DNA of 58,379 nt from Fibrobacterota bacterium. Its GTDB lineage: Bacteria; Fibrobacterota; Chitinivibrionia; Chitinivibrionales; FEN-1185. The notes beneath the pieces are model-generated. The model did no database searches. It was not told the origin of the DNA and worked only from the letters and a program-made list of their open reading frames with translations. A program made the position numbers and the translations under genes. Positions 1-58,379 of this stretch are shown piece by piece. Location: assembly GCA_003165595.1 (NCBI GenBank), contig PLWQ01000005.1, forward strand, positions 1 to 58,379, in the 5' to 3' direction. Within the stretch, counting starts at the first letter, position 1. Each line of letters opens with the position of its first letter.

Positions 1-3
1 CCT

Positions 4-714
4 TCATCCTTCCGCCTTCATTCCGCCAAACCCCGGATAGTACATCCTGAGCTCCTCCACGAGTTTTCCAACCGGAAGCTGACCGGGCGCGACGGCAGAG
101 CGCAGATAGCCGTACGTAAACAATGAGCCGAACACCGGCGCCAGCACGCGTGAGATCATGCCGAAATCACCCATGGCGATGGCCACGAGCGGCCACGTGC
201 ACTCCGACGCAAACGTAAACAGACGCGCCACATCGGAACGGGTGCGCGCCATGGCGGCGATCTTCACGATATCGGCGCCGAGCCCGTGCGCCCGGTCGGC
301 GATGCCGTGCAAATGCGCGCAGTCCGGCGTCTTTTCGAAATCGTGCTCGGACACGATAACGGTCTTCCCGGTCGCGTGCGCAATAACCTGCCTGGCAATC
401 GACGAGTCGATTTCGACGTCTATGGCATCCACAAACGGAATCACGGCCTTGAATATGTCCATGCGTTTCGCGTGATTCTCGTCGGTTTCCCGGACCGTGC
501 CGATGCACGGGAGGTTCGTGGTCTTCTTGATTTTGTCAATAAACACGCAGAGCGACGGGATGTCGGCCCCAAGAAGGTCGCAGCGGATTTCCAGCAGGTC
601 GGCACCCGTTTTTTCAAGCTCGGCAATGTGGTGCGAGTTGAGAAATTCATCGACGATCGCGACCACGCGGGGGACTTCGCCGAGCGTGACGGAGCCTATT
701 GCAAGAGGTTTCAT
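4..714 (-). CDS. aroD: Type I 3-dehydroquinate dehydratase
   Basis: This gene encodes a 236-residue cytosolic enzyme of the shikimate pathway that dehydrates 3-dehydroquinate to 3-dehydroshikimate through a Schiff base. Type I features are visible: the substrate-binding EIRCDLL near residue 42, the catalytic-base region SEHDFEKTP with its His near residue 125, the Schiff-base lysine in VKIAAMA near residue 150, and IAMGDFGMISR followed by GSLFTYG in the last strands. The length matches the family. The ATG at 712-714 lies three bases past the TAG of the upstream SPL-like gene with only a weak AGGA, so translation is probably coupled to it. The gene is complete, and its stop lies three bases inside the window edge. 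Assignment is firm; the link to the two radical-SAM genes is only positional. Confidence 0.95.
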   Translation of the reverse strand: MKPLAIGSVTLGEVPRVVAIVDEFLNSHHIAELEKTGADLLEIRCDLLGADIPSLCVFIDKIKKTTNLPCIGTVRETDENHAKRMDIFKAVIPFVDAIDVEIDSSIARQVIAHATGKTVIVSEHDFEKTPDCAHLHGIADRAHGLGADIVKIAAMARTRSDVARLFTFASECTWPLVAIAMGDFGMISRVLAPVFGSLFTYGYLRSAVAPGQLPVGKLVEELRMYYPGFGGMKAEG

Positions 715-717
715 ATC

Positions 718-1770
718 CTAAAAATGGTTAATGGATAAGCTGCGGCTATTATTCTTTTGATTTCTTGAAATTCCCAGCATTTCCTCCGCCCTCTCGTCCA
801 GATACGTCGCCAGCCCCCGCGGAATCCTCGCCATCATCCCCGCCTCGTTCCATACCTCCGGGCTTTCCATGCACAGGTACAGCGGAATGGCGTGGCCGCA
901 CTTGCCGATTTCCTCGCGGAGCGCGGAATAGAATTCCACCCGGATCGGCCGGTAGTACCTGATCTTTCCATCTTCGCCCTGCACCAACTCGCCCATCGCG
1001 AACAGGGGCAAATGGTCGCCGGTCTTCTTGAGCAGCGCCTTGAGCGCGGGCGACGAGCGGAAACCACCCAGGCTCCACCAGGCGATCCTTGACGTATCGG
1101 CAATCGCTTCGAAAATGCGCGCGACCACGCGGCGGTAATCCCGTTTCCATTCCGGGTACAGGAAGATCGGGTCAAAATGAAACGCGACCCAGAAGCCCAT
1201 GTCGAGGCAGCGTTGCGCCGCGGCGAGCCGGTCTTCAAGAAGCGCGGTGCCCTGCTCGAACGTCGAAATCATGCGCGGCGTATTCATGGAGAATCCAACG
1301 ACCACCTTGCGGGGATTCTGCACGGCGGCAAGACCGTCAACGTTCGTGCTCTTGGTCTTGAATTCCACCAGCACGTTCGGGTACGGCGCGAGCAGTTCGG
1401 CGATTTTCCGCGACAGATGAAGCTCGTTTTCCAGGAACAGACTGTCGCCGAACTCGCCGGTGCCGAACCGCACCACGCCGCTGCGGCGGGACAGTTTGTT
1501 GCGCACCTCGTCTTCCAAATCGGAGAAATTGTCAAAAACAATCTGACGTTGATTTTCGAGATAGGCTTGCAGGATGCAGTAGCGGCAGTACATGCCGCAG
1601 CCGGTAAGCGGGGTAAGGATCTGATAGCCGCAACAGAAATAGCCTTTCGTGGTGCCGGGGCACGGCTTCCAGAATTCGCCTTTGTGAAACTGGTGAACGA
1701 TCGCGCTGCGGGCTCCACCGGCCCCGCCGACCAGCGGCCTTGCGGGATGCGGCGCGGAATCGTCTTTCAC
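718..1770 (-). CDS. Spore photoproduct lyase-like radical SAM protein
   Basis: This 350-residue protein resembles the SPL family of radical SAM enzymes. The cluster motif CGMYCRYC (C-x3-C-x2-C) starts near residue 52, and an FGTGEFGDSL block and a KTKS block follow as in SPL-type TIM barrels. In Bacillus the prototype repairs 5-thyminyl-5,6-dihydrothymine in spore DNA, but no sporulation gene is seen here, so the substrate is unknown. The open frame runs much further upstream, but that part is out-of-frame sequence inside the ygiQ-like gene. I chose the GTG at 1768-1770 because it overlaps the ygiQ stop as GTGA, has GGGGAG about six bases upstream, and gives a normal family length. It sits between ygiQ and aroD in a tightly coupled operon. 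Confidence 0.85.
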   Translation of the reverse strand: MKDDSAPHPARPLVGGAGGARSAIVHQFHKGEFWKPCPGTTKGYFCCGYQILTPLTGCGMYCRYCILQAYLENQRQIVFDNFSDLEDEVRNKLSRRSGVVRFGTGEFGDSLFLENELHLSRKIAELLAPYPNVLVEFKTKSTNVDGLAAVQNPRKVVVGFSMNTPRMISTFEQGTALLEDRLAAAQRCLDMGFWVAFHFDPIFLYPEWKRDYRRVVARIFEAIADTSRIAWWSLGGFRSSPALKALLKKTGDHLPLFAMGELVQGEDGKIRYYRPIRVEFYSALREEIGKCGHAIPLYLCMESPEVWNEAGMMARIPRGLATYLDERAEEMLGISRNQKNNSRSLSINHF

Positions 1771-3536
1771 CGCCGTGCTCCCCGGCGGTCGTGGTGCAAA
1801 CGAGGCTGCTGGTCCTGCCACCACATGATGAGATCCTTCTGATGCCGCACCTCGCTCAGTTTTACCGTAACCGGGACCTTCTTTCCCGTGAACGGATCTT
1901 CTCCGGTTGCATACATCGAGCACGACACGGTCATGGGAATCGGAATGTATTCCTGCACGTTGCGGGCCTTGATGCCCCTGCGCCTGAGGTACTCGCCCAG
2001 TTCGCGGGCGTCGCTCTGCGTGCTGCCGGGGTGGCCGGCGATAAAATACGGCACAAGGTACTGCTGCTTGCCGGCGCGCGCGCTCGCGCTTGCAAAGAGT
2101 TCCTCGAACCGCTGCCACCCCGTTTCTTCGGGTTTCCCCATTGCGAAAAGCACTGCCCGCGCCAGGTATTCCGGCGCGACCGACAATTGTCCGCCCGTGG
2201 CCTTCTTGGCGACAATCTCGATGATCTCGGGCCACAACAGCGCAAGGTCCATGCGCACCCCGGAGTTGATTGACACATGCTTTACCATGTCGAGCCCGCA
2301 CACGGCGCGAATGAGTTCTGCAAACGCCGACTGGCCGGTTTGCAGAAACGAGCACACCGAAGGCGCCAGGCAGCTCCGCCGCGTGCAGGGCTTGCCGTCC
2401 TTGGGCCGCCTGCACGAGAGGCTGAACATATTTGCCGTGGGACCGCCGAGATCCGACACGATTCCTTTCCAGCCGGGAAGCTGCGAACGCTTGCGAATTT
2501 CCCTCACCACCGAATCCTTGGACCGGCTCTGGATGATCTTCCCCTGGTGCGCGCCTAGGCCGCAGAAATTGCAACCGCCAAAGCAGCCGCGCACAACGGT
2601 CACGGAGTCCTTAATCTGCTCGTAGGCGGGAACCGCCTGCTTGTACGAAGGATGAGGGCGATACGAAAATGGCAGTTCGTAAATTCGGTCTATTTCCCCC
2701 TGAGTGAGCGGTTCGGCCGGTTTGTTGACCAGCACGCCGAGTGTACTGCATTCCTGCAGAAACGCAGCCTCGGGATTCTCGTAAAACAGTCTTGTCATTT
2801 GCGAAAACGCCGCGCGCGACTGCTGTATCTCTTCAAACGACGGCAACCGCACGAACCGTTGTTTCGGGTCGGCAGCGACGGCGTCGAGTGCGTTCTTTCC
2901 CAGCCTGACCGCGGTGCCGGGAATATCGAGCATGCCTCCTATGGGCTCCCCACGTTTGCAGCGCGCGACAATGGCGCGCAGCGGATGTTCGGCCATGCCG
3001 TAGGCCAGGAGATCGGCCTTTGCGTCGAGCAGTATCGGCTGACGGAGCGAGTCGGACCAGAAGTCGTAGTGCACAATCCTGCGCAGGCTCGCCTCCACGC
3101 CGCCGATCACGATCGGTGCGCCGCTAAACGCCTGGCGAAGCGCATTGCAATAGGCAATGGTTGCGCGCTGCGGCCGGACGCCCGCCCTGCCGCCGGGAAC
3201 ATACGGATCGTCGCTGCGCGGCTTCTTCTGGGCCGTAAACAGCGACAGCATCGAATCGACGTTCCCGGCAGTTACGCCGAAGAAGTACCGCGGAGCGCCC
3301 AGCGCCGTAAAATCGGCCGGGTTCTTTACATCAGGCATTGCAATGATGCCCACGGTGCAGCCGAGAGACTGCACATACCTGCCCACCATGGCCGCCCCGA
3401 ACGCCGGATGGTCTACGTAGGCATCGCCCGTCACGATGATGACGTCGAGTTGTTCGAGGCCGAGAGCCTGCATTTCTTCCCTGCTGGCGGGGAGAAACGC
3501 GGTATTGATTCCCGGTCTCTGAGGGATTTCTTCCAT
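1767..3536 (-). CDS. YgiQ-family (UPF0313) radical SAM protein
   Basis: This 589-residue protein belongs to the YgiQ/UPF0313 family. The N-terminal FLPASREEMQALG and VTGDAYVDHPAFG blocks are the family signature (cobalamin-binding-like Rossmann domain). The radical SAM motif CFGGCNFC (C-x3-C-x2-C) lies near residue 310, followed by a Cys-rich stretch (SCRRPKDGKPC, RRSC, SVCSF) and a C-terminal SAM-barrel half with VQEYIPIPMT. The biochemical role of the family is not established. The ATG at 3534-3536 is preferred because family members begin just before this signature. A TTG 96 bases upstream would add a non-conserved leader, and neither start has a good ribosome site. It is the first gene of the ygiQ/SPL-like/aroD operon. 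Confidence 0.9.
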   Translation of the reverse strand: MEEIPQRPGINTAFLPASREEMQALGLEQLDVIIVTGDAYVDHPAFGAAMVGRYVQSLGCTVGIIAMPDVKNPADFTALGAPRYFFGVTAGNVDSMLSLFTAQKKPRSDDPYVPGGRAGVRPQRATIAYCNALRQAFSGAPIVIGGVEASLRRIVHYDFWSDSLRQPILLDAKADLLAYGMAEHPLRAIVARCKRGEPIGGMLDIPGTAVRLGKNALDAVAADPKQRFVRLPSFEEIQQSRAAFSQMTRLFYENPEAAFLQECSTLGVLVNKPAEPLTQGEIDRIYELPFSYRPHPSYKQAVPAYEQIKDSVTVVRGCFGGCNFCGLGAHQGKIIQSRSKDSVVREIRKRSQLPGWKGIVSDLGGPTANMFSLSCRRPKDGKPCTRRSCLAPSVCSFLQTGQSAFAELIRAVCGLDMVKHVSINSGVRMDLALLWPEIIEIVAKKATGGQLSVAPEYLARAVLFAMGKPEETGWQRFEELFASASARAGKQQYLVPYFIAGHPGSTQSDARELGEYLRRRGIKARNVQEYIPIPMTVSCSMYATGEDPFTGKKVPVTVKLSEVRHQKDLIMWWQDQQPRLHHDRRGARR

Positions 3537-3849
3537 AAAATGAAAATTATGTGATTGCAGACCATAAGCGGATATGCTTCCGGGGCAAGGAGGAAATTGT
3601 TTTATAAGCCAGGCACGGATGCCGCCGCGCAAGATCTGACGGTAGTGGAAAAGCCCGCTCTCGAAACCGGGATATCCGGATTGTGTTTAACGCACTTTGG
3701 CGAGTGTTTCACATAAGTAAATCCAGGGCGTCATGTTCCTGGTGCTTCAATGATCGATTGCTGTTAGGTAATGCGCGCAGCGGAAAACAGTGCGGAGCAT
3801 TTTCTTTCTCCCGCCCCATGCAAAAAGTAGTTTTATTACGTACACAATC
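3537..3849. other. Divergent intergenic region, ygiQ-like / ferredoxin operon
   Basis: This 313-base stretch separates the minus-strand radical-SAM operon from the plus-strand ferredoxin operon and must hold both promoters. I see no convincing small gene, RNA or strong dyad in it. Confidence 0.5.
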
Positions 3850-4083
3850 ATGAAAAATCTTGTTCGAACTTCGGGCATCGTCATCTCAATTGCGCTGTGC
3901 ATAGCAGCTGCAACGCTTAAGTCGCATGTGAGCCCAACCCTCTGCGTGGGATGCGGCGACTGCGTGCGAATCTGCCCGGTGTCGGCCATCAGCCTGGTGC
4001 GCGGCAAAGCCGTCATCGACGCGGAAACCTGCATCGGCTGCAAGAGTTGCAACAGAATTTGTTCCTACGGAGCCGTGAGATGA
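3850..4083 (+). CDS. Signal-anchored 2[4Fe-4S] ferredoxin-like protein 1
   Basis: This 77-residue protein starts with a basic N-terminus (MKNLVRTSG) and one hydrophobic segment (about residues 10-24). A bacterial-type ferredoxin domain follows with two complete C-x2-C-x2-C-x3-C motifs: CVGCGDCVRICP and CIGCKSCNRIC. Such a domain carries electrons between redox partners. The positive-inside rule predicts N-in/C-out topology, putting the clusters on the periplasmic side, which is unusual because these clusters are normally loaded in the cytosol. The ATG at 3850 is chosen because the upstream in-frame extension has no signal-like character. Its stop overlaps the ATG of a paralogous ferredoxin gene (ATGA). 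Function is inferred from the motifs only. Confidence 0.85.
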   Translation: MKNLVRTSGIVISIALCIAAATLKSHVSPTLCVGCGDCVRICPVSAISLVRGKAVIDAETCIGCKSCNRICSYGAVR

Positions 4084-4352
4084 ACAAGACGGTGCGAACG
4101 CTCGGTCTGGCAATCGCCGTGGCGCTCGTGGCCGGTCTCGCGTGCGTCAAATCGCTGGAACAATCGCTTGGTCCCACCAAGGGCGCGTATCTGAGCGTTG
4201 ATCCCGGTTTGTGTTCAGGATGCCGGAAATGCGTTGCGGTGTGCAATGCCGACGCCATAACAATTGTTTCGAACAAGGCGGTGGTCGACCCGACAAAATG
4301 CATTCAGTGCTTTAAATGCGTTGACGCGTGCCCCTATGACGCGATTTATTGA
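4080..4352 (+). CDS. Signal-anchored 2[4Fe-4S] ferredoxin-like protein 2
   Basis: This 90-residue paralogue of the preceding gene has the same architecture. A basic N-terminus (MNKTVRTLG) and a hydrophobic segment (about residues 8-22) are followed by a roughly 20-residue linker and two C-x2-C-x2-C-x3-C motifs, CSGCRKCVAVCN and CIQCFKCVDACP. All eight cluster cysteines are present. One extra cysteine (GLACVKS) closes the hydrophobic segment but is not a good lipobox. The start overlaps the preceding stop as ATGA, so the two are translationally coupled and probably made in equal amounts. The predicted barrel gene begins about 20 bases downstream. A membrane-bound or periplasmic electron carrier is the likely role; the partner is unknown. 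Confidence 0.85.
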   Translation: MNKTVRTLGLAIAVALVAGLACVKSLEQSLGPTKGAYLSVDPGLCSGCRKCVAVCNADAITIVSNKAVVDPTKCIQCFKCVDACPYDAIY

Positions 4353-4373
4353 TTTACGAGAGAGATCCGCCGC

Positions 4374-5678
4374 ATGAGAAGCGCCGCATGTTGCTGGCTA
4401 TTCTTGCTCGCTCTGCGTGCATATTGCGGACAGGATATCGATCTGCGTTTCGGAGCGGTTGGCGGGGGAAAAAGCGCGGGTGACGGCAGCATCTCAAATT
4501 GGGCGCCTGCAGTTGAGCTTCACTATCGGTGCGCCGTACCCCTCTTGCAGTCTTTTTCCATTCTTTGCGGCGAAGAATTCCAAAGCTACAGCCGGGTTTC
4601 TTCCACCCTTCCCCTTCTCGAACTCAATTATCCCGTGAACTCGATAACGAGCGCGGGCATCGCATACAACGGATTCGGCACGATTCAACTGAGCGGGTTC
4701 TCGCACGTTCTTTCCCAGAGCGAACCCATACCTTTCCCTGTTGCAAAGCAGGAAAACAATTCCCCCCTGGCCGTCGGGAGCATCACCGAGCGGTTCAAAA
4801 ACGGGGCCGATCTATTTTTCGATGTGCCGTTATGGCGGTTCACGCTTACCGGAGATGCATTCTACAACAACCTGATATTTGATTACAGCCGTGACACCAT
4901 AATTTCGCGCGATACGATAAATCTCACCCGGCCCAACAGTCACGACGCCGATCTTTGGTGCAATGCCTCGTTGGCGTTTGACGTACTCGACAAAAAACTT
5001 TGGATCAAAGCCGCCGGCTTGTTCAAAGACGATTTGAACCCCTACCAGGGCTATAACATTACCGGCTATTTTCTCGGCGTGGAGGGTGAATCCAATATCT
5101 TCTGGAACACTCTTGCCGTAAGCGGTGATGCGTTTGCGCGATATATCGAAAGCGATATCATGGACCTCAAGCAGTACGGAGACAGATTCGGGACAACCGA
5201 GCATCTCAGGCTTGTTGCAAAGATCCCGTCCGGCTTTTATGTCAAAGGCGACTGTGCCTTCGAATCGGCGTTAACCATGAGGAAACTCAGGGCCGAACTT
5301 TCGCTCCGCAAGGTGTGGGTAAACCGGTACAGCGTTGAAGTCGGCGCCTGGACAACGGCCGGCGGGCTTTTCCCGCGGCAATGCGCCTACATTTCCTCCA
5401 CCATTGCTGTTACTCCGCGCGACATGCTGATTCCATCGGTCCGGGCATTTACGCACTGGAACGGATACTTTGTAAACGGCGATTCGACCATGACCCTGTA
5501 TCGTACCGATCTCGGGCTGTCGTTCCGCCACGATTTTCCTTTATCACCGGCATCCGTGCTAAAGAACCTTTCGTTCAATTGCGGGGCGCTGTACAGAAGG
5601 TTTACCGAAATGCCTGTTACCGTTATCATAAGCCCTCAAAATATTGACTTTTATGTGGGAGTGAGCGATTGGCTGTGA
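4374..5678 (+). CDS. Predicted outer-membrane beta-barrel protein
   Basis: This 434-residue protein has an N-terminal signal peptide (MRSAACCWLFLLALRAYC, cleavage probably before GQDIDL) and then a long series of alternating hydrophobic/polar segments rich in aromatic and Gly/Asn residues, as expected for a transmembrane beta barrel. The C-terminus (SDWL) is close to the aromatic/hydrophobic ending of barrels. I recognise no named family; it is clearly not a cytochrome, having no CxxCH. It lies between the exported ferredoxins and a lipoprotein whose GTG start overlaps its stop. In that setting it could be the outer-membrane channel of an electron-transfer or sensing complex. That role is inference from context. 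Confidence 0.6.
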   Translation: MRSAACCWLFLLALRAYCGQDIDLRFGAVGGGKSAGDGSISNWAPAVELHYRCAVPLLQSFSILCGEEFQSYSRVSSTLPLLELNYPVNSITSAGIAYNGFGTIQLSGFSHVLSQSEPIPFPVAKQENNSPLAVGSITERFKNGADLFFDVPLWRFTLTGDAFYNNLIFDYSRDTIISRDTINLTRPNSHDADLWCNASLAFDVLDKKLWIKAAGLFKDDLNPYQGYNITGYFLGVEGESNIFWNTLAVSGDAFARYIESDIMDLKQYGDRFGTTEHLRLVAKIPSGFYVKGDCAFESALTMRKLRAELSLRKVWVNRYSVEVGAWTTAGGLFPRQCAYISSTIAVTPRDMLIPSVRAFTHWNGYFVNGDSTMTLYRTDLGLSFRHDFPLSPASVLKNLSFNCGALYRRFTEMPVTVIISPQNIDFYVGVSDWL

Positions 5679-6247
5679 AAGCAACGAACTCAGGAAAGAA
5701 CCTCAACCTTAGGCCCTGCGGCGTGCATGGAAAAGTCGCAGCCCGGGCGTTTTGCATGATGCTTGCCTCCGGCATCGCGCTGGTCGGCTGCGGCGATTCG
5801 TTTGTCGATTCATTCAATAAAGCTCCGCCGCCAGGCGTCGTCGTTCTGCACCCACCCCACCCGACAAGCACCTGGATTGACTCCATAAACCCGACCGACG
5901 GGACAACAAGTGCGACCCTGTGCGTCACCGGCGGCTGGGTAAGCTCAACCGAATGCTCACTTTACATATTCTTGAAATATTGCGACGGAACTACCCGGAT
6001 ACGGCTGGGAACGGATTCAAATAGTTATACTCTGACCAAGGGCTATCTTACGGATACGCCCTATTGTCCGGACTCCACGGCTACATTTGTCCACTTGACC
6101 TACGTCTATTCCGGACTTACCCCAGCCAAGAAGTACTACCTGAACATCATGGGGTACTGGGGCATAGCCCAGCCCTGGCAATTGGACGGCAGTTTCACCA
6201 CACGGCCGGATTCTTCCTTGGACACATTATCGAAGAGGGGACCTTGA
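5675..6247 (+). CDS. Lipoprotein with a fibronectin-III-like domain
   Basis: This roughly 190-residue secreted protein has an N-terminal hydrophobic stretch ending in a lipobox (ALVGC), so it is probably lipidated at the Cys near residue 40. The mature part begins with a short Pro-rich spacer and continues as one beta-sandwich-like domain (WIDSINPTDG, VYSGLTPAKKYYLNI) resembling fibronectin type III modules. The preferred start is the GTG at 5675-5677, which overlaps the barrel stop as GTGA. A TTG six bases upstream has a better-spaced GGAG and cannot be excluded. The long basic segment before the hydrophobic stretch is unusual for a lipoprotein signal. It probably works with the preceding barrel or the following DUF2271 protein. 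Confidence 0.65.
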   Translation: MKATNSGKNLNLRPCGVHGKVAARAFCMMLASGIALVGCGDSFVDSFNKAPPPGVVVLHPPHPTSTWIDSINPTDGTTSATLCVTGGWVSSTECSLYIFLKYCDGTTRIRLGTDSNSYTLTKGYLTDTPYCPDSTATFVHLTYVYSGLTPAKKYYLNIMGYWGIAQPWQLDGSFTTRPDSSLDTLSKRGP

Positions 6248-6251
6248 AATT

Positions 6252-7055
6252 ATGAACTACTCGCTCTTTGCCCGGTACGCGGCCTTATGCTGCATGTGGT
6301 TGACTGCCACCTGCACCATGGGGCCAAAGGTGCGGGACGGCGGCATAATCACAACAAACGCGAATGCGCAGGGGAACAAGATCACCGTCAGGTTCACCCG
6401 AGGAAGCAATTTCGCCAATGCCAAGCAATTCCTGTTTGGAAAGTTCACCATTACCCCGCAAATCGCGGTATGGGCCGAAGACACTCAGGGACGGTATCTT
6501 CAGACGCTCTATGTGACGCGGAAGTTCGCAAAGCAGGATTGGGGAATTATGCTGCACAACAAGGACAGTTGTTTCCGGACCAGCTCGCTTCCCTACTGGC
6601 TCAACAAGTACGTTCACGCGGGAAACGCCGCTCCCACGACCAACAAGCCGCTCCCGGACGCCGTCACCGCGGCGACGCCGACCGGTTCATTCGACATCAA
6701 CACCATGCTCAATACCCCGGCGTTGCCCGTGGTGATCTGCGTGGAGATCAACAGCTCGTTCGACTACAACAGCGCATTTGGCCCCAAGCGGAAAGCATCC
6801 TCAATCAACGGGCAACCCGCTGTGGTGTACAAGGCCCGCGCGGGGGAAAATCTTCGGCTGTACCCCGTTGTTTCGATGAAGCTGGCCGGCCACAGCGGCG
6901 AAACCGGCGCGGATTCTCTCTTGTATAAAGACGTCTCGGGGCTCACCACCGCACAAAACATTTTCAGTTGCATCAACGTGCTGATGCATGTTTCCGTGTC
7001 GCCCGCTGGCGATTCGATCGATCGGACGGGCGCTACGCCCCTGTCCGCGCGTTGA
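6252..7055 (+). CDS. Exported DUF2271-family protein with flavinylation-like motif
   Basis: This 267-residue protein has a short signal peptide and then matches what I know of DUF2271: PQIAVWAEDTQGRYLQTLYV (about residues 69-88), a PYW block near 115, EINSSFDYN near 165-173, GQPAVVYKA near 188-196, and a C-terminal LTTAQNIF. DUF2271 genes often occur with ApbE and other extracytosolic redox genes. Residues 136-142 read DAVTAAT followed by PTGSF, which fits the D-x-x-(S/T)-x-A-(S/T) pattern where ApbE attaches FMN to a Thr or Ser, although Ala replaces the usual Gly. It is the last gene of the ferredoxin/barrel/lipoprotein operon. Family call is fairly good; flavinylation is a hypothesis. Confidence 0.7.
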   Translation: MNYSLFARYAALCCMWLTATCTMGPKVRDGGIITTNANAQGNKITVRFTRGSNFANAKQFLFGKFTITPQIAVWAEDTQGRYLQTLYVTRKFAKQDWGIMLHNKDSCFRTSSLPYWLNKYVHAGNAAPTTNKPLPDAVTAATPTGSFDINTMLNTPALPVVICVEINSSFDYNSAFGPKRKASSINGQPAVVYKARAGENLRLYPVVSMKLAGHSGETGADSLLYKDVSGLTTAQNIFSCINVLMHVSVSPAGDSIDRTGATPLSAR

Positions 7056-7129
7056 GAGTTGACCGCGGCGTGTCTGGCCTGTAAAGTTGTTGCGTTTTAG
7101 CCGCCTGCCGCCGGTCGCGCCGAAACGCA

Positions 7130-7164
7130 GAGAGCCCGCGACGGTTTCCCGCGCGGGCCCTCTC
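7130..7164. terminator. Probable bidirectional hairpin between convergent genes
   Basis: The arms GAGAGCCCGCG and CGCGGGCCCTCTC pair with a two-base bulge between the stops of the DUF2271 gene and the di-heme oxidoreductase gene. There is no clear T run, so an intrinsic terminator is only likely. Confidence 0.4.
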
Positions 7165-7191
7165 GCTAACCAGGTGGGCCTTGAAACTGTC

Positions 7192-9987
7192 TTACTTCAT
7201 CACAAGAAGGTCTTTCTTGTAGAGCCTGCCTTCGGCCTGAACCGTGGCGAAGTATTTCCCCGCTCCGCATCTCGAAGTATTCCAGGTCACGGCCGACTGG
7301 CCCAAACCCAGAACCTGCGAGAACACGCGTTTCCCCTGCATGTTGTAAATCGACACGACGATCCTGTCGCCCCGTGTACCCACAATGTTCTGGAGCCGCA
7401 ACGTTGCGACGCTCCGGATCGGGTTAGGATAGCACATGAGAGATGGAATTGCGCCGGCCTTCACAATCGCTGCACCCTGCACGCCTCTCACCGCGGTGGA
7501 CATTGCATTCTTTGCCAGGCGGTCCGCAAAAGGTAACTGGGTGTAACGGATAAGGTCTGCCCGTTGCTGGGCAGTCATGTTGATAAACTTGTTTCGTGAA
7601 TAGGTTCCCTCGCCGAAATGCCAGAGAATGGCTTCCGCAATACCTCGTGCCCTTCCATCGTGCATGAGGAGTGCAACTTTGTTCGAATAGGTATAATACA
7701 GCTCTCCCCAAAGTGGAGACGTACGCCAATCGCTCGGCCCGGCAAGGCCCGATACATATCCATTGGCCGCTCCGCCGGTATCACTTTCTTCCGGTCCCAT
7801 GTCATGTATCAGCATGTCGGTGAATGGCTGGATTTCGAGATTCTTGAGTTCATTGAAATCGGTTTTTGTTCCGGTCCTTATAGCGGGAATATGGCAAAGA
7901 TCACATTTGGCGTCGGCAAACAACGCCTTGCCGCGGATGGCGGAAGGATCTGTCCATATTTCTTCAAATGCTTGTCCTTTGTAAAGATTTCCGCTGAGCC
8001 ATATCGCTCCACCTTGGGTAGCATCCGCTATAGAGGGATCGAAAATGATGTAGCCCTTTCCCAATTGTCGCGGAGGAGGGGCCAAAAGAGAAATGTACGT
8101 TCGCAAAGTGTCCATGACCGGCACCGACATCTCCGGAGGATTGGCGTTGTCGGTCATATATGGTTCATTAGCGAAGTACATGTTCGAAACGCCCACATCC
8201 CCTGCAACGGAAGCATAAACTTCAGTCTTGAGGTTTGCAACGTCTGCTTTCCAGCCGAATCTGCCGAGCGAACTGGGTCCGGTGAAACCATCGTCGACAC
8301 GGTTCGCCTTTCCCGCTATACCGGTGCCGGCCTTTCCGGGCAGATCAACAAAGGAAAGGATGGTGCTTTCGTCAATCGCCTCCAGCATTCCCAAGCCAGT
8401 GAGGTTGATAATGTAGCGGGGTGAAATCCTGACCTTGGAAAGGTCTATGGAGGTCACGCCCCAACCGAGATTGCTAAAGGAATAGTGCGGCTTGCGAAGC
8501 ATGAAGGGCGTACCGTCGGCATACTGTCCCGGAACCGAATCCCATGTCACGTTAAGCTGGCCCTGGGGCACGGCAGGCGGTGTGGCAGATGTTTCGAGAG
8601 AACCACCGAATACGGGATGGCCGCCAAGGGAGCCATCAGGATTTACGACTTCGAAAGGTGTAAACAAACCATGTTTGATGTTGGGGTCGCTTCCAACCAT
8701 ATCATCGGGATATCCTTTGCCGTCCTCGAAATGGCAAACGAAACAGGCTGCCTTCCTGTAAATGGGTCCGCGCATGGTCGGCTTGAAGAATGGGCTATGC
8801 GTAGTATCCGGAAAACTATTGGGCGAACCGTTGCAGTCGAACGGTGTAGCATAATTGTACACCATGCCGGTTCCCCAGTCCGTGTCAAAAAGAGCTTTTC
8901 CCTTCATGAAATCGGACGATCTGCCGGGCCCTGCATTTTGTACGTGCTGTGAAAACGCGAACTCGGGAAAGGTAACCGTATTGATTGAGGCATCGCCCGC
9001 AGGATTCGCCCAGGGATGCTGGAATTTGTGGCTTATTTTTCCAAGCCCGATGTAATAACGCTGGGGTTCGGAATAATAAAGTTGGCCGTCGGAGAGAGAT
9101 CTGGCAGCAGACAGTTCGTAGTCGATGTATTGGCCATAACTGAGGCCTCGAATCATCCAGACGTACCAACGTATCTGCGGGAACTGGGTATTTGTCCACG
9201 TCGCCTGAAAAGGCTCTACGGTCTGGCCAAAGTACGGAATGTTGGCGGGTCCCATGAATCCGGTTCCGTCGATGCTTGCGTCACCGGAGCCTTGGTTATC
9301 CGAATACGTATCGTGGTCGCAGAGTGTGTCATAACCGGACATTCCGAAGAACCTGCCATTCGACCAGTTGGTTGCTTCGCTGGGGAAGAGAACAACCAGT
9401 AAGGAGTCACCCCAATCCGCGAGTTTGTAGTTGAGAGCCGTGCTCTGGAAGTAATTCCCGGAAAAATGGTCGAAGCGCCATTCGTCTTCGTGCCTGTTGC
9501 GGTAGCGTTCGCTTCCCTCGATTACCAGAGGCCATTTCGGCATGGGTTCGAACCCTTGGCCCATAACATAGGTAAACCACTTGGTGTCGGTCGTGTTCGT
9601 GCACTGGTGAGAAGGAATCCAGGCGTAAAAGCTCTGGGGTTGACCCACCCAATGTTGGGTGAAGAAGTAATCGATGGTATCGCCCTGTATGGCGTCAATT
9701 GCGTACGTAAAGGTGTTTGCGGAAACATGGGTCATGGCCATGGTGTTGCAACTCTGGCCATGCGTGTTGTTGATCCACGTCACGTCTGCCGAAAGAAGAT
9801 ACGGTCCGGCCTGCGGTGTCTCCGTAAGCTGAGGACTGTAGGTGAGTGTTAATTTTCCTGAAGTTGTGGTTGCATCCTGCTTCTGGGTAAAGTAAAAGAT
9901 GTTCGGAAAATTGGCCATTGCAGTGGACCAGAGTCCAAAGATTGCCATTGCGACGATCATCATGACCGGAAGCCGTCTTACTCTCAT
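7192..9987 (-). CDS. Secreted di-heme oxidoreductase (DUF1111/DHOR type) with type IX-like C-terminal domain
   Basis: This 931-residue protein has a signal peptide (cleavage near residue 25). A roughly 330-residue N-terminal beta-rich region precedes a di-heme oxidoreductase region with two c-type heme sites, CFVCH at 415-419 and CDLCH at 695-699. Family landmarks are PFTDMLIHDMGP near 721 and HDGRARGIAEAILWH near 776. The last 80 residues (from CYPNPIRSV, ending in KKDLLVMK) look like a type IX secretion/sorting domain, so the protein is probably moved to the cell surface. DHOR proteins are putative peroxidase or electron-transfer enzymes; the substrate is unknown. The start ATG follows an eight-G tract acting as the ribosome site. 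It is transcribed toward the ferredoxin operon, convergently. Confidence 0.85.
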   Translation of the reverse strand: MRVRRLPVMMIVAMAIFGLWSTAMANFPNIFYFTQKQDATTTSGKLTLTYSPQLTETPQAGPYLLSADVTWINNTHGQSCNTMAMTHVSANTFTYAIDAIQGDTIDYFFTQHWVGQPQSFYAWIPSHQCTNTTDTKWFTYVMGQGFEPMPKWPLVIEGSERYRNRHEDEWRFDHFSGNYFQSTALNYKLADWGDSLLVVLFPSEATNWSNGRFFGMSGYDTLCDHDTYSDNQGSGDASIDGTGFMGPANIPYFGQTVEPFQATWTNTQFPQIRWYVWMIRGLSYGQYIDYELSAARSLSDGQLYYSEPQRYYIGLGKISHKFQHPWANPAGDASINTVTFPEFAFSQHVQNAGPGRSSDFMKGKALFDTDWGTGMVYNYATPFDCNGSPNSFPDTTHSPFFKPTMRGPIYRKAACFVCHFEDGKGYPDDMVGSDPNIKHGLFTPFEVVNPDGSLGGHPVFGGSLETSATPPAVPQGQLNVTWDSVPGQYADGTPFMLRKPHYSFSNLGWGVTSIDLSKVRISPRYIINLTGLGMLEAIDESTILSFVDLPGKAGTGIAGKANRVDDGFTGPSSLGRFGWKADVANLKTEVYASVAGDVGVSNMYFANEPYMTDNANPPEMSVPVMDTLRTYISLLAPPPRQLGKGYIIFDPSIADATQGGAIWLSGNLYKGQAFEEIWTDPSAIRGKALFADAKCDLCHIPAIRTGTKTDFNELKNLEIQPFTDMLIHDMGPEESDTGGAANGYVSGLAGPSDWRTSPLWGELYYTYSNKVALLMHDGRARGIAEAILWHFGEGTYSRNKFINMTAQQRADLIRYTQLPFADRLAKNAMSTAVRGVQGAAIVKAGAIPSLMCYPNPIRSVATLRLQNIVGTRGDRIVVSIYNMQGKRVFSQVLGLGQSAVTWNTSRCGAGKYFATVQAEGRLYKKDLLVMK

Positions 9988-10010
9988 GATCCCCCCCCTT
10001 TTTGGTAGGA

Positions 10011-10029
10011 TAAGCGTTTAAGCGGAAAT
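10011..10029 (-). promoter_or_regulatory. Shared upstream motif, copy 1
   Basis: TAAGCGTTTAAGCGGAAAT (plus-strand reading) lies about 25-40 bases upstream of the di-heme oxidoreductase start. It matches 16 of 19 bases of a motif upstream of the DUF5060 hydrolase (12596-12614). Both genes encode secreted proteins with type IX-like tails, so a common regulator is possible. Confidence 0.4.
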
Positions 10030-10280
10030 GATTTCAATTTCTTTCACTGCTACGTACTGATGCTCTGAGCGCTGGAAGGCAAATATGCAGCTCACCTCTC
10101 TTCTATATATAACTTCAACTTGTTCTTAAATCAAAAAAATATTCGAAAATAGCGGATTAACCGTACTCAAGCTGAATACGGATTATCGTATTAAGGGTGA
10201 TCCCTTTTCGGCCGCTGCACCCACTCAACTCAATAGTTGCTCGCAAACGGGCACGCGCGACGCAAGAAGTCTTTGCGAAT

Positions 10281-10296
10281 GACCGCTTAAGCGGTC
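10281..10296. repeat. Perfect palindrome GACCGCTTAAGCGGTC
   Basis: This perfect 16-base palindrome (8-base arms, no loop) lies eight bases beyond the DUF5060 hydrolase stop. Its core TTAAGCGG resembles the shared upstream motif at 10011 and 12596. No T run follows on the minus strand, so it looks more like a protein-binding dyad than a terminator. Confidence 0.45.
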
Positions 10297-10304
10297 CCGG
10301 TGCC

Positions 10305-12530
10305 TCACTTGATCTTTACAAACCTCTCAACATATTGCATCGCGCCCTGCCGCATGGTAACAAAGTAGACTCCGGTTGCAAGCCTTGAGGGGTCCAGCGA
10401 AACCAGGTGCGTTCCCGAACCGGCTACACCGTTGAAAATCGTTTTGACACGCGCCCCGTTCGGGGACGTAAGCATGATCGTAACCCGGTCTTTTGTCGCA
10501 GCCGTAAAGTACACGCGCGATCCGGCGACGCGGAGCATCGAGGATTTCCTATTGGGAATCACCGTGTTTGCGACACCAACGGAGTATTTGCTGTTTCTCA
10601 CGATGCAAATCCACTGAACGCTATACGGATAAGTGCTGCCTTGTGTCCAAAGTGTGTCTGCGGCAACTCCCGGCGGGACCCCGAACGACGTCCTCTGGGC
10701 TTCCTGAGCAATATCGCTCACCTCAATGGTGTCCACAGTGCCCTTGGCATAGAGGCCTGTTTTCGGGATAAACCACAAAATGGCAAACTTGTCCCCGGCC
10801 TTGAACTTTGTTGTGTCGGACATGTCGAAGAACTTGTCAAAATTGGAATTAATCTTGACAATAAACAAGGAATCGTTTCCGATTTGCATATAGGGATATC
10901 GTACTTGGTGTGAGGTGAGCTGCCCGCTGCCGGGATACATGAACTGCAGCGGCTGTCCCGCCATGAATCGCTGTGCTATGGCGACCTGTGTCCACAGCCT
11001 GTCGAATTTCCGCAGATCTTCAAGTTGCCTTCCCTGGTTTTCAGAATTGAATTCCATGCCCGAACCGCCCTGGAGAAGGTGCGGCCACAGCACGTCGATT
11101 CCCAGTTGGGCCGCAACGGAATCGGCAACGAGCGTATCGGCATAATAAGGCACGCCGCCATAGACCTGGTCCTGGAAACAAATGTAAGGTCTGGCGGTTC
11201 TCTGATTCTGATTCCAATAGTAATTGGGATATTCGTAGGCGGAATGGTTGTCGTCAATAACCTCGATGCCGCCGATGATTGCACCGGTATCTGCGCCCTC
11301 AAGCGGAATGAAATAGCTGGGCTCGGGCACAAATTGCTGGGTCCCGACTTCAATAAGATGCCCGTAGGGGTCCATGGAACGAAGGTAGGCCGCGAAACCT
11401 ATCATCTGCTGCACGGAAGGCGATTGCGTCTGATCGCCTGTGGACATGTTGAGGTCGTTGGTTGCTTCCACGATGTTCCACGTTACGGCGCAATGGTGCG
11501 CGAAACGTGCGACCATTTCTCGATAAAAGAGTTTGCGCGTGACCGCGAACGGGTTGGCGTTCGTCAACAGACCTTCGGCGGCCTCGAAATATGACGCGTT
11601 GCCGGGCTGCGACAGCACGACGTTGATGAGCAGCCCTCTTTTCGTCATGTGCTCAAACGCGATTTCCCATTGGTCAAGTTTGCTGCAGTCGAAGGTCTTG
11701 AGCGGCGTGGCGGCGGTCCACGGCGCGCTGCCCGAATCCAGGTACGGGTACACGTCGCCTTTCCCGGTGGTGTCGGCGGCAGGGCGGTTGAACACGCGTA
11801 TGCTCTGGCTGTTGAGGCCTTTTGACGAAAGGTAATTGAGCGCGCCCAGCAGCCCTTTCCCCTTCCCGCCCCACGTTGAATCCTGCGACGTCCAGTCTGC
11901 GACATGCGCCGCGAACGCATGGGACGCCGGCGTATTGTCGAAATCGCCAAAGGCAAAAATATTGTCCGGGCTGTTGCTGCCGCCCTTGATAAAGCACTCG
12001 CCTGTTTCGGCGAATTGCAGATAGTGTTTGTTGACGTAGCGCAGCATGCCGCGCGCACGGAAGTCGGGGGCCGTTTTGTCGGAAGCCGCAACAGTAAACG
12101 TGCCGGTCGCGCCGTCGATTGTGGCGTCTGCAGCCCCGGCCGTGGCCGATGGATCGACCGCCACGTTCGACCCGGTCCTAAACGACGCGGTGTACGTCCA
12201 GGTTCCTACGACGTCGGGACAAAAGTGAACGCGCCATTTTGTTCCGCTCGTTGCGCCGGAAATTGCCGCGTTGCCGTCTGCCGCAAAGAAGCCGGGGACC
12301 GTAATAGTTTCGCTTCCAGTTGTAAACGTTACGTTGAGCCGGTTGTTGAGAAAGGTCGTGGTATCGGACTCGGAAGCGGTAGGGCCGTCGAAGGTGATTG
12401 TAACGGTGTGCCATTTCTTGAGTTCGCCGCTCACAATCCCTGCGGCCGCAGAATAGGCAAAAGATGCAATGCCAAGGAGCACGATGGATGAGGCGATAAG
12501 TTTTATGAAATGCCGGGAAACCTGCTTCAT
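10305..12530 (-). CDS. Secreted glycoside hydrolase-like protein (DUF5060 plus TIM barrel) with type IX-like tail
   Basis: This 741-residue protein has a clear signal peptide (cleavage near SAAAG, residue 30). An N-terminal Ig-like DUF5060 module follows (about 30-150: LKKWHTVTITFDGP, WRVHFCPDVVGTWTYT). The central domain (about 155-560) looks like a TIM-barrel hydrolase, with FIKGGSNSPDN, an WNIVEATND candidate acid/base segment and a late VLWPHLLQGGSGMEF segment. The last 80 residues (from SMLRVAGSRVYF, ending VERFVKIK) form a type IX-like sorting domain. The substrate is unknown; DUF5060 proteins act on plant or algal polysaccharides. The ATG follows a seven-G tract. It is adjacent to, and same-strand with, the di-heme oxidoreductase gene. 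Confidence 0.75.
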   Translation of the reverse strand: MKQVSRHFIKLIASSIVLLGIASFAYSAAAGIVSGELKKWHTVTITFDGPTASESDTTTFLNNRLNVTFTTGSETITVPGFFAADGNAAISGATSGTKWRVHFCPDVVGTWTYTASFRTGSNVAVDPSATAGAADATIDGATGTFTVAASDKTAPDFRARGMLRYVNKHYLQFAETGECFIKGGSNSPDNIFAFGDFDNTPASHAFAAHVADWTSQDSTWGGKGKGLLGALNYLSSKGLNSQSIRVFNRPAADTTGKGDVYPYLDSGSAPWTAATPLKTFDCSKLDQWEIAFEHMTKRGLLINVVLSQPGNASYFEAAEGLLTNANPFAVTRKLFYREMVARFAHHCAVTWNIVEATNDLNMSTGDQTQSPSVQQMIGFAAYLRSMDPYGHLIEVGTQQFVPEPSYFIPLEGADTGAIIGGIEVIDDNHSAYEYPNYYWNQNQRTARPYICFQDQVYGGVPYYADTLVADSVAAQLGIDVLWPHLLQGGSGMEFNSENQGRQLEDLRKFDRLWTQVAIAQRFMAGQPLQFMYPGSGQLTSHQVRYPYMQIGNDSLFIVKINSNFDKFFDMSDTTKFKAGDKFAILWFIPKTGLYAKGTVDTIEVSDIAQEAQRTSFGVPPGVAADTLWTQGSTYPYSVQWICIVRNSKYSVGVANTVIPNRKSSMLRVAGSRVYFTAATKDRVTIMLTSPNGARVKTIFNGVAGSGTHLVSLDPSRLATGVYFVTMRQGAMQYVERFVKIK

Positions 12531-12595
12531 GATACTTCCCCCCCTTTATAAGTGAAGCCGCATGGATTTACAGATATCAGAAACAAATGCTAGCT

Positions 12596-12614
12596 TAATC
12601 GTTCAAGCGGAGAT
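12596..12614 (-). promoter_or_regulatory. Shared upstream motif, copy 2
   Basis: TAATCGTTCAAGCGGAGAT (plus-strand reading) lies about 65-85 bases upstream of the DUF5060 hydrolase start and matches the motif at 10011-10029 in 16 of 19 positions. It could be an operator or activator site for genes of secreted enzymes. Confidence 0.4.
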
Positions 12615-12767
12615 TTAGACAGAATCCTAACAGATTCATTATTTGTAATTTAATCTTTGTGGGACGCTTTTGGTGGGAAAAAAATGCGAACCGCGTACTT
12701 TTTTGTATTCTTTCTGTATACAGAGCGTCGCGCGTCATGAGCCAAGTGCAGATACGACGCGGTCCGG

Positions 12768-12848
12768 GAAGCATTTCCTTTTTCATGAGCGTGAGCGCAT
12801 CCAGGAAGTAGATTTAGCCAGCAAATACTTGGTGCAAGGAAATGCTTC
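12768..12848 (+). repeat. 13-bp perfect inverted repeat with 55-base loop in the leader of the TauE/DsbD-like gene
   Basis: GAAGCATTTCCTT (12768-12780) and AAGGAAATGCTTC (12836-12848) are perfect reverse complements. The 55-base loop contains further weak pairing (AAGTA with TACTT). CATGAGCG follows each arm as a direct repeat (from 12784 and from 12851). It could be a structured mRNA leader or a binding site. Confidence 0.5.
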
Positions 12849-12870
12849 TGCATGAGCGCGACATGGGCAG

Positions 12871-12899
12871 CCCCGACTTGGTGGTTATGATTGTCGGGG
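12871..12899 (+). promoter_or_regulatory. CCCCGAC...GTCGGGG dyad before the start codon
   Basis: The 7-bp perfect inverted repeat CCCCGAC / GTCGGGG with a 15-base loop ends 13 bases before the ATG at 12913. In RNA it would form a stable hairpin next to or over the ribosome-binding region, so translational control is conceivable. Confidence 0.35.
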
Positions 12900-12912
12900 C
12901 AATCAAATTACC

Positions 12913-13959
12913 ATGATCTTCCAATACCTCACCGAAGGGTTTCTTCTCGGCCTGGCCACGGGACACATTTGTCTCGCCACATGCGGCCCGATCTATGCGC
13001 CGTTTCTCCTGGAAAGCCGGCGCAATTGGAAAACAAGCCTTGTCGCTTTAGTCAAGATTTCCCTCGGCAGATTTCTCACCTACGCGTTGTTCGGCGTGGC
13101 CGCCGGTTTCCTGGGCCGCCAGATAGCGGAACTCAACAGGTCCTATTTTACCGCCATCGCCTACTGCGTCTTTTCGGTTATGCTTTTTCTCTCAGCATTC
13201 AGGGCCAACCGCAGGGAAAAGGGCTGCACGCTTCCCGCGTGGGGGCGGTTTGCCGACAGCCCGTTTCTTCTGGGCGTGGCCACCGGAATCAACTACTGCC
13301 CGTCGTTCCTTATAGCCCTCACCCGCGCCATCGACCTTTCGGGCCCGCTGTCCGGGGGCTTGCTTTTTTCCGCGTTCTTCCTGGGCACCAGCATTTTCCT
13401 TGTACCGCTTTTCGTTTTCGGCGTCCTGGGGAACAAGAAAGTTCTCCGGCTTGCCGGACAGGTTTCGGCGGTTCTCGTGGGAACATGGTTCATCACTCAG
13501 GCTGTCGTATTCTTTGTGAAGGCCGCGGCGCCCCAGCCTCGCCACGACGGAACGGCAAGCGACATCGTGACACTGCTTGACAGCACAAGAGCTGCCGTGC
13601 TCACCACCGACACTGCGGCGTTCGTCCTCCTCACGAACATGCTGCGAAAGAACCGGCCCGGCCCGGTCGTCTTTGCCTGCGACACGGCCGCATTGCGAGG
13701 TTCGGACAACGTCTTTGCGGACAGAAACTGGCCGGCCCGTACCGGCATTTCATTTGAGTCCCTCAAGCGGCCGGGGCGATTCGTTTTTGTGCTGCCCGCC
13801 CACGAAGGATCGATTGACGAATCGTATTCTGGCAGACTTATCGGTTTTCTTGAGAAATACTCCTTTCGAAAATCCGCGAAGGATGCAGTTCTCTTTTCTC
13901 CCCAGCATATCGACTCGCCGGCTCCCGCAAAACCTGGCGGCGGGAACCTTCCCCGGTAG
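12913..13959 (+). CDS. TauE/SafE- or DsbD-like multi-spanning membrane protein
   Basis: This 348-residue inner-membrane protein has about six hydrophobic helices in its first 210 residues. It carries HICLATCGPIYAPFLL early on and GINYCPSFLIALTRAIDLSG later, the paired Cys/Pro positions typical of the DsbD_2/CcdA-like branch annotated as sulfite exporter TauE/SafE. That branch includes proteins that pass thiol reducing power across the membrane. The last 130 residues are a soluble, non-conserved extension of unknown role. No SD is obvious before the ATG; the leader carries two inverted repeats. Transport versus thiol transfer cannot be decided from sequence alone. Confidence 0.7.
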   Translation: MIFQYLTEGFLLGLATGHICLATCGPIYAPFLLESRRNWKTSLVALVKISLGRFLTYALFGVAAGFLGRQIAELNRSYFTAIAYCVFSVMLFLSAFRANRREKGCTLPAWGRFADSPFLLGVATGINYCPSFLIALTRAIDLSGPLSGGLLFSAFFLGTSIFLVPLFVFGVLGNKKVLRLAGQVSAVLVGTWFITQAVVFFVKAAAPQPRHDGTASDIVTLLDSTRAAVLTTDTAAFVLLTNMLRKNRPGPVVFACDTAALRGSDNVFADRNWPARTGISFESLKRPGRFVFVLPAHEGSIDESYSGRLIGFLEKYSFRKSAKDAVLFSPQHIDSPAPAKPGGGNLPR

Positions 13960-14207
13960 GATACCGCCATCGGCCAGGTAACGGCACGGGAGATGTTCAC
14001 TCCCGGCGGAATTTTCCCCTCGTCGCATAGCCTGCCGCCGGAGGGCCATTTTGCCCTGACCAAGCCAGCGGATGTGTCAATCTTATTGCTTTTTGTGAAG
14101 CGCACAGCCCATTTTTCTGTCAAGGAGAGTCCGCCGCCGATTTCGCACATCAACGGCGGCATTGGGGCAGCCGCAAGGCCCCACCGCACTGTGAGAAAGG
14201 ACCAGCT

Positions 14208-14552
14208 ATGTTTTCAAAGAAGAAACGGAAGACAAAGCGAATCCACCTGGTGTATTACCTCCTTGTTTTCGACAGGGAGACCGACGACCTTGTGGGCCAT
14301 GTCGTGGACATCACCACCGGCGGCATGAAACTGATGGGCACAAAAGCCCTGCGGCCGGACACCATCTATCATTTGCGGATGCTCCTGCCCGACGATGCCG
14401 GCGGCAGCAGACCGGTAAATCTCGACGCCCGCTGCATTTGGCTCACGCAGAACATGTTTTCGGACTTCTGGGGAACGGGCTTTGCGTTTACGGACATTCC
14501 TGACAACGACATCGCGGCCATCTCCGGCCTTATTGACAAATTCGGATACTAG
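14208..14552 (+). CDS. PilZ-domain protein
   Basis: This 114-residue cytosolic protein consists of a single PilZ domain, which typically binds cyclic di-GMP. A basic Lys/Arg-rich N-terminus (KKKRKTKRIHL) supplies the arginine part of the binding motif, and DITTGGMKLMG near residue 38 corresponds to the D/N-x-S-x-x-G part with Thr in place of Ser. The RxxxR half is not perfect, so ligand affinity is uncertain. AAAGGA sits six bases before the ATG. It precedes a lone receiver-domain gene on the same strand by about 115 bases. The 250 bases upstream contain nothing I recognise. Confidence 0.8.
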   Translation: MFSKKKRKTKRIHLVYYLLVFDRETDDLVGHVVDITTGGMKLMGTKALRPDTIYHLRMLLPDDAGGSRPVNLDARCIWLTQNMFSDFWGTGFAFTDIPDNDIAAISGLIDKFGY

Positions 14553-14668
14553 GCTCCCCGACCTGGAGGCAGCCATGCATCAAAATATTGACAAAACCGC
14601 CTGGCCGGTATTGTAATTTATAATCGTGAATCATGATGGCCGGTCTTCACCTCATCCAAGGAATTCCC

Positions 14669-15046
14669 ATGAAGAAAATCCTTGTAATCGACGACGACGC
14701 AGCGCTTCGCGAAGTAATGAAAACGGTGCTGTCCGGTTCCTATGAGGTCAAAGAGGCGGGAACGAAAGCAGAAGGACTTTCCGTAGTGGCAAAATTCAGG
14801 CCCGATCTCGTCATCCTCGACGTGATGATGGAATCGGTGAAGGCCGGGTTCGAAGCGGCGCGAGAGATTCGCGTCAATAAGAAGTTCAAGAATGTCAAGA
14901 TCCTGATGATAACCAACGTGGACAAGGAAATGCAGATCGACTACAAGTCGGAGGCGGGTGACGCGGACTGGTTGCCGGTAGACGGCTACCTCCAGAAGCC
15001 TGTTGAGCCCAAGACCCTGCTTGCCAGGGTCCGGCAGCTTCTATAG
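14669..15046 (+). CDS. Single-domain response regulator (receiver only)
   Basis: This 125-residue CheY-like receiver has the acidic pocket DDD near residue 8, the phospho-acceptor Asp in VILDVMM near residue 51, a switch Thr in ITNVD and the conserved Lys in LQKPVEP. No output domain is present, so it signals by protein contact. The ATG at 14669 is chosen because it starts directly at KKILVIDDD and has AAGGAA about seven bases upstream. An ATG 36 bases earlier would add a non-conserved leader. It is convergent with the histidine-kinase/flavoprotein fusion, and the two stop codons lie in the same CTATAG palindrome. That kinase is the obvious candidate partner, though they are not co-transcribed. 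Confidence 0.9.
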   Translation: MKKILVIDDDAALREVMKTVLSGSYEVKEAGTKAEGLSVVAKFRPDLVILDVMMESVKAGFEAAREIRVNKKFKNVKILMITNVDKEMQIDYKSEAGDADWLPVDGYLQKPVEPKTLLARVRQLL

Positions 15047-17467
15047 CGCGGAACCGGCGGCGGGGCGCGGTCGGACGGCGGCGTTGCTCCAGAACACATA
15101 GCCACCCTCCAGGATCGAAATTTTCCCATATCCCCTGGTAACAAGGAAGCGATAGGCTTCGTAGGCTCGCGACGAAGTCCTGCTGTACAACACGCACGCG
15201 TCCTTCTTGCCAAACGGGATTCCTTCACGCCGCAGGTTTTCCAGAGGAACGCTTACGCTGCCCGGGATCGAGTTCACCACATGCTCCGAAAAGGGCGAAA
15301 CGTCCACCAGGTGAACACTCCCTCGTCTGGGTATGAGCTCGGCGGGAGTGACGGTTCGCACGAACCCCTCCATTTTTGCCGCCAGCACGCAGCAGGCGGT
15401 CTGAACGATATCGATAGGGTTGTTGAACGCCGGCGAATACCCGAGATCGAGTCCGAAGACTTCGGTGAGCGTGAGCGAGCGCATGATTGCCGACGCTGCT
15501 ATCTGGATTTGCCTCACGACGTCTCCCCTGCCAAAGGCCTGCGCCCCCAGCACCCTTTTCGTTGTCGCATCCGCCACGAGCTTGAAGGCGACGTATTCGG
15601 CATTTCTGGAATAGTGCGCTTTGTCAAGGCCGGTGACAACCGCCGATACGGCCCCAAACCCATGGTTGCGGGCGCTTGCGAGCGTGAGTCCGGTGCGGGC
15701 TATTGAGACGCCGAAGTTCTGAAACATGGTGGTGCCGATGGATCCGAGGTACTCCGACGTCCGGCCTCCGATGTTGTCGGCCGCGATCCTTCCCATTTTG
15801 GTGGAGACCGACCCGAGCGGCCAGTACTCATGTTTTCCCGTAATGCAGTTGACGGTTTCCGCGCAGTCTCCGATGGCATAAATATTCGGGTCGTTGGTTT
15901 GCAACCGCGAATTCACTCTTATGGCGCCTCGCGGGCTCACCGGGATTCCGGCACGCTTCGCCAGTTTGGAATTCGGCCGCACCCCGGCCGACACGATAAC
16001 AAGGTCCGCCGCAAAACCGCCGACGTTCGTGAAAAGGACCAGCCGCCCGTCCTTTCGCCCTATGCGCGAAATGTCGACGCGGGTGGCGACCTTGATGCCT
16101 TTTCCGTTGAGCGCATCCTGGATTTTCTCGGAAATGTCTTCGTCGAATAACGACGAAAGCACGTAAGGTTTCTTTTCCAGTATGGTAACACGCGCGCCGG
16201 CATCCACCAGCGATTCAGCGGTTTCCATGCCGACGAGGCCTCCTCCGATAATGTAAACGTCCCGGGCGTTCTTCGATGTGCATTCCTTTCGTATTGCCTC
16301 GGCGTCTTCCATCCCGTGCAGTGAATAAATGCCGTGACGGGTGATGCCCGGAATGGCCGGCACATACGATTCTCCGCCTGTCGCCAAAACGAGCACATCG
16401 TAGCCAAGCTCTCGCATTTCACGTGTGGCAAGATCTCGAGCCCGAACCGTTTTCCTTGCCCTGTTTATAGAGACCGCCTCGGTCCTGCTCAGAACGTGAA
16501 TGTTCTTGATGGATTCGAAAAAGTTGATGTCGCGAACCGTGTTGTCTGCGGTCGACATGAGTGATCTTGGCGAATGCACTTTGTCGCTGATGTACGACGG
16601 CAGGCCGCACCCGGCATACGACAAGAAATCGCTCTTCTCCACTATGGTGATGTCGCATCTCTCGTCGAGGCGGCGCAGGCGCGCCGCGGCCTTGGGGCCC
16701 GCCGTGACCCCGCCGACAATGACAACGCGCCTTCTCTGAACGCCTCGGCGCGCCTGCTTATGTACGCCCCGGCAGGGCAGCGTCACGCGAAAGGATGTGC
16801 CCTTTCCCTCTTTCGATGTGACGGAAATGGTGCCCTCGTGCGAGTCGACGATCGCCTTGGAAATTGCCAGACCCAGCCCGGTGCCCGCCGCCGTCGCCTT
16901 GAGCTGCGCAGACCGAAAAAACGGTGTAAAGATGGCGCCGAGATCGCCTGCGGCAATCCCGGGCCCGGAATCCGTTATCTGCAAAATGCATGTGCCGGCA
17001 CGCGCCGAAACGCCAAGCTTGACAATAACAAATCCGCCCTGCGGCGTGTACTTGACCGCATTCTCCACCACGTTGCGTACCATAATCGCCAGACCGCGGC
17101 TGTTTGCGTGCACCATGATCGCCGTGCCTGCGGGAATCCTGACCCTCAGCGACACGTTCTTGTCGGAGGCCTCCGCGGCAAACGAATATGCCTCCGTTTC
17201 AACAAGGGCGGCGAGATCGATTTCCTCTTTATCAATTTTCCCTCCCGGGGAAAACGCCTGGTAGTTGAGCAGGTCGGCAATGAGCATGCTTGCCTCTCCG
17301 GCCTTGCGAATCGCCCGGTCCACGAATTGAAGGGTCTGCGCGTTCGTTTCCCCGGTGAATCCGTCCAAAACAGTCTTGAGAAGGGACTGTATGGTGGTAA
17401 GGGGGGACTTGAGCTGATGCGAGAGTGTTCCAACGAGTTCGCCGCCGAGGACAACGGGGTTCTGCAT
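15041..17467 (-). CDS. Histidine kinase fused to CoA-disulfide-reductase-like flavoprotein and rhodanese domain
   Basis: This 808-residue soluble protein joins three modules. Residues 1-235 form a complete kinase core: H box SHQLKSPLTT (His17), N box NVVENAVKYTP (132-142), G1 DSGPGI, and G2 GTGLGLAISK. Residues 246-695 form a pyridine-nucleotide disulfide oxidoreductase of the CoA-disulfide/persulfide reductase type: FAD motif VVIVGGVTAGPKAA, active Cys287 in SYAGCGLPS, NAD motif IIGGGLVGME (407-416), and YAIGDCAE. Residues 706-798 form a rhodanese fold whose usual catalytic Cys position reads YSRTSSR, so it is probably inactive. Only about ten residues precede the H box and no membrane segment exists, so the redox half is the likely sensor. 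Confidence 0.9.
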   Translation of the reverse strand: MQNPVVLGGELVGTLSHQLKSPLTTIQSLLKTVLDGFTGETNAQTLQFVDRAIRKAGEASMLIADLLNYQAFSPGGKIDKEEIDLAALVETEAYSFAAEASDKNVSLRVRIPAGTAIMVHANSRGLAIMVRNVVENAVKYTPQGGFVIVKLGVSARAGTCILQITDSGPGIAAGDLGAIFTPFFRSAQLKATAAGTGLGLAISKAIVDSHEGTISVTSKEGKGTSFRVTLPCRGVHKQARRGVQRRRVVIVGGVTAGPKAAARLRRLDERCDITIVEKSDFLSYAGCGLPSYISDKVHSPRSLMSTADNTVRDINFFESIKNIHVLSRTEAVSINRARKTVRARDLATREMRELGYDVLVLATGGESYVPAIPGITRHGIYSLHGMEDAEAIRKECTSKNARDVYIIGGGLVGMETAESLVDAGARVTILEKKPYVLSSLFDEDISEKIQDALNGKGIKVATRVDISRIGRKDGRLVLFTNVGGFAADLVIVSAGVRPNSKLAKRAGIPVSPRGAIRVNSRLQTNDPNIYAIGDCAETVNCITGKHEYWPLGSVSTKMGRIAADNIGGRTSEYLGSIGTTMFQNFGVSIARTGLTLASARNHGFGAVSAVVTGLDKAHYSRNAEYVAFKLVADATTKRVLGAQAFGRGDVVRQIQIAASAIMRSLTLTEVFGLDLGYSPAFNNPIDIVQTACCVLAAKMEGFVRTVTPAELIPRRGSVHLVDVSPFSEHVVNSIPGSVSVPLENLRREGIPFGKKDACVLYSRTSSRAYEAYRFLVTRGYGKISILEGGYVFWSNAAVRPRPAAGSAL

Positions 17468-17703
17468 GGGAATATCCCTTTCTTCCGGATCGGGAGTGCC
17501 GAAGGTGCCCCTTCAATATATCTCACGTTCGCGGTACGTTCCAAAAGGTGCATAAAGCTTGAATAGATTCGAACAAGGCCCGCCTTCTCCCATCACCGTC
17601 GACCTCACCGGCCTTTTCCATTGTCGTTGATTTTGCAAAATCCATAGGCTATCTTTATTGGTCTCTCTCGATCCGAAATACAATTCCTTTTCCGGAGACT
17701 CGC

Positions 17704-19341
17704 ATGGCAGGTAAGACTACTTCCGCGTTTGGGCTGCCCCCCCGCAAAGTGGCGGAAGTCGCCAGGGAACTCGGCCTCAATCCCGAGACCATTCTTCCGT
17801 ACGGCCATTACATCGCGAAGGTACCGATTGACGAATATGAATCACGCAAGAACCGCCCCGACGGCAAGCTTATCCTCGTGACGGCAATGACCCCGACGCC
17901 GCAGGGAGAGGGCAAGACCACCACCACGGTCGGGCTCGGAGACGCTTTGCGCAGCCTGGACAGGAAGACGTCCATTTGCATACGCGAACCATCGCTTGGC
18001 CCGTATTTCGGCGTCAAGGGCGGCGGCACGGGCGCGGGCATGTCGCAGGTTGTGCCGGCCGAGGCCGTGAACCTGCATTTTACCGGCGACATGTATTCGG
18101 TGACAAAGGCGAACAACCTTCTTGCCGCCATGGTCGACAACCACCTGCAGCACGGCAACGAACTGTCGATAGACCAGCGGCGCGTGGTTCTGCGCCGCGT
18201 TATCGACCTCAACGACCGCGCGCTCCGGGAAATTGTAGTGGGGTTGGGCGGCGTAAAGAATGGCATACCGCGGAAAGACGGATTCAACATCACGCCCGCG
18301 TCGGAAGTGATGGCGGTGTTGTGCCTGTGCCGGGATTTCTTCGACCTCGGCGACATGCTCGGCAGAATGGTGGTTGCGTACACGTATAAGGGCGAACGCA
18401 TTTTCGCGCGCGATATCCAGGCCGTCGGCGCCATGCAGGTGCTCCTGCGCGACGCCATAGACCCCAATCTCGTCCAGACCATGGAAGGCACGCCGGCGTT
18501 CGTGCACGGCGGCCCGTTTGCCAATATTGCCCAGGGAACCAACACCGCCATCGCCACACGCATGGCTCTCAAGTTGTCCGATTACGTTGTGACGGAAGCC
18601 GGATTCGCTACGGACCTGGGCGCGGAGAAATTCTTTCATATCAAGTGCCGCATCGCGGATCTTAATCCGTCGGCGGCGGTTGTCGTCGCAACCGCCAGGG
18701 CCGTTGCATACCACGGCGGGTATACAAAAGACGGCGGGCTGGGGAATCTCGCAAAGCACATCGAAAATATACGGCTGTTCGGTCTTGAGCCGGTGGTGGC
18801 CGTCAACCGTTTCGACAACGACAAGCCGAGAGATCTTAACAAAATAGTCTCGTTTTGCGAAAAGCTCGGGGTCGAGGCGGAAGTCGCCACGCATTTCCGC
18901 GACGGCGGCAAGGGTGCCGTTGCGGTTGCAAACGCGGTGCTCCGCACGGTCGCCAGGAACAGAAAGAAGCTCAAGTTTTTGTACCCGCTTGCCATGCCGC
19001 TCGACAAGAAGATCGAAACCGTGGCCAAAATGGTGTATGGCGCGGACGGCGTGTCGTTCGATCACGCGACCAGGTCGGACCTCGAACTCATCACCAGGCA
19101 CGGGTACGGCAATTTGCCGGTGTGCATCGCGAAAACTCCGCTGTCGCTCTCCGACAATCCCAAGCTGCGCGGACGGCCCAAAAATTTCCGCATCTCGGTC
19201 AACGAGATCAGGGTTTCTGCGGGCGCGGGTTTCGTGGTTGCGATCTGCGGCAACATCGTTACCATGCCCGGTCTGCCGAAGGTGCCGGCCGCGGCACGGA
19301 TCAGAATATTGCCAAATGGGAAAGCGGTAGGGCTCACGTAG
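17704..19341 (+). CDS. fhs: Formate-tetrahydrofolate ligase
   Basis: This 545-residue cytosolic enzyme ligates formate to tetrahydrofolate with ATP to give 10-formyl-THF, feeding one-carbon metabolism or the methyl branch of acetogenesis. Diagnostic segments are the P-loop TPTPQGEGKTTTTVGL near residue 62, REPSLGPYFGVKGGG near 94, FTGDMYSVTKANNLLAAM near 126, and EAGFATDLGAEKFF near 300. The length equals the family norm. CCGGAG sits about seven bases before the ATG. No folD is nearby, so a pathway role cannot be read from context. Downstream lie 399 gene-free bases with two repeat structures. Confidence 0.97.
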   Translation: MAGKTTSAFGLPPRKVAEVARELGLNPETILPYGHYIAKVPIDEYESRKNRPDGKLILVTAMTPTPQGEGKTTTTVGLGDALRSLDRKTSICIREPSLGPYFGVKGGGTGAGMSQVVPAEAVNLHFTGDMYSVTKANNLLAAMVDNHLQHGNELSIDQRRVVLRRVIDLNDRALREIVVGLGGVKNGIPRKDGFNITPASEVMAVLCLCRDFFDLGDMLGRMVVAYTYKGERIFARDIQAVGAMQVLLRDAIDPNLVQTMEGTPAFVHGGPFANIAQGTNTAIATRMALKLSDYVVTEAGFATDLGAEKFFHIKCRIADLNPSAAVVVATARAVAYHGGYTKDGGLGNLAKHIENIRLFGLEPVVAVNRFDNDKPRDLNKIVSFCEKLGVEAEVATHFRDGGKGAVAVANAVLRTVARNRKKLKFLYPLAMPLDKKIETVAKMVYGADGVSFDHATRSDLELITRHGYGNLPVCIAKTPLSLSDNPKLRGRPKNFRISVNEIRVSAGAGFVVAICGNIVTMPGLPKVPAAARIRILPNGKAVGLT

Positions 19342-19367
19342 CGAGGAAGTTTGGGCGCTTCGGCGAT

Positions 19368-19552
19368 TTGTGTGGGTCCTGCCAGGGTGCGCCCCTTTCG
19401 GCCCTTGTAAGGCGAAAATGCACCCCGTCCATACAGGAGCTTGTGAGAAACATAACTCCCTTTGCGAAAAGCGCTTGAGCGAAATACCGCTCCTGTATGG
19501 ACGTGTCGCTTGCACAAGGGCCTTCCGGGGCATCACCCTGTCACCCACACAA
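19368..19552. repeat. 185-bp imperfect inverted repeat downstream of fhs (MITE-like or giant hairpin)
   Basis: Nested arms pair along the whole element. TTGTGTGGGT (19368-19377) pairs with ACCCACACAA (19543-19552), CAGGGTG with CACCCTG, GGCCCTTGT with ACAAGGGCC, and GTCCATACAGGAGC (19427-19440) with GCTCCTGTATGGAC (19489-19502). The unpaired centre is 48 bases. It contains no gene. It could be a non-autonomous mobile element or a long transcribed hairpin after fhs. Confidence 0.6.
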
Positions 19553-19570
19553 GTACGCGATGCCCCGAAC

Positions 19571-19667
19571 TTTGAAGTTGAAAGTTCAAAGTTGACAGCT
19601 CAAAGTTGCAAAGAGAGCGCCGACTCCTTCTTGTATTCCCAGACTCTGTCGCCATGTTACTTTTTTT
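19571..19667 (+). repeat. A+T-rich composite repeat, copy A
   Basis: Several AAGTTGA/AAAGTT units are followed by CTTCTTG, a TTCCCAGACTCTGTC block and GTTACTTT. The same order occurs at 21371-21460. Both copies lie just upstream of a plus-strand gene. Confidence 0.55.
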
Positions 19668-19740
19668 CGCTCAATCCCGCATTTATTTTACCAATGACAG
19701 GCAATCCTCTTCGTGAGAAACATCACCCAAAGGAGGTTCC

Positions 19741-19935
19741 ATGAAACGGTTCATCGGTCTCGCAGCGCTGGCCATGCTCCTTGCTTTTTGCGTTTCCTGC
19801 TCCAACCCGGACAAATGCCTGCAGAAGCTCGGCTACAGCAATTGCGACGGCCTCAAGAAGGCATTCAACCTGAATGACAAAGACGAAGCCATTCGGTATC
19901 ACGACATAAAGGTGAAGTGCGGCTGCAAGGAATAA
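19741..19935 (+). CDS. Small Cys-rich lipoprotein
   Basis: This 64-residue protein has a typical lipoprotein signal (MKRFIGLAALAMLLAFCVSC), with lipidation predicted at the Cys of VSC. The 45-residue mature part holds four further cysteines (DKC, SNC and CGC) that could form disulfides or bind metal. I do not recognise a family. It has a strong ribosome site (AAAGGAGG seven bases before the ATG) and its own intrinsic terminator 27 bases after the stop, so it is probably a monocistronic, highly translated gene. Envelope location is well supported; function is unknown. Confidence 0.75.
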   Translation: MKRFIGLAALAMLLAFCVSCSNPDKCLQKLGYSNCDGLKKAFNLNDKDEAIRYHDIKVKCGCKE

Positions 19936-19961
19936 CGGCCCGCAGATTGTTTACGCATGCA

Positions 19962-19997
19962 ACGGGGGTTCGCGGTCGCGAACCCCCGTCCATTTTT
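19962..19997 (+). terminator. Intrinsic terminator after the small lipoprotein gene
   Basis: ACGGGGGTTCGCG (19962-19974) pairs perfectly with CGCGAACCCCCGT (19977-19989), followed within three bases by five Ts. Confidence 0.85.
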
Positions 19998-20060
19998 GGG
20001 TTGCCTCGCCGCACTTGCTCATGATACCATTATAAAGGAGACAGGCAGCGAGAAACCACT

Positions 20061-21335
20061 ATGATCATCGGCGAATCGACAAGTCTTTTTTTCCGCTTCG
20101 GCGCCGCTCTGGCGATCGGCGTTCTCGTGGGCCTGCAGCGCGAGTACGCCTCCGACGCTCCCACCAAGGAACTGCCCGCCGGCGTGCGGACCTTTGGCCT
20201 CCTGGGCCTTGTCGGATGCGCGGCGGCGCTGCTCTCCGACCTGCTTAAGTCGGCCTGGCCCTTTGTGGGCATCGTGGCCACCACGGGCATATTCTTTGCC
20301 ATCAGCTACTACATGGACGCAACAAAGGGGAAACCCGGCCTCACCACCAGGGTTTCGGTCATTCTCACGCTCCTGGCCGGCGGACTCGCCTACTGGCCCC
20401 AGACCCTCACGCTCGCGGTGGCGGTCGCCGTCGCCATGACCGTCTTGCTTTCCATAAAGGTGCCGCTTCACCGGTTCGTGCGGCACCTCACGCACGAAGA
20501 CGTTTTTGCCGTGCTCAAGCTTGCGGTGATCACCGCGATCGTGCTGCCCATTCTTCCCAATCGCGTGTTCGGCCCTCCGCCGTTCGACATTTTCAACCCG
20601 TTTAAACTGTGGTTATTCGTGGTGTTCATCTCAGGCATAAGCTTTGTGGGTTATATTCTCATCAAGGTGGCGGGGCCCAACAAAGGCATCGGACTCACCG
20701 GCCTTCTGGGCGGACTTGCGTCGAGCACTGCTGTCACACTGAGCCTCACGACGCGAAGCCATGAGCATCCCAACCTCGCCCGGCCGTTCGCGCTTGCCAT
20801 CATCCTGGCGTGGACCGTCATGTACCTGCGGGTGCTGGCCGCGGTTGCGATTCTTAACGTTGCCCTCATAGAGCACCTGAGGATTCCAATCCTCGCGTCG
20901 GTGGCAACCGGGTTGGCCTACTGCGGCTATTTGTTCGCCCGGCAGCGAACCGAAAAGCACCGGCACGAAATTCCGTTTGACAACCCTTTTGAACTGGGGC
21001 TGGCCATCAAGTTCGGGCTGCTGTTTGCAATTGTCCTGCTGTTCTCCCGCGTTGCACAGGTGTATTTCGGCGACATTGGCGTATATCTTTCAAGCTTCCT
21101 TTCCGGCATGGCCGACGTCGATGCCATCTCCTTCTCCATGGCGAAGCTTAGCCGCGCCGCGGGCGGCCTCGACCTGTCCATCGCCGCGCGCGCAATCGTG
21201 ATAGCCGCCACCGCCAACACCGTCGTCAAAGGCGGCATCGTTCTTATTTCGGGTGTGCCGCAGCTCAAACGAGCGGTCCTGCCCGGATTCATCCTGATGC
21301 TGGCCGTAGGCGCGGGACTCGCATTTGTTATGTAG
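20061..21335 (+). CDS. MgtC/SapB family membrane protein with DUF4010 domain
   Basis: This 424-residue inner-membrane protein has about a dozen hydrophobic helices. The N-terminal 150 residues match MgtC/SapB (GVLVGLQREY near residue 19, GVRTFGLLGLVG near 39), and the rest matches DUF4010 (GLASSTAVTLSLTTRS near 220, GMADVDAISFSMA near 350, ANTVVKGG near 390). The biochemical role of this fusion family is unknown; MgtC proteins modulate ATP synthase or magnesium homeostasis in pathogens. The AAGGAG is about 20 bases upstream of the ATG, unusually far, but no alternative in-frame start lies between. It seems to be a single-gene unit after a terminator. Confidence 0.85.
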   Translation: MIIGESTSLFFRFGAALAIGVLVGLQREYASDAPTKELPAGVRTFGLLGLVGCAAALLSDLLKSAWPFVGIVATTGIFFAISYYMDATKGKPGLTTRVSVILTLLAGGLAYWPQTLTLAVAVAVAMTVLLSIKVPLHRFVRHLTHEDVFAVLKLAVITAIVLPILPNRVFGPPPFDIFNPFKLWLFVVFISGISFVGYILIKVAGPNKGIGLTGLLGGLASSTAVTLSLTTRSHEHPNLARPFALAIILAWTVMYLRVLAAVAILNVALIEHLRIPILASVATGLAYCGYLFARQRTEKHRHEIPFDNPFELGLAIKFGLLFAIVLLFSRVAQVYFGDIGVYLSSFLSGMADVDAISFSMAKLSRAAGGLDLSIAARAIVIAATANTVVKGGIVLISGVPQLKRAVLPGFILMLAVGAGLAFVM

Positions 21336-21370
21336 GCCTGCCGGCAATCGCTCCATCAACTATATTTTTT

Positions 21371-21460
21371 CTTGTTGAAAAGTTGAAGGGTTGAGAAGTT
21401 GAAAAGGTCTGACGCTTCTTGATCTTTCCAGACTTTGTCACTTTGTTACTTTGTTGCATT
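21371..21460 (+). repeat. A+T-rich composite repeat, copy B
   Basis: GTTGAAAAGTTGAAGGGTTG and related units are followed by CTTCTTGATCTTTCCAGAC and then ACTTTGT-type heptamers (TCACTTTGTTACTTTGTTGC). It matches copy A at 19571-19667 in order and spacing. Confidence 0.55.
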
Positions 21461-21482
21461 ACTGTTTCAACGGAAGAACCGC

Positions 21483-22403
21483 ATGGTGCTCAAATACCCC
21501 GCCTACGAATATACGCCCATCCTCGGCTGGTCCATCTCCCGGTACGAATTATTTGACAAATGCAAACGGCAATATTTTTACAACTACTACCCCAGGTTCG
21601 TGCCCGGCGTGCCTTCCTACAAGGTCACCCAGCTCAAGAACCTCACGTCCGTTCCTCTCGAAACCGGCAACGTCGTACACGACGTCGTCGAGGCGTTTCT
21701 GCGGCGTTTGCAGAAAAGCGACAGCAATATCGACGAGAGCAGGTTCCTGGAATTCGCGCGCGAAAAGACCGAAGTTTACTTTTCGACAAAGACGTTCATC
21801 GAGACCTATTATGGCTCCCAGGCGGCAATCGACCGCGAGAAGGCGTTCGAAAAGATATCGCAGTGCCTGAGGAACTTTGTGGGTAGCCCGGTGTACACAT
21901 GGCTGTTCATGAAGGCGATTACCAACAAGGACAATTGGATGATAGAGCCGCCGGGCATGGGCGAAACCCGCATCGGCGGCCTCAAGGCCTACTGCAAAAT
22001 GGACTTTTTGTTCCCCGTGGACAGCGACGTGTACATCCTCGACTGGAAAACGGGCGCGAGGGACCCCTACAAGCACTCGCAGCAACTTATTGGCTATGCG
22101 GCCGCGGCAGCGGGCAACTTCGGCATTCCGTGGAACGCCATTTTCCCCAAGATTATTTATCTTCATCCGGAATTTGCAGAATTCGAAATCGTCCTTACGG
22201 AGGCGGATCTCGGCGGGTTCAACGAGCGGTTGCGGGCGCAAACGCGGGAAATGCAGCAGTTATGCAGCGATATCGACAACAACCGGCCGCGACCGATCGA
22301 AGAGTTTCCCACAACGCCGTCGCAGGCCATTTGCAGGTACTGTAACTTCCAGGAACTGTGCTTCGGCAAAAAAAATGCACCCGGCGCTCCGGGTGCATTC
22401 TAA
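21483..22403 (+). CDS. PD-(D/E)XK (RecB-like) nuclease family protein
   Basis: This 306-residue protein resembles the standalone RecB/AddB-type PDDEXK_1 nucleases. It has an N-terminal SISRYELFDKCKRQYFYNY motif as in AddB-like proteins, a conserved LETGNVVHDVVEAFLRR segment, a catalytic core (CKMDFLF then VYILDWKTG) near residues 180-200, and QLIGYAAAA. The C-terminal CRYCNFQELC, with the early DKCKRQ cysteine, could ligate an Fe-S cluster. Its role is likely in DNA repair or processing, but the partner helicase is not adjacent. The ATG at 21483 has GGAAG nearby and starts at the conserved region. The last codons (NAPGAPGAF) are the stem-loop of the terminator for the opposite-strand operon. 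Confidence 0.8.
   Translation: MVLKYPAYEYTPILGWSISRYELFDKCKRQYFYNYYPRFVPGVPSYKVTQLKNLTSVPLETGNVVHDVVEAFLRRLQKSDSNIDESRFLEFAREKTEVYFSTKTFIETYYGSQAAIDREKAFEKISQCLRNFVGSPVYTWLFMKAITNKDNWMIEPPGMGETRIGGLKAYCKMDFLFPVDSDVYILDWKTGARDPYKHSQQLIGYAAAAAGNFGIPWNAIFPKIIYLHPEFAEFEIVLTEADLGGFNERLRAQTREMQQLCSDIDNNRPRPIEEFPTTPSQAICRYCNFQELCFGKKNAPGAPGAF
22368..22399 (-). terminator. Intrinsic terminator of the minus-strand operon, embedded in the end of the nuclease gene
   Basis: On the minus strand, AATGCACCCGG (22399-22389), a four-base loop (22388-22385) and CCGGGTGCATT (22384-22374) form an 11-bp stem running straight into eight Ts (22375-22368). It lies 26 bases after the stop at 22426 and inside the coding region of the convergent nuclease. 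Confidence 0.9.
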
Positions 22404-22425
22404 AATTCTCGCAGTGTAATCCCGC

Positions 22426-24165
22426 TTAGATCTTCTTTGCCTTCACCTTTGATCCCGTGTCGGGATTCATTATTTCCGGCGCCGGCGTGGAGGTATCGAC
22501 CTTGCGGCCCTGGCGCCTGGCCTCGGCTCTCAGCTCTTCGACGCTGTTCATAGGCTCGCCCAGATGCAGCGTCATGAATTCGGCGTCGTTGGCAAGCTCG
22601 CATTCGGGCGTGTTCTTGAGCACCCACTTGTAGTTGACCTCGGCGAGGTCCGATTTATTAAGGTACTCATCGTAGATGAAGCCGATCATAAAAAAGGTGT
22701 TGCAGCGTTTGCTCTTGTCGTTTACCAGCACCAGATAATCGCGGTAGTTCTTCACCGCATCGGTGTACTCGCCTTTTTCGGACTGCACCTTTGCCAGTTC
22801 GGCGTAGGCCTTCTGCCCCTCGGGCGTGAACGGGAAGGAGGTCACCAGGGTTCGATAGACGCTCGCCGCTTCGGTGGTGTTGCCCGTATCGCGCATCGAA
22901 TCCGCGTGCGCCGCCATCGCGACCGGATTGCCGGCTTGTTCGTCTTTGTATTCCGGCAGGAGGAAGACGATGTTATGGGCTTTGCGCAGACCGTATAACA
23001 TGCTGTCGACCTTGATGTACACGGCCTTGGTGAGATACTTCGTGACGGTCCGGTTGACACTTGCGGTGTCTCTCGTCGCCGCCGACCCGCGGTCGTCCCA
23101 CATTCCGTAGACGCACATTTCGGTGTCTATCGACACGCCGGTCTTCGCCTTGGGCACGAGTTCGGAGTTCACGTAGTTCGTGGCGACTTCGACCTTCCAG
23201 GCCCAATCTATAACGCTCTTGACATTGTCCTGCGAGGAGAAGCCCGTCCGCTTTGCGTCTTCACTGAACAATTTCCATTTAAGCAACCAACGGGCAAGAT
23301 CGGCCTTGCCGGCGGAGGTGTTGTACATTGCCCGCTGCGTCTCAGGCAGCCAGCTCATGATGACGTCCATGTCGCCTTCGGTGATCGGCTTGCCCTTGCC
23401 GTACCAATCCTTGAGGGAGTCGGGAAATTTCTGCTTGTACTTTTCCTCATAGGACTTGCGCATGAAGAAACTGGGCAGGTCGCTTCTTACCATATACATC
23501 CAGCGATTCTGCACTTCGGAGGTGTCGACCTTGGCCGTATCCTTGGGATCGTGCTTCTTGAACATCGAGTCGGGAACCGGGTATTTGGCGAGGAACATCG
23601 ATCGCATCACCTGTTCCTTTACCTCGGGGAAAGTCCGGACGACAACCGAGTCTTTCTTGACCGTTTGCGGCGGCGTGGCGATCTTGGCCTTGGAAGTATC
23701 CTTGGCCTTGGCCGCGGCGGCGCCCGGAACCGGAACTTCCACTTGTATTTTCGTCTTATAGGTGCTCAGGTGCGCCTTGTAGTACGCCTCCAGATCTTTA
23801 TCGGAAAATCCCAAGTTGGCGTCGAGCACCTTCTGGAGATACATCTGGGCAGGGAAATACCGTTCTCTCCATTCCCAGCCGGGACTCGATTTGAGCTTGC
23901 CCGCATACGATTTTGCCTTGCCATCGTCCGACGCCAGAATCGTGTGAACCAAATAGGTAGCCAGCGAACGTTCGCCCGGGAAGAAGTCGCCGGTATAGGT
24001 GGGATACAACCGCCTCATCTCCCAGAAAGAGTTGTAGGCGTCCTTGGTGATCTTGGCGCCGTCGATGGTGGCGATGGTATCTTTGGCTTTGTCCTGCTTC
24101 TGGCAGAAAGAAACGAGCGCGATCGCAAGCACGAGCGCGCAGAATCGTACTACTTTGATGTGCAT
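22426..24165 (-). CDS. Exported SurA-N-like/TPR protein
   Basis: This 579-residue envelope protein has a signal peptide (MHIKVVRFCALVLAIALVSFC); the final Cys could be a lipid site but the -1 Phe is atypical. Residues 30-90 (IATIDGAKITKDAYNSFWEM) resemble the start of SurA/PrsA-type chaperones. A roughly 300-residue middle part rich in Lys/Asp has no recognised PPIase core. Residues 430-540 contain two or three TPR-like helical hairpins (AASVYRTLVTSFP, YTDAVKNYRDYL, AEVNYKWVLKNTP). A periplasmic chaperone or assembly role is inference. The ATG at 24165 has GGAGAG at good spacing; an upstream in-frame start adds a polar leader that would spoil the signal. It is last in the operon with the STAS/HATPase genes. 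Confidence 0.65.
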   Translation of the reverse strand: MHIKVVRFCALVLAIALVSFCQKQDKAKDTIATIDGAKITKDAYNSFWEMRRLYPTYTGDFFPGERSLATYLVHTILASDDGKAKSYAGKLKSSPGWEWRERYFPAQMYLQKVLDANLGFSDKDLEAYYKAHLSTYKTKIQVEVPVPGAAAAKAKDTSKAKIATPPQTVKKDSVVVRTFPEVKEQVMRSMFLAKYPVPDSMFKKHDPKDTAKVDTSEVQNRWMYMVRSDLPSFFMRKSYEEKYKQKFPDSLKDWYGKGKPITEGDMDVIMSWLPETQRAMYNTSAGKADLARWLLKWKLFSEDAKRTGFSSQDNVKSVIDWAWKVEVATNYVNSELVPKAKTGVSIDTEMCVYGMWDDRGSAATRDTASVNRTVTKYLTKAVYIKVDSMLYGLRKAHNIVFLLPEYKDEQAGNPVAMAAHADSMRDTGNTTEAASVYRTLVTSFPFTPEGQKAYAELAKVQSEKGEYTDAVKNYRDYLVLVNDKSKRCNTFFMIGFIYDEYLNKSDLAEVNYKWVLKNTPECELANDAEFMTLHLGEPMNSVEELRAEARRQGRKVDTSTPAPEIMNPDTGSKVKAKKI

Positions 24166-24254
24166 AGAGAAACTCTCCGATGATGTATAGGTTGTGAATA
24201 CAGTACGTGTCGATGAAAGCATGTGTTTCACGGTGAATCCTTCCCCCTTGAATG

Positions 24255-24611
24255 TTACTTAAGCGCCGCGATGGCTTCGTCGACCTCGTCATAGATTTCC
24301 AGAAGCGTCGTGGCGCCGATGATTTCGATTATTTCGTAGACGTTCTCGTTCACATTGGCTATCTTGAAACTGCCGTTCTTCTCCTTGGCCGATTTGCTGA
24401 AGTGCAGCAGGATGCCCAGCCCGGTGCTATTGACATAGCGAAGTTTTTTGAAATCGGCGATGATATTGATGAAGCCGTCGTTGAAGAGATTGCAAATCTT
24501 CTCCAACACCGTTTCCACGTTTGTGGCATCGAGATCGCCGACAAACCTCACCATCTTGGTGTCGGCATGCCCTTTGATGTCTTCGTATTCAAGTTCAATC
24601 TGAGACTCCAT
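24255..24611 (-). CDS. STAS-domain anti-sigma-factor antagonist
   Basis: This 118-residue protein is a single STAS domain (MVRFVGDLDATNVETV, ADFKKLRYVNSTGLGILL). The Ser of VNSTGLG, near residue 63, is the position phosphorylated in SpoIIAA/RsbV proteins. It would bind and neutralise a partner HATPase when unphosphorylated. The ATG at 24611 is preferred because AAGAGGA lies six bases upstream. An ATG two codons earlier overlaps the preceding stop as ATGA but has no SD spacing. It is directly coupled to the STAS-HATPase fusion gene, which is its likely partner. Confidence 0.85.
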   Translation of the reverse strand: MESQIELEYEDIKGHADTKMVRFVGDLDATNVETVLEKICNLFNDGFINIIADFKKLRYVNSTGLGILLHFSKSAKEKNGSFKIANVNENVYEIIEIIGATTLLEIYDEVDEAIAALK

Positions 24612-24613
24612 AC

Positions 24614-25408
24614 TCATTCCTCTCTTAATTTGGTAACATGCACCGATGTGCCATCGCCGGAAAAGTTGATATCGAGCTTGTTTGAAAGCATCTTGATGAG
24701 CGCAAGTCCGCGGCCCCGTTTTTGACCCAATTTGGCATCCGGCGTCTTAGGCATGGATGTCGACAGAGCCCGAAGGGCATCGATTTTGTCCGGATCGCTT
24801 GCGTTGATCACTTCAAGCTCGATCTTCTCGCGGTCGATCTTGATATTGAGGTCGATGTTCTTCTTGAGCCGCTCGGATCCGTGCTCAACGGCATTGTTAC
24901 ACACTTCGTCCACAATGGTTTCGATCCGGAACGAATCGCGATTGGTGTAGCCCTTCTGGCGCGCGATGCGGCTCACCATTTGTCTTACGGGCGGCACGAA
25001 TTGCAATTCCGGAGGAAACGACATCCAGACCATTTCCGATTTGCGTTCCACTTCCCAGTGGTACGCGTTTACAGCGGTGCGCAATTCGTTGTAAAATTTG
25101 AATATCTTGGTGGCGCCCATTGCGCTCAGTTTCGACTTGATGTCGAGGCTCACACCGGTGATCACAAGATCGCCGCCGCGTTCCACCAGAAGTTGCCTGC
25201 ACCCCATGAGCTGCCCGATAGCGGCCGACGAAACCTGCGTAACGCCGGACATTTCGGCAACAAGAAAATTCTGCTTCGACTCTAGAACCGAATCGAATTC
25301 CCTGTGAATGTACCCGATGCTTTCCGCATCCAGGGGACCTTCGATCTTCCACATGGTTAGATCGGGTCTCAGATCAAGGGGCTTTCTCTGGATTTTCAGA
25401 TCTGGCAT
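24614..25408 (-). CDS. STAS domain fused to an anti-sigma HATPase domain
   Basis: This roughly 264-residue protein has an N-terminal STAS domain (LTMWKIEGPLDAESIGYI, VTQVSSAAIGQLMGC near residue 60) and a C-terminal GHKL HATPase of the RsbW/SpoIIAB type (ETIVDEVCNNAVEHGS near 172, GQKRGRGLALIKMLSNKL near 230). RsbW-type enzymes are serine kinases that phosphorylate STAS partners. Having both modules in one chain suggests built-in or intramolecular switching. The ATG at 25408 is chosen because it starts the folded part; a GTG 45 bases upstream adds a basic leader. The neighbours are a separate HATPase upstream and a separate STAS downstream, overlapping by a few bases. Confidence 0.85.
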   Translation of the reverse strand: MPDLKIQRKPLDLRPDLTMWKIEGPLDAESIGYIHREFDSVLESKQNFLVAEMSGVTQVSSAAIGQLMGCRQLLVERGGDLVITGVSLDIKSKLSAMGATKIFKFYNELRTAVNAYHWEVERKSEMVWMSFPPELQFVPPVRQMVSRIARQKGYTNRDSFRIETIVDEVCNNAVEHGSERLKKNIDLNIKIDREKIELEVINASDPDKIDALRALSTSMPKTPDAKLGQKRGRGLALIKMLSNKLDINFSGDGTSVHVTKLREE

Positions 25409-25493
25409 ATGCGGGTTCCGATTCCTTTTCTGCTGCTTTGCCTGTGTCCGCACAACGTGAATGTATTGTCAAATCCCGGAAACAAGACTCCTG

Positions 25494-25958
25494 CTAGGCA
25501 TCTTCCCGTTTCCGCACAACCCGCACGGTTGTCATGTTGTCCTCGCCCACTTCCATTTTGATCTCTTCCGACAGGAGCCGCACGATCTCCAGACCCAGGC
25601 CCCGGGATTCCTTTTCCTGCGAGGCATCGGCGAGACGCGCGTCCGATTTCTTCATCGCATGCTTGAGCCGCTCGATATCGTCCCTTTTACCGCCCTGGTC
25701 GTTTACCTGGAATTCAAAACGATCCGAAAAAACCTTGCATTCGATTTCTACGGTCGCGTCGACGGTGCGTGAGCCGTGAATTATTGCATTATGGCAAATT
25801 TCGTCTACGATTACTTCGGAGCGATACGCAAATTTCGGAGAGAACTTGTTCACGGCAAGCGTCTCGGCCACGAATTTCCTCACCGGCGAAACATAGTCGA
25901 GGTCCGAAGGGAACTTCACTTTGAAAACATAGGGAGTTTGGGTATCCATAGAAAACAT
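25494..25958 (-). CDS. Anti-sigma regulatory HATPase (RsbW-like)
   Basis: This roughly 154-residue protein is a GHKL-type ATPase of the anti-sigma family: N box EVIVDEICHNAIIHGS near residue 50 and G2 region ESRGLGLEIVRLLSEE near 118. Family members bind a sigma factor or other target and phosphorylate a STAS antagonist. No sigma factor or PP2C phosphatase is encoded in the operon. I chose the ATG at 25958, which has AAGGA four bases upstream; an ATG nine bases further in is also possible. It is the second gene of the operon beginning at 26327. Confidence 0.85.
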   Translation of the reverse strand: MFSMDTQTPYVFKVKFPSDLDYVSPVRKFVAETLAVNKFSPKFAYRSEVIVDEICHNAIIHGSRTVDATVEIECKVFSDRFEFQVNDQGGKRDDIERLKHAMKKSDARLADASQEKESRGLGLEIVRLLSEEIKMEVGEDNMTTVRVVRKREDA

Positions 25959-25991
25959 CAAGTCCTTTTCCTGGGCCGACAACTACACGAT

Positions 25992-26327
25992 CTACTTGTC
26001 TCCATGAAGGATGAAGCCCTCGTCGCCCGCGCTCACAAGACCCTTCTTCACGAGAACCTCGACAAGCCTGGAAGTGATGGTCAACAGAGTGGAAAACGTG
26101 GGCGCCTCGTTGAGCCCTTTTATTTTTGAACCGGCCTGCGCATCCTTCTCGGAAGCGCCACGCAGCGAATCGAGAACGCATTCAAGCACAAACATGATTT
26201 CGCCGTAGGTGAGGTTGCCCTTACGGTAGTTTGAGAAGTCCTGGATAGCGGCGAGAATAAGATCGTTAAGCTTGTTGAATTCGTTTTGATCGTCGAATAC
26301 ATTCTTGTAGGATCCTATTTCGGGCAT
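25992..26327 (-). CDS. Uncharacterised small protein leading the STAS/HATPase operon
   Basis: This 111-residue, mostly helical, soluble protein begins MPEIGSYKNVFDDQNEF. I recognise no family. It has no signal peptide and no membrane segment. The C-terminal half (LLTITSRLVEVLVKKGLVSAGDEGF) looks like a winged-helix-like or helical-bundle end. It is the first gene of a co-directional operon with two HATPase proteins and a STAS protein, so it may be a target, adaptor or regulator of that partner switch. The ATG follows a GAGGGGGG ribosome site. Existence is well supported by context; function is unknown. Confidence 0.7.
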   Translation of the reverse strand: MPEIGSYKNVFDDQNEFNKLNDLILAAIQDFSNYRKGNLTYGEIMFVLECVLDSLRGASEKDAQAGSKIKGLNEAPTFSTLLTITSRLVEVLVKKGLVSAGDEGFILHGDK

Positions 26328-26675
26328 CTATCCCCCCTCATACAAAGTTCTGGAATGGGTATGGGTATCAGGGCCGGCAATTTCGGCAAAACATGTGATA
26401 ATATAATAAATAATCGGAAGTCCGAAGTAATATTTGAACGCTTCAGCTGATTTTAGGAATTCCCGGAAACTATGCAAATGAACGGTACCGGGGCAAAAAC
26501 AAGAGTGAGCCATTAATACGCTTAAGGGTTAAGAATATTTAGTGATTCTTTTTGAGCAGCGGGCTGCCGTCTCAAAGTCGGTCTTTCGAAGCCCGGATCG
26601 GCCGCAAAGATGAAGTCCTGGGGCACAACGATGCAGAGCCCGTTGTACAAGTTGACAAATAACACCGGCGCATCC
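26328..26675. other. Intergenic region upstream of the STAS/HATPase operon
   Basis: This 348-base region is A+T-rich near 26395-26430, where the minus strand reads TATTATATTATCAC, a plausible -10 region for the operon starting at 26327. A small dyad TCGGA-AG-TCCGA lies beside it. I see no gene; the rest is unassigned. Confidence 0.4.
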
Positions 26676-27527
26676 CTATTTGCTTTTGCCGGAATCTGCA
26701 GCCTGCTTCACCTTTGTCGCCTCCACTTCCTTGGTAGCGGCCGACGGCGCCTTGTTCGCCTGTTTGGCGCCCGGGGACGCTGCTGCCGGACTCCCGGAAG
26801 CCGGTTTTTTTCTCCCGACTTCAACCGATGCCGGCTCAACGCTCGGCGTCTTGAACATGTCGGAAATTGACTCTTCCCTCTTCTTTGCGATTTCGGCCGT
26901 GTCGTACGCTTTTCCCGCCTTGAGTAGCTCGCTTCTTACCACCGCAGAAATCAGCTCGGCAGAATGAAAGGAAGCCTGGTCGACAAGATGCGTGACAATC
27001 TCGGATCTGTCCAGAGCCGAAATATGCGTTCCCCTCTCAAGCGGATAGAAAAAGATGAATTCCTTGGGCATGGTGTAGGTGGCATGCACATCGCCGATAA
27101 ACGTATAATCGCGGAACCGCAGGCTGTACACGTTGAGCGTAAGCGTCAAGTCTCCCTTAATCGCGCTCTTTATCACCCACTGACGAACGGGCCGCATCGT
27201 ATTCTCCCGGACCACCGCCCACGCAAACACTGTGCTGTCGTTTGTAAACTGCTGCAACGATTCCACCAGACGCCTCGACACAACCGGATTGTCGTCGAAA
27301 TTGATTCTCCGCCGCAGCTCGCGCGAGGTCTGATAGTCGGCAAGATGAAACTCGGGCGACACGGACAGCGCATCCCGGATCCGGCGGTCGAAATTCGATT
27401 CGATCGCGGGCGCGCCGCCTTCCATCAGGCCGAGGAAAACGAGGTCCGGGACCTGAGCGGTGGTAATTGACGGGAGGGTACAACAGGACAGGAAGGCGAT
27501 GAGCACGATTTGCAAGGTTCTATTCAT
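26676..27527 (-). CDS. Exported hypothetical protein with low-complexity Ala/Lys tail
   Basis: This 283-residue protein has a signal peptide (MNRTLQIVLIAFLSCCTLPSITTAQ). A roughly 190-residue folded part follows (PDLVFLGLMEGGAPAIESNF, FRDYTFIGDVHATYTMPKEF), and then an Ala/Lys/Ser/Pro-rich tail from about residue 230. The N-terminal segment with a predicted small-molecule-like fold and NDSTVFAWAVV resembles envelope proteins that report a computed value, but I recognise no family. It is a single gene flanked by gene-poor DNA, with a 102-bp two-hairpin repeat about 240 bases upstream. Confidence 0.6.
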   Translation of the reverse strand: MNRTLQIVLIAFLSCCTLPSITTAQVPDLVFLGLMEGGAPAIESNFDRRIRDALSVSPEFHLADYQTSRELRRRINFDDNPVVSRRLVESLQQFTNDSTVFAWAVVRENTMRPVRQWVIKSAIKGDLTLTLNVYSLRFRDYTFIGDVHATYTMPKEFIFFYPLERGTHISALDRSEIVTHLVDQASFHSAELISAVVRSELLKAGKAYDTAEIAKKREESISDMFKTPSVEPASVEVGRKKPASGSPAAASPGAKQANKAPSAATKEVEATKVKQAADSGKSK

Positions 27528-27728
27528 GACGTCTCTCCTCTTGGGGTCGTATCATAAATATAAGATTAGACGTGCGCGTAAAGTGTTTTGTTCCTCTATC
27601 TTCCGCTTGGAGCGGAAAAAGGAGGGAGAATTAATCAGCATGCCAGATTGTCTTCTACTCGCTGGCTGCTTTTCTCGACTGCACGCATCCGCGTGATACC
27701 CGGTTATCGAATTCTCAACGGAAGATGG

Positions 27729-27764
27729 TTGACATCTTCAACTTCTCAACTTTTCAACTTGCAT
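27729..27764. repeat. CAACTT-type A+T-rich repeat
   Basis: Tandem-like CTTCAACTTCTCAACTTTTC units lie next to the two-hairpin repeat. Similar tracts occur at 19571, 21371, 43078 and 53610 in either orientation. Confidence 0.5.
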
Positions 27765-27765
27765 T

Positions 27766-27867
27766 GAAGAACCCCGCAGCAAGCTGCGGGGCATCTTCCA
27801 TCCCTAAGGAAAAAGAAGTTCATAGTCGTTTGCTAACCCCGAAGCAAGCTTCGGGGAATGCGCAAAC
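27766..27867 (+). repeat. 102-bp two-hairpin repeat, copy 1
   Basis: Hairpin 1 (27766-27798) is GAAGA/TCTTC outer plus CCCCGCAG-CAAG-CTGCGGGG inner. Hairpin 2 (27828-27867) is GTTTGC/GCAAAC outer plus CCCCGAAG-CAAG-CTTCGGGG inner. The spacer is 29 bases with CCTAAGGAAAA. The copy at 49723-49824 has the same length, the same spacer length and compensatory base changes in the stems. It lies between the FlhB-like gene end and the exported-protein gene. Confidence 0.8.
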
Positions 27868-27875
27868 TTTGGGAT

Positions 27876-28169
27876 TCATCCCGAAGCCTGCTTCTTCACC
27901 TCGTCGTTAGCGCGGTAGATCCACGCCAACACCTCGGCAACCGCCGCATACAGTTCGGCCGGGATTTCCCGGTCGACATCCACCTGCGCCAGGAGTTCCA
28001 CAAGGTCGTCGTCGCGCTTGATGGGAATGCCCCGCGCCTGCGCGATGGCCTTGATCGTCGCCGCGATGTGGCCTTCCCCTTTGGCAACCACCGTGGGGGC
28101 GCGGTCTTTCTCCGGCCGGTACTTGATCGCTACCGCCTTGTCGCGGACCTGCGGCTTTCTTTTCGCCAT
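27876..28169 (-). CDS. FlhB C-terminal-domain-like protein (EscU/YscU/HrcU family)
   Basis: This 97-residue protein matches the standalone cytosolic domain of FlhB/YscU export-switch proteins: KAVAIKYRPEKDRAPTVVAKGEGHIAATIKAIA, GIPIKRDDDLVELLAQVDVDREIP and AELYAAVAEVLAWIYRAN. The usual NPTH autocleavage site is absent because the domain starts at the part normally left after cleavage. Standalone copies occur beside fliK-like genes in many flagellate lineages and help substrate switching. The ATG at 28169 has AGGAAAC upstream and lies seven bases after the FliK-like stop, so the two are coupled. Confidence 0.88.
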   Translation of the reverse strand: MAKRKPQVRDKAVAIKYRPEKDRAPTVVAKGEGHIAATIKAIAQARGIPIKRDDDLVELLAQVDVDREIPAELYAAVAEVLAWIYRANDEVKKQASG

Positions 28170-28176
28170 ATGTTTC

Positions 28177-30765
28177 CTATGCGGTGATATCGATGGTGGT
28201 ATCGGCGCCGCCGGCTTCGGGCACCGCGCTCGAAGCCTCTTCCGGGCGGCTTTGCGCCATGGCGATGCGCGGACCAAGAAAGCCGAGTTTTTCCAAAGCC
28301 GCGGAAAAGTCGGCACGGTTGGACTCGAACCACTGCCGGCTCGACGCTTTGTCGAACTCCATGCGCAGGCCCAGACTCTGCTTCCCGGCATAGTCCATGT
28401 ACACCGCGATGTTTCCCAGCACTTCGGGCGCCACGCGGATAACCACCGACACGTTCTTCCCTGACCGGTCCTTTGCCCGCGAATTCCTTCTTTTCAGGAA
28501 TTTCACCATGACGTCGGTCCACTGGCCGTCTATTTTGATGGGCAGACTTATCACCTGCTGCACGCCGTCGGCCACCGAAACCTGCTTTGCGAGCACCTGC
28601 AGCGACTCCACCCGCGTGAGCACATGCTCCACCTGCGCCCGAAGCGTGTCCAGCGCGGTCCGCTGGGAAGCGGCGGCGTCCTCCTCGGTTTTGCCGGGAT
28701 GCTGCGGGGAGCGCGTTGCAATGTCCTGCTGCAAAGCGGTTGCACGGGCCGACTGCGACCGTTCGGAAACGGTTGCGGCGAGACTGTCCAATCCCTTCGC
28801 AACGTTTTTTGCCAGAGCCTCAATCGCCGCCTGCAGTTTGGCCGGGCTCGTTTCCCGTGACGCAGCGTCTGTTGACAAACGATCTACGCCCTGGAGAACA
28901 TCCCGCGCCAGGATGCGGATCTGTCCCGCAACCTCCAGACCGCCCGTCAGGGTTGTTTGAGCAGTCTGGACCGGCGAATCCTGCATTTGGACATTCTGGT
29001 TCCGCGGTCCTTCGGCGGCAGGAGAAGCGGTTCCTTGTGAAACGTCCTGGCTTGCGGCAGTCGAAAGATCTCGCGACAGAGATTGGACGTTTTCGCCAAC
29101 CGATGTTGCGAGCGCGTCGAGTGTGGCCGCCGCCTGCCGGATTGCGGCAAGCGCCGGCGGCGATGGCATTGACAGACCGGAAGGGTCTTCCCCGGCCGCC
29201 GTCTGGACGCTGCCGGTGGCCTGTTGGATCACTTCAATATGCGCGGCCGTGTCGTCGAGGAGCCGGGCAAAGCGCACAAGAAGGTCGCTCGCGGCAGCAT
29301 CAGCGGTCTGCGGAACCGTCGCGGCGCCGCGCTGCGTTAGCGAAGTTTGAGCTGCCGCGCCCGATGGCGTTTGCCCGGCCGCCGAATCCAGAGCGGCCGC
29401 AAGCGAAAGAAGCCGCGCCTTAAGACTCTGCGGATTTACGGCTGAGTCATTGAGCGACGCGGCCTTAAGCAGCGACGCTTCGAGATTGAGGCCAAGCCGG
29501 TCGAATAAATCGGCCAGCGCGGTCTCCCGGGACGATGACGCGGCAACGGATTCCTTCGACAAGGCGTAGGCGGCAGGGTCTGTCGTTGCGTCCAGGGACA
29601 CTCCCGCGTTCTGCCCGGCCGCTTCCATGGCTTCGAGCAGCGCGCCGAATTGCTGGGATACGGGCCAGGGCGCGCGTGACACCATTGCCTGGACAGGCAC
29701 ATTCTTGTCAAGCGCGACAGACAGCCATTGGGCAAAGGCGCCGGTGAGTCCGGGCGAGACGGCGGTTGCCCCGGCTTCGGACTGCGTCGACCCTGCGGGC
29801 GCGTCCGCCCCCACGCTTTCGTACGCGGAAAGCAGCCGGTCGATTTGGAGAAGGCGGTCCAGCGGGATGTGCCCGGTATCGGCGAGGATCGACGCGAGTG
29901 TGGTTTGCGGGAGACTGTTCCACACGCGCGCGGCAAGACTGCTGGCGGTGAAATGCGCAATATCCGCGCCGATCTTGTCGGGTGAGACAAACGACGCACG
30001 CACGTCGCCTACCGCGGAATCGTACACCTTGAGAACGACCGGACCGTCGCCGAACATCTGCGAAAGCTTCTGCCACGGGATATCTTCGTTTACCTGTTTG
30101 TTCTTCGCGATCCATTCCAGGGCTTCCTTGACGGAATCGAACTGGTAATACCCTTCCTGGGGACGCGCCTGCGGCCTGAGGACAACGTCTATTGCGCCGC
30201 CGCCGCTGGAAAGCTGCCTGGCCAGCCGGTCGCCGAGGGCGACTATTTTGTCGGTGATGCCGGACGCAACGGATTCGATATCGGCGCCGTTGTCCGGCGT
30301 CGAGGCGACAACGGCCTTGAGATCGGCTATTGCTTTCCGGGTATCGTTGTCGAGCGTGCCGGGAGATTGCGAAATTGCGGCAAGAATTTTTTGCATCCGC
30401 TCCAGCGCTTGCGGATCGAGAATCCGGTTCCTGAGCTGTCCCACGACCGTGTCGACAATGGCCTTGAGCGTGGAAGGATCGATGCGGGAACGATCGACGC
30501 TGTCGCCAACCCGGGGCGCCGCGTCTTCGCCGGGCTGCGCCGGAGTCTTCTGAATAATAAACTCGCCGCCGCGCCGGGATGCCGTTACCGCATCGCCTGC
30601 CGACAGCGAACCGGCTGCCGCTTTGACAAGAACCTTTCCCGCCGAAAAAGAAAGCAGATAGACCCCGTCGTCGAGGTCTTTTTCAACGGTTCCCTTTCCG
30701 GCAACCTTGGGCAGAACCGCCGTGGTCAGGATTTCGGCGGTTGTAGAGGGCGGGGCCGTTATCAT
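28177..30765 (-). CDS. FliK-like flagellar hook-length control protein
   Basis: This 862-residue protein has a long Ala/Ser/Thr/Gln-rich, poorly conserved middle and a C-terminal Flg_hook-like domain. Residues 760-830 read VVIRVAPEVLGNIAVYMDYAGKQ and FESNRADFSAALEKLGFLG, as in FliK C-termini (P-x-x-LG-x-V). FliK proteins measure hook length and trigger the export switch by contacting FlhB. Pairing with the FlhB-C-like gene immediately downstream supports the call. The ATG at 30765 has AAAGGGGAAAG upstream. No other flagellar structural genes lie in the window. The length is well above the usual 400-600 residues. Confidence 0.75.
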   Translation of the reverse strand: MITAPPSTTAEILTTAVLPKVAGKGTVEKDLDDGVYLLSFSAGKVLVKAAAGSLSAGDAVTASRRGGEFIIQKTPAQPGEDAAPRVGDSVDRSRIDPSTLKAIVDTVVGQLRNRILDPQALERMQKILAAISQSPGTLDNDTRKAIADLKAVVASTPDNGADIESVASGITDKIVALGDRLARQLSSGGGAIDVVLRPQARPQEGYYQFDSVKEALEWIAKNKQVNEDIPWQKLSQMFGDGPVVLKVYDSAVGDVRASFVSPDKIGADIAHFTASSLAARVWNSLPQTTLASILADTGHIPLDRLLQIDRLLSAYESVGADAPAGSTQSEAGATAVSPGLTGAFAQWLSVALDKNVPVQAMVSRAPWPVSQQFGALLEAMEAAGQNAGVSLDATTDPAAYALSKESVAASSSRETALADLFDRLGLNLEASLLKAASLNDSAVNPQSLKARLLSLAAALDSAAGQTPSGAAAQTSLTQRGAATVPQTADAAASDLLVRFARLLDDTAAHIEVIQQATGSVQTAAGEDPSGLSMPSPPALAAIRQAAATLDALATSVGENVQSLSRDLSTAASQDVSQGTASPAAEGPRNQNVQMQDSPVQTAQTTLTGGLEVAGQIRILARDVLQGVDRLSTDAASRETSPAKLQAAIEALAKNVAKGLDSLAATVSERSQSARATALQQDIATRSPQHPGKTEEDAAASQRTALDTLRAQVEHVLTRVESLQVLAKQVSVADGVQQVISLPIKIDGQWTDVMVKFLKRRNSRAKDRSGKNVSVVIRVAPEVLGNIAVYMDYAGKQSLGLRMEFDKASSRQWFESNRADFSAALEKLGFLGPRIAMAQSRPEEASSAVPEAGGADTTIDITA

Positions 30766-30807
30766 GAAACTTTCCCCTTTGCCGTGCCGGCGCTCCTCTG
30801 CCGGCTG

Positions 30808-31710
30808 CTACTGGCCTTTGCCCTCAGTATGGCGGGCAATCCGCAGGATCAACGAAACCTGATCTGCGCTCAGGTGAAACCGGCGTGATATTTCCTGGAC
30901 ATCGAGTCCCTGTTGCGAGGCAGCCACAACCAGTTTTCTCGTTTCCGCGGGGTCCGGGCCGGCATCGCCGGATAACGGAGTATCTGCCGACTTTCTTTCC
31001 CGAGGCTGTGAGGGCCGTGCGGTCAATCCGGGCTCCGTTTCCCGGACGTCATCGTCTTCCGGCTGGCGCTCCACGGAGCCATCCATCCTCTGCCGGATCG
31101 ACGTAACCCTATCATCCTCTGATTCGGCTGGGGCAGGCGGAACTTTAGGATTCGTTCGCAGGAGATCGACACTTGCGGTGTGCGGAAATTTCTCGTGAAG
31201 GGGAGCGACGGATTTCTTCTTCTTTCTTACTCCCCTGGAGGCGAGCCCGATAAGCCCGACCACGAGAATAATGCCGGAAATAATTGCGACACCCCCGACT
31301 GCAACCACAATCCAGTCGAACATGTTTCTGGGAAGCAACCGCCGCCAGTCCTGTGCAGCGGAAGCGGATTGCGTGTCGGCGGACTTTGCGGCCTGAGCGG
31401 AGTCCCCCGCTTGCTGCGTTCCCTCTTCACCGGAAGAGAGCTGCCGCCTGGCTGCCACAATGGAGTCCTTAAGCCGTTCGGATGCCTTTTCGAGATCTTC
31501 CAGGGGTAGACCTTTTCTCTTCCGCATCTGCTTTTCGAGTTCCAGTGAGTCCAGTCTCTCAGTAAGGACCTGTTTTTCCCTCACAACATCCTTGTCGGCC
31601 CGAACCGGACAAGAAAGGATGCCGAGCATTACGAGAAACGCGATTCCGCAAACAAAAGAAAGGTCCGAGCGTTTGGAAGGGCCGCCTGCGGCGGAATGGG
31701 AGCGGGTCAA
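30808..31710 (-). CDS. Membrane protein with coiled coil, one TM helix and C-terminal HTH-like domain
   Basis: This roughly 300-residue protein has a signal-like hydrophobic segment (LSFVCGIAFLVMLGIL) and a coiled-coil region (LTERLDSLELEKQMRKRKG). A transmembrane helix near residue 140 (FDWIVVAVGGVAIISGIILVVGLIGL) is followed by a polar linker. A C-terminal helix-turn-helix-like end (VQEISRRFHLSADQVSLILRIAR) resembles DUF6115/DUF2802 proteins found near flagellar operons. I chose the TTG at 31710 because AAGGAG sits six bases upstream and it yields a tidy signal segment; an upstream GTG (31815) lacks this. The order with FliK-like and FlhB-like genes suggests a flagellar or export-related role. 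Confidence 0.6.
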   Translation of the reverse strand: MTRSHSAAGGPSKRSDLSFVCGIAFLVMLGILSCPVRADKDVVREKQVLTERLDSLELEKQMRKRKGLPLEDLEKASERLKDSIVAARRQLSSGEEGTQQAGDSAQAAKSADTQSASAAQDWRRLLPRNMFDWIVVAVGGVAIISGIILVVGLIGLASRGVRKKKKSVAPLHEKFPHTASVDLLRTNPKVPPAPAESEDDRVTSIRQRMDGSVERQPEDDDVRETEPGLTARPSQPRERKSADTPLSGDAGPDPAETRKLVVAASQQGLDVQEISRRFHLSADQVSLILRIARHTEGKGQ

Positions 31711-31922
31711 CCGATTCTCCTTGTTAAGGATACGCGACGCGAGCCGGCCGGATTGCGCGCCGGTCGCCCCAACAAAATAAATCGTGTGGCGCGATTGACA
31801 AAATATTGGAACCACGCCATTATTATAGTACCATTAAAATTTTCCCGTGTCATCAATTCATATTTTGCACCACGACGGCTTAGATTGTATATTTTTCCTT
31901 ATAGAACCACGGAAAAGCAACT

Positions 31923-32633
31923 ATGGTCAAGTTCATCGTATTCTTCGACAGCGAACTCGTGAAAACCTACGAGCTGGACGACACCGTTGTCACGATAGGC
32001 CGTCTGCCGGAGAATACCATTTGTATTTCCAACATGGGAATATCGCGCCGGCATTCGAAGATAGAGCGCGCCACCAACGGCAGCTATGTGCTCTCGGACC
32101 TCAATTCGCTCAATGGAACCTATGTCAACAACGCAAAAGTAAAGAAAACAGCGATCTCTCACGGTGACAAGATAACCATCGGAAAGTACACTATTCTGTT
32201 TGAAGACGGCTCCGCCGCCGAGGAAGAGATTCGGGCCGAAGCGGCGGCCGCGGCGCCGGCGCCGATCAACGAGGAGCTCGCCATGGCCGACACACCGCAT
32301 CCGCACGAGCAGACCTCGGTGGCGGCGGAGCAGCCCAAGGACGAGTCCTCTTCGGCAGTTCTCATTGAGATAAACAAGCATGTTATTTACAAACTGGATA
32401 AACCGCTCGTCACCCTCGGAGACTCCGAAAACGACGACATATTCGTATCGGGTTTCCTTGTGGACCAGGGACACGTGGTCATCCAGCGTGAAGGCACCGA
32501 TTTCTGGATCAGATCGCAGAAGCTTCTCGGGCAGCTGAAAGTGAACGGCAGGAAAGCAAAGAGTCACAGGTTGGCCCACAAAGACAGGATCGAAGTGGGC
32601 TCAAGCACCTTTCGCTACATGGAAAACGGCTAA
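31923..32633 (+). CDS. Double FHA-domain protein
   Basis: This 236-residue cytosolic protein has an N-terminal canonical FHA domain (TIGRLPENTICI, GISRRHSKI, SLNGTYVNN; residues about 23-85). An Ala/Glu/Pro-rich linker is followed by a second, degenerate FHA domain (about 140-236: VTLGDSENDDIFVSG, QGHVVIQ, QLKVNGRKAK) lacking the key Arg, Ser and Asn. FHA domains bind phosphothreonine, so a Ser/Thr kinase partner is expected, but none is in the window. It is followed two bases later by a metallophosphoesterase gene, so the two are probably co-translated. Confidence 0.88.
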   Translation: MVKFIVFFDSELVKTYELDDTVVTIGRLPENTICISNMGISRRHSKIERATNGSYVLSDLNSLNGTYVNNAKVKKTAISHGDKITIGKYTILFEDGSAAEEEIRAEAAAAAPAPINEELAMADTPHPHEQTSVAAEQPKDESSSAVLIEINKHVIYKLDKPLVTLGDSENDDIFVSGFLVDQGHVVIQREGTDFWIRSQKLLGQLKVNGRKAKSHRLAHKDRIEVGSSTFRYMENG

Positions 32634-32635
32634 CG

Positions 32636-33370
32636 ATGAAAATCGCCCTTATCTCCGACATCCATGCGAACATCGAGGCGTTGGAAGCGGTTCTGAGCGA
32701 TATCAAATCACGCAAGGTCGACGAAATTCTCTGTCTCGGCGACATTGTGGGGTATGGCGCCAATCCCAACGAATGTATCGAGCTTGTCAAGAAGTCCTGT
32801 TCCCTTGTTCTCCTGGGGAACCACGATGCGGCAGCGGTGGGATTGCTGTCGACCCAGCATTTCAACATACACGCGAAGATCGCCATCGAGTGGACAACCG
32901 ACAATCTCAAGAAATGGGGCCACGATTATCTCGCCACGCTGCCCCTTAAGGAAGCCAAGTTTTCGCACACATTTGTTCATGCCACGCCCTACGAACCCAA
33001 CATGTGGTACTACATCACGTCGCTCGAAGAAGCCGCGTTCAATTTTCAGTTTTTCGAGACTCCGTTTTGTTTTGTGGGACACACGCATATCCCCATCATC
33101 ATCGTGCTCGAACAGGAAAAAGAAGTGTACGTGCATCCTGGTGAGTCACTGGACTACGGCGCACTGGCAAACGTGCGGTTTCTCATCAACGAGGGAAGCG
33201 TTGGTCAGCCGCGGGACCGGAACCCGAAATCCTGCTATGGCATCATCGACACCGACGCAAAAACCTTCACCTATCATCGCGTCGCATACGACGTCCAGAA
33301 GGCTCAGGCAAAAATGAGAAAGATCAAGATGCCGGAGTTTCTGATAACCCGACTTGAAGAAGGCCGATAA
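32636..33370 (+). CDS. Calcineurin-like metallophosphoesterase (YfcE/DevT-like)
   Basis: This 244-residue enzyme has all five metallophosphoesterase blocks: DIHAN (residues 8-12), GDIVGYG, GNHDAA, the FVHATP block and GHTHIP. It should bind two metal ions and cleave phosphomonoesters or phosphodiesters; the DevT/YfcE branch includes protein and nucleotide phosphatases. The start is two bases after the FHA gene, which suggests they act together, for example with the phosphatase reversing the phosphothreonine signal read by the FHA domain. That link is inference. The length is typical. Confidence 0.9.
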   Translation: MKIALISDIHANIEALEAVLSDIKSRKVDEILCLGDIVGYGANPNECIELVKKSCSLVLLGNHDAAAVGLLSTQHFNIHAKIAIEWTTDNLKKWGHDYLATLPLKEAKFSHTFVHATPYEPNMWYYITSLEEAAFNFQFFETPFCFVGHTHIPIIIVLEQEKEVYVHPGESLDYGALANVRFLINEGSVGQPRDRNPKSCYGIIDTDAKTFTYHRVAYDVQKAQAKMRKIKMPEFLITRLEEGR

Positions 33371-33408
33371 AGAGCCGGCACCTGTTTCCCTTTTCCGGGA
33401 GTTTTCCA

Positions 33409-35379
33409 ATGAATAAGTGCACCCTGGCGGTGGTATTGTGTGCGGCGGCGTTCCTTTCGTGCGCACCGAGCCAGAGCCCGTTTACCAACGTTGCCGACGC
33501 AAAGATCCAGAACGACAAGTCGTTGCATTCCCTCGACGCCGTCTCCGACTCGGTAAAAGCGTATTCGTCGCAGCCGTGCACCGTAGCGGTGTACCTGCCC
33601 AATCTCATCGACAGTTTCTACGTGGTTATGTCCAGCGGCGGGAAAGACTCTATAGTGTCAAGAGGGACCGTAACGGGCGCCGCCTTCGTTTTCCCGCTTG
33701 ACGTTTCCGGCCCAGGCACCTACGGGCTCAAAGTTGTTGTTGTCAAGACCGATAATTCACGCGACTCGATATCGCGCACCCTCACCGTCTATTCGTCCAT
33801 TATTTCGATCCTGTTTCCCGCGAAGGATTCGTTGCTGTTCGGGCGGCAATATGCCTGCTCCTGCGAAGTGAGTAACGCCGAGCTGGCCGACACCGTGGTC
33901 GCACACCTGCTGATCGGCTCCGCCGACACCGTCGTTTTTCGTGGCGCTTCATCACCCGCCGTGGGGTTCCGCTTCGCGGCGCCTTCAACGGGGCCGTTCT
34001 CTCTGCGGATCGCCACGCGGTGGCACGGCGCCCCTCGCGATTCGGTCACAAAGACCTTTCTCGGGTATCCGGAGCTTGCGGCCCAATCGTCGGCAGTTCA
34101 CGTGCTTGTTCCGCCGGATTCGTTCACCTTCACATTCACGGCAACCGACCTCGACAGCAATCTCTGGGGAGGCTACACCTGGCTCGGTGCATCGGTAAAC
34201 GGCAGCCAGCAGACCATCTTCCCGCCCAAGAGTCTCAACCACACCCTGCTCACCAGAGCTATCCGTGTGCTGGGCGACACGCTCCTGCGATCGTATCCCG
34301 ACACCATCGTGTGCAGCGCGGTTGTGCTGCACCCCGACAGCCAGGTGAGCGCCGTGACCCTGTGCTCACTCTTTGTAAACGACACGTCCAAACCGAGCAT
34401 CGCGCTTATTTCTCCGACCGACACCGTGAATCAGATCCCCTCGCCAGTAGCCGTGCGAGCGCTTGTCACCGATATCGTGGGCATCGATTCGGTGAAGTTC
34501 GACAACATGCCCATGGTCTACGCCAGGGACACGGCGCTGTTCGTCTTTTCGCCGGCCGACTCGGGCAAGCATGTCGATTCGATCGTCGCGCTTGACAATG
34601 CGGGCAACAGAACCCGGTTTCTGCTCACTACCTTCATCCAGGCGAAAAAGGTACTGCCGCCGGTCCTGCGCGACATGTCCCGGGCAACCCCTCAGGGTGT
34701 TGCCTTCGCGCCGGTATGGCTTGACACATGCGTTGTTCTTCCCGATACGAGCATCAAGGACAAGGTCGCTTACAAAAAGGATTCGCTCACCTGGGTCGTT
34801 ACCGACAGCGCCGGAGGATCGATTGCAGTTCCCGGCAACCACCTTTTCACCATACCCTTTCCTGCCGACACCATGTGGCAGGGAACATTCCTGCTGACTT
34901 TCAGGGTGTTCGTCACCAACGCGCCGTCGCTGTACGACACGAAACAGCCGTCGTTCTTCGTGACGCCCTACAACTATCCGCCGGTGATAACGCTCGCCCA
35001 GGACCAATGCTTCAAGACATTTCGGACCGACACTATTTACTTGGACGCCATCACGGCGGCCCACGACCCGAACGACCCGCTTTCGAGCCTTAACTGGACG
35101 TTCACTCCAGGGCATCATTTCAAAGTGGATTCGCTGTACTCCAGCCTGATCCTCCTGCCAAAGAAGTCAGGATCGGCCGGCCTGCCCGTTGTGAATCCCA
35201 TCCGTCCCCTCTTCTTCTTTACGCGCCATATCGTGATCGACACTGTCGCGGCGGCGGACGCGTCGTTCGTGGGTACGGATACACTCAATTTTACCGTGAC
35301 CGACCCGGGCGGCCTTTCCACCACCAAAAAGATTTATTTTACGCGCCCGATTGGGCCCTGCCTGATTTTTCACCTCTAG
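33409..35379 (+). CDS. Large lipoprotein with Ig-like repeats
   Basis: This 656-residue protein has a lipoprotein signal (MNKCTLAVVLCAAAFLSC) with lipidation predicted at Cys18. The mature chain is beta-rich and appears to contain five or six Ig/fibronectin-like modules, with recurrent DTVV/DSI and PPVITL segments (residues about 100-620), ending at a Phe/Thr-rich C-terminus. I recognise no catalytic motif. It may be a cell-surface adhesion or scaffolding protein. GGGAG lies seven bases before the ATG. It follows the FHA/metallophosphoesterase pair by 38 bases and ends before a bidirectional terminator. Confidence 0.6.
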   Translation: MNKCTLAVVLCAAAFLSCAPSQSPFTNVADAKIQNDKSLHSLDAVSDSVKAYSSQPCTVAVYLPNLIDSFYVVMSSGGKDSIVSRGTVTGAAFVFPLDVSGPGTYGLKVVVVKTDNSRDSISRTLTVYSSIISILFPAKDSLLFGRQYACSCEVSNAELADTVVAHLLIGSADTVVFRGASSPAVGFRFAAPSTGPFSLRIATRWHGAPRDSVTKTFLGYPELAAQSSAVHVLVPPDSFTFTFTATDLDSNLWGGYTWLGASVNGSQQTIFPPKSLNHTLLTRAIRVLGDTLLRSYPDTIVCSAVVLHPDSQVSAVTLCSLFVNDTSKPSIALISPTDTVNQIPSPVAVRALVTDIVGIDSVKFDNMPMVYARDTALFVFSPADSGKHVDSIVALDNAGNRTRFLLTTFIQAKKVLPPVLRDMSRATPQGVAFAPVWLDTCVVLPDTSIKDKVAYKKDSLTWVVTDSAGGSIAVPGNHLFTIPFPADTMWQGTFLLTFRVFVTNAPSLYDTKQPSFFVTPYNYPPVITLAQDQCFKTFRTDTIYLDAITAAHDPNDPLSSLNWTFTPGHHFKVDSLYSSLILLPKKSGSAGLPVVNPIRPLFFFTRHIVIDTVAAADASFVGTDTLNFTVTDPGGLSTTKKIYFTRPIGPCLIFHL

Positions 35380-35395
35380 CGGCCCCAACGAAAAG

Positions 35396-35432
35396 AAAAG
35401 GCGTCCCTCCGGATCCCGGAGAGGCGCCTTTT
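35396..35432. terminator. Bidirectional intrinsic terminator between convergent genes
   Basis: AAAAGGCGTCCCTCCGG pairs with CCGGAGAGGCGCCTTTT across a short ATC loop, with one wobble and one mismatch. The A and T runs on either side serve both the lipoprotein gene and the HU gene. Confidence 0.85.
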
Positions 35433-35453
35433 CTCTTGTTCCTTGGGAGCCGA

Positions 35454-35768
35454 CTACTGCGGCGATGCAGGCTTGGGCTGCAATGCGTCCGAAATGGATC
35501 CCTTGAATTCGTTGGAATACTTGAACAGCGGCACGACGCGTTTGTGAAGGGGAACCACCTCGCCGGTCTTCGGATTGCGGGCGGGACGGGGTTTCCGGAT
35601 GCGAGTGTAGAAGGTGCCGAACCCGCGTATCTCTATGTTCTTTCCGCTCTCGAGATTCTTGGCAATTGTTTCGAGGAGTTCCTCTACCACAATTTTGGTG
35701 TCGGCCTGGGTGAGTCCGGTCGACTTCGACACGCCGACAATGAGATCGTGCTTGGTTGCGTTGGACAT
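35454..35768 (-). CDS. HU/IHF-family DNA-binding protein
   Basis: This 104-residue nucleoid protein follows the HU/IHF pattern: helical dimerisation part (KHDLIVGVSKSTGLTQADTKIVVEELLETIAKNL), then IEIRGFGTFYTRIRKPRPARNPKTGE, whose Arg/Pro-rich arm ends with a proline tip that intercalates in the minor groove, and a C-terminal helix. A roughly ten-residue Pro/Gln/Ser tail is extra. The ATG at 35768 is chosen because GGAGG is five bases upstream; an upstream TTG is not needed. It is a single gene, with the glycosyltransferase gene ending within 60 bases of its start. Confidence 0.93.
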   Translation of the reverse strand: MSNATKHDLIVGVSKSTGLTQADTKIVVEELLETIAKNLESGKNIEIRGFGTFYTRIRKPRPARNPKTGEVVPLHKRVVPLFKYSNEFKGSISDALQPKPASPQ

Positions 35769-35825
35769 GGATGCCTCCTCCAAAGTAAATCGGTACCATA
35801 AATATCAAATGATTGTCGACAAAAG

Positions 35826-37412
35826 TCAAGCAGAAATTGCGCAGTAGTGACGCGCAAGGGGGGCTTGCGGGGTTGCGAGCAGTCGAAACCGGTCTGGTCT
35901 GGCAAAATAGTCGCGTATTTTCGCAGGATCGGGACGCCCTGCGCTCCCCTTGTGACCCAGGCACCTCTCCAGGGACGCCGCAAACGCCGCTGTGCCGTGC
36001 TTCGCCTCGATGCGTTTGCGGTTCGCGGCCGCCATCCGGGGCGAAGAACGCAGAGCCCTGCGCCACGAAGTCGCCAGCGCCCGCGTCTGACAAGGAAACA
36101 GCTGTTTCCAGTGGGATATGAGCGCTGCGGACCTGCACACCGCTTCGAGAAGCGCGCACTGCGTGGCACTGTCGAGGCAGCCGAAATCAATGCCGGCGCC
36201 GCAGATGAATGCCGCATCGAACCGTTTGGAAAAGCAGACGAATCCGCCGCACTGCAGCCGCTTGCCGAAGCAGAGCCGCATGCGCTCATGGTAATGTTTC
36301 CTGAGGCCCTGAATATCCACCCATTCCTGCGGAACAAGAAACCGCTCGTACAGGCCGCTTGCATCGGGGATTTCGTCGGGCGCAGGGCCGGAAGGAATCC
36401 TGCCGAACACCGCCTTGTTGTGCAGCCACGGTTCATACAGAGCATAGCCGAACCCTTCGAGCACCGACGTCGAAATGCAGGCGTCGGCGGCTTGATACAT
36501 CCGCGAATACGTCTCTGCCGAAACGGTTTTCCCTCGCCTCTTTGCCCCGAGGCCGCCAAACGATACCCGCAGGTTGTACCGCGAGCACACGTGCCGCAGA
36601 CTTCGGCACAAGGCCCTGTCTGCGACAGACGTTCCGTCTTCGCCGAGAACAAGATTCGCGGAAAGAAAGAACTGTGCCAGTATGATTGCTTCAACCGGAT
36701 TCTTTCTCGCAATGATCCGGCCCGGGCAAAACAGCACGGGCCCCCGATTCGTCCGCTTCCAGATCGCGCCGACACGGCCCGCAGGCGGCGCACCTGGCCG
36801 GGAGGCGGGCAAGGCCACCGGGTTGGGCACGAGGCATGCGTCAAGCCCGGCGTGCCGAAGAAGGTGAAGGGTGCGCGCCGAAACCGCGATATAGCCAAGG
36901 TTGGGCGAAACCGGGTATAGGGCGTCGAGTATGCGGACTCCGCGTCGCTCCAGAAAATGCGCCTGCGCCATCAGATCGCATCGACCCTCTTCGGCGAGAT
37001 CGTGGACAACGGAGAAAAAGCGGATCGTATCGCTTCTGTCGGCCTGCCGCAGCACCATGAGCGCAAAGGCCTGCGACAGCGCGCCGTTCTTGCACAGCGT
37101 GAGATTGTGGCCCACGACGTAAACGGGGCGCGGGAGGTGAGGGTCCAAAGCGACCTTTTCGACCCGCGCGAGGAGCGCGCCGGCCGCAACGCGAAACGAA
37201 GAGGCCGAGCGAAACGTCCGGTACCCGCACGCGTTGACATTTACGACATCCATTCCCGGGATGCGGCGGCCGGCGCGGTCGCTGGCGCATACCACCGTGC
37301 AAACGCCCCTGTCGCCGGCGGCGGCGCGAAATGCCGCGGCATACTGTTCCATGACGGCGCTCACGCCGCCCGGACGATTATGGTAATGAATCTGGACAAG
37401 CGAGCCGATCAT
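35826..37412 (-). CDS. GT-B fold glycosyltransferase (family 4-like)
   Basis: This 528-residue cytosolic or peripheral enzyme resembles family 4 glycosyltransferases. It has an N-terminal HYHNRPGGVSAVMEQYAAAF acceptor-side segment, a nucleotide-sugar domain starting at VLFCPGRIIARKNPVEAI near residue 230, and STSVLEGFGYALYEP near 315, where the E-x7-E pattern of GT4 is expected. The C-terminal 100 residues are Cys/Arg-rich and not recognised. The substrate is unknown; a role in surface polysaccharide is suggested by the nearby Wzi-like gene. Its ATG overlaps the xerD-like stop as ATGA, so the two are translationally coupled, an unusual pairing. Confidence 0.75.
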   Translation of the reverse strand: MIGSLVQIHYHNRPGGVSAVMEQYAAAFRAAAGDRGVCTVVCASDRAGRRIPGMDVVNVNACGYRTFRSASSFRVAAGALLARVEKVALDPHLPRPVYVVGHNLTLCKNGALSQAFALMVLRQADRSDTIRFFSVVHDLAEEGRCDLMAQAHFLERRGVRILDALYPVSPNLGYIAVSARTLHLLRHAGLDACLVPNPVALPASRPGAPPAGRVGAIWKRTNRGPVLFCPGRIIARKNPVEAIILAQFFLSANLVLGEDGTSVADRALCRSLRHVCSRYNLRVSFGGLGAKRRGKTVSAETYSRMYQAADACISTSVLEGFGYALYEPWLHNKAVFGRIPSGPAPDEIPDASGLYERFLVPQEWVDIQGLRKHYHERMRLCFGKRLQCGGFVCFSKRFDAAFICGAGIDFGCLDSATQCALLEAVCRSAALISHWKQLFPCQTRALATSWRRALRSSPRMAAANRKRIEAKHGTAAFAASLERCLGHKGSAGRPDPAKIRDYFARPDRFRLLATPQAPLARHYCAISA

Positions 37413-38317
37413 CCGGCCTGCTTCGCGGAGCGGGGGTGAAAACTCCTGTGTACTTCCTTGAGATATTCACGGTCCACATGGGTGTAGATTTCGGTGGTGA
37501 CGATGTTGGCGTGACCGAGCATCTCCTGTACCGCGCGCAGGTCTGCGCCGCCTTCCAAAAGGTGTGTCGCGAACGAATGACGGAACGTGTGCGGCGACAC
37601 ATGCTTGGTGATTCCGGCCGCGCGCACATGCCGCTGAATAATCTTCCAGATCGCCATTCGCGAAAGCCCCTTGCCGCCCCTGCCGAGAAACACCGTGCTG
37701 TCGGAATGGGATTTGGAAAAACCCGGACGTTCCGTCTTGCAATAATCGTCGATCCACGACAGCGCCGCGTCGCCGATCGGCACGATTCGCTCCTTTGAGC
37801 CCTTTCCCACGATTCGCACCAGGCTTTCGTTTGCGAGGATCTGTTCGAGGGTGAAGGACGCGATTTCGGACACCCGCATCCCGGTTGCATACAGCGTCTC
37901 CAGCATGGCACGGTCGCGGATACCGCCGCGCTTGGCGCAATCGACGGCCGCAAGCACCCGCACAACTTCTTCTATGGTGAGCACCGCCGGAAGATACCGG
38001 CTCGCCTTGGGGCTTTCCAGCAGTTCGGTAGGGTCCGACTGCAGAATGCCCTCGGAAATGACAAATGCGAAAAATGCCCTCAGGGACGAAACCGTCCTTT
38101 GGATCGATGACGCGGCAAAGCCCACGTCGTGCAGGTCGCGGATGTAGCGGTGCAGCAGGTCGGGCTCGACGTCTTCGAGACGTTCGACGCCGTTTCGAGA
38201 GAGCCAGTCCGCCAACCGCTGGAGGTCGAATTGATAGGATGCGAGCGTGTTGTCACTGAGCGTCTTTTCGAGCTTGAGATAGGCGCAGAAGGACGTGAGA
38301 TACGGAAGCGCATTCAT
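37409..38317 (-). CDS. Tyrosine recombinase of the XerC/XerD family
   Basis: This 302-residue recombinase has an N-terminal SAM-like core-binding domain (NTLASYQFDLQRLADWLS, about residues 20-90) and a full catalytic domain: Arg in ATGMRVSEI near 150, Lys in GKGSKERIVP, HTFRHSFATHLLEGG (H-x-x-R) near 245, and nucleophile Tyr in HANIVTTEIYTHV near 277. Length and motif order fit XerD, which resolves chromosome dimers at dif. No phage or integron genes are adjacent, so a housekeeping role is likely. The ATG at 38317 begins at the conserved N-terminus; the longer upstream frame is non-conserved. Confidence 0.9.
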   Translation of the reverse strand: MNALPYLTSFCAYLKLEKTLSDNTLASYQFDLQRLADWLSRNGVERLEDVEPDLLHRYIRDLHDVGFAASSIQRTVSSLRAFFAFVISEGILQSDPTELLESPKASRYLPAVLTIEEVVRVLAAVDCAKRGGIRDRAMLETLYATGMRVSEIASFTLEQILANESLVRIVGKGSKERIVPIGDAALSWIDDYCKTERPGFSKSHSDSTVFLGRGGKGLSRMAIWKIIQRHVRAAGITKHVSPHTFRHSFATHLLEGGADLRAVQEMLGHANIVTTEIYTHVDREYLKEVHRSFHPRSAKQAG

Positions 38318-38352
38318 GATCGGCTGTCTGTGGAGGTTCGGGTGATTCTCCA

Positions 38353-38369
38353 CAGAATATAGTATTCTG
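38353..38369 (-). promoter_or_regulatory. CAGAATA-TAG-TATTCTG dyad upstream of xerD-like gene
   Basis: A perfect 7-bp inverted repeat with a three-base centre lies 36-52 bases upstream of the recombinase start on the minus strand. It has the size of a dimeric repressor site; the regulator is unknown. Confidence 0.35.
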
Positions 38370-38553
38370 CAGGTGCTCCGTTCGAAGCTAGCCCTCAAAG
38401 GCGGTGAGAGAACCGTCCAGGCTGTTCGTACCGGAATCGATGCACTCCATGTTGCCAGCCAAAGCCGCAAGAGGCAGAATCGCCGGTTGTTGTCTGCACC
38501 ACGCGTCGCGGTCCCATTTCACGACCAAGTGAGATGCCGAGCCTACCGCTGTG

Positions 38554-40305
38554 TCAGTAATTAACGTTTGCCCCTGCGCTGATCTGATAATACGCTCCGG
38601 GCTTCGGCTCTTGTTCGTAAATCATCGCTGCTCCACTATTGATATTCCACACGGCATTTGGTCGATACGAGACGCTCGCGGCCAGATACGTCCTGTTGCG
38701 GCTGAACGCCGTGAAGCGGTCGTTCTTGAACGGATAGGCAACGCTCTGACTCACACTGCCGTTCACGGTATCGAGGACCGTCGGGTTGACATCGCCCACA
38801 TTTGAACCGGGGGAGCCCGGCCCGGACGGATCCTTGCCCTTCCACAGTTGTTCGAGCGTCAGCTGCGCCGAAACGCCATTGGACAACTGTCCGTCGCAGA
38901 CGGCTCGCACGACGCGGGCGTGCGGCCCATATTCGTTTCCGAGAAGCTGGCCGAACTGCACCGGATAGTTGCTTGTGGCGTTTGCAGACGTCGTGTAGGT
39001 CCAGGGTTCGGTCTGGAGAACTTCCAGTTTGACAAGCGATTCAAACCAGGGAAACGGACGGAAAAGCTTGATTCCCAGCAATCCGCTCCACTTGTTTCCC
39101 CAATCCTTGTTTCCCGACCGCGTGAGGTCCGTAACCGGGCCAAGCAGGTCCTTAACATCATCTATTCCCAGCTGACCGTAGACCGCGGCAATGGATTTGA
39201 TTCGCACCTGACCGTCAAATGCCAGGAGCAAGTTGTCGGGATCGCCCAGATAATGTCCGGTGAAGTAATATGGAACAAACGGCAAAAAATACAGCGGCTC
39301 CACGCCCCGATTCATGGTGATTTCCTGATCGCTGAAGCCGATGCTTGCCCAATCGAACGGCTGATACGTCAAGCGCTTCGCGTAGACATACTTCTGTTCG
39401 GCGTAGGTGTCGGCTACCAGCTTTCCCATCACGAATTCGTAGTCGAGCTTGCCGATTTTCTTGTCTATCCGCACATTGAAAAACGGGCTGTATTGACCGG
39501 AAAAGAGAAATCCCATGCCCGGCGAATATCCCCATTCGAACGGCTGGTTGCCGACCGTGACATCGAGAAACGGGTTCGGAATCTTGAAGTAGGTGGTAAA
39601 CTGGTCGAACCCCATAAAATGCCCCGGCGCTCCCCGCGCGGAGAGGATTGTTGTGTAATTTTGTCCAAGATGCGGATCGTCGGTTTTGACCCATTGAGCA
39701 ACAGAGCTGTATTCCGTTGTGATGGTGCCGTCGAAGAAAACGGGGGCATTGAACACCAGCGCCCGCAGCCGTATTCCGTAATTCGTTTCGTTGCGCACCT
39801 CATTCTTATTCGACAATGAATCAACGGAAAAGGTGCTGTACCCCCTTTCGGAATAATTACTGTCCTGGACCTGAAACCCCGTGGCAAGATAGGGGTAGAC
39901 CGAAAGACGGTTTGTCGAATCGCCTATGTGCAGCGTCGCCGCATGAACGCTGTCTTCGCGCTCAAACTCATTCAAATACCTTCGCACGAGAGCGGCATCG
40001 CGTACCACGTGATTTGCAAGCGCAAAGTCGAGGAGCCTGATAATCTGCTTTTCGGAAAGCGGCCGGACCGTGAGATCGACGCCGCCGGCAATCGAGGGTA
40101 GCGGCAACGCGTCAATCAGGTTATACACCGGATGTGATTCGGGGATGCTGAATGAATTGTCACCCTGCGCGAGGCACTGGCCGGCGCCAAAAAAGGAATA
40201 CCAGGCGAGCAAAACCCCGCCCGCAGCTGACCGGAATCCCTGCTGGCGACAACCGGCTTTGCCAAGACGTGGAAACACCCAGGAAAACGCGCGAAAGAGA
40301 GTCAA
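38554..40305 (-). CDS. Predicted outer-membrane beta-barrel, Wzi-like
   Basis: This 583-residue protein has an N-terminal signal peptide after a basic leader (GGVLLAWYSFFGAGQCLAQ). A short alpha-helical periplasmic part follows (RPLSEKQIIRLLDFALANH), and the rest is barrel-like. The segment VTVGNQPFEWGYSPGMGFLFSGQYSPFFNVRIDKK near residue 265 resembles the GR-x-WG-x-G segment of capsule-assembly Wzi proteins. Wzi acts in anchoring surface polysaccharide. The C-terminus ends in NVNY, an aromatic ending typical of outer-membrane barrels. Family membership is probable, not proven. Confidence 0.55.
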   Translation of the reverse strand: MTLFRAFSWVFPRLGKAGCRQQGFRSAAGGVLLAWYSFFGAGQCLAQGDNSFSIPESHPVYNLIDALPLPSIAGGVDLTVRPLSEKQIIRLLDFALANHVVRDAALVRRYLNEFEREDSVHAATLHIGDSTNRLSVYPYLATGFQVQDSNYSERGYSTFSVDSLSNKNEVRNETNYGIRLRALVFNAPVFFDGTITTEYSSVAQWVKTDDPHLGQNYTTILSARGAPGHFMGFDQFTTYFKIPNPFLDVTVGNQPFEWGYSPGMGFLFSGQYSPFFNVRIDKKIGKLDYEFVMGKLVADTYAEQKYVYAKRLTYQPFDWASIGFSDQEITMNRGVEPLYFLPFVPYYFTGHYLGDPDNLLLAFDGQVRIKSIAAVYGQLGIDDVKDLLGPVTDLTRSGNKDWGNKWSGLLGIKLFRPFPWFESLVKLEVLQTEPWTYTTSANATSNYPVQFGQLLGNEYGPHARVVRAVCDGQLSNGVSAQLTLEQLWKGKDPSGPGSPGSNVGDVNPTVLDTVNGSVSQSVAYPFKNDRFTAFSRNRTYLAASVSYRPNAVWNINSGAAMIYEQEPKPGAYYQISAGANVNY

Positions 40306-40339
40306 AGAGGACCTTTCTCAACCTAACACCCGAGCTTTA

Positions 40340-40504
40340 CTACACGCAGAACTCGACCTTGCTGATTCGCTTGTAGACAATATTGAATATAATTGGAAAA
40401 ATGAACAGTGTCAGGCATGTTGCACTTATCAGTCCTCCAATGACTACTATGGCAAGCGGCTTTTGCGTTTCGGACCCGATTCCGGTCGAAATGGAGGAGA
40501 AGAA
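40340..40504 (-). pseudogene. Remnant of the C-terminus of a CusA/CzcA-type RND efflux pump
   Basis: Reading the minus strand from 40504 to the TAG at 40340 gives a 54-residue stretch. ISTGIGSETQKPLAIVVIGG, followed by LISATCLTLFIFPIIFNIVY, is the last transmembrane region of heavy-metal RND pumps (STGxGxExQ-PLA-x-VVIGGLIS). An in-frame TGA precedes it and no start or upstream pump sequence is present, so only this tail survives. Its GC content is lower than the flanks. This is a decayed fragment of a gene otherwise lost. Confidence 0.7.
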
Positions 40505-40590
40505 TCACCACGGCATGCTGCCTTGAACAATGGTTGTCAATGGTGCCCGGGCCTGAGAAGGAGAACAATGTAAGAATTGGACCACGCCAA

Positions 40591-41154
40591 TTACTTTATT
40601 TGCTGAATCTCTTTTACCTTGCCATTGAAGAATACAACAGGCCCGCCGCTTGCCCCGTCAATGGTGAGTGAAAAACCCTCGGGTTTGTTCGCCCAGGAAG
40701 AGAGCTTGCCGATGTATTGGCTCCCGTCGACACAGATTATACGGGAAACCTTCCCGTACGCTTCGGGGGGAAGCTTGCCGTTGTCGGGTGGGTACGACAC
40801 TGTCTTACCATGTTGGGCATAGTAGTCCCATACCGCATTTGGACCACCAATTTGTCTAAAATGCAGCGTAACCTCGTCGCGCTTCATAGAGCGCTGGAGA
40901 TTGTTCTTGTAGGTGACAGTGCCGCTTGCGGGAATCCCCGCCGGTGATAGAACAAAGGCGAATTCCGCTTCGGTGTTCAGGTAAGTCGCCGGGGTACTCT
41001 GTGCAATTGAGGTGATGATACCGCTGCTGTCGGTGGTGACTTTGAGTCCTTCAAACATTTCCTCGCCGGCAAAGACGAGCGCGGGGCCGAACGCCAAAAT
41101 TGACATAACTTGCGCGATTTTCAGAAAATTTCCTGTTATCACCTGGACCTCCAT
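40591..41154 (-). CDS. Secreted protein of an uncharacterised paralogous pair (copy 1)
   Basis: This roughly 187-residue protein has a signal peptide (IAQVMSILAFGPALVFAG) and a beta-rich mature domain. It is clearly paralogous to the divergent gene at 41638-42213. Shared landmarks are V-x-D-x-SG-x-x-TS, T-x-P-x-TYL, E-x-EF, GTV-x-x-K, GGP near the middle, KLP and YGK-x-x-R. I recognise no family. The ATG at 41154 is chosen for the best signal sequence; upstream starts only add a non-hydrophobic leader, and no good SD is visible. The terminator region is unclear. Confidence 0.6.
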   Translation of the reverse strand: MEVQVITGNFLKIAQVMSILAFGPALVFAGEEMFEGLKVTTDSSGIITSIAQSTPATYLNTEAEFAFVLSPAGIPASGTVTYKNNLQRSMKRDEVTLHFRQIGGPNAVWDYYAQHGKTVSYPPDNGKLPPEAYGKVSRIICVDGSQYIGKLSSWANKPEGFSLTIDGASGGPVVFFNGKVKEIQQIK

Positions 41155-41637
41155 TTTAGGGGCATGGGCCATCGCCTCGTTGAGAGTCCCCAATTTACAA
41201 CGCAGCTCTCTCCAATTCTATTTGACGACCGGATGCCTGGACCGGTTACTATTTTTTTTGTCAATTTATCGCCTGATATCTTTGAATCCCAAAGTTTGCG
41301 CATTACAGGCGGCTCACTGGGGCGTACATCCGATTGTAATCGTGGTCCCCTAAGGTTCGCTTTCGCGTCTACTCCTGTAGTGCTGCATGCAGTCGTAGTC
41401 GTGGGCGGTTCTTCACTGAGCATTTGGGCCCGTGCCTGTGGCCGTGGTAGCGAGAAAAACACCCGCCTGTGTCGGGAGCCATCCATGCTTTAGACAGCAA
41501 CCTTTTCGGGTACCGTTGGTCGAATATAGCGTAGAAGAAGCGCTTATCAATTAAGTAAGAATGAATGAACGGGGGCACGAAAGTTGCTCGACTTACAATC
41601 GGCGGTCTATTCCGGCAAATTTACCGAGGAGGTTGTT
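41155..41637. other. Divergent intergenic region between the two paralogous secreted-protein genes
   Basis: These 483 bases contain promoters for both genes. An A+T-rich stretch with an 8-T run lies near 41260. No gene, RNA or strong dyad is recognised; open frames crossing it look spurious. Confidence 0.45.
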
Positions 41638-42213
41638 ATGACTCTTTTAAGAACGAGCCTCAAGACCACGCTTATGGGAGCTTTTGTCTTTGTTGCACTT
41701 GGATATCAAACGGGGTTTTGTCAAAACAACGTGTGCGCCGTGCATGTGGACGCGAGCGGCGTCATGACATCCATGACCGTAACCAACCCGCTCACCTACC
41801 TGCAAATTGAAAAGGAATTCAACATCTTCGTTGACAACCAGGGCAATCCTACGAGAGGGACTGTCAAGTTCAAGAAGAGCACGTATTATGGCGAAGTCGA
41901 GCGCGAACTTAAGGTCCCGATGGAGCTGAATTTGATGTGGGCGCAGTTCGGAGGACCTCACGAGTTCTGGAGTAACGCGGAAAAAACCGGGAGGATCGTC
42001 GCTTATAATTCGATTGAAAAACTTCCGGGGGACATGTATGGCAAGAAAGTCCGTGTTCTTCTGAAAGACAGTTCATCGGCGCATATGACGGAATATTTTG
42101 GAGTGTTATCGGTGCCGGCGTCTCATCCCGAAAGCGTTCTGCTCAATACGGGAGCATCACAACCGCTGCAAATAGACAAAGTACTAATTGGTGAGGTTCA
42201 GCGGCTCAAGTGA
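41638..42213 (+). CDS. Secreted protein of an uncharacterised paralogous pair (copy 2)
   Basis: This 191-residue protein has a signal peptide (LKTTLMGAFVFVALGYQTGFC) and a mature domain matching copy 1: VHVDASGVMTSM, NPLTYLQIEKEF, RGTVKFKKS, FGGPHEFW, EKLPGDMYGKKVRVL. The two copies are therefore divergent duplicates that have drifted far apart, by eye about one third identical. GAGGAGG lies six bases before the ATG. Nothing identifies a catalytic role. A structural or binding function in the envelope or outside the cell is most likely. Confidence 0.65.
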   Translation: MTLLRTSLKTTLMGAFVFVALGYQTGFCQNNVCAVHVDASGVMTSMTVTNPLTYLQIEKEFNIFVDNQGNPTRGTVKFKKSTYYGEVERELKVPMELNLMWAQFGGPHEFWSNAEKTGRIVAYNSIEKLPGDMYGKKVRVLLKDSSSAHMTEYFGVLSVPASHPESVLLNTGASQPLQIDKVLIGEVQRLK

Positions 42214-42320
42214 TTCTGCCTGTTGTTTGCCCCACGTGGCGAAGCTGGACTTCGCAAGGAACTGCTGTTTGCTTCCCTTTCGCTTCCAAGCACCATAACA
42301 GTCCTTGAAACTGGTCTGTC

Positions 42321-42959
42321 CTACTCCGCAAGATACGGATTGAGCCGGCGCTCCCTGCCGATGGTGGTCCTTCCGCCGTGACCGGGATACACAACGGTTT
42401 CGTCGGGGAGGGTCAGTAACTTTTCCTTGATGCAGCGCAAAAGAACATCGCCGTCGCTGCCGGGAAAATCGGAACGTCCTATGGAACCTGCAAAGAGGGA
42501 ATCGCCGGAAATGCATGCGGTTTCGCCTCCGTCCCGGAACACGAAAGCAACGCCGCCGGGGCTGTGGCCCGGCATGGCAAGCACCTCAAAGGAATGGGCG
42601 CCGACGGAAAGCGGTCCTTCCGACAGCGTGCGCACCGGGCCTGTGTACGAGAACGCCCGGCCGATCATAAACGATCCGTTGAACTGCGGGTTGGCAAGCA
42701 GCGGCCTGTCGTCCGGATGCACCCAGACCTCGGCGCCGGGAGCAAACGCCTGGATTTCCGAAATGCCAAGCAGATGGTCGAAATGGCCGTGCGTGAGCAG
42801 AATCGCCGCGATCCCGAGCTTCTTCGATTTCAAAAACTCGGTGATTGCGTCGCAGCCGCTTGACGGATCGACGACCAGCGCGGGCTCCTGCCCCTTCGAA
42901 ACGACATAGGTGTTTGTTTCAAGGGGCCCGGTAACAAACTTGGTGATGGAGATATTCAT
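42321..42959 (-). CDS. MBL-fold metallo-hydrolase (glyoxalase II-like)
   Basis: This 212-residue enzyme has the metallo-beta-lactamase fold. THGHFDH (H-x-H-x-D-H) near residue 57, GHSPGG near 125, SGDSLF near 147 and PGHGG near 195 provide the metal ligands. YcbL/glyoxalase-II-like proteins of this size hydrolyse thioesters such as S-lactoylglutathione, but substrate cannot be read from sequence. The ATG at 42959 begins at the conserved MNISITKFVTGPLETNTY; the frame upstream is non-conserved. It is a single gene. Confidence 0.88.
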   Translation of the reverse strand: MNISITKFVTGPLETNTYVVSKGQEPALVVDPSSGCDAITEFLKSKKLGIAAILLTHGHFDHLLGISEIQAFAPGAEVWVHPDDRPLLANPQFNGSFMIGRAFSYTGPVRTLSEGPLSVGAHSFEVLAMPGHSPGGVAFVFRDGGETACISGDSLFAGSIGRSDFPGSDGDVLLRCIKEKLLTLPDETVVYPGHGGRTTIGRERRLNPYLAE

Positions 42960-43005
42960 GGATGTGCGTAAAATAATTGGTGGCCGAAAAGAGTTGCAGA
43001 TTCCA

Positions 43006-43067
43006 GGTTGCAGGTTCAATAATTGCTCAAGTCCGATGCGTAAACCCGTAACTTGGAACCTGCAACC
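43006..43067. repeat. 12-bp perfect inverted repeat
   Basis: GGTTGCAGGTTC (43006-43017) and GAACCTGCAACC (43056-43067) are separated by 38 bases, upstream of the MBL hydrolase gene. It is not a typical terminator; it may be part of a small repeat. Confidence 0.5.
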
Positions 43068-43077
43068 ATAGCCCACT

Positions 43078-43116
43078 TTTCAACCTTTCAACTTTAAAAC
43101 TTTTCAACTTCTTCTA
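43078..43116. repeat. CAACTT-type A+T-rich repeat
   Basis: TTTCAACCTTTCAACTTT, AAAACTTTTCAAC and TTCTTC follow each other and run to the end of the helicase gene. The same family occurs at 19571, 21371, 27729 and 53610. Confidence 0.5.
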
Positions 43117-44595
43117 CACCAGTCTCACAAACCTCGACGGCGCGCACGTCCTTGTCCTGCCGTACAGCATCTTACGCCGCACCGACACGAGATGCAGAAC
43201 CCGCTTGGCTCTGGTGACGCCCACGTAAAACAGTCGTTTCTCCTCGCCCATTTCACCGTCATCGCCGCCGGAAATGCCCAGCAGGTCGGCAACCTTTTGC
43301 CGCCAGGAACCCCGGGCGGAATTAGCTTGCTTTTTAGGAAATACTCCTTCTTCGAGATCGCACAGAAACACCGTGTCGAATTCGCGGCCCTTGCTTCCGT
43401 GGACGGTAAGCATGTGCGGCAGCCGCTCGCAGCTTCCCAGCCCGGCCGCAAACATCGGACCTATTCTGTCCAGCGTCTGGTTGAGTCTGAACAGTATCGC
43501 GATGTCGGACATCGGCACACCGTCCTCGGAAACAAGCCGTCGTACGGCCGAGACCAGGTACCGGACCATGTCGTCATCGGAATCGAGAACCGTCTTGGTC
43601 ACTGCCCGGCGTGCCGAGGAAGCAGCGTCTGCGGGGCGCCCGGCAACCAGGACCTTGCGAAAGATTCGGGGCTTGGCGCGGAAAATCCTGTTTGCCGCAG
43701 ACAGAATCGCCGGCGTGCTGCGGTAGTTCGTTTGCAATTTGAGAATTTCCGCGCCGGGAAACCGGGCGCCGAAGTCAAGGACTGCGGCGCGGTCGGCCCC
43801 CTGGAATCCGTAAATCGCCTGATCGTCGTCGCCCACGGCAAACAGCGGCACGCCGGGGACAAGGAGCCGCTGAAGGATCTGCATCTGCGCCGGATTGGTG
43901 TCCTGGAATTCGTCAACCAGCACGGCGTGGAAATGCGACGCAAAGGTCCTCGCCGCCGAAGGATGGGCATCGAACAGCTCGATTGCTCCGGTGACGAAAT
44001 CGGAAAAATCCCAGAGCCCGAGCTCCTTTTTCGCGCCGGAATACCTGCATTCGATATCGCGCAGAGCTGCCTCGGCGTTCGGTTCCGTGCTCGGATTCTT
44101 TCGGCTCAATACGGCGCGTCGCGATAGCATTGCGGAAAGCTCCAGCACACTGGCGCAAAGCGCCGTCCTCTCGTCGCGGGTGGAGGCCCGGGCGATCATC
44201 TGCAGGCGCAGGCGCTCGGATACCAGCCGGGGACGCCGCGGGTAGCCGAGCAGCGAGTACATCGGCGCCCCGCCGCCGGGGCTCAGAAGAAGGCGCAGGC
44301 AGAATGCGTGGAATGTGGTGACCAGGGGCAAGCCCGCGGCACCGCCCGTTTGCGGAAAAGCCGCAACCCGCTGGGCCATCTCGCGCGCCGCCGCGCGCGT
44401 AAAGGTGAGCGCCAGGATGTTTGGGCCCGGGCAGAACGTCCCGGCAAGATAGGCGATGCGCCTGGTAAGTACCGTTGTCTTGCCGCATCCGGCGCCGGCC
44501 AGGACAAGAACGGGCCGGTCGATACCTGCGGTGACGGCGCCCGCCTGCTCCCGATTGAGGCCCGCGACGATAGCTCCGATATCGCAATTTAGCAT
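43114..44595 (-). CDS. Compact UvrD/Rep-like superfamily 1 helicase
   Basis: This 493-residue ATP-dependent DNA helicase has all SF1A motifs: Q LNREQAGAV, I AGAGCGKTTVLTRR, Ia ALTFTRAAAREM, II VDEFQDTN, III GDDDQAIYGFQGA, IV LQTNYRS, V VHGSKGREFDTV, VI FYVGVTRAKR. UvrD and PcrA are 650-720 residues. Here the stretch between motifs IV and V is only about 100 residues, so the 2B subdomain is largely missing, as in small UvrD-like repair helicases. It overlaps the CAACTT repeat at its 3' end by a few bases. A role in DNA repair is likely. Confidence 0.9.
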   Translation of the reverse strand: MLNCDIGAIVAGLNREQAGAVTAGIDRPVLVLAGAGCGKTTVLTRRIAYLAGTFCPGPNILALTFTRAAAREMAQRVAAFPQTGGAAGLPLVTTFHAFCLRLLLSPGGGAPMYSLLGYPRRPRLVSERLRLQMIARASTRDERTALCASVLELSAMLSRRAVLSRKNPSTEPNAEAALRDIECRYSGAKKELGLWDFSDFVTGAIELFDAHPSAARTFASHFHAVLVDEFQDTNPAQMQILQRLLVPGVPLFAVGDDDQAIYGFQGADRAAVLDFGARFPGAEILKLQTNYRSTPAILSAANRIFRAKPRIFRKVLVAGRPADAASSARRAVTKTVLDSDDDMVRYLVSAVRRLVSEDGVPMSDIAILFRLNQTLDRIGPMFAAGLGSCERLPHMLTVHGSKGREFDTVFLCDLEEGVFPKKQANSARGSWRQKVADLLGISGGDDGEMGEEKRLFYVGVTRAKRVLHLVSVRRKMLYGRTRTCAPSRFVRLV

Positions 44596-44691
44596 GGTAT
44601 GGTTCGCCCGGGCCGGTGAAGCGGCTATGCCGCGCGCGGGGTTCTGATTAGAAAATAAATTGAGGAAAAACGCCGCGCCGCACGCGCGGGA

Positions 44692-46380
44692 TTACGGCTG
44701 CATCGCGGCCTGCACACCGAGGTTCCACGAATAGTACGTGTAATCTTCGGCGATGCGTTCGTAGTCTTCTTCGACGACCGTCCGGTCGTTCGAAACCGCA
44801 ATGATGTCCTTTCTGTCAAGAAAGGGCTGACGGTTGAAGGTAAACCTGTTGAGAAACGATCCATCGAGGGAAAACACCACGACCTCGGCGCAATCCAACA
44901 GGTCGACCCGCACAAACACCTCGAAGGTCTCGGTGACGTTGAGCACGCGGGCCGACAGCACCTCGTCGCCGCACCCGTAATAGTAGGTGGCAACGGTGCC
45001 CTTGCTCTCGTGTTCCAGAGACAGCGCATAGGGGCACGTGGCAGTGGGAAGCCGGTCGAGAGAATCCCGCATGTGTTTGATCGGGGCGGGCAGGGAAGAC
45101 GAAATCTGTGAAAATTTCCGTTTGAGATCCCTGTTTGGTTCCCTGCTGAGGTAAACACGATATCCCTTGACGGTGAGGTCCCTGGCGGTCGCCTTGCGTT
45201 TTTTGCCCTTGTCGTCGCGGTACACGATGTCGGGCAGCATTTTCTTCTCATTCTCGTCCGGGCAATCGAGCACGAGCGGTTTGAAGGTAAACCGGCGCTG
45301 CGCGTTCACCAGGTCTTCGTGGGCCGGAGAAATTACTCGGGGAATGTACCGGTAGAACAGACGTTTCTTCACGTCGATCGTCCGTTTGGCGTAATCGATA
45401 AGGCCGTAGAAGATGTCGCCGTTCTTGTCGACGGCCGGAGTAAAAACGAACTGGCCGGGCCGCTTTACCGTGTAGTTGGTATTGTTCTTCTTGTCGTATT
45501 CGAGCACCGCATCCACGATCACCTGTTTGAGAAGCTCGTTGCTGTACAGCATATTTCCCGCCGCGTCGCACAAGTACAGCTTCTGATAGCTTTCCGGGTC
45601 CTGCGATCCCAAAACGGTGTGCACGCCGTAGTAGTACCACTTGCCGTCCATGGTATAGGTTCCAAGCGGGTTGATAAGGTGTTTCTGCACATCGATCTTC
45701 TGGTCGTGAAGGAGTCCGGGAAAAAAGGATTCGAATACGCCGTTTTTCTCGACGATAAGGGGCGAGGTGAACGAATAGAATCTGTCAAGAGACCACCACC
45801 GTTCGCCTCCGGAAAGCGAGGTGTATCCCACCAGGTTAGGCTGCAGGAACAACTTGGTTGCCATGTCGTCGGTGATGCAGTTGTTCGTTAAATTGAACAA
45901 CTGCGCGCTCTCGATATCCTTGAATGTGGCAAATTGCGCGGGGTCCACCTTGATCAGCATTTTTTTGAACAGCTTCTTCTGGAATATCTCGATGCCGACA
46001 CTTTTGTCCTGCGATCTCCTGTAGTACAGAAGCGTGGACTGGTCGAGCGGGTAGGCCAGTCGGATCCTGCGCGGATCATCTGCGGAAAGCCTTCTGTTAT
46101 CCTTAAACAGGGATGCGGAGTCGAGAAGCGTGCCTGTTTGGCTGTACAGAGCATATCCGTTTTCCGAATAGAACAGCAGTGCTTTGCCCTCCATGATAAC
46201 GGGGCCGGAAAGGATCTGGCGCAGGTCGTCGCCTTCAGGGCATCCGAACAGGGAATTCTGATCCGGGGTGAGGTACATCGTGAAACACAGCGTGTCGTTG
46301 GCATGCTGGGCGACTGCACGGGCCGCCGGCAGCAGCAGGCACACGCAGAGCAGAATTCGCAGCGATACGCTTTTTCTCAT
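44692..46380 (-). CDS. Exported hypothetical protein
   Basis: This 562-residue protein has a signal peptide (MRKSVSLRILLCVCLLLPAARAVAQ) and no membrane segment. The mature chain is beta-rich and reads like a propeller or repeated-sheet surface protein (SENGYALYSQTGTLLDSASL, GNMLYSNELLK, VVVFSLDGSFLNRF), the last two resembling WD/NHL-type blade patterns. I recognise no named domain. The ATG at 46380 has GGGAGAG upstream and gives a clean signal peptide; the extra upstream residues are non-hydrophobic. It is divergent from the HAMP-like protein gene. Confidence 0.6.
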   Translation of the reverse strand: MRKSVSLRILLCVCLLLPAARAVAQHANDTLCFTMYLTPDQNSLFGCPEGDDLRQILSGPVIMEGKALLFYSENGYALYSQTGTLLDSASLFKDNRRLSADDPRRIRLAYPLDQSTLLYYRRSQDKSVGIEIFQKKLFKKMLIKVDPAQFATFKDIESAQLFNLTNNCITDDMATKLFLQPNLVGYTSLSGGERWWSLDRFYSFTSPLIVEKNGVFESFFPGLLHDQKIDVQKHLINPLGTYTMDGKWYYYGVHTVLGSQDPESYQKLYLCDAAGNMLYSNELLKQVIVDAVLEYDKKNNTNYTVKRPGQFVFTPAVDKNGDIFYGLIDYAKRTIDVKKRLFYRYIPRVISPAHEDLVNAQRRFTFKPLVLDCPDENEKKMLPDIVYRDDKGKKRKATARDLTVKGYRVYLSREPNRDLKRKFSQISSSLPAPIKHMRDSLDRLPTATCPYALSLEHESKGTVATYYYGCGDEVLSARVLNVTETFEVFVRVDLLDCAEVVVFSLDGSFLNRFTFNRQPFLDRKDIIAVSNDRTVVEEDYERIAEDYTYYSWNLGVQAAMQP

Positions 46381-46620
46381 GGTGATAAACTCTCCCGGCC
46401 CGGCGCAACCGCACCGGGGATACCGACAGGGCAACGAACTTTAATTATACTCAAATGTCGACGGCCAGTGCACGGTTTTATTTCCTGGCCGGTGCCTGCG
46501 GCATTTGCAGCTTGCTAAATTCCTGCTCTCATAATAAAATTATGCATGCGGGCGTGGCATCGCGCCGGCATAAATGTTATTTTAGAAAGGTTATTCCCTA
46601 CCATGACAAACGAGGATCCA

Positions 46621-47238
46621 ATGTCGGAACCGTTCCAAAGAAAACCGCTGTCGAACTTTTTTATCAAACGGTCGCTGCAGCTGAGGCTTATCGCGAAGAT
46701 CGTGGTGGCCGCCATCATATCAACAATCGTGTGCGTTGCCACGCTCCTGGCGACATACTTCGTAATCTATCAATCTGTTTCGTACTACGGGGTCACCCTC
46801 GACACCAAGACCCATTTCTCAACCATTTCCGAGCCGAAGAACATCATTTTCCTCATCCTCCCCAGCCTCGCTGTGAGCGTGGCCCTCAACATCCTGGTGG
46901 CGTTTTTTATCGGCCTGTACGCCTCGCGAAAATACGCGGTACCGATCTACAAATTGGAACAGTGGGCCCGCATGATCCGCCAGGGAAAGATCGCGGCGCA
47001 GATACGGTTTCGGGAACGCGAAGAGATGAAGGAGCTATCGGACGACTGCAACGAACTCACCAGCGACCTGCGCACCAAGTTCTGCGAAATCAAGAAACAA
47101 ACAACGGCGCTCAGACAGAAGCTGGGGGATGCCGCGGAGGTCAGGAATCTGGAAACGGTTCTGGCGACGCTGGAGCTCGAAGGGGAAACCATCGAGATAC
47201 ACACCACCATGATCGAACGTCCCCCGAAGCACTCTTAA
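46621..47238 (+). CDS. Two-TM membrane protein with HAMP-like domain
   Basis: This roughly 205-residue protein has two transmembrane helices (IAKIVVAAIISTIVCVATLLATYFVIY and IIFLILPSLAVSVALNILVAFFIGLY). Between them is a short periplasmic loop. A HAMP-like linker follows (PIYKLEQWARMIRQGKIAAQIRFREREEMKELSDDCNELTSDL) and then a coiled coil. No kinase, cyclase or methyl-accepting domain is present, so it may relay a signal to a separate partner. The ATG at 46621 is preferred since GAGGA is five bases upstream; one at 46603 lacks a good SD. Confidence 0.7.
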   Translation: MSEPFQRKPLSNFFIKRSLQLRLIAKIVVAAIISTIVCVATLLATYFVIYQSVSYYGVTLDTKTHFSTISEPKNIIFLILPSLAVSVALNILVAFFIGLYASRKYAVPIYKLEQWARMIRQGKIAAQIRFREREEMKELSDDCNELTSDLRTKFCEIKKQTTALRQKLGDAAEVRNLETVLATLELEGETIEIHTTMIERPPKHS

Positions 47239-47259
47239 GCGCGCACGCTGCGCCGCCGT

Positions 47260-48041
47260 CTACAGCCCCGCCACGACATTTTCGATGTAGTCGGCAATGG
47301 CCGGCGCAGCCGTCAAGCCCGGCGATTCTATTCCCACCAAATCGACCAATCCGGGCAATCCCTTGTCGCCTTCATCCCGTATGACAAAGTCGCGGAAAGC
47401 AACACCTGCTTCCTGCGTCTTGGGCCTGATGCCGGACATGTCGGGTGAGAGGTCGTTGTATTCGAGGAAGGGCAGATACTGGTGTGCGGTCTCGAAGAAC
47501 TCCTTCTGGTGCGCGGGGTCCACATCGTAGCCGAGCGTATCAACGTAAAAAGCGTTGGGGCCGAGTTTGAGGCTGCCGTCAAGCTTGAGAGGGCATGTGT
47601 GTCCACAATCCCCGTTGACGGGCTGTACAGGCCGAGCCGCGCCCGCACGGCGGGCTCCATACGCGCCACCTGTTCCTGCGAAAGAAGGTCGAGACCGGGG
47701 ACGCCGTTCTTCTTTCCCTGATCCAGGAGCGCATGAAGTTTGCGGATTTCTTCCTCGCTGCTGGCGATGACGATCTTGCCCACCCGCCTGTGGGGTATGC
47801 CGTGCGCCGCGCACAGGTCGTACAGCATCCGGTTGCCCCGGACGCAAAGCCTTGCCTTGAGGGAATCGGCGGGATAGTAAAAGCCCCCGTGAATTACTTC
47901 GCTGTTTCTCGACGACGTTTCCCTGCCGAATCCGTCGTGCCGTTCCAGCAGGATGATATCGGAGGTGTCGGCGCTCAACCGGGCCGCAATAGCGAGCCCC
48001 ACGACGCCTGCGCCGATGATTACTATGTGGGATTGTTCCAT
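47260..48041 (-). pseudogene. Broken FAD-dependent oxidoreductase (LhgO-like)
   Basis: The first half reads as an FAD oxidoreductase N-terminus (HIVIIGAGVVGLAIAARLS, SRNSEVIHGGFYYP, SLKARLCVRGN) through GIVDTHAL. The frame then breaks, and the C-terminal half continues in another frame (DGSLKLGPNAFYVDTLGYDVD ... IRPKTQ, GIESPGLTAAPAIADYI). L-2-hydroxyglutarate oxidase-like proteins are about 370-400 residues; here some 100 or more middle residues are missing at the junction near 47600. The simplest reading is an internal deletion with frameshift, so the protein is not functional. An assembly artefact cannot be excluded. Confidence 0.75.
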
Positions 48042-48218
48042 GAAAATTCCAAATTGCAAATTACAAAGTGCAGATTGCAAACTTGGCGATTCATATATCT
48101 ATTTACGTCGCGCAGGTTTTCGAACTTTCTGCTTCATGTTTGAACTTTGGGCTTCCAACTCCAGCCGTTTAGTTTTCTTTTTTGCGCCCTTTGCGGTGAA
48201 CTCTTTCGGCCAGCCTCC

Positions 48219-49706
48219 CTATGCGCCGCCGGCTTCCCGCCTGTTTCTTCCATAAATCCCGGCGAATTCCTTGACGGCAGCAAGCTTCTCCTTTGTGAAA
48301 TCAGCCTTTGCGCACCGCCACTGCCAGTTGCCCTCGGCCCTGCCGGGCGTATTCATCCGTCCGCGGGACCCTATGCCCAGTACGTCCTGCATGGGCACAA
48401 TGCACAGGCTCGCGGTTGTTGAGAAGGCAAGCCGGACCAGGTCGGCGGCCGCGGCAGTCGCCTGCATTCCCAGGTAGGCGTCCACTCTCCTGCGGTCGGT
48501 TCCCGCAAGCGTGTCGAGCCAGCCGGCAGTAGTGTTATTGTCGTGCGTGCCCGTGTAAACCACGCTGTCTACCGTGATATTATACGGCAGGTGTGGGTTC
48601 TCCGGATTTCCGTCGAAAGCGAACTGCAATACTTTCATGCCGGGGAGGCCGGCTTCGTCGCGCAGCTGCTCAACCTCATCCGTGATGACGCCAAGATCTT
48701 CTGCGATAAAGGGAAGCGAACCGACCGCCTGCCGGATTGCCGAAAAAAGATTCATGCCGGGTCCTGCCGCCCAGGTGCCCGTTTCGGCCGTGGTACTTGC
48801 GGCCGGTACTGCCCAGAACGATTCGAGCCCGCGAAAGTGGTCGAGCCGGAGAAGGTCGGCGAACGCCAGGGATTTCTTCACGCGCGCTATCCACCACGCA
48901 TAGCCTTCCTTCCCCATGCTATCCCAATTGTAAACAGGATTTCCCCACAACTGACCCGTTTTACTGTAATAGTCCGGCGGCACCCCGGCAACCCGGAGCG
49001 GGAGGCGGCCCTCGTCGAATTCAAACAGTCCGGGATTGGCCCAGGCATCGACGCTGTCGAGTGCCACGTACATCGGAATGTCGCCGATCAGCCACACGCC
49101 TTGAGATTTCGCGTGCTGGCGCACAGCGGTCCACTGTTCCAAGAATTCGTACTGCAAGAATGCATGAAACAGGAGTTCCTGGCCGAACTGCCTGCCGAAA
49201 TCATCAAGCGCGTCCTGCAGGCACATCCTGAGGGGCATTTCCCACGCGCTCCACGGACGGCCGCCCTGCTGCCGCTTGATGGCGCAGAAAAGCGTGTACT
49301 TGTCCAGCCAATACTGTTCCTCTTCGCAAAAGGCAAGAAGGTCGTCCTGGTCCCGGAACCTGCCGAACGCGACGCGGAACAGACGTTCCTTTTCCCGGGC
49401 CACCTGAGCAAACTCGACGCGGTCGTTCGGAAGCGCGGGGAACGTCAGCAGCTCACCTTTTGTCAATAGCCCGGCCTGATAGAGACGTTGCGGTGAGATA
49501 AGCAGCGGATTGCCAGCGAACGCGCAGTCGCAGTGGTACGGCGAACCGTGCTCGTCGCACGGCCCAAAAGGGAGGAATTGCCAGAACGACTGTTCGGCAT
49601 CCTTGAGCATGGAAATCCATTCAAGTGCGGCGTCGCCCAGATCGCCGATGCCGAACGGGGATGGAAAACTGGTTGGATGGAGAAGGATGCCGCAGGAACG
49701 GTTCAT
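48219..49706 (-). CDS. malQ: 4-alpha-glucanotransferase (GH77)
   Basis: This 495-residue amylomaltase transfers alpha-1,4-glucan segments in maltodextrin or glycogen metabolism. GH77 landmarks are GILLHPTSFPSPFGIGDLG at the start, RLDHFRGLESFWAVP (nucleophile Asp), FIAEDLGVITDEV (acid/base Glu) and YTGTHDNNTTAGW (transition-state Asp). The length is normal. AAAGGAGAG precedes the ATG at 49706. The two-hairpin repeat lies directly upstream, in the leader or promoter region. It is a single gene near the phosphofructokinase and pyruvate kinase genes but not in an operon with them. Confidence 0.95.
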   Translation of the reverse strand: MNRSCGILLHPTSFPSPFGIGDLGDAALEWISMLKDAEQSFWQFLPFGPCDEHGSPYHCDCAFAGNPLLISPQRLYQAGLLTKGELLTFPALPNDRVEFAQVAREKERLFRVAFGRFRDQDDLLAFCEEEQYWLDKYTLFCAIKRQQGGRPWSAWEMPLRMCLQDALDDFGRQFGQELLFHAFLQYEFLEQWTAVRQHAKSQGVWLIGDIPMYVALDSVDAWANPGLFEFDEGRLPLRVAGVPPDYYSKTGQLWGNPVYNWDSMGKEGYAWWIARVKKSLAFADLLRLDHFRGLESFWAVPAASTTAETGTWAAGPGMNLFSAIRQAVGSLPFIAEDLGVITDEVEQLRDEAGLPGMKVLQFAFDGNPENPHLPYNITVDSVVYTGTHDNNTTAGWLDTLAGTDRRRVDAYLGMQATAAAADLVRLAFSTTASLCIVPMQDVLGIGSRGRMNTPGRAEGNWQWRCAKADFTKEKLAAVKEFAGIYGRNRREAGGA

Positions 49707-49722
49707 AGGGTCTCTCCTTTGT

Positions 49723-49824
49723 GAAGAACCCCGCCCCAAGTGGCGGGGATTCTTCCTTGCCTAAAGAAAAGATACTTGTAATTCGCCCGCTAACCCCGCG
49801 CCAAGTCGCGGGGATTGCGCGGGC
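49723..49824 (+). repeat. 102-bp two-hairpin repeat, copy 2
   Basis: Hairpin 1 (49723-49755) is GAAGAA/TTCTTC outer plus CCCCGCC-CCAAGT-GGCGGGG inner. Hairpin 2 (49785-49824) is GCCCGC/GCGGGC outer plus CCCCGCG-CCAAGT-CGCGGGG inner. The 29-base spacer contains CCTAAAGAAAA. Length and spacer are identical to the copy at 27766-27867. The remainder of the gene-free interval 49707-50013 holds no other feature I recognise. Confidence 0.8.
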
Positions 49825-50013
49825 TGCGGCATTCAACAAAATAGTACATGACCGCGCGCGATCCTGTGCATTGGGGCCCGCGCGCCGCCTACGGCGGGAA
49901 CCGCGCAAGAAAAGCTGGAGCATCCGCAACGAAAATTATATAATTGAAGTGTCGAAGGTTTGCAACCGATTTCGCGCACACGCCGGCAGGCGTCACGGGG
50001 AGGTCCTTCCGCC

Positions 50014-51516
50014 ATGAAACGTTCTCTGTACCACGACGATGTCGTTTTTTTGTCGCCCGCCGCGGATTTTTCGTCCTACGTGAAATACGGGGCAACGGTT
50101 GTTGCTTCGGGGGGCATCCACTCTTCCGATTATATCAACAAGCTCAAGCAGCAGGGGCTGCATGTGGGCGGCACGGTCTGGTGCCTCACCGCCCCGGGCC
50201 ACGACCTCCATGCAAATCCAGACCTTGCCGCCGCTACCGCGCGCGACATCACGGGCGAACCCATTGCAATCCCCTGGATAGCGCCGGACTCTCATTCGAA
50301 CGCGCCGGCCGTTTTCGGGTGCGTCAACCATCCCGCGTTCCGCGCCTACATGCGCCGCAAGGTCTGCGACGCAATGGCCGGCGGCGCGGACGGACTCCAT
50401 GTTGACGAACACCTGGGCAGCGCGGCCGCCGCGCTCAGCCTTGGCGGCTGTTTCTGCGATTTCTGCGTGGCCGGGTTTGCGGCATATTGTGCGCAGCGCC
50501 AAAACCAGGAGCTTCTGAGGACGGCAAAAGTTTCGTCGTTCGAGAACTTCAATTATCGCTCTTTTGTCAAGACCTACGCACCGACCCGCGACCAGTACAT
50601 TTCCCTCAAGGGCGCCATTCCCCTGCACGCCGAATTCGTCGACTTCCAGCTCGGTTGCGCCGCAGACAATGTCGCGTCGCTCGGCAGGCTGGCGCAGGAC
50701 GTTGCCGCCGGGCCGGTGAGCCTGAGCGCAAACGTGTGCCTGCCCGGCCTGGAACACACAGTTGTTGTTCCGCAGCTCACCTACTGCACCGGCGAAATCG
50801 ACCACAACGCGGCACAGGGCGGGATGGGACTGGGCACGGCGGTGAGCGCTTACCGCATGGCCGAAACGCTGCGCATACCCATGGCCGCAACCGCCACGCC
50901 CAGGGATTGGGCATTTGTAAACAGCCAGAACGCGGAGCAGCTTGTGTGCCTCTGGATCGCACTCGCCTACGCCTGCGGCCAGCGATTCATGGCGCCAAAC
51001 CGGATGCTCTGCGCCGCACCCAACGGTTCATCGCAGTGGTTTTGCGGTTCGGCGGCCACCTTTTCGCCGCTCTACTCGTTTGTGAAGAAGCACGGATTCC
51101 TTCTCAACGATTTTTCCGCCGCCGGGCCGCTCTCCCGCCCCGACGCCCTTCCCGTGTCCTTTGAAACAACAGACAAACGCAAGGCGCTCGGCGAAGCGCT
51201 GGCGGCGCGCCCTGCCACCCCGCTCGCCGCCGGTGACGGTGTACTGGTATTCCCGAGGGTGAAAGGTGACGGCACGGTGGCAATTCATGTGGTGAACTGC
51301 TCCTATAGCGTCAACTCAAAACGGATCGCGCCCCAGACAAATCTGGAGGTTCGGATTCCCAATTCGATATTCAACCGCAATTTCTCCGGGGGCACTGCCT
51401 ATTCCTATGGGGCCGAACCATTCAAGCTTACCGTAGAGAACCAGGGAGACACGAGCGTGTTTGTGCTGCCCGAGCTGAAGCTGTGGAGTATCGTGACGTT
51501 TGAATATTGGGCATAG
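50014..51516 (+). CDS. TIM-barrel hydrolase-like protein (GHL6-type)
   Basis: This 500-residue protein without a signal peptide looks like the hypothetical glycosyl hydrolases of the GHL6 type. Landmarks are NHPAFRAYMRRKVCDAM, then GGADGLHVDEHLG near residue 130 (a candidate catalytic acid), followed by a CFCDFC cluster near 150 and a C-terminal beta-sandwich (EVRIPNSIFNRNFSGG). Activity of the family is not firmly known. GGGGAGG lies nine bases before the ATG at 50014. It precedes a secreted GH44 gene by about 190 bases on the same strand; that spacer has a T run (51579-51585) without a clear stem. Confidence 0.6.
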   Translation: MKRSLYHDDVVFLSPAADFSSYVKYGATVVASGGIHSSDYINKLKQQGLHVGGTVWCLTAPGHDLHANPDLAAATARDITGEPIAIPWIAPDSHSNAPAVFGCVNHPAFRAYMRRKVCDAMAGGADGLHVDEHLGSAAAALSLGGCFCDFCVAGFAAYCAQRQNQELLRTAKVSSFENFNYRSFVKTYAPTRDQYISLKGAIPLHAEFVDFQLGCAADNVASLGRLAQDVAAGPVSLSANVCLPGLEHTVVVPQLTYCTGEIDHNAAQGGMGLGTAVSAYRMAETLRIPMAATATPRDWAFVNSQNAEQLVCLWIALAYACGQRFMAPNRMLCAAPNGSSQWFCGSAATFSPLYSFVKKHGFLLNDFSAAGPLSRPDALPVSFETTDKRKALGEALAARPATPLAAGDGVLVFPRVKGDGTVAIHVVNCSYSVNSKRIAPQTNLEVRIPNSIFNRNFSGGTAYSYGAEPFKLTVENQGDTSVFVLPELKLWSIVTFEYWA

Positions 51517-51704
51517 AATCGCGTCACCGAGGTGTTGTGCTACGGAACCGCGGTTGTGGCCGAGCAGACAAAGTAATCGCGTTTTTTTCCCCGCTCCGCA
51601 TCACATTTTGCCATATATTGATGATAAAGGCGTGTCTCGGAAGGCCGGTTGCTCCATTTTGTCCAGTCCGAACAGAAACGGTCCATTCCGCGAGGAGGTC
51701 AGTC

Positions 51705-53543
51705 ATGCCGCAGAGGTTGCCGCGTTCCGCCTATTCTCGGATTTTCGTTGCGTGGCTGTTCGGTGCCTTCATCGCTCAATCAGCCGCGGCGGCGGTATCC
51801 ATCAGCGTCGACGCAAGGTCAGGCCGCCTTCCCATTTCGCCGTATATCTATGGACGCAACAACGATTTCTCCGACGATCCGGCAAATCCGACGAGCGCGA
51901 GCGACATTGCCCTCTACAAGGCGGTGGGCCTGCGCATGAGCCGCGACAACGGCGGCAACAACAGCACCAAGTACAACTGGCGAAGAAAGCTCTCGTCTCA
52001 TCCGGATTGGTACAATAACGTCTACGCGCACGACTGGGGCTTTACGTCGCAGGACGTCCAAAAACGTATGCCGGGCGTCAATCTCCTGTGGGCGCTGCAG
52101 CTCCTGGGCAAGGCGGCCCGCACCGACAGCGCAAACTTCGACTGCTGGGATTACAATCAGTGCCAGTGGACCACGGATGTATCAAAAAACTGGGCCGGGG
52201 GCGGTGACATAACCAAATATCTCATGGACTGGCCCGCCGATTCAACGGTCGGCATCTTTGCAAATTTCTTTTCGCCCGTATCAACCGGAGGCCTGGGACT
52301 CGACAGCACGCTGCTTCGCTATTGGAATATGGACAACGAGCCCGAAGTCTGGAACTCGACCCACGACGACGTCGTGACAACGCCTCTTTCGGCCGAAGCA
52401 TATCTGGCAAAGTACTTTGCCGTTGCAAAGGCCGCGCGCGCGAAATTCCCCGGCGTCAAACTCGTCGGCCCGGTCTTTACAAATGAATGGCAATGGTATG
52501 CCTGGAACAACACCACGATTTCCGGCACCGACGGGACCGCAACCCGCAACTTCTGCTGGCTTGAATACTTTATCAAACGTGTCGCGGAGGAACAGACTGC
52601 CTCGGGCGTTCGGCTGCTCGACGTGCTTGATTTTCACTTCTACCCGGGTACCAGCAACGATCACGACATCACGCAACTTCACCGCGTCTGGTTCGACACA
52701 TCCTACAGCTATCCCGGTGCAAACGGCGTCAAGAACGTGAGCGGATCGTGGGACGACAACCAGACAAGAGAATACGTGATGGAGCGAAGCCGGCGGTGGC
52801 TCGCAAAGTATATGGGGGCAAACAACAACGTGGGGTTTTCGGTGTCCGAGCACGGATCGCTCACGGGAAGCGCAAACGCGATAGCCCTGTGGTATGCCTC
52901 GGTTCTGGGCACCTTTGCCGATCAGGGCGCAACCATCTTTACGCCCTGGGACTGGTATCCGGGCCAGTGGGAGATTTTGCACCTTTTCAGCAATTATGCG
53001 AAAAGTATCCGCGTTCTTTCCACATCGGGCCTGGATTCCATGGTGTCGGCATATTCGTCCGTAAACGCCACGGGCGATTCGCTCACGATCATGCTTGTCA
53101 ACCGATTCGCGTCCGCGGATCAGCAGGTGCAGGTGTCGCTCTCCGGGTTTACGCCGCAAGACGGCACCGATTCGGTGCTCGAAATTTCGGGTTTGCCTGC
53201 CACGGAGACCTTTACCGGAGCGTCAAGCGCCCTCAAACATAAGTCCGCCGCAATCACCGGCGCCTCGCTGGCGCTGGACCTGCCGGCGTTTTCCATCACC
53301 GCGGTGCTGCTCAAGGGGACTTCGGCGGCTGCGGCAAATAATTTTGCAAACACACTTTCACGGCAGGCGCGCGGTGCGGGAACTATCCGGTGCACCGACC
53401 TGCACGGACGAACCCTTCTCACGGCGAAAGCCGATATTTCGCCGCGCGAGTTGAGGCAACAGTTGAAAAGGATCGGAGCCGGGTGCGTGATTGTGAGCGA
53501 GGGAGCGGCCGGGGCGCGGAAGATTGTGACAACGGAGTTCTAA
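51705..53543 (+). CDS. Secreted GH44 endoglucanase/xyloglucanase
   Basis: This 612-residue enzyme has a signal peptide (FVAWLFGAFIAQSAAAA). The GH44 catalytic domain starts with ISPYIYGRNNDFSDD and RMSRDNGGNNSTKYNW, has the acid/base Glu in YWNMDNEPEVW near residue 210 and the nucleophile Glu in GFSVSEHGSL near 385, and ends with an all-beta module. A short C-terminal part (GTIRCTDLHGRTLL ... KIVTTEF) resembles a type IX-like sorting tail but is weak. GH44 enzymes cut beta-1,4-glucan and xyloglucan. The ATG at 51705 has CGAGGAGG at good spacing; longer upstream frames are non-conserved. Confidence 0.88.
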   Translation: MPQRLPRSAYSRIFVAWLFGAFIAQSAAAAVSISVDARSGRLPISPYIYGRNNDFSDDPANPTSASDIALYKAVGLRMSRDNGGNNSTKYNWRRKLSSHPDWYNNVYAHDWGFTSQDVQKRMPGVNLLWALQLLGKAARTDSANFDCWDYNQCQWTTDVSKNWAGGGDITKYLMDWPADSTVGIFANFFSPVSTGGLGLDSTLLRYWNMDNEPEVWNSTHDDVVTTPLSAEAYLAKYFAVAKAARAKFPGVKLVGPVFTNEWQWYAWNNTTISGTDGTATRNFCWLEYFIKRVAEEQTASGVRLLDVLDFHFYPGTSNDHDITQLHRVWFDTSYSYPGANGVKNVSGSWDDNQTREYVMERSRRWLAKYMGANNNVGFSVSEHGSLTGSANAIALWYASVLGTFADQGATIFTPWDWYPGQWEILHLFSNYAKSIRVLSTSGLDSMVSAYSSVNATGDSLTIMLVNRFASADQQVQVSLSGFTPQDGTDSVLEISGLPATETFTGASSALKHKSAAITGASLALDLPAFSITAVLLKGTSAAAANNFANTLSRQARGAGTIRCTDLHGRTLLTAKADISPRELRQQLKRIGAGCVIVSEGAAGARKIVTTEF

Positions 53544-53609
53544 CCGAAATCTGCGCCGGACGCCTCGCGATGCGGCTTGCCAAAGGGGATGAGCTTCCTG
53601 CGCCGCCCC

Positions 53610-53650
53610 CCAACCTTTCAACATCTCAAATTTTCAACTCCTAAACTTTT
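53610..53650. repeat. CAACTT-type A+T-rich repeat between convergent genes
   Basis: CAACCTTTCAACATCTCAAA and TTTTCAACTCC units fill the space between the GH44 and pyruvate kinase genes. They belong to the same family as at 19571, 21371, 27729 and 43078. Confidence 0.5.
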
Positions 53651-53653
53651 CTT

Positions 53654-55144
53654 CTACCCCACCTTGTGCACCATGATTGCCGTTGCCTTTGCACCGATGT
53701 CGGCCAGCCCCGAAATCATGATCACGAAATCGCCCTCTTTCGCAAGATGATGTTCCTTGATGATGCGCTCGCCATAGATAAGGTAGTCGTGGGTAGTCAT
53801 CGCTTTCTTGACAAGGCGCGGGTACACGCCCCAGAACAGCTGCATGCGGCGCGCAACCGTTTGCGACTGCGTGAGCGCCATGATGGGCGCCGCCGGCCTG
53901 TCGGACGATACGATCCGGGCGGTGTACCCCGACACGGTTAACACGAAAATGCTGTGGACCATGAGGTCGCGCGACAATTGCGCCGTTGCCTCGCCGATCG
54001 CACCAAGCAAACCGTTGGCGCAGTCGCGATGATTCTTGCCGAACCCGCCGCCCTGGGAAAAGAACTGGTACGCCTCCGTCTCGCGCAAAATGGAATCCAT
54101 GGTTTCGAATGTTTCGAGAGGATATTTGCCCACCGCGGTCTCGCCGGACAGCATGACCGCATCCGCGCACGCGAGGCATGCGCCCGCGACATCCGTTACT
54201 TCGGCTCGCGTGGGACGCGAATGCTCGATCATACTTTCGAGCATCTGCGTGGCCACAATCACGGGTTTGTTCATGGCATTTGCGATCTGGATGAGCTTGT
54301 TCTGGATGATAGGTACTTTCTTTGCGGGAAGTTCCACGCCCAAATCCCCGCGCGCCACCATGATGCCGTCGGCAAGCCCCATGATGGCATGGATGTTTTC
54401 GAGCGCCTCGGGCATTTCTATCTTCGCAATAACAGGAATTTCGGACCCGTTCCTGGCGAGCCAGCTTTTGAGATTCGTAATATCACCGGCCCTTCGCACA
54501 AAGGATAATGCGACGTAGTCGACCTCGGCCTTGATGCAATACAGCACGTCGTCTTTGTCCTTGGCCGTGAGCGCGGCCACGCCGAGCTTGGTGTTGGGCA
54601 GGTTCATGCCTTTGTGGTCCTTGAGGATGCCGCCGTGAATCACCTTCGCCTCGACTTTGTCCTTGTTTTTTCTGATCACCTTGAGTTCGAGATTTCCGTC
54701 GTCGAGCAAGATCGAATGGCCCGGCACCACTTCGTGAACAAGGTTCTTGTATTGCGATGGAATAAGTGATTCGCTTCCGATCACCGGTTTTGTCGTAATG
54801 AACACCGTTGTATTCTCTTTGAGCACTATTGACCCGTTGGCGAATTCGCCCACCCGAATCTTGGGGCCGCACAGGTCGCCGAGAATCGCAACGTTCTTTT
54901 TCAACTGGCCGGCGATCTTCCTGATGAGACGGATCGTTTTGACATGGTCCTCGGCCGTGCCGTGCGAAAAATTGATACGCGCGACATCGAGCCCCCCGGA
55001 AACAAGGGCGCGGAGTTGTGCGGGCGACGAGCACGACGGGCCGATGGTGGCAACGATCTTTGTGCGGCGATTGTGCAGGTATTTGTGGTGCAAGTCAATG
55101 TCAAAGGCGGATGAGGGATCGGGTTTGGGGGAATGGGTTGTCAT
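53654..55144 (-). CDS. pyk: Pyruvate kinase
   Basis: This 496-residue glycolytic enzyme converts phosphoenolpyruvate and ADP to pyruvate and ATP. Landmarks are TKIVATIGPSC near residue 30, ARINFSHG near 53, the catalytic Lys in VIAKIEMPEA near 240, MVARGDLGVELP near 265 and the TQMLESMIEHSRPTRAE signature near 300, with a normal C-terminal allosteric domain. A roughly 25-residue N-terminal extension precedes the conserved start. AGGAG lies seven bases before the ATG at 55144. It is a single gene; the long upstream open frame is spurious. Confidence 0.95.
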   Translation of the reverse strand: MTTHSPKPDPSSAFDIDLHHKYLHNRRTKIVATIGPSCSSPAQLRALVSGGLDVARINFSHGTAEDHVKTIRLIRKIAGQLKKNVAILGDLCGPKIRVGEFANGSIVLKENTTVFITTKPVIGSESLIPSQYKNLVHEVVPGHSILLDDGNLELKVIRKNKDKVEAKVIHGGILKDHKGMNLPNTKLGVAALTAKDKDDVLYCIKAEVDYVALSFVRRAGDITNLKSWLARNGSEIPVIAKIEMPEALENIHAIMGLADGIMVARGDLGVELPAKKVPIIQNKLIQIANAMNKPVIVATQMLESMIEHSRPTRAEVTDVAGACLACADAVMLSGETAVGKYPLETFETMDSILRETEAYQFFSQGGGFGKNHRDCANGLLGAIGEATAQLSRDLMVHSIFVLTVSGYTARIVSSDRPAAPIMALTQSQTVARRMQLFWGVYPRLVKKAMTTHDYLIYGERIIKEHHLAKEGDFVIMISGLADIGAKATAIMVHKVG

Positions 55145-55315
55145 GTGGAACTCCTGTGGGGTTGGTTTGGAGGCAATTGATAATCTATCATTGGGGGGGA
55201 GGGGTTTGCAATTAGAAAAACCAGAGGATCTCATTAACTCTTCAACGACGCAGCCTTTCACCTCATCGACTATGATTAGCGACTGCTCGACCGTCCCCTT
55301 GTTCTTCCCGCCCAT

Positions 55316-55924
55316 ATGTGGGAGGTTTGCGTTCCAGTATACTTTGATTTCTATTTTGACCCTTACGTTTCTTACGGCTATACAGGTCTTCTGACTCCGC
55401 TTGCTCCTCCTTTGCCAAAGCACTCGCTCACGGACAGACTTGAATTTGTTCAGTTCCCCTTGCCCTATGTTCGCTACGCGCTTATGCAAAATGAAGATAC
55501 AGTTGGCGGAACCGTTCGTCTGAAGGGGTTGTCCCTGGCCCTGGAAGGCGGCGTTCAAGGAGTAGACTATTCCCGGATGACCGGATTCGCGGTTAACAGT
55601 TCTCTCGGGATACAAATCAAGGCAGCATTCGGAAAGCGCTTGTGGCTGCAAGGGGTACTATTTGCTTATGCGGAAAACGTCAGATATGTATCATTCTCCG
55701 TTGCACCGGATGTGGGGTTTCAGCTCACGAACAAGATCGCTTTGATGCTTGGATACAAGCCGAGTTTGGAAATCCGTCCTGCTGTTCTCTACAGACATTC
55801 GCTCGGTGGTTATGTGTATATCAATCCGAACCCCTATGTCGGAATTTCTACAGGGTTATACACTTTCAATAGCGGCTCATATTGGCAACTAGAACCGAGT
55901 GTGGCATTCTGGTTTCAGTGGTAG
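55316..55924 (+). CDS. Small beta-barrel-like protein, possibly frameshifted
   Basis: This 202-residue, Tyr/Phe/Leu-rich protein reads like part of an outer-membrane beta barrel (GYTGLL, VGGTVRLKGLSLALEGGVQG, GISTGLYTFNSGSYWQLEPSVAFWFQW). The N-terminus MWEVCVPVYFDFYFD is not a signal peptide. In another frame, however, the same DNA encodes RFAFQYTLISILTLTFLTAI just before a stop at about 55394, which does resemble one. A frameshift near 55390 is therefore possible. The gene is more A+T-rich than its neighbours. Real gene or decaying gene cannot be separated here. Confidence 0.4.
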   Translation: MWEVCVPVYFDFYFDPYVSYGYTGLLTPLAPPLPKHSLTDRLEFVQFPLPYVRYALMQNEDTVGGTVRLKGLSLALEGGVQGVDYSRMTGFAVNSSLGIQIKAAFGKRLWLQGVLFAYAENVRYVSFSVAPDVGFQLTNKIALMLGYKPSLEIRPAVLYRHSLGGYVYINPNPYVGISTGLYTFNSGSYWQLEPSVAFWFQW

Positions 55925-56041
55925 GACGTGAGATCCTGAGCGGAAGCATGGACGCGCAAATCAAGGCGCACACATTTATCCAATTCGGCGGTTGTCGCTG
56001 CCCCTGCATTTCCAAAAAATCACGATTTCCTCTCAAATCCT

Positions 56042-56494
56042 CTACGCGATCGTGCCGTATATGGTTGCTGCAATGGTGTCGAAATTGGCGTCATCGCCGA
56101 TACTCACTGCGATGACGTTCAACTCGGGCCTCCGCGGGCGAAGACCGGCGAACTCCACTTCCGCAATTCCTCCGGGCGGCAAAGTGCCGGAACGGGAGTC
56201 GATGGTGTAAATTCCGAGCGGGAAACTGTGCCGCACCTGGATGTTGTAGCTCTTCCCCGGCGCGCCCTTCAGCCCGAAGATGATGTTGACAATTGGGTAG
56301 CCCGGAACGGTGACATTCCAGACAAACGGATTGCCCTGCCCGCCGATGGCGGATTGAGAAGTCGAACTGAATAGATACGACACCTCGACCGTCAACGGAT
56401 TGGTTATCGGAACCGCCTTGCGCAAAGCCTTGCTTACGACAGTCTTCTTCGTTATTTTTGCGGTTGTCGTGCGTCGTGCGGACTTGCCCGGCAT
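56042..56494 (-). CDS. Uncharacterised beta-rich protein
   Basis: This 150-residue protein has a basic Lys/Arg/Thr-rich N-terminus (MPGKSARRTTTAKITKKTVVSKALRKA) and no signal peptide. A beta-sandwich-like domain follows (FVWNVTVPGYPIVNIIFGLKGAPGKSYNIQV, GTLPPGGIAEVEFAGLRP). I recognise no family. The ATG at 56494 has a good AAGGAGG five bases upstream. It stands alone between intergenic stretches. Confidence 0.6.
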   Translation of the reverse strand: MPGKSARRTTTAKITKKTVVSKALRKAVPITNPLTVEVSYLFSSTSQSAIGGQGNPFVWNVTVPGYPIVNIIFGLKGAPGKSYNIQVRHSFPLGIYTIDSRSGTLPPGGIAEVEFAGLRPRRPELNVIAVSIGDDANFDTIAATIYGTIA

Positions 56495-56835
56495 GAGAAC
56501 CTCCTTGGTTGGATGATTGTGAAGCAAGGCGGAGAACGATCAGGGAAATATCGATTCTTGAGTTGCGTAAGTAAAATAGGAAAGCTCTGGGCTACGTGTC
56601 AAAACAAAAACATCCAGATCTTTAGCGGACGATGTGGGCGTTCCCCTCACTGCGCTCGGGCTGGCCCTCCGCCGATATAATGACCACTCCGCGCGGGTGC
56701 CCCCCAACCGCAGATTGACTCTTGCAACAGAACTCTCCAGGGGTGCACCCAGGAGGGAGTAGCGGAAGACCGGCGGAACGCCGGGCTGAAGCGAGGGGGA
56801 AACCTCCCCCACAAAGACATTTTGCTCAATCCATT
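56495..56835. other. 341-base gene-free region rich in GC hairpins
   Basis: The segment 56640-56820 is full of small hairpins, including CCGGCG-GAA-CGCCGG, GGGGGA-AACC-TCCCCC and GGGTGCACCC. Open frames crossing it have biased composition and no homology I recognise. It may be a repeated element or structured RNA; I cannot say which. Confidence 0.4.
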
Positions 56836-58161
56836 CTAAATCCCAAAGTAATCATTCTGCCTCGTCGCGCTCACCACGCCTTTCCACAGCGCGCCGTCCA
56901 GGTCTATCTTGAGCCTGTCCTTGGTGGCCAGGTCGATGGGCACGTGCGTGAAGTAATTGTTCCAATGGCCGAGGACTATCTTCGTTTTCCCCGCCATTGC
57001 GGCGTGGACCGCATTCTCCGCGAGCAGGTAACAGAAAATCGCGTCCGACGAAATCGCGGAGACGCTGCGAATGTGGTAGCTGGGATCGAGGTACTTTATC
57101 GAAACGTCGCGTCCCCGCCCCTCGAAATGCCGGGTGATTTTGTCCTTGAGAAAGACGCCGATGTCGCTCTTGAGCACATTTCCCGAGGCGTCTTTCTTTA
57201 CTTCCGCGCCTGTGAACAGCGATTGGCCCGCTCCTTCGGCGGTTACGATAACGGCGTGGCGCGCGCGATCGAGCCGCCGCGCAAGCGCCGCCAGCAGCCC
57301 GTGCTCCCCTTCCAACGTAAAATCGATCTCCGGCACAAGGCAGAAATCGACCACCGAATTCGCCAGCGTGGCGGATGCCGCGATAAACCCGGAATCGCGG
57401 CCCATCAGCTTTACAATAGCGATTCCGTTGTCCGCGCCTTCGGCCTCGTTGTGCGCCGAAGTGATGATGTCGGCCGCCGTGTGCACCGATGTTTCGAACC
57501 CGAACGTCTTTTCCACGAATCGCAGGTCGTTGTCGATGGTCTTGGGAATGCCGATCACGCCGATGGGCCGCTTGCGTTTCGCTATTTCGTCGGCAATGGC
57601 CCCGGCGCCCCGCAGCGTGCCGTCCCCGCCGATGCAGAACAGTATGTTGATCCACATCCGTTCCAGAGTGTCGACCATGGCTACGGGATCCTGGTTGCCA
57701 CGCGAAGAGCCGAGCATGGTTCCTCCCGACTTGTGGATTTCGTCAACAAGCATCGGCGTAAGTTCGTGCGGCGTGTGGCGGTATTTTGGCACCAACCCCT
57801 GATATCCGTACCGGAATCCCGCGATGTTCTTGATTCCGTACTCGTGATACAGCACGTTCACAAGCCCTTTGATGACGTTGTTGAGACCCGGGCACAGGCC
57901 GCCGCAGGTGACGATGCCGGCGCGGCTGGCTGCAGGATCGTGGTAGATCTTTTCACGCGGCCCTGCCTTTTGAAACGCCGGGAAGGTCCGGGCATTTTTC
58001 ATGAGCGCGGCGATATTTTTCACCTGGCTGGCAAAGGTGATCTGCTCATCGTCGTCGATAAATTCCCTGCCGTGCACCGGAGAATCGATTCTCCGTTCAC
58101 CAAGCGACGGAACGGCAAAATCAAAATTGTCGGGGTTTTTCAACACGTCTTCGTAGATCAT
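56836..58161 (-). CDS. 6-phosphofructokinase (TP0108/plant-like type)
   Basis: This 441-residue enzyme phosphorylates fructose-6-phosphate at C1 in glycolysis. Landmarks are TCGGLCPGLNNVI near residue 85, CIGGDGTLRGAGAIAD near 175, GIPKTIDND near 203, MGRDSGFIA near 253 and PEIDFTLEGE near 277. Gly after GGD favours ATP as donor, while Lys in PKTIDND is shared with pyrophosphate-linked enzymes; this combination occurs in plant and spirochaete ATP-type enzymes. A roughly 75-residue N-terminal extension is present. AAGGAGA precedes the ATG at 58161; upstream frames are non-conserved. Confidence 0.92.
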   Translation of the reverse strand: MIYEDVLKNPDNFDFAVPSLGERRIDSPVHGREFIDDDEQITFASQVKNIAALMKNARTFPAFQKAGPREKIYHDPAASRAGIVTCGGLCPGLNNVIKGLVNVLYHEYGIKNIAGFRYGYQGLVPKYRHTPHELTPMLVDEIHKSGGTMLGSSRGNQDPVAMVDTLERMWINILFCIGGDGTLRGAGAIADEIAKRKRPIGVIGIPKTIDNDLRFVEKTFGFETSVHTAADIITSAHNEAEGADNGIAIVKLMGRDSGFIAASATLANSVVDFCLVPEIDFTLEGEHGLLAALARRLDRARHAVIVTAEGAGQSLFTGAEVKKDASGNVLKSDIGVFLKDKITRHFEGRGRDVSIKYLDPSYHIRSVSAISSDAIFCYLLAENAVHAAMAGKTKIVLGHWNNYFTHVPIDLATKDRLKIDLDGALWKGVVSATRQNDYFGI

Positions 58162-58295
58162 GGATTTTCTCCTTGGATCATTTTGCCCGGCTTTCTCACC
58201 ATACGGCAAAACTGCTTGCCCGCAAAACCATTCATATGATACAATTAAGCATTGAGCAATTTCGACACCATCTTTTTCGATGCGGACGCTCTCGG

Positions 58296-58379
58296 ATGTA
58301 CTTGTCAAAAACTATCGCCGTGGTAATCCCGGCCTACAACGAGGAATCGCAGATCGGCAAGACGCTGGCAACCATGCCG
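58296..58379 (+). CDS. Family 2 glycosyltransferase, N-terminal fragment (runs off the window)
   Basis: The 28 visible codons begin MYLSKTIAVVIPAYNEESQI, continue GKTLATMP and end exactly at the window edge. The VVIPAYNEE motif is the start of the nucleotide-sugar-binding fold of GT2 enzymes such as polyisoprenyl-phosphate glycosyltransferases. It is divergent from the phosphofructokinase gene by 134 bases. The acceptor cannot be judged. Confidence 0.75.
   Translation, partial: MYLSKTIAVVIPAYNEESQIGKTLATMP

Follow-up and report, generated by a model that had tools for sequence, protein, structure and literature searches.

The window, a 58,379-nucleotide stretch of DNA from a Fibrobacterota bacterium, contains a minus-strand gene predicted to encode a histidine kinase fused to a flavoprotein disulfide reductase and a rhodanese. 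A convergent gene for a receiver-only response regulator overlaps its stop codon. The features considered here are the following:

15041–17467, minus strand: HisKA–HATPase_c–(FAD/NAD disulfide reductase)–rhodanese fusion gene, 808 aa, a single ORF with Pfam-defined domains and counterparts at 23 further loci
17258–17440, minus strand: HisKA dimerization/phosphoacceptor domain, residues 10–70 (Pfam 2.5e-8; 34.3 bits against a cut-off of 26.9)
16772–17101, minus strand: HATPase_c catalytic domain, residues 123–232 (Pfam 6.9e-27; 94.5 bits against a cut-off of 26.4)
16730–16771, minus strand: linker from kinase to flavoenzyme, residues 233–246, short and variable
15848–16729, minus strand: FAD/NAD-binding domain of CoADR/Npsr type, residues 247–540 (Pyr_redox_2, 7.5e-62)
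15422–15709, minus strand: flavoenzyme dimerization domain, residues 587–682, with Tyr619 and Tyr677 (Pyr_redox_dim, 2e-11)
15083–15325, minus strand: rhodanese domain, residues 715–795, with Ser762 (15182–15184) at the catalytic Cys position (Pfam 1.9e-12)
14669–15046, plus strand: receiver-only response regulator (Pfam Response_reg, 1.6e-18)

The frame of the fusion gene is open throughout, and all five of its domains (HisKA, HATPase_c, Pyr_redox_2, Pyr_redox_dim, and Rhodanese) scored above the Pfam curated cut-offs. An initial sequence-only reading of this DNA had described one soluble 808-residue chain carrying kinase, flavoprotein, and rhodanese, with the H box close to the N terminus and no other sensor domain, and each of these points was borne out. 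From stop to stop the frame spans 823 aa and leaves at most 15 residues N-terminal to the annotated start; the H box is therefore truly N-terminal, and the frame has no room for a hidden sensor ahead of it. A Pfam search of the whole chain returned no PAS, GAF, or other sensor family. A frameshift or missed stop near residues 235–246, which had been named as the sign of two separate genes, is excluded: the junction is open in over 20 independent loci representing several phyla, with no stop or frameshift at residues 233–246 in any aligned fused relative.

Fusion of such an enzyme to a kinase had been judged rare, and the searches agree. A pattern scan of approximately 85,000 species genomes, which needed exact peptide matches, recovered at least four full-length relatives: two in Spirochaetes MAGs (51 and 49% identity), one in a proteobacterial MAG (36%), and one in an Acidobacteria MAG (34%). 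Targeted flavoenzyme profile searches of approximately 1,000 genomes added approximately 20 more. These searches covered 168 genomes of the window's own phylum (five with fused genes), 393 sampled from Spirochaetota, 71 from the class of the proteobacterial match, and 347 sampled from the phylum of the Acidobacteria match. A kinase profile split the flavoenzyme ORFs cleanly into those with a strong N-terminal kinase and those with none. The 24 fused loci found come from Fibrobacterota-like, Spirochaetota, Acidobacteriota, and proteobacterial genomes; 23 were scored for active sites and 21 entered the alignment. Among the best 5000 plasmid records, none covers 80% of the query and no fused copy was seen. 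Homologues thus exist; many characterized ones had been named as grounds for refutation, but none was found characterized. Literature searches, with most subscription papers outside their coverage, found no paper on a kinase combined with CoA-disulfide reductase and rhodanese, and nothing relevant on the joining of a kinase to an oxidoreductase of this type or on an NADH-sensing kinase. The fusion represents a genuine and rare family.

The fusions divide into three well-supported groups on the flavoenzyme tree: group A combines the window's phylum with Spirochaetota, group B is made up of Spirochaetota, and group C joins Acidobacteriota to the proteobacterial class. One tree placed all fused rows on one side of a branch with support 76, and the fusion state needs two changes on a tree built without the rhodanese. 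Constraining all fusions to one clade was not rejected by either the flavoenzyme (p-AU 0.54) or the kinase (p-AU 0.85), so that both data sets are compatible with a single fusion origin without demonstrating it. One Spirochaetota genome (G168) encodes two different kinase–flavoenzyme fusions (L009 and L154), each with another kinase and a receiver gene nearby.

The kinase core is intact, as first described. His17 (17417–17419) lies in the motif HQLKSPL, and all fused relatives that include the N terminus retain the phosphoacceptor His. The N box (135–139), DSGPG (166–170), and GTGLGL (195–200) follow, and N136, D166, G168, G170, G195, T196, G197, and G199 are invariant across the 21 aligned fusions, which extend down to 33% identity. 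A phosphoacceptor His and an HATPase_c domain with N, G1, and G2 boxes place the protein among HisKA-type kinases by sequence. A group B copy (L162) has an in-frame stop within the H box at approximately position 5430 (HQM*SPL), and its longest ORF starts past the phosphoacceptor; this is either a sequencing error or a decaying copy.

The flavoenzyme is likewise complete. It carries an FAD motif (GGVTAG, 252–257), an NAD motif (GGGLVG, 408–413), and GDCAE (533–537), and the predicted catalytic Cys287 (16607–16609) lies within GCGLP (286–290). The complete FAD/NAD disulfide reductase claimed at the outset is therefore present, and its Cys is found in 23/23 scored fusions. The 21 aligned sequences show no variation in either dinucleotide motif, at Cys287, or at Glu431. 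Glu431 occupies the NAD ribose position, and its equivalent in AfNpsr (Npsr/NoxA-3 of Archaeoglobus fulgidus), Glu183, contributes to NADH preference (PMC7969121). Tyr619 and Tyr677 both align with Tyr in AfNpsr and are 58 residues apart; in S. aureus CoADR, Tyr361 and Tyr419 (so named in the titles of PDB mutant entries) have this same spacing. The FAD and NAD motifs, the dimerization domain, and a single active-site Cys in a C-G-x-P context assign this part to the CoADR/Npsr flavoenzymes. The narrower label of CoA-disulfide/persulfide reductase stood in part: the domain is nearer the Npsr branch than the classical CoA-disulfide reductases, and it scored 360.4 bits against the 578.8-bit cut-off of TIGR03385, the NCBI equivalog for CoA-disulfide reductase.

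The rhodanese tail tells a different story. Its site motif, YSRTSS (761–766), places Ser762 opposite the Cys both in the columns of 60 homologues and in the AfNpsr alignment, confirming the substitution reported by the sequence-only reading. The degenerate site also recurs: the Cys is lost in 19 of 23 scored fusions versus 1 of 38 unfused relatives and kept in 4/23 versus 37/38, giving a Fisher p of 5e-11 that ignores relatedness; an independent-pairs test had too few pairs. Where the Cys is lost, Ser, Asp, Gly, or Glu takes its place; the four fusions that retain it are members of clade B. At least five state changes are required on the tree built without the rhodanese, which makes repeated decay of the site probable. 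Loss of the rhodanese center with retention of the flavin/Cys center leaves a clear evolutionary trace of the proposed conversion of an enzyme to a sensor. In AfNpsr, sulfur is proposed to be accepted first by Cys519 of the rhodanese, from which it passes to CoA and then to Cys42 (PMC7969121). A rhodanese with such a Cys is part of what defines an Npsr; the window's protein has Ser762 in its place. Unfused reductase–rhodanese proteins in the phylum of the Acidobacteria match (L143–L148) come close to some fusions in score (approximately 700 bits); they keep the rhodanese Cys and would make good enzymatic controls.

An AlphaFold2 model built with the 21 aligned fusions (pLDDT 84.7, pTM 0.67) contains two long N-terminal helices (4–34 and 43–72) and the ATPase domain, and its nonkinase part superposes on A. 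fulgidus Npsr (6pfz; TM 0.94 of the target) and on CoADR-Rhd of Bacillus anthracis (3icr). These are the closest PDB matches by fold, and 6pfz is also the closest by sequence (E 8.7e-99, 34% identity). Confidence is low at residues 190–194 and at 239–243 in the linker, and the arrangement of kinase and flavoenzyme is not fixed at this pTM.

The candidate partner regulator, which the sequence-only reading had overlooked, recurs with the fusion. In the window its ORF is open from 14633, and the likely start is the Met of MKKILVIDDD at 14669. A receiver gene also lies beside the fusion in G001 and G027, and one ORF intervenes in G041. With the G027 receiver as a query, the best receiver in the window's genome (G000), G001, and G041 was the fusion neighbor (62, 61, and 54% identity, respectively), and other receivers in these genomes were at most 44% identical. 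Receivers also adjoin the fusion in Spirochaetota of group A (L157 and L158), in group B (L160), and in group C (L156 and L167). A candidate cognate regulator, orthologous in the genomes tested, is thus adjacent in 9 of 24 fused loci spanning all three clades, versus 0 of 14 unfused controls; the Acidobacteriota loci and most of those in clade B lack it as a neighbor, some of these loci being on short contigs. No output domain was found in any fusion-adjacent receiver. These receivers have in common the stretch D-[IV]-M-M, with G-[FL] a few residues further on; most receivers have D-x-x-[ML]-P at this point. The common stretch suggests that they may form one co-evolving partner family. Directly before the window's receiver gene is a PilZ-domain protein (14208–14552, plus strand). 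Two genes from the regulator is a DsbD_2-type membrane protein (PF13386; 12913–13959, plus strand) with a CLATCGP motif and, at its C terminus, approximately 130 additional residues without a match to any family.

Genes for NiFe hydrogenase, Mrp antiporter, Rnf/NQR, or NuoEF adjoin 8 of 24 fused loci versus 0 of 14 unfused loci (Fisher p 0.017), and a receiver or an energy module is adjacent in 15/24 versus 0/14 (Fisher p 1e-4), with related loci counted as independent in both tests. The controls were 14 unfused relatives examined by the same method, and neither an energy module nor a receiver was found near any of them in stretches of mostly 20 kb. Many fused loci are on short contigs, and their neighbor counts are therefore lower bounds. 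In L156/L011, NuoE/F-like genes, hydrogenase small and large subunits, and a protease-like ORF precede the fusion in that order. In L160, the regulator lies between the fusion and a group 3 sulfhydrogenase-like NiFe hydrogenase with an NAD-binding subunit. L154/L171 contain Mrp subunits, a HycI maturation protease, a subunit resembling sulfhydrogenase gamma, and a NuoD-like large subunit that has both CxxC motifs and matches PF00374. Mrp antiporter subunits are immediately upstream of the fusion in L162, L164, and L166. Rnf/NQR-type genes occur in L155 and L170, together with NuoE/F in L155, and one locus beyond these eight (L159) has the nickel regulator gene nikR beside the fusion. Upstream of the L155 fusion and beside Rnf (1353–7376), the NuoE/F-like genes are interleaved with genes for CBS-like, PHP-domain, and HATPase-domain proteins and for a short 2Fe-2S/4Fe-4S protein that has no hydrogenase domain.

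The window copy itself has no hydrogenase or NADH module adjacent. Its nearest metabolic gene encodes formate-THF ligase, which is also near the fusion in a genome of the same genus, and NiFe hydrogenases are encoded elsewhere in the window's genome. Taken across loci, the genomic context supports a connection to NADH/H2 metabolism. The window also encodes a 931-aa di-haem oxidoreductase (DHOR, PF06537; 7192–9987, minus strand) with CxxCH-like motifs and a Por secretion tail, probably a type IX-secreted cytochrome peroxidase-like protein. At 24255–25982 on the minus strand, two HATPase-like ORFs of one cluster (C20; 279 and 162 aa) lie next to a 120-aa STAS-like ORF and, judged by eye, are possible partner-switching regulators.

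From these features, we consider it reasonably probable that the chain works as a soluble kinase in which a C-terminal sensor derived from an enzyme monitors NADH/thiol redox state, and that its signal goes to the adjacent receiver-only regulator. We infer the enzyme's role as sensor, the NADH/thiol signal, the direction of signaling, and the target alike. In the proposed mechanism, NADH would reduce FAD and, through it, the Cys287 center, which is probably a Cys-S-S-CoA mixed disulfide as in relatives; a disulfide, O2, or another oxidant would re-oxidize it. The kinase helices and the flavoenzyme are both dimeric, so that the state of the flavoenzyme dimer, whether redox or ligand-bound, could determine where the tethered ATPase domains sit with respect to His17 and thereby switch autophosphorylation. 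The phosphoryl group would go to the neighboring regulator (14669–15046), which has no DNA-binding domain and may consequently act by phosphorelay or protein contact, and the output would plausibly adjust hydrogenase, Rnf/NQR, or Mrp-linked NADH and ferredoxin metabolism. The rhodanese, lacking a sulfur-accepting Cys, is probably a lid or structural tail. Retention of the flavin/Cys center with loss of the sulfur entry site points to NADH and thiol/disulfide redox, rather than persulfide, as the sensed quantity. The sequence-only reading had offered NADH, CoA-disulfide, and persulfide as inputs; the NADH and CoA/thiol parts fit better, and persulfide is the least likely, since the sulfane-sulfur-accepting Cys of characterized Npsr enzymes (PMC7969121) is missing. 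The position of the proposed sensor counts against this model to some extent: most kinases carry the sensor before the HisKA helices, and one placed after the ATPase domain is unusual.

Conservation of the flavoenzyme Cys in 23/23 fusions is also what would be expected under selection for turnover. The protein could then be bifunctional, with a working NADH-dependent disulfide/persulfide reductase as the effector and the kinase controlling it or merely co-localized. The kinase-free paralogue in the same genome (L002, C22) cuts both ways: it lends this explanation some support, but it also means that an ordinary reductase–rhodanese is already encoded there. The fused version, moreover, no longer has the sulfur-accepting Cys, and the conservation of a receiver-only regulator beside it points to a signal output, making an effector role unlikely.

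Enzyme-derived sensors often lose catalysis, and here the rhodanese part is already without its catalytic Cys. The flavoenzyme dimer might similarly serve only for NAD(H)/CoA binding or kinase dimerization and carry out no Cys chemistry. In a pure scaffold, loss of Cys287 and the flavin motifs would be expected; these are instead invariant in 23 members from three clades, despite repeated decay of the rhodanese Cys, and this explanation is accordingly more doubtful than a bifunctional protein. Sensing of sulfane sulfur (persulfide or polysulfide) draws on the best relative by both sequence and fold being an NADH persulfide reductase, AfNpsr, which reduces persulfides and polysulfide (PMC7969121). 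However, the Cys that would first accept sulfur is absent from 19/23 fusions, including the window's, which makes persulfide sensing through the rhodanese unlikely. The neighbors are hydrogen/NADH genes and not sulfur-respiration genes, although the L160 hydrogenase is sulfhydrogenase-like. A sulfane-sulfur sensor is on balance improbable. An assembly or sequencing artefact joining two genes has a negligible probability and is ruled out by the same junction occurring in one ORF at more than 20 independent loci in several phyla, with no point found in its favor.

The favored reading, a kinase with an NADH/thiol sensor derived from an enzyme, bears on a poorly understood subject, the input of NADH/NAD+ or thiol redox state into bacterial two-component signaling. 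A soluble kinase joined to an enzyme of known chemistry is a system open to purification and direct test, and the gene neighbors propose a concrete target in hydrogen and NADH metabolism. More tentatively, the family might represent an unrecognized, widespread two-component class in which a near-intact metabolic flavoenzyme placed after the kinase serves as NADH/thiol sensor and a dedicated receiver-only regulator tunes hydrogenase and NADH–ferredoxin modules in several phyla; we rate this as conceivable but somewhat short of probable.

Compared with known systems, the kinase core resembles those of PnpS, WalK, and PhoR in its HisKA and HATPase_c domains and intact H, N, G1, and G2 boxes. Unlike that type, the fusion lacks PAS, GAF, HAMP, and transmembrane parts as well as any N-terminal sensor, and its candidate input module, an enzyme, follows the ATPase domain. 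In this layout it resembles CheA, a soluble kinase with a regulatory domain after the ATPase domain and an output that includes a receiver-only protein. CheA differs in its phosphoacceptor domain and receptor coupling, and its regulatory domain is the SH3-like P5 and not an enzyme. Residues 247–793 align end to end with 6pfz and 3icr, with which the fusion has in common the FAD/NAD domains, the catalytic Cys, two active-site Tyr residues, and a rhodanese tail; a segment aligned with AfNpsr loop 60–66 is also present. It differs from both in the added N-terminal histidine kinase, the Ser in place of the rhodanese Cys, and gene neighborhoods with regulators and hydrogen/NADH modules. L002 has the same flavoenzyme–rhodanese core (33% identity); in contrast to the fusion, it has no kinase, keeps the rhodanese Cys, and belongs to a different tree branch, and it has extra C-terminal segments that by eye are TusA- and DsrE-like. 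The fusion is thus a variant of two-component systems made of known modules, in a combination and order for which no description was found and which recurs across phyla.
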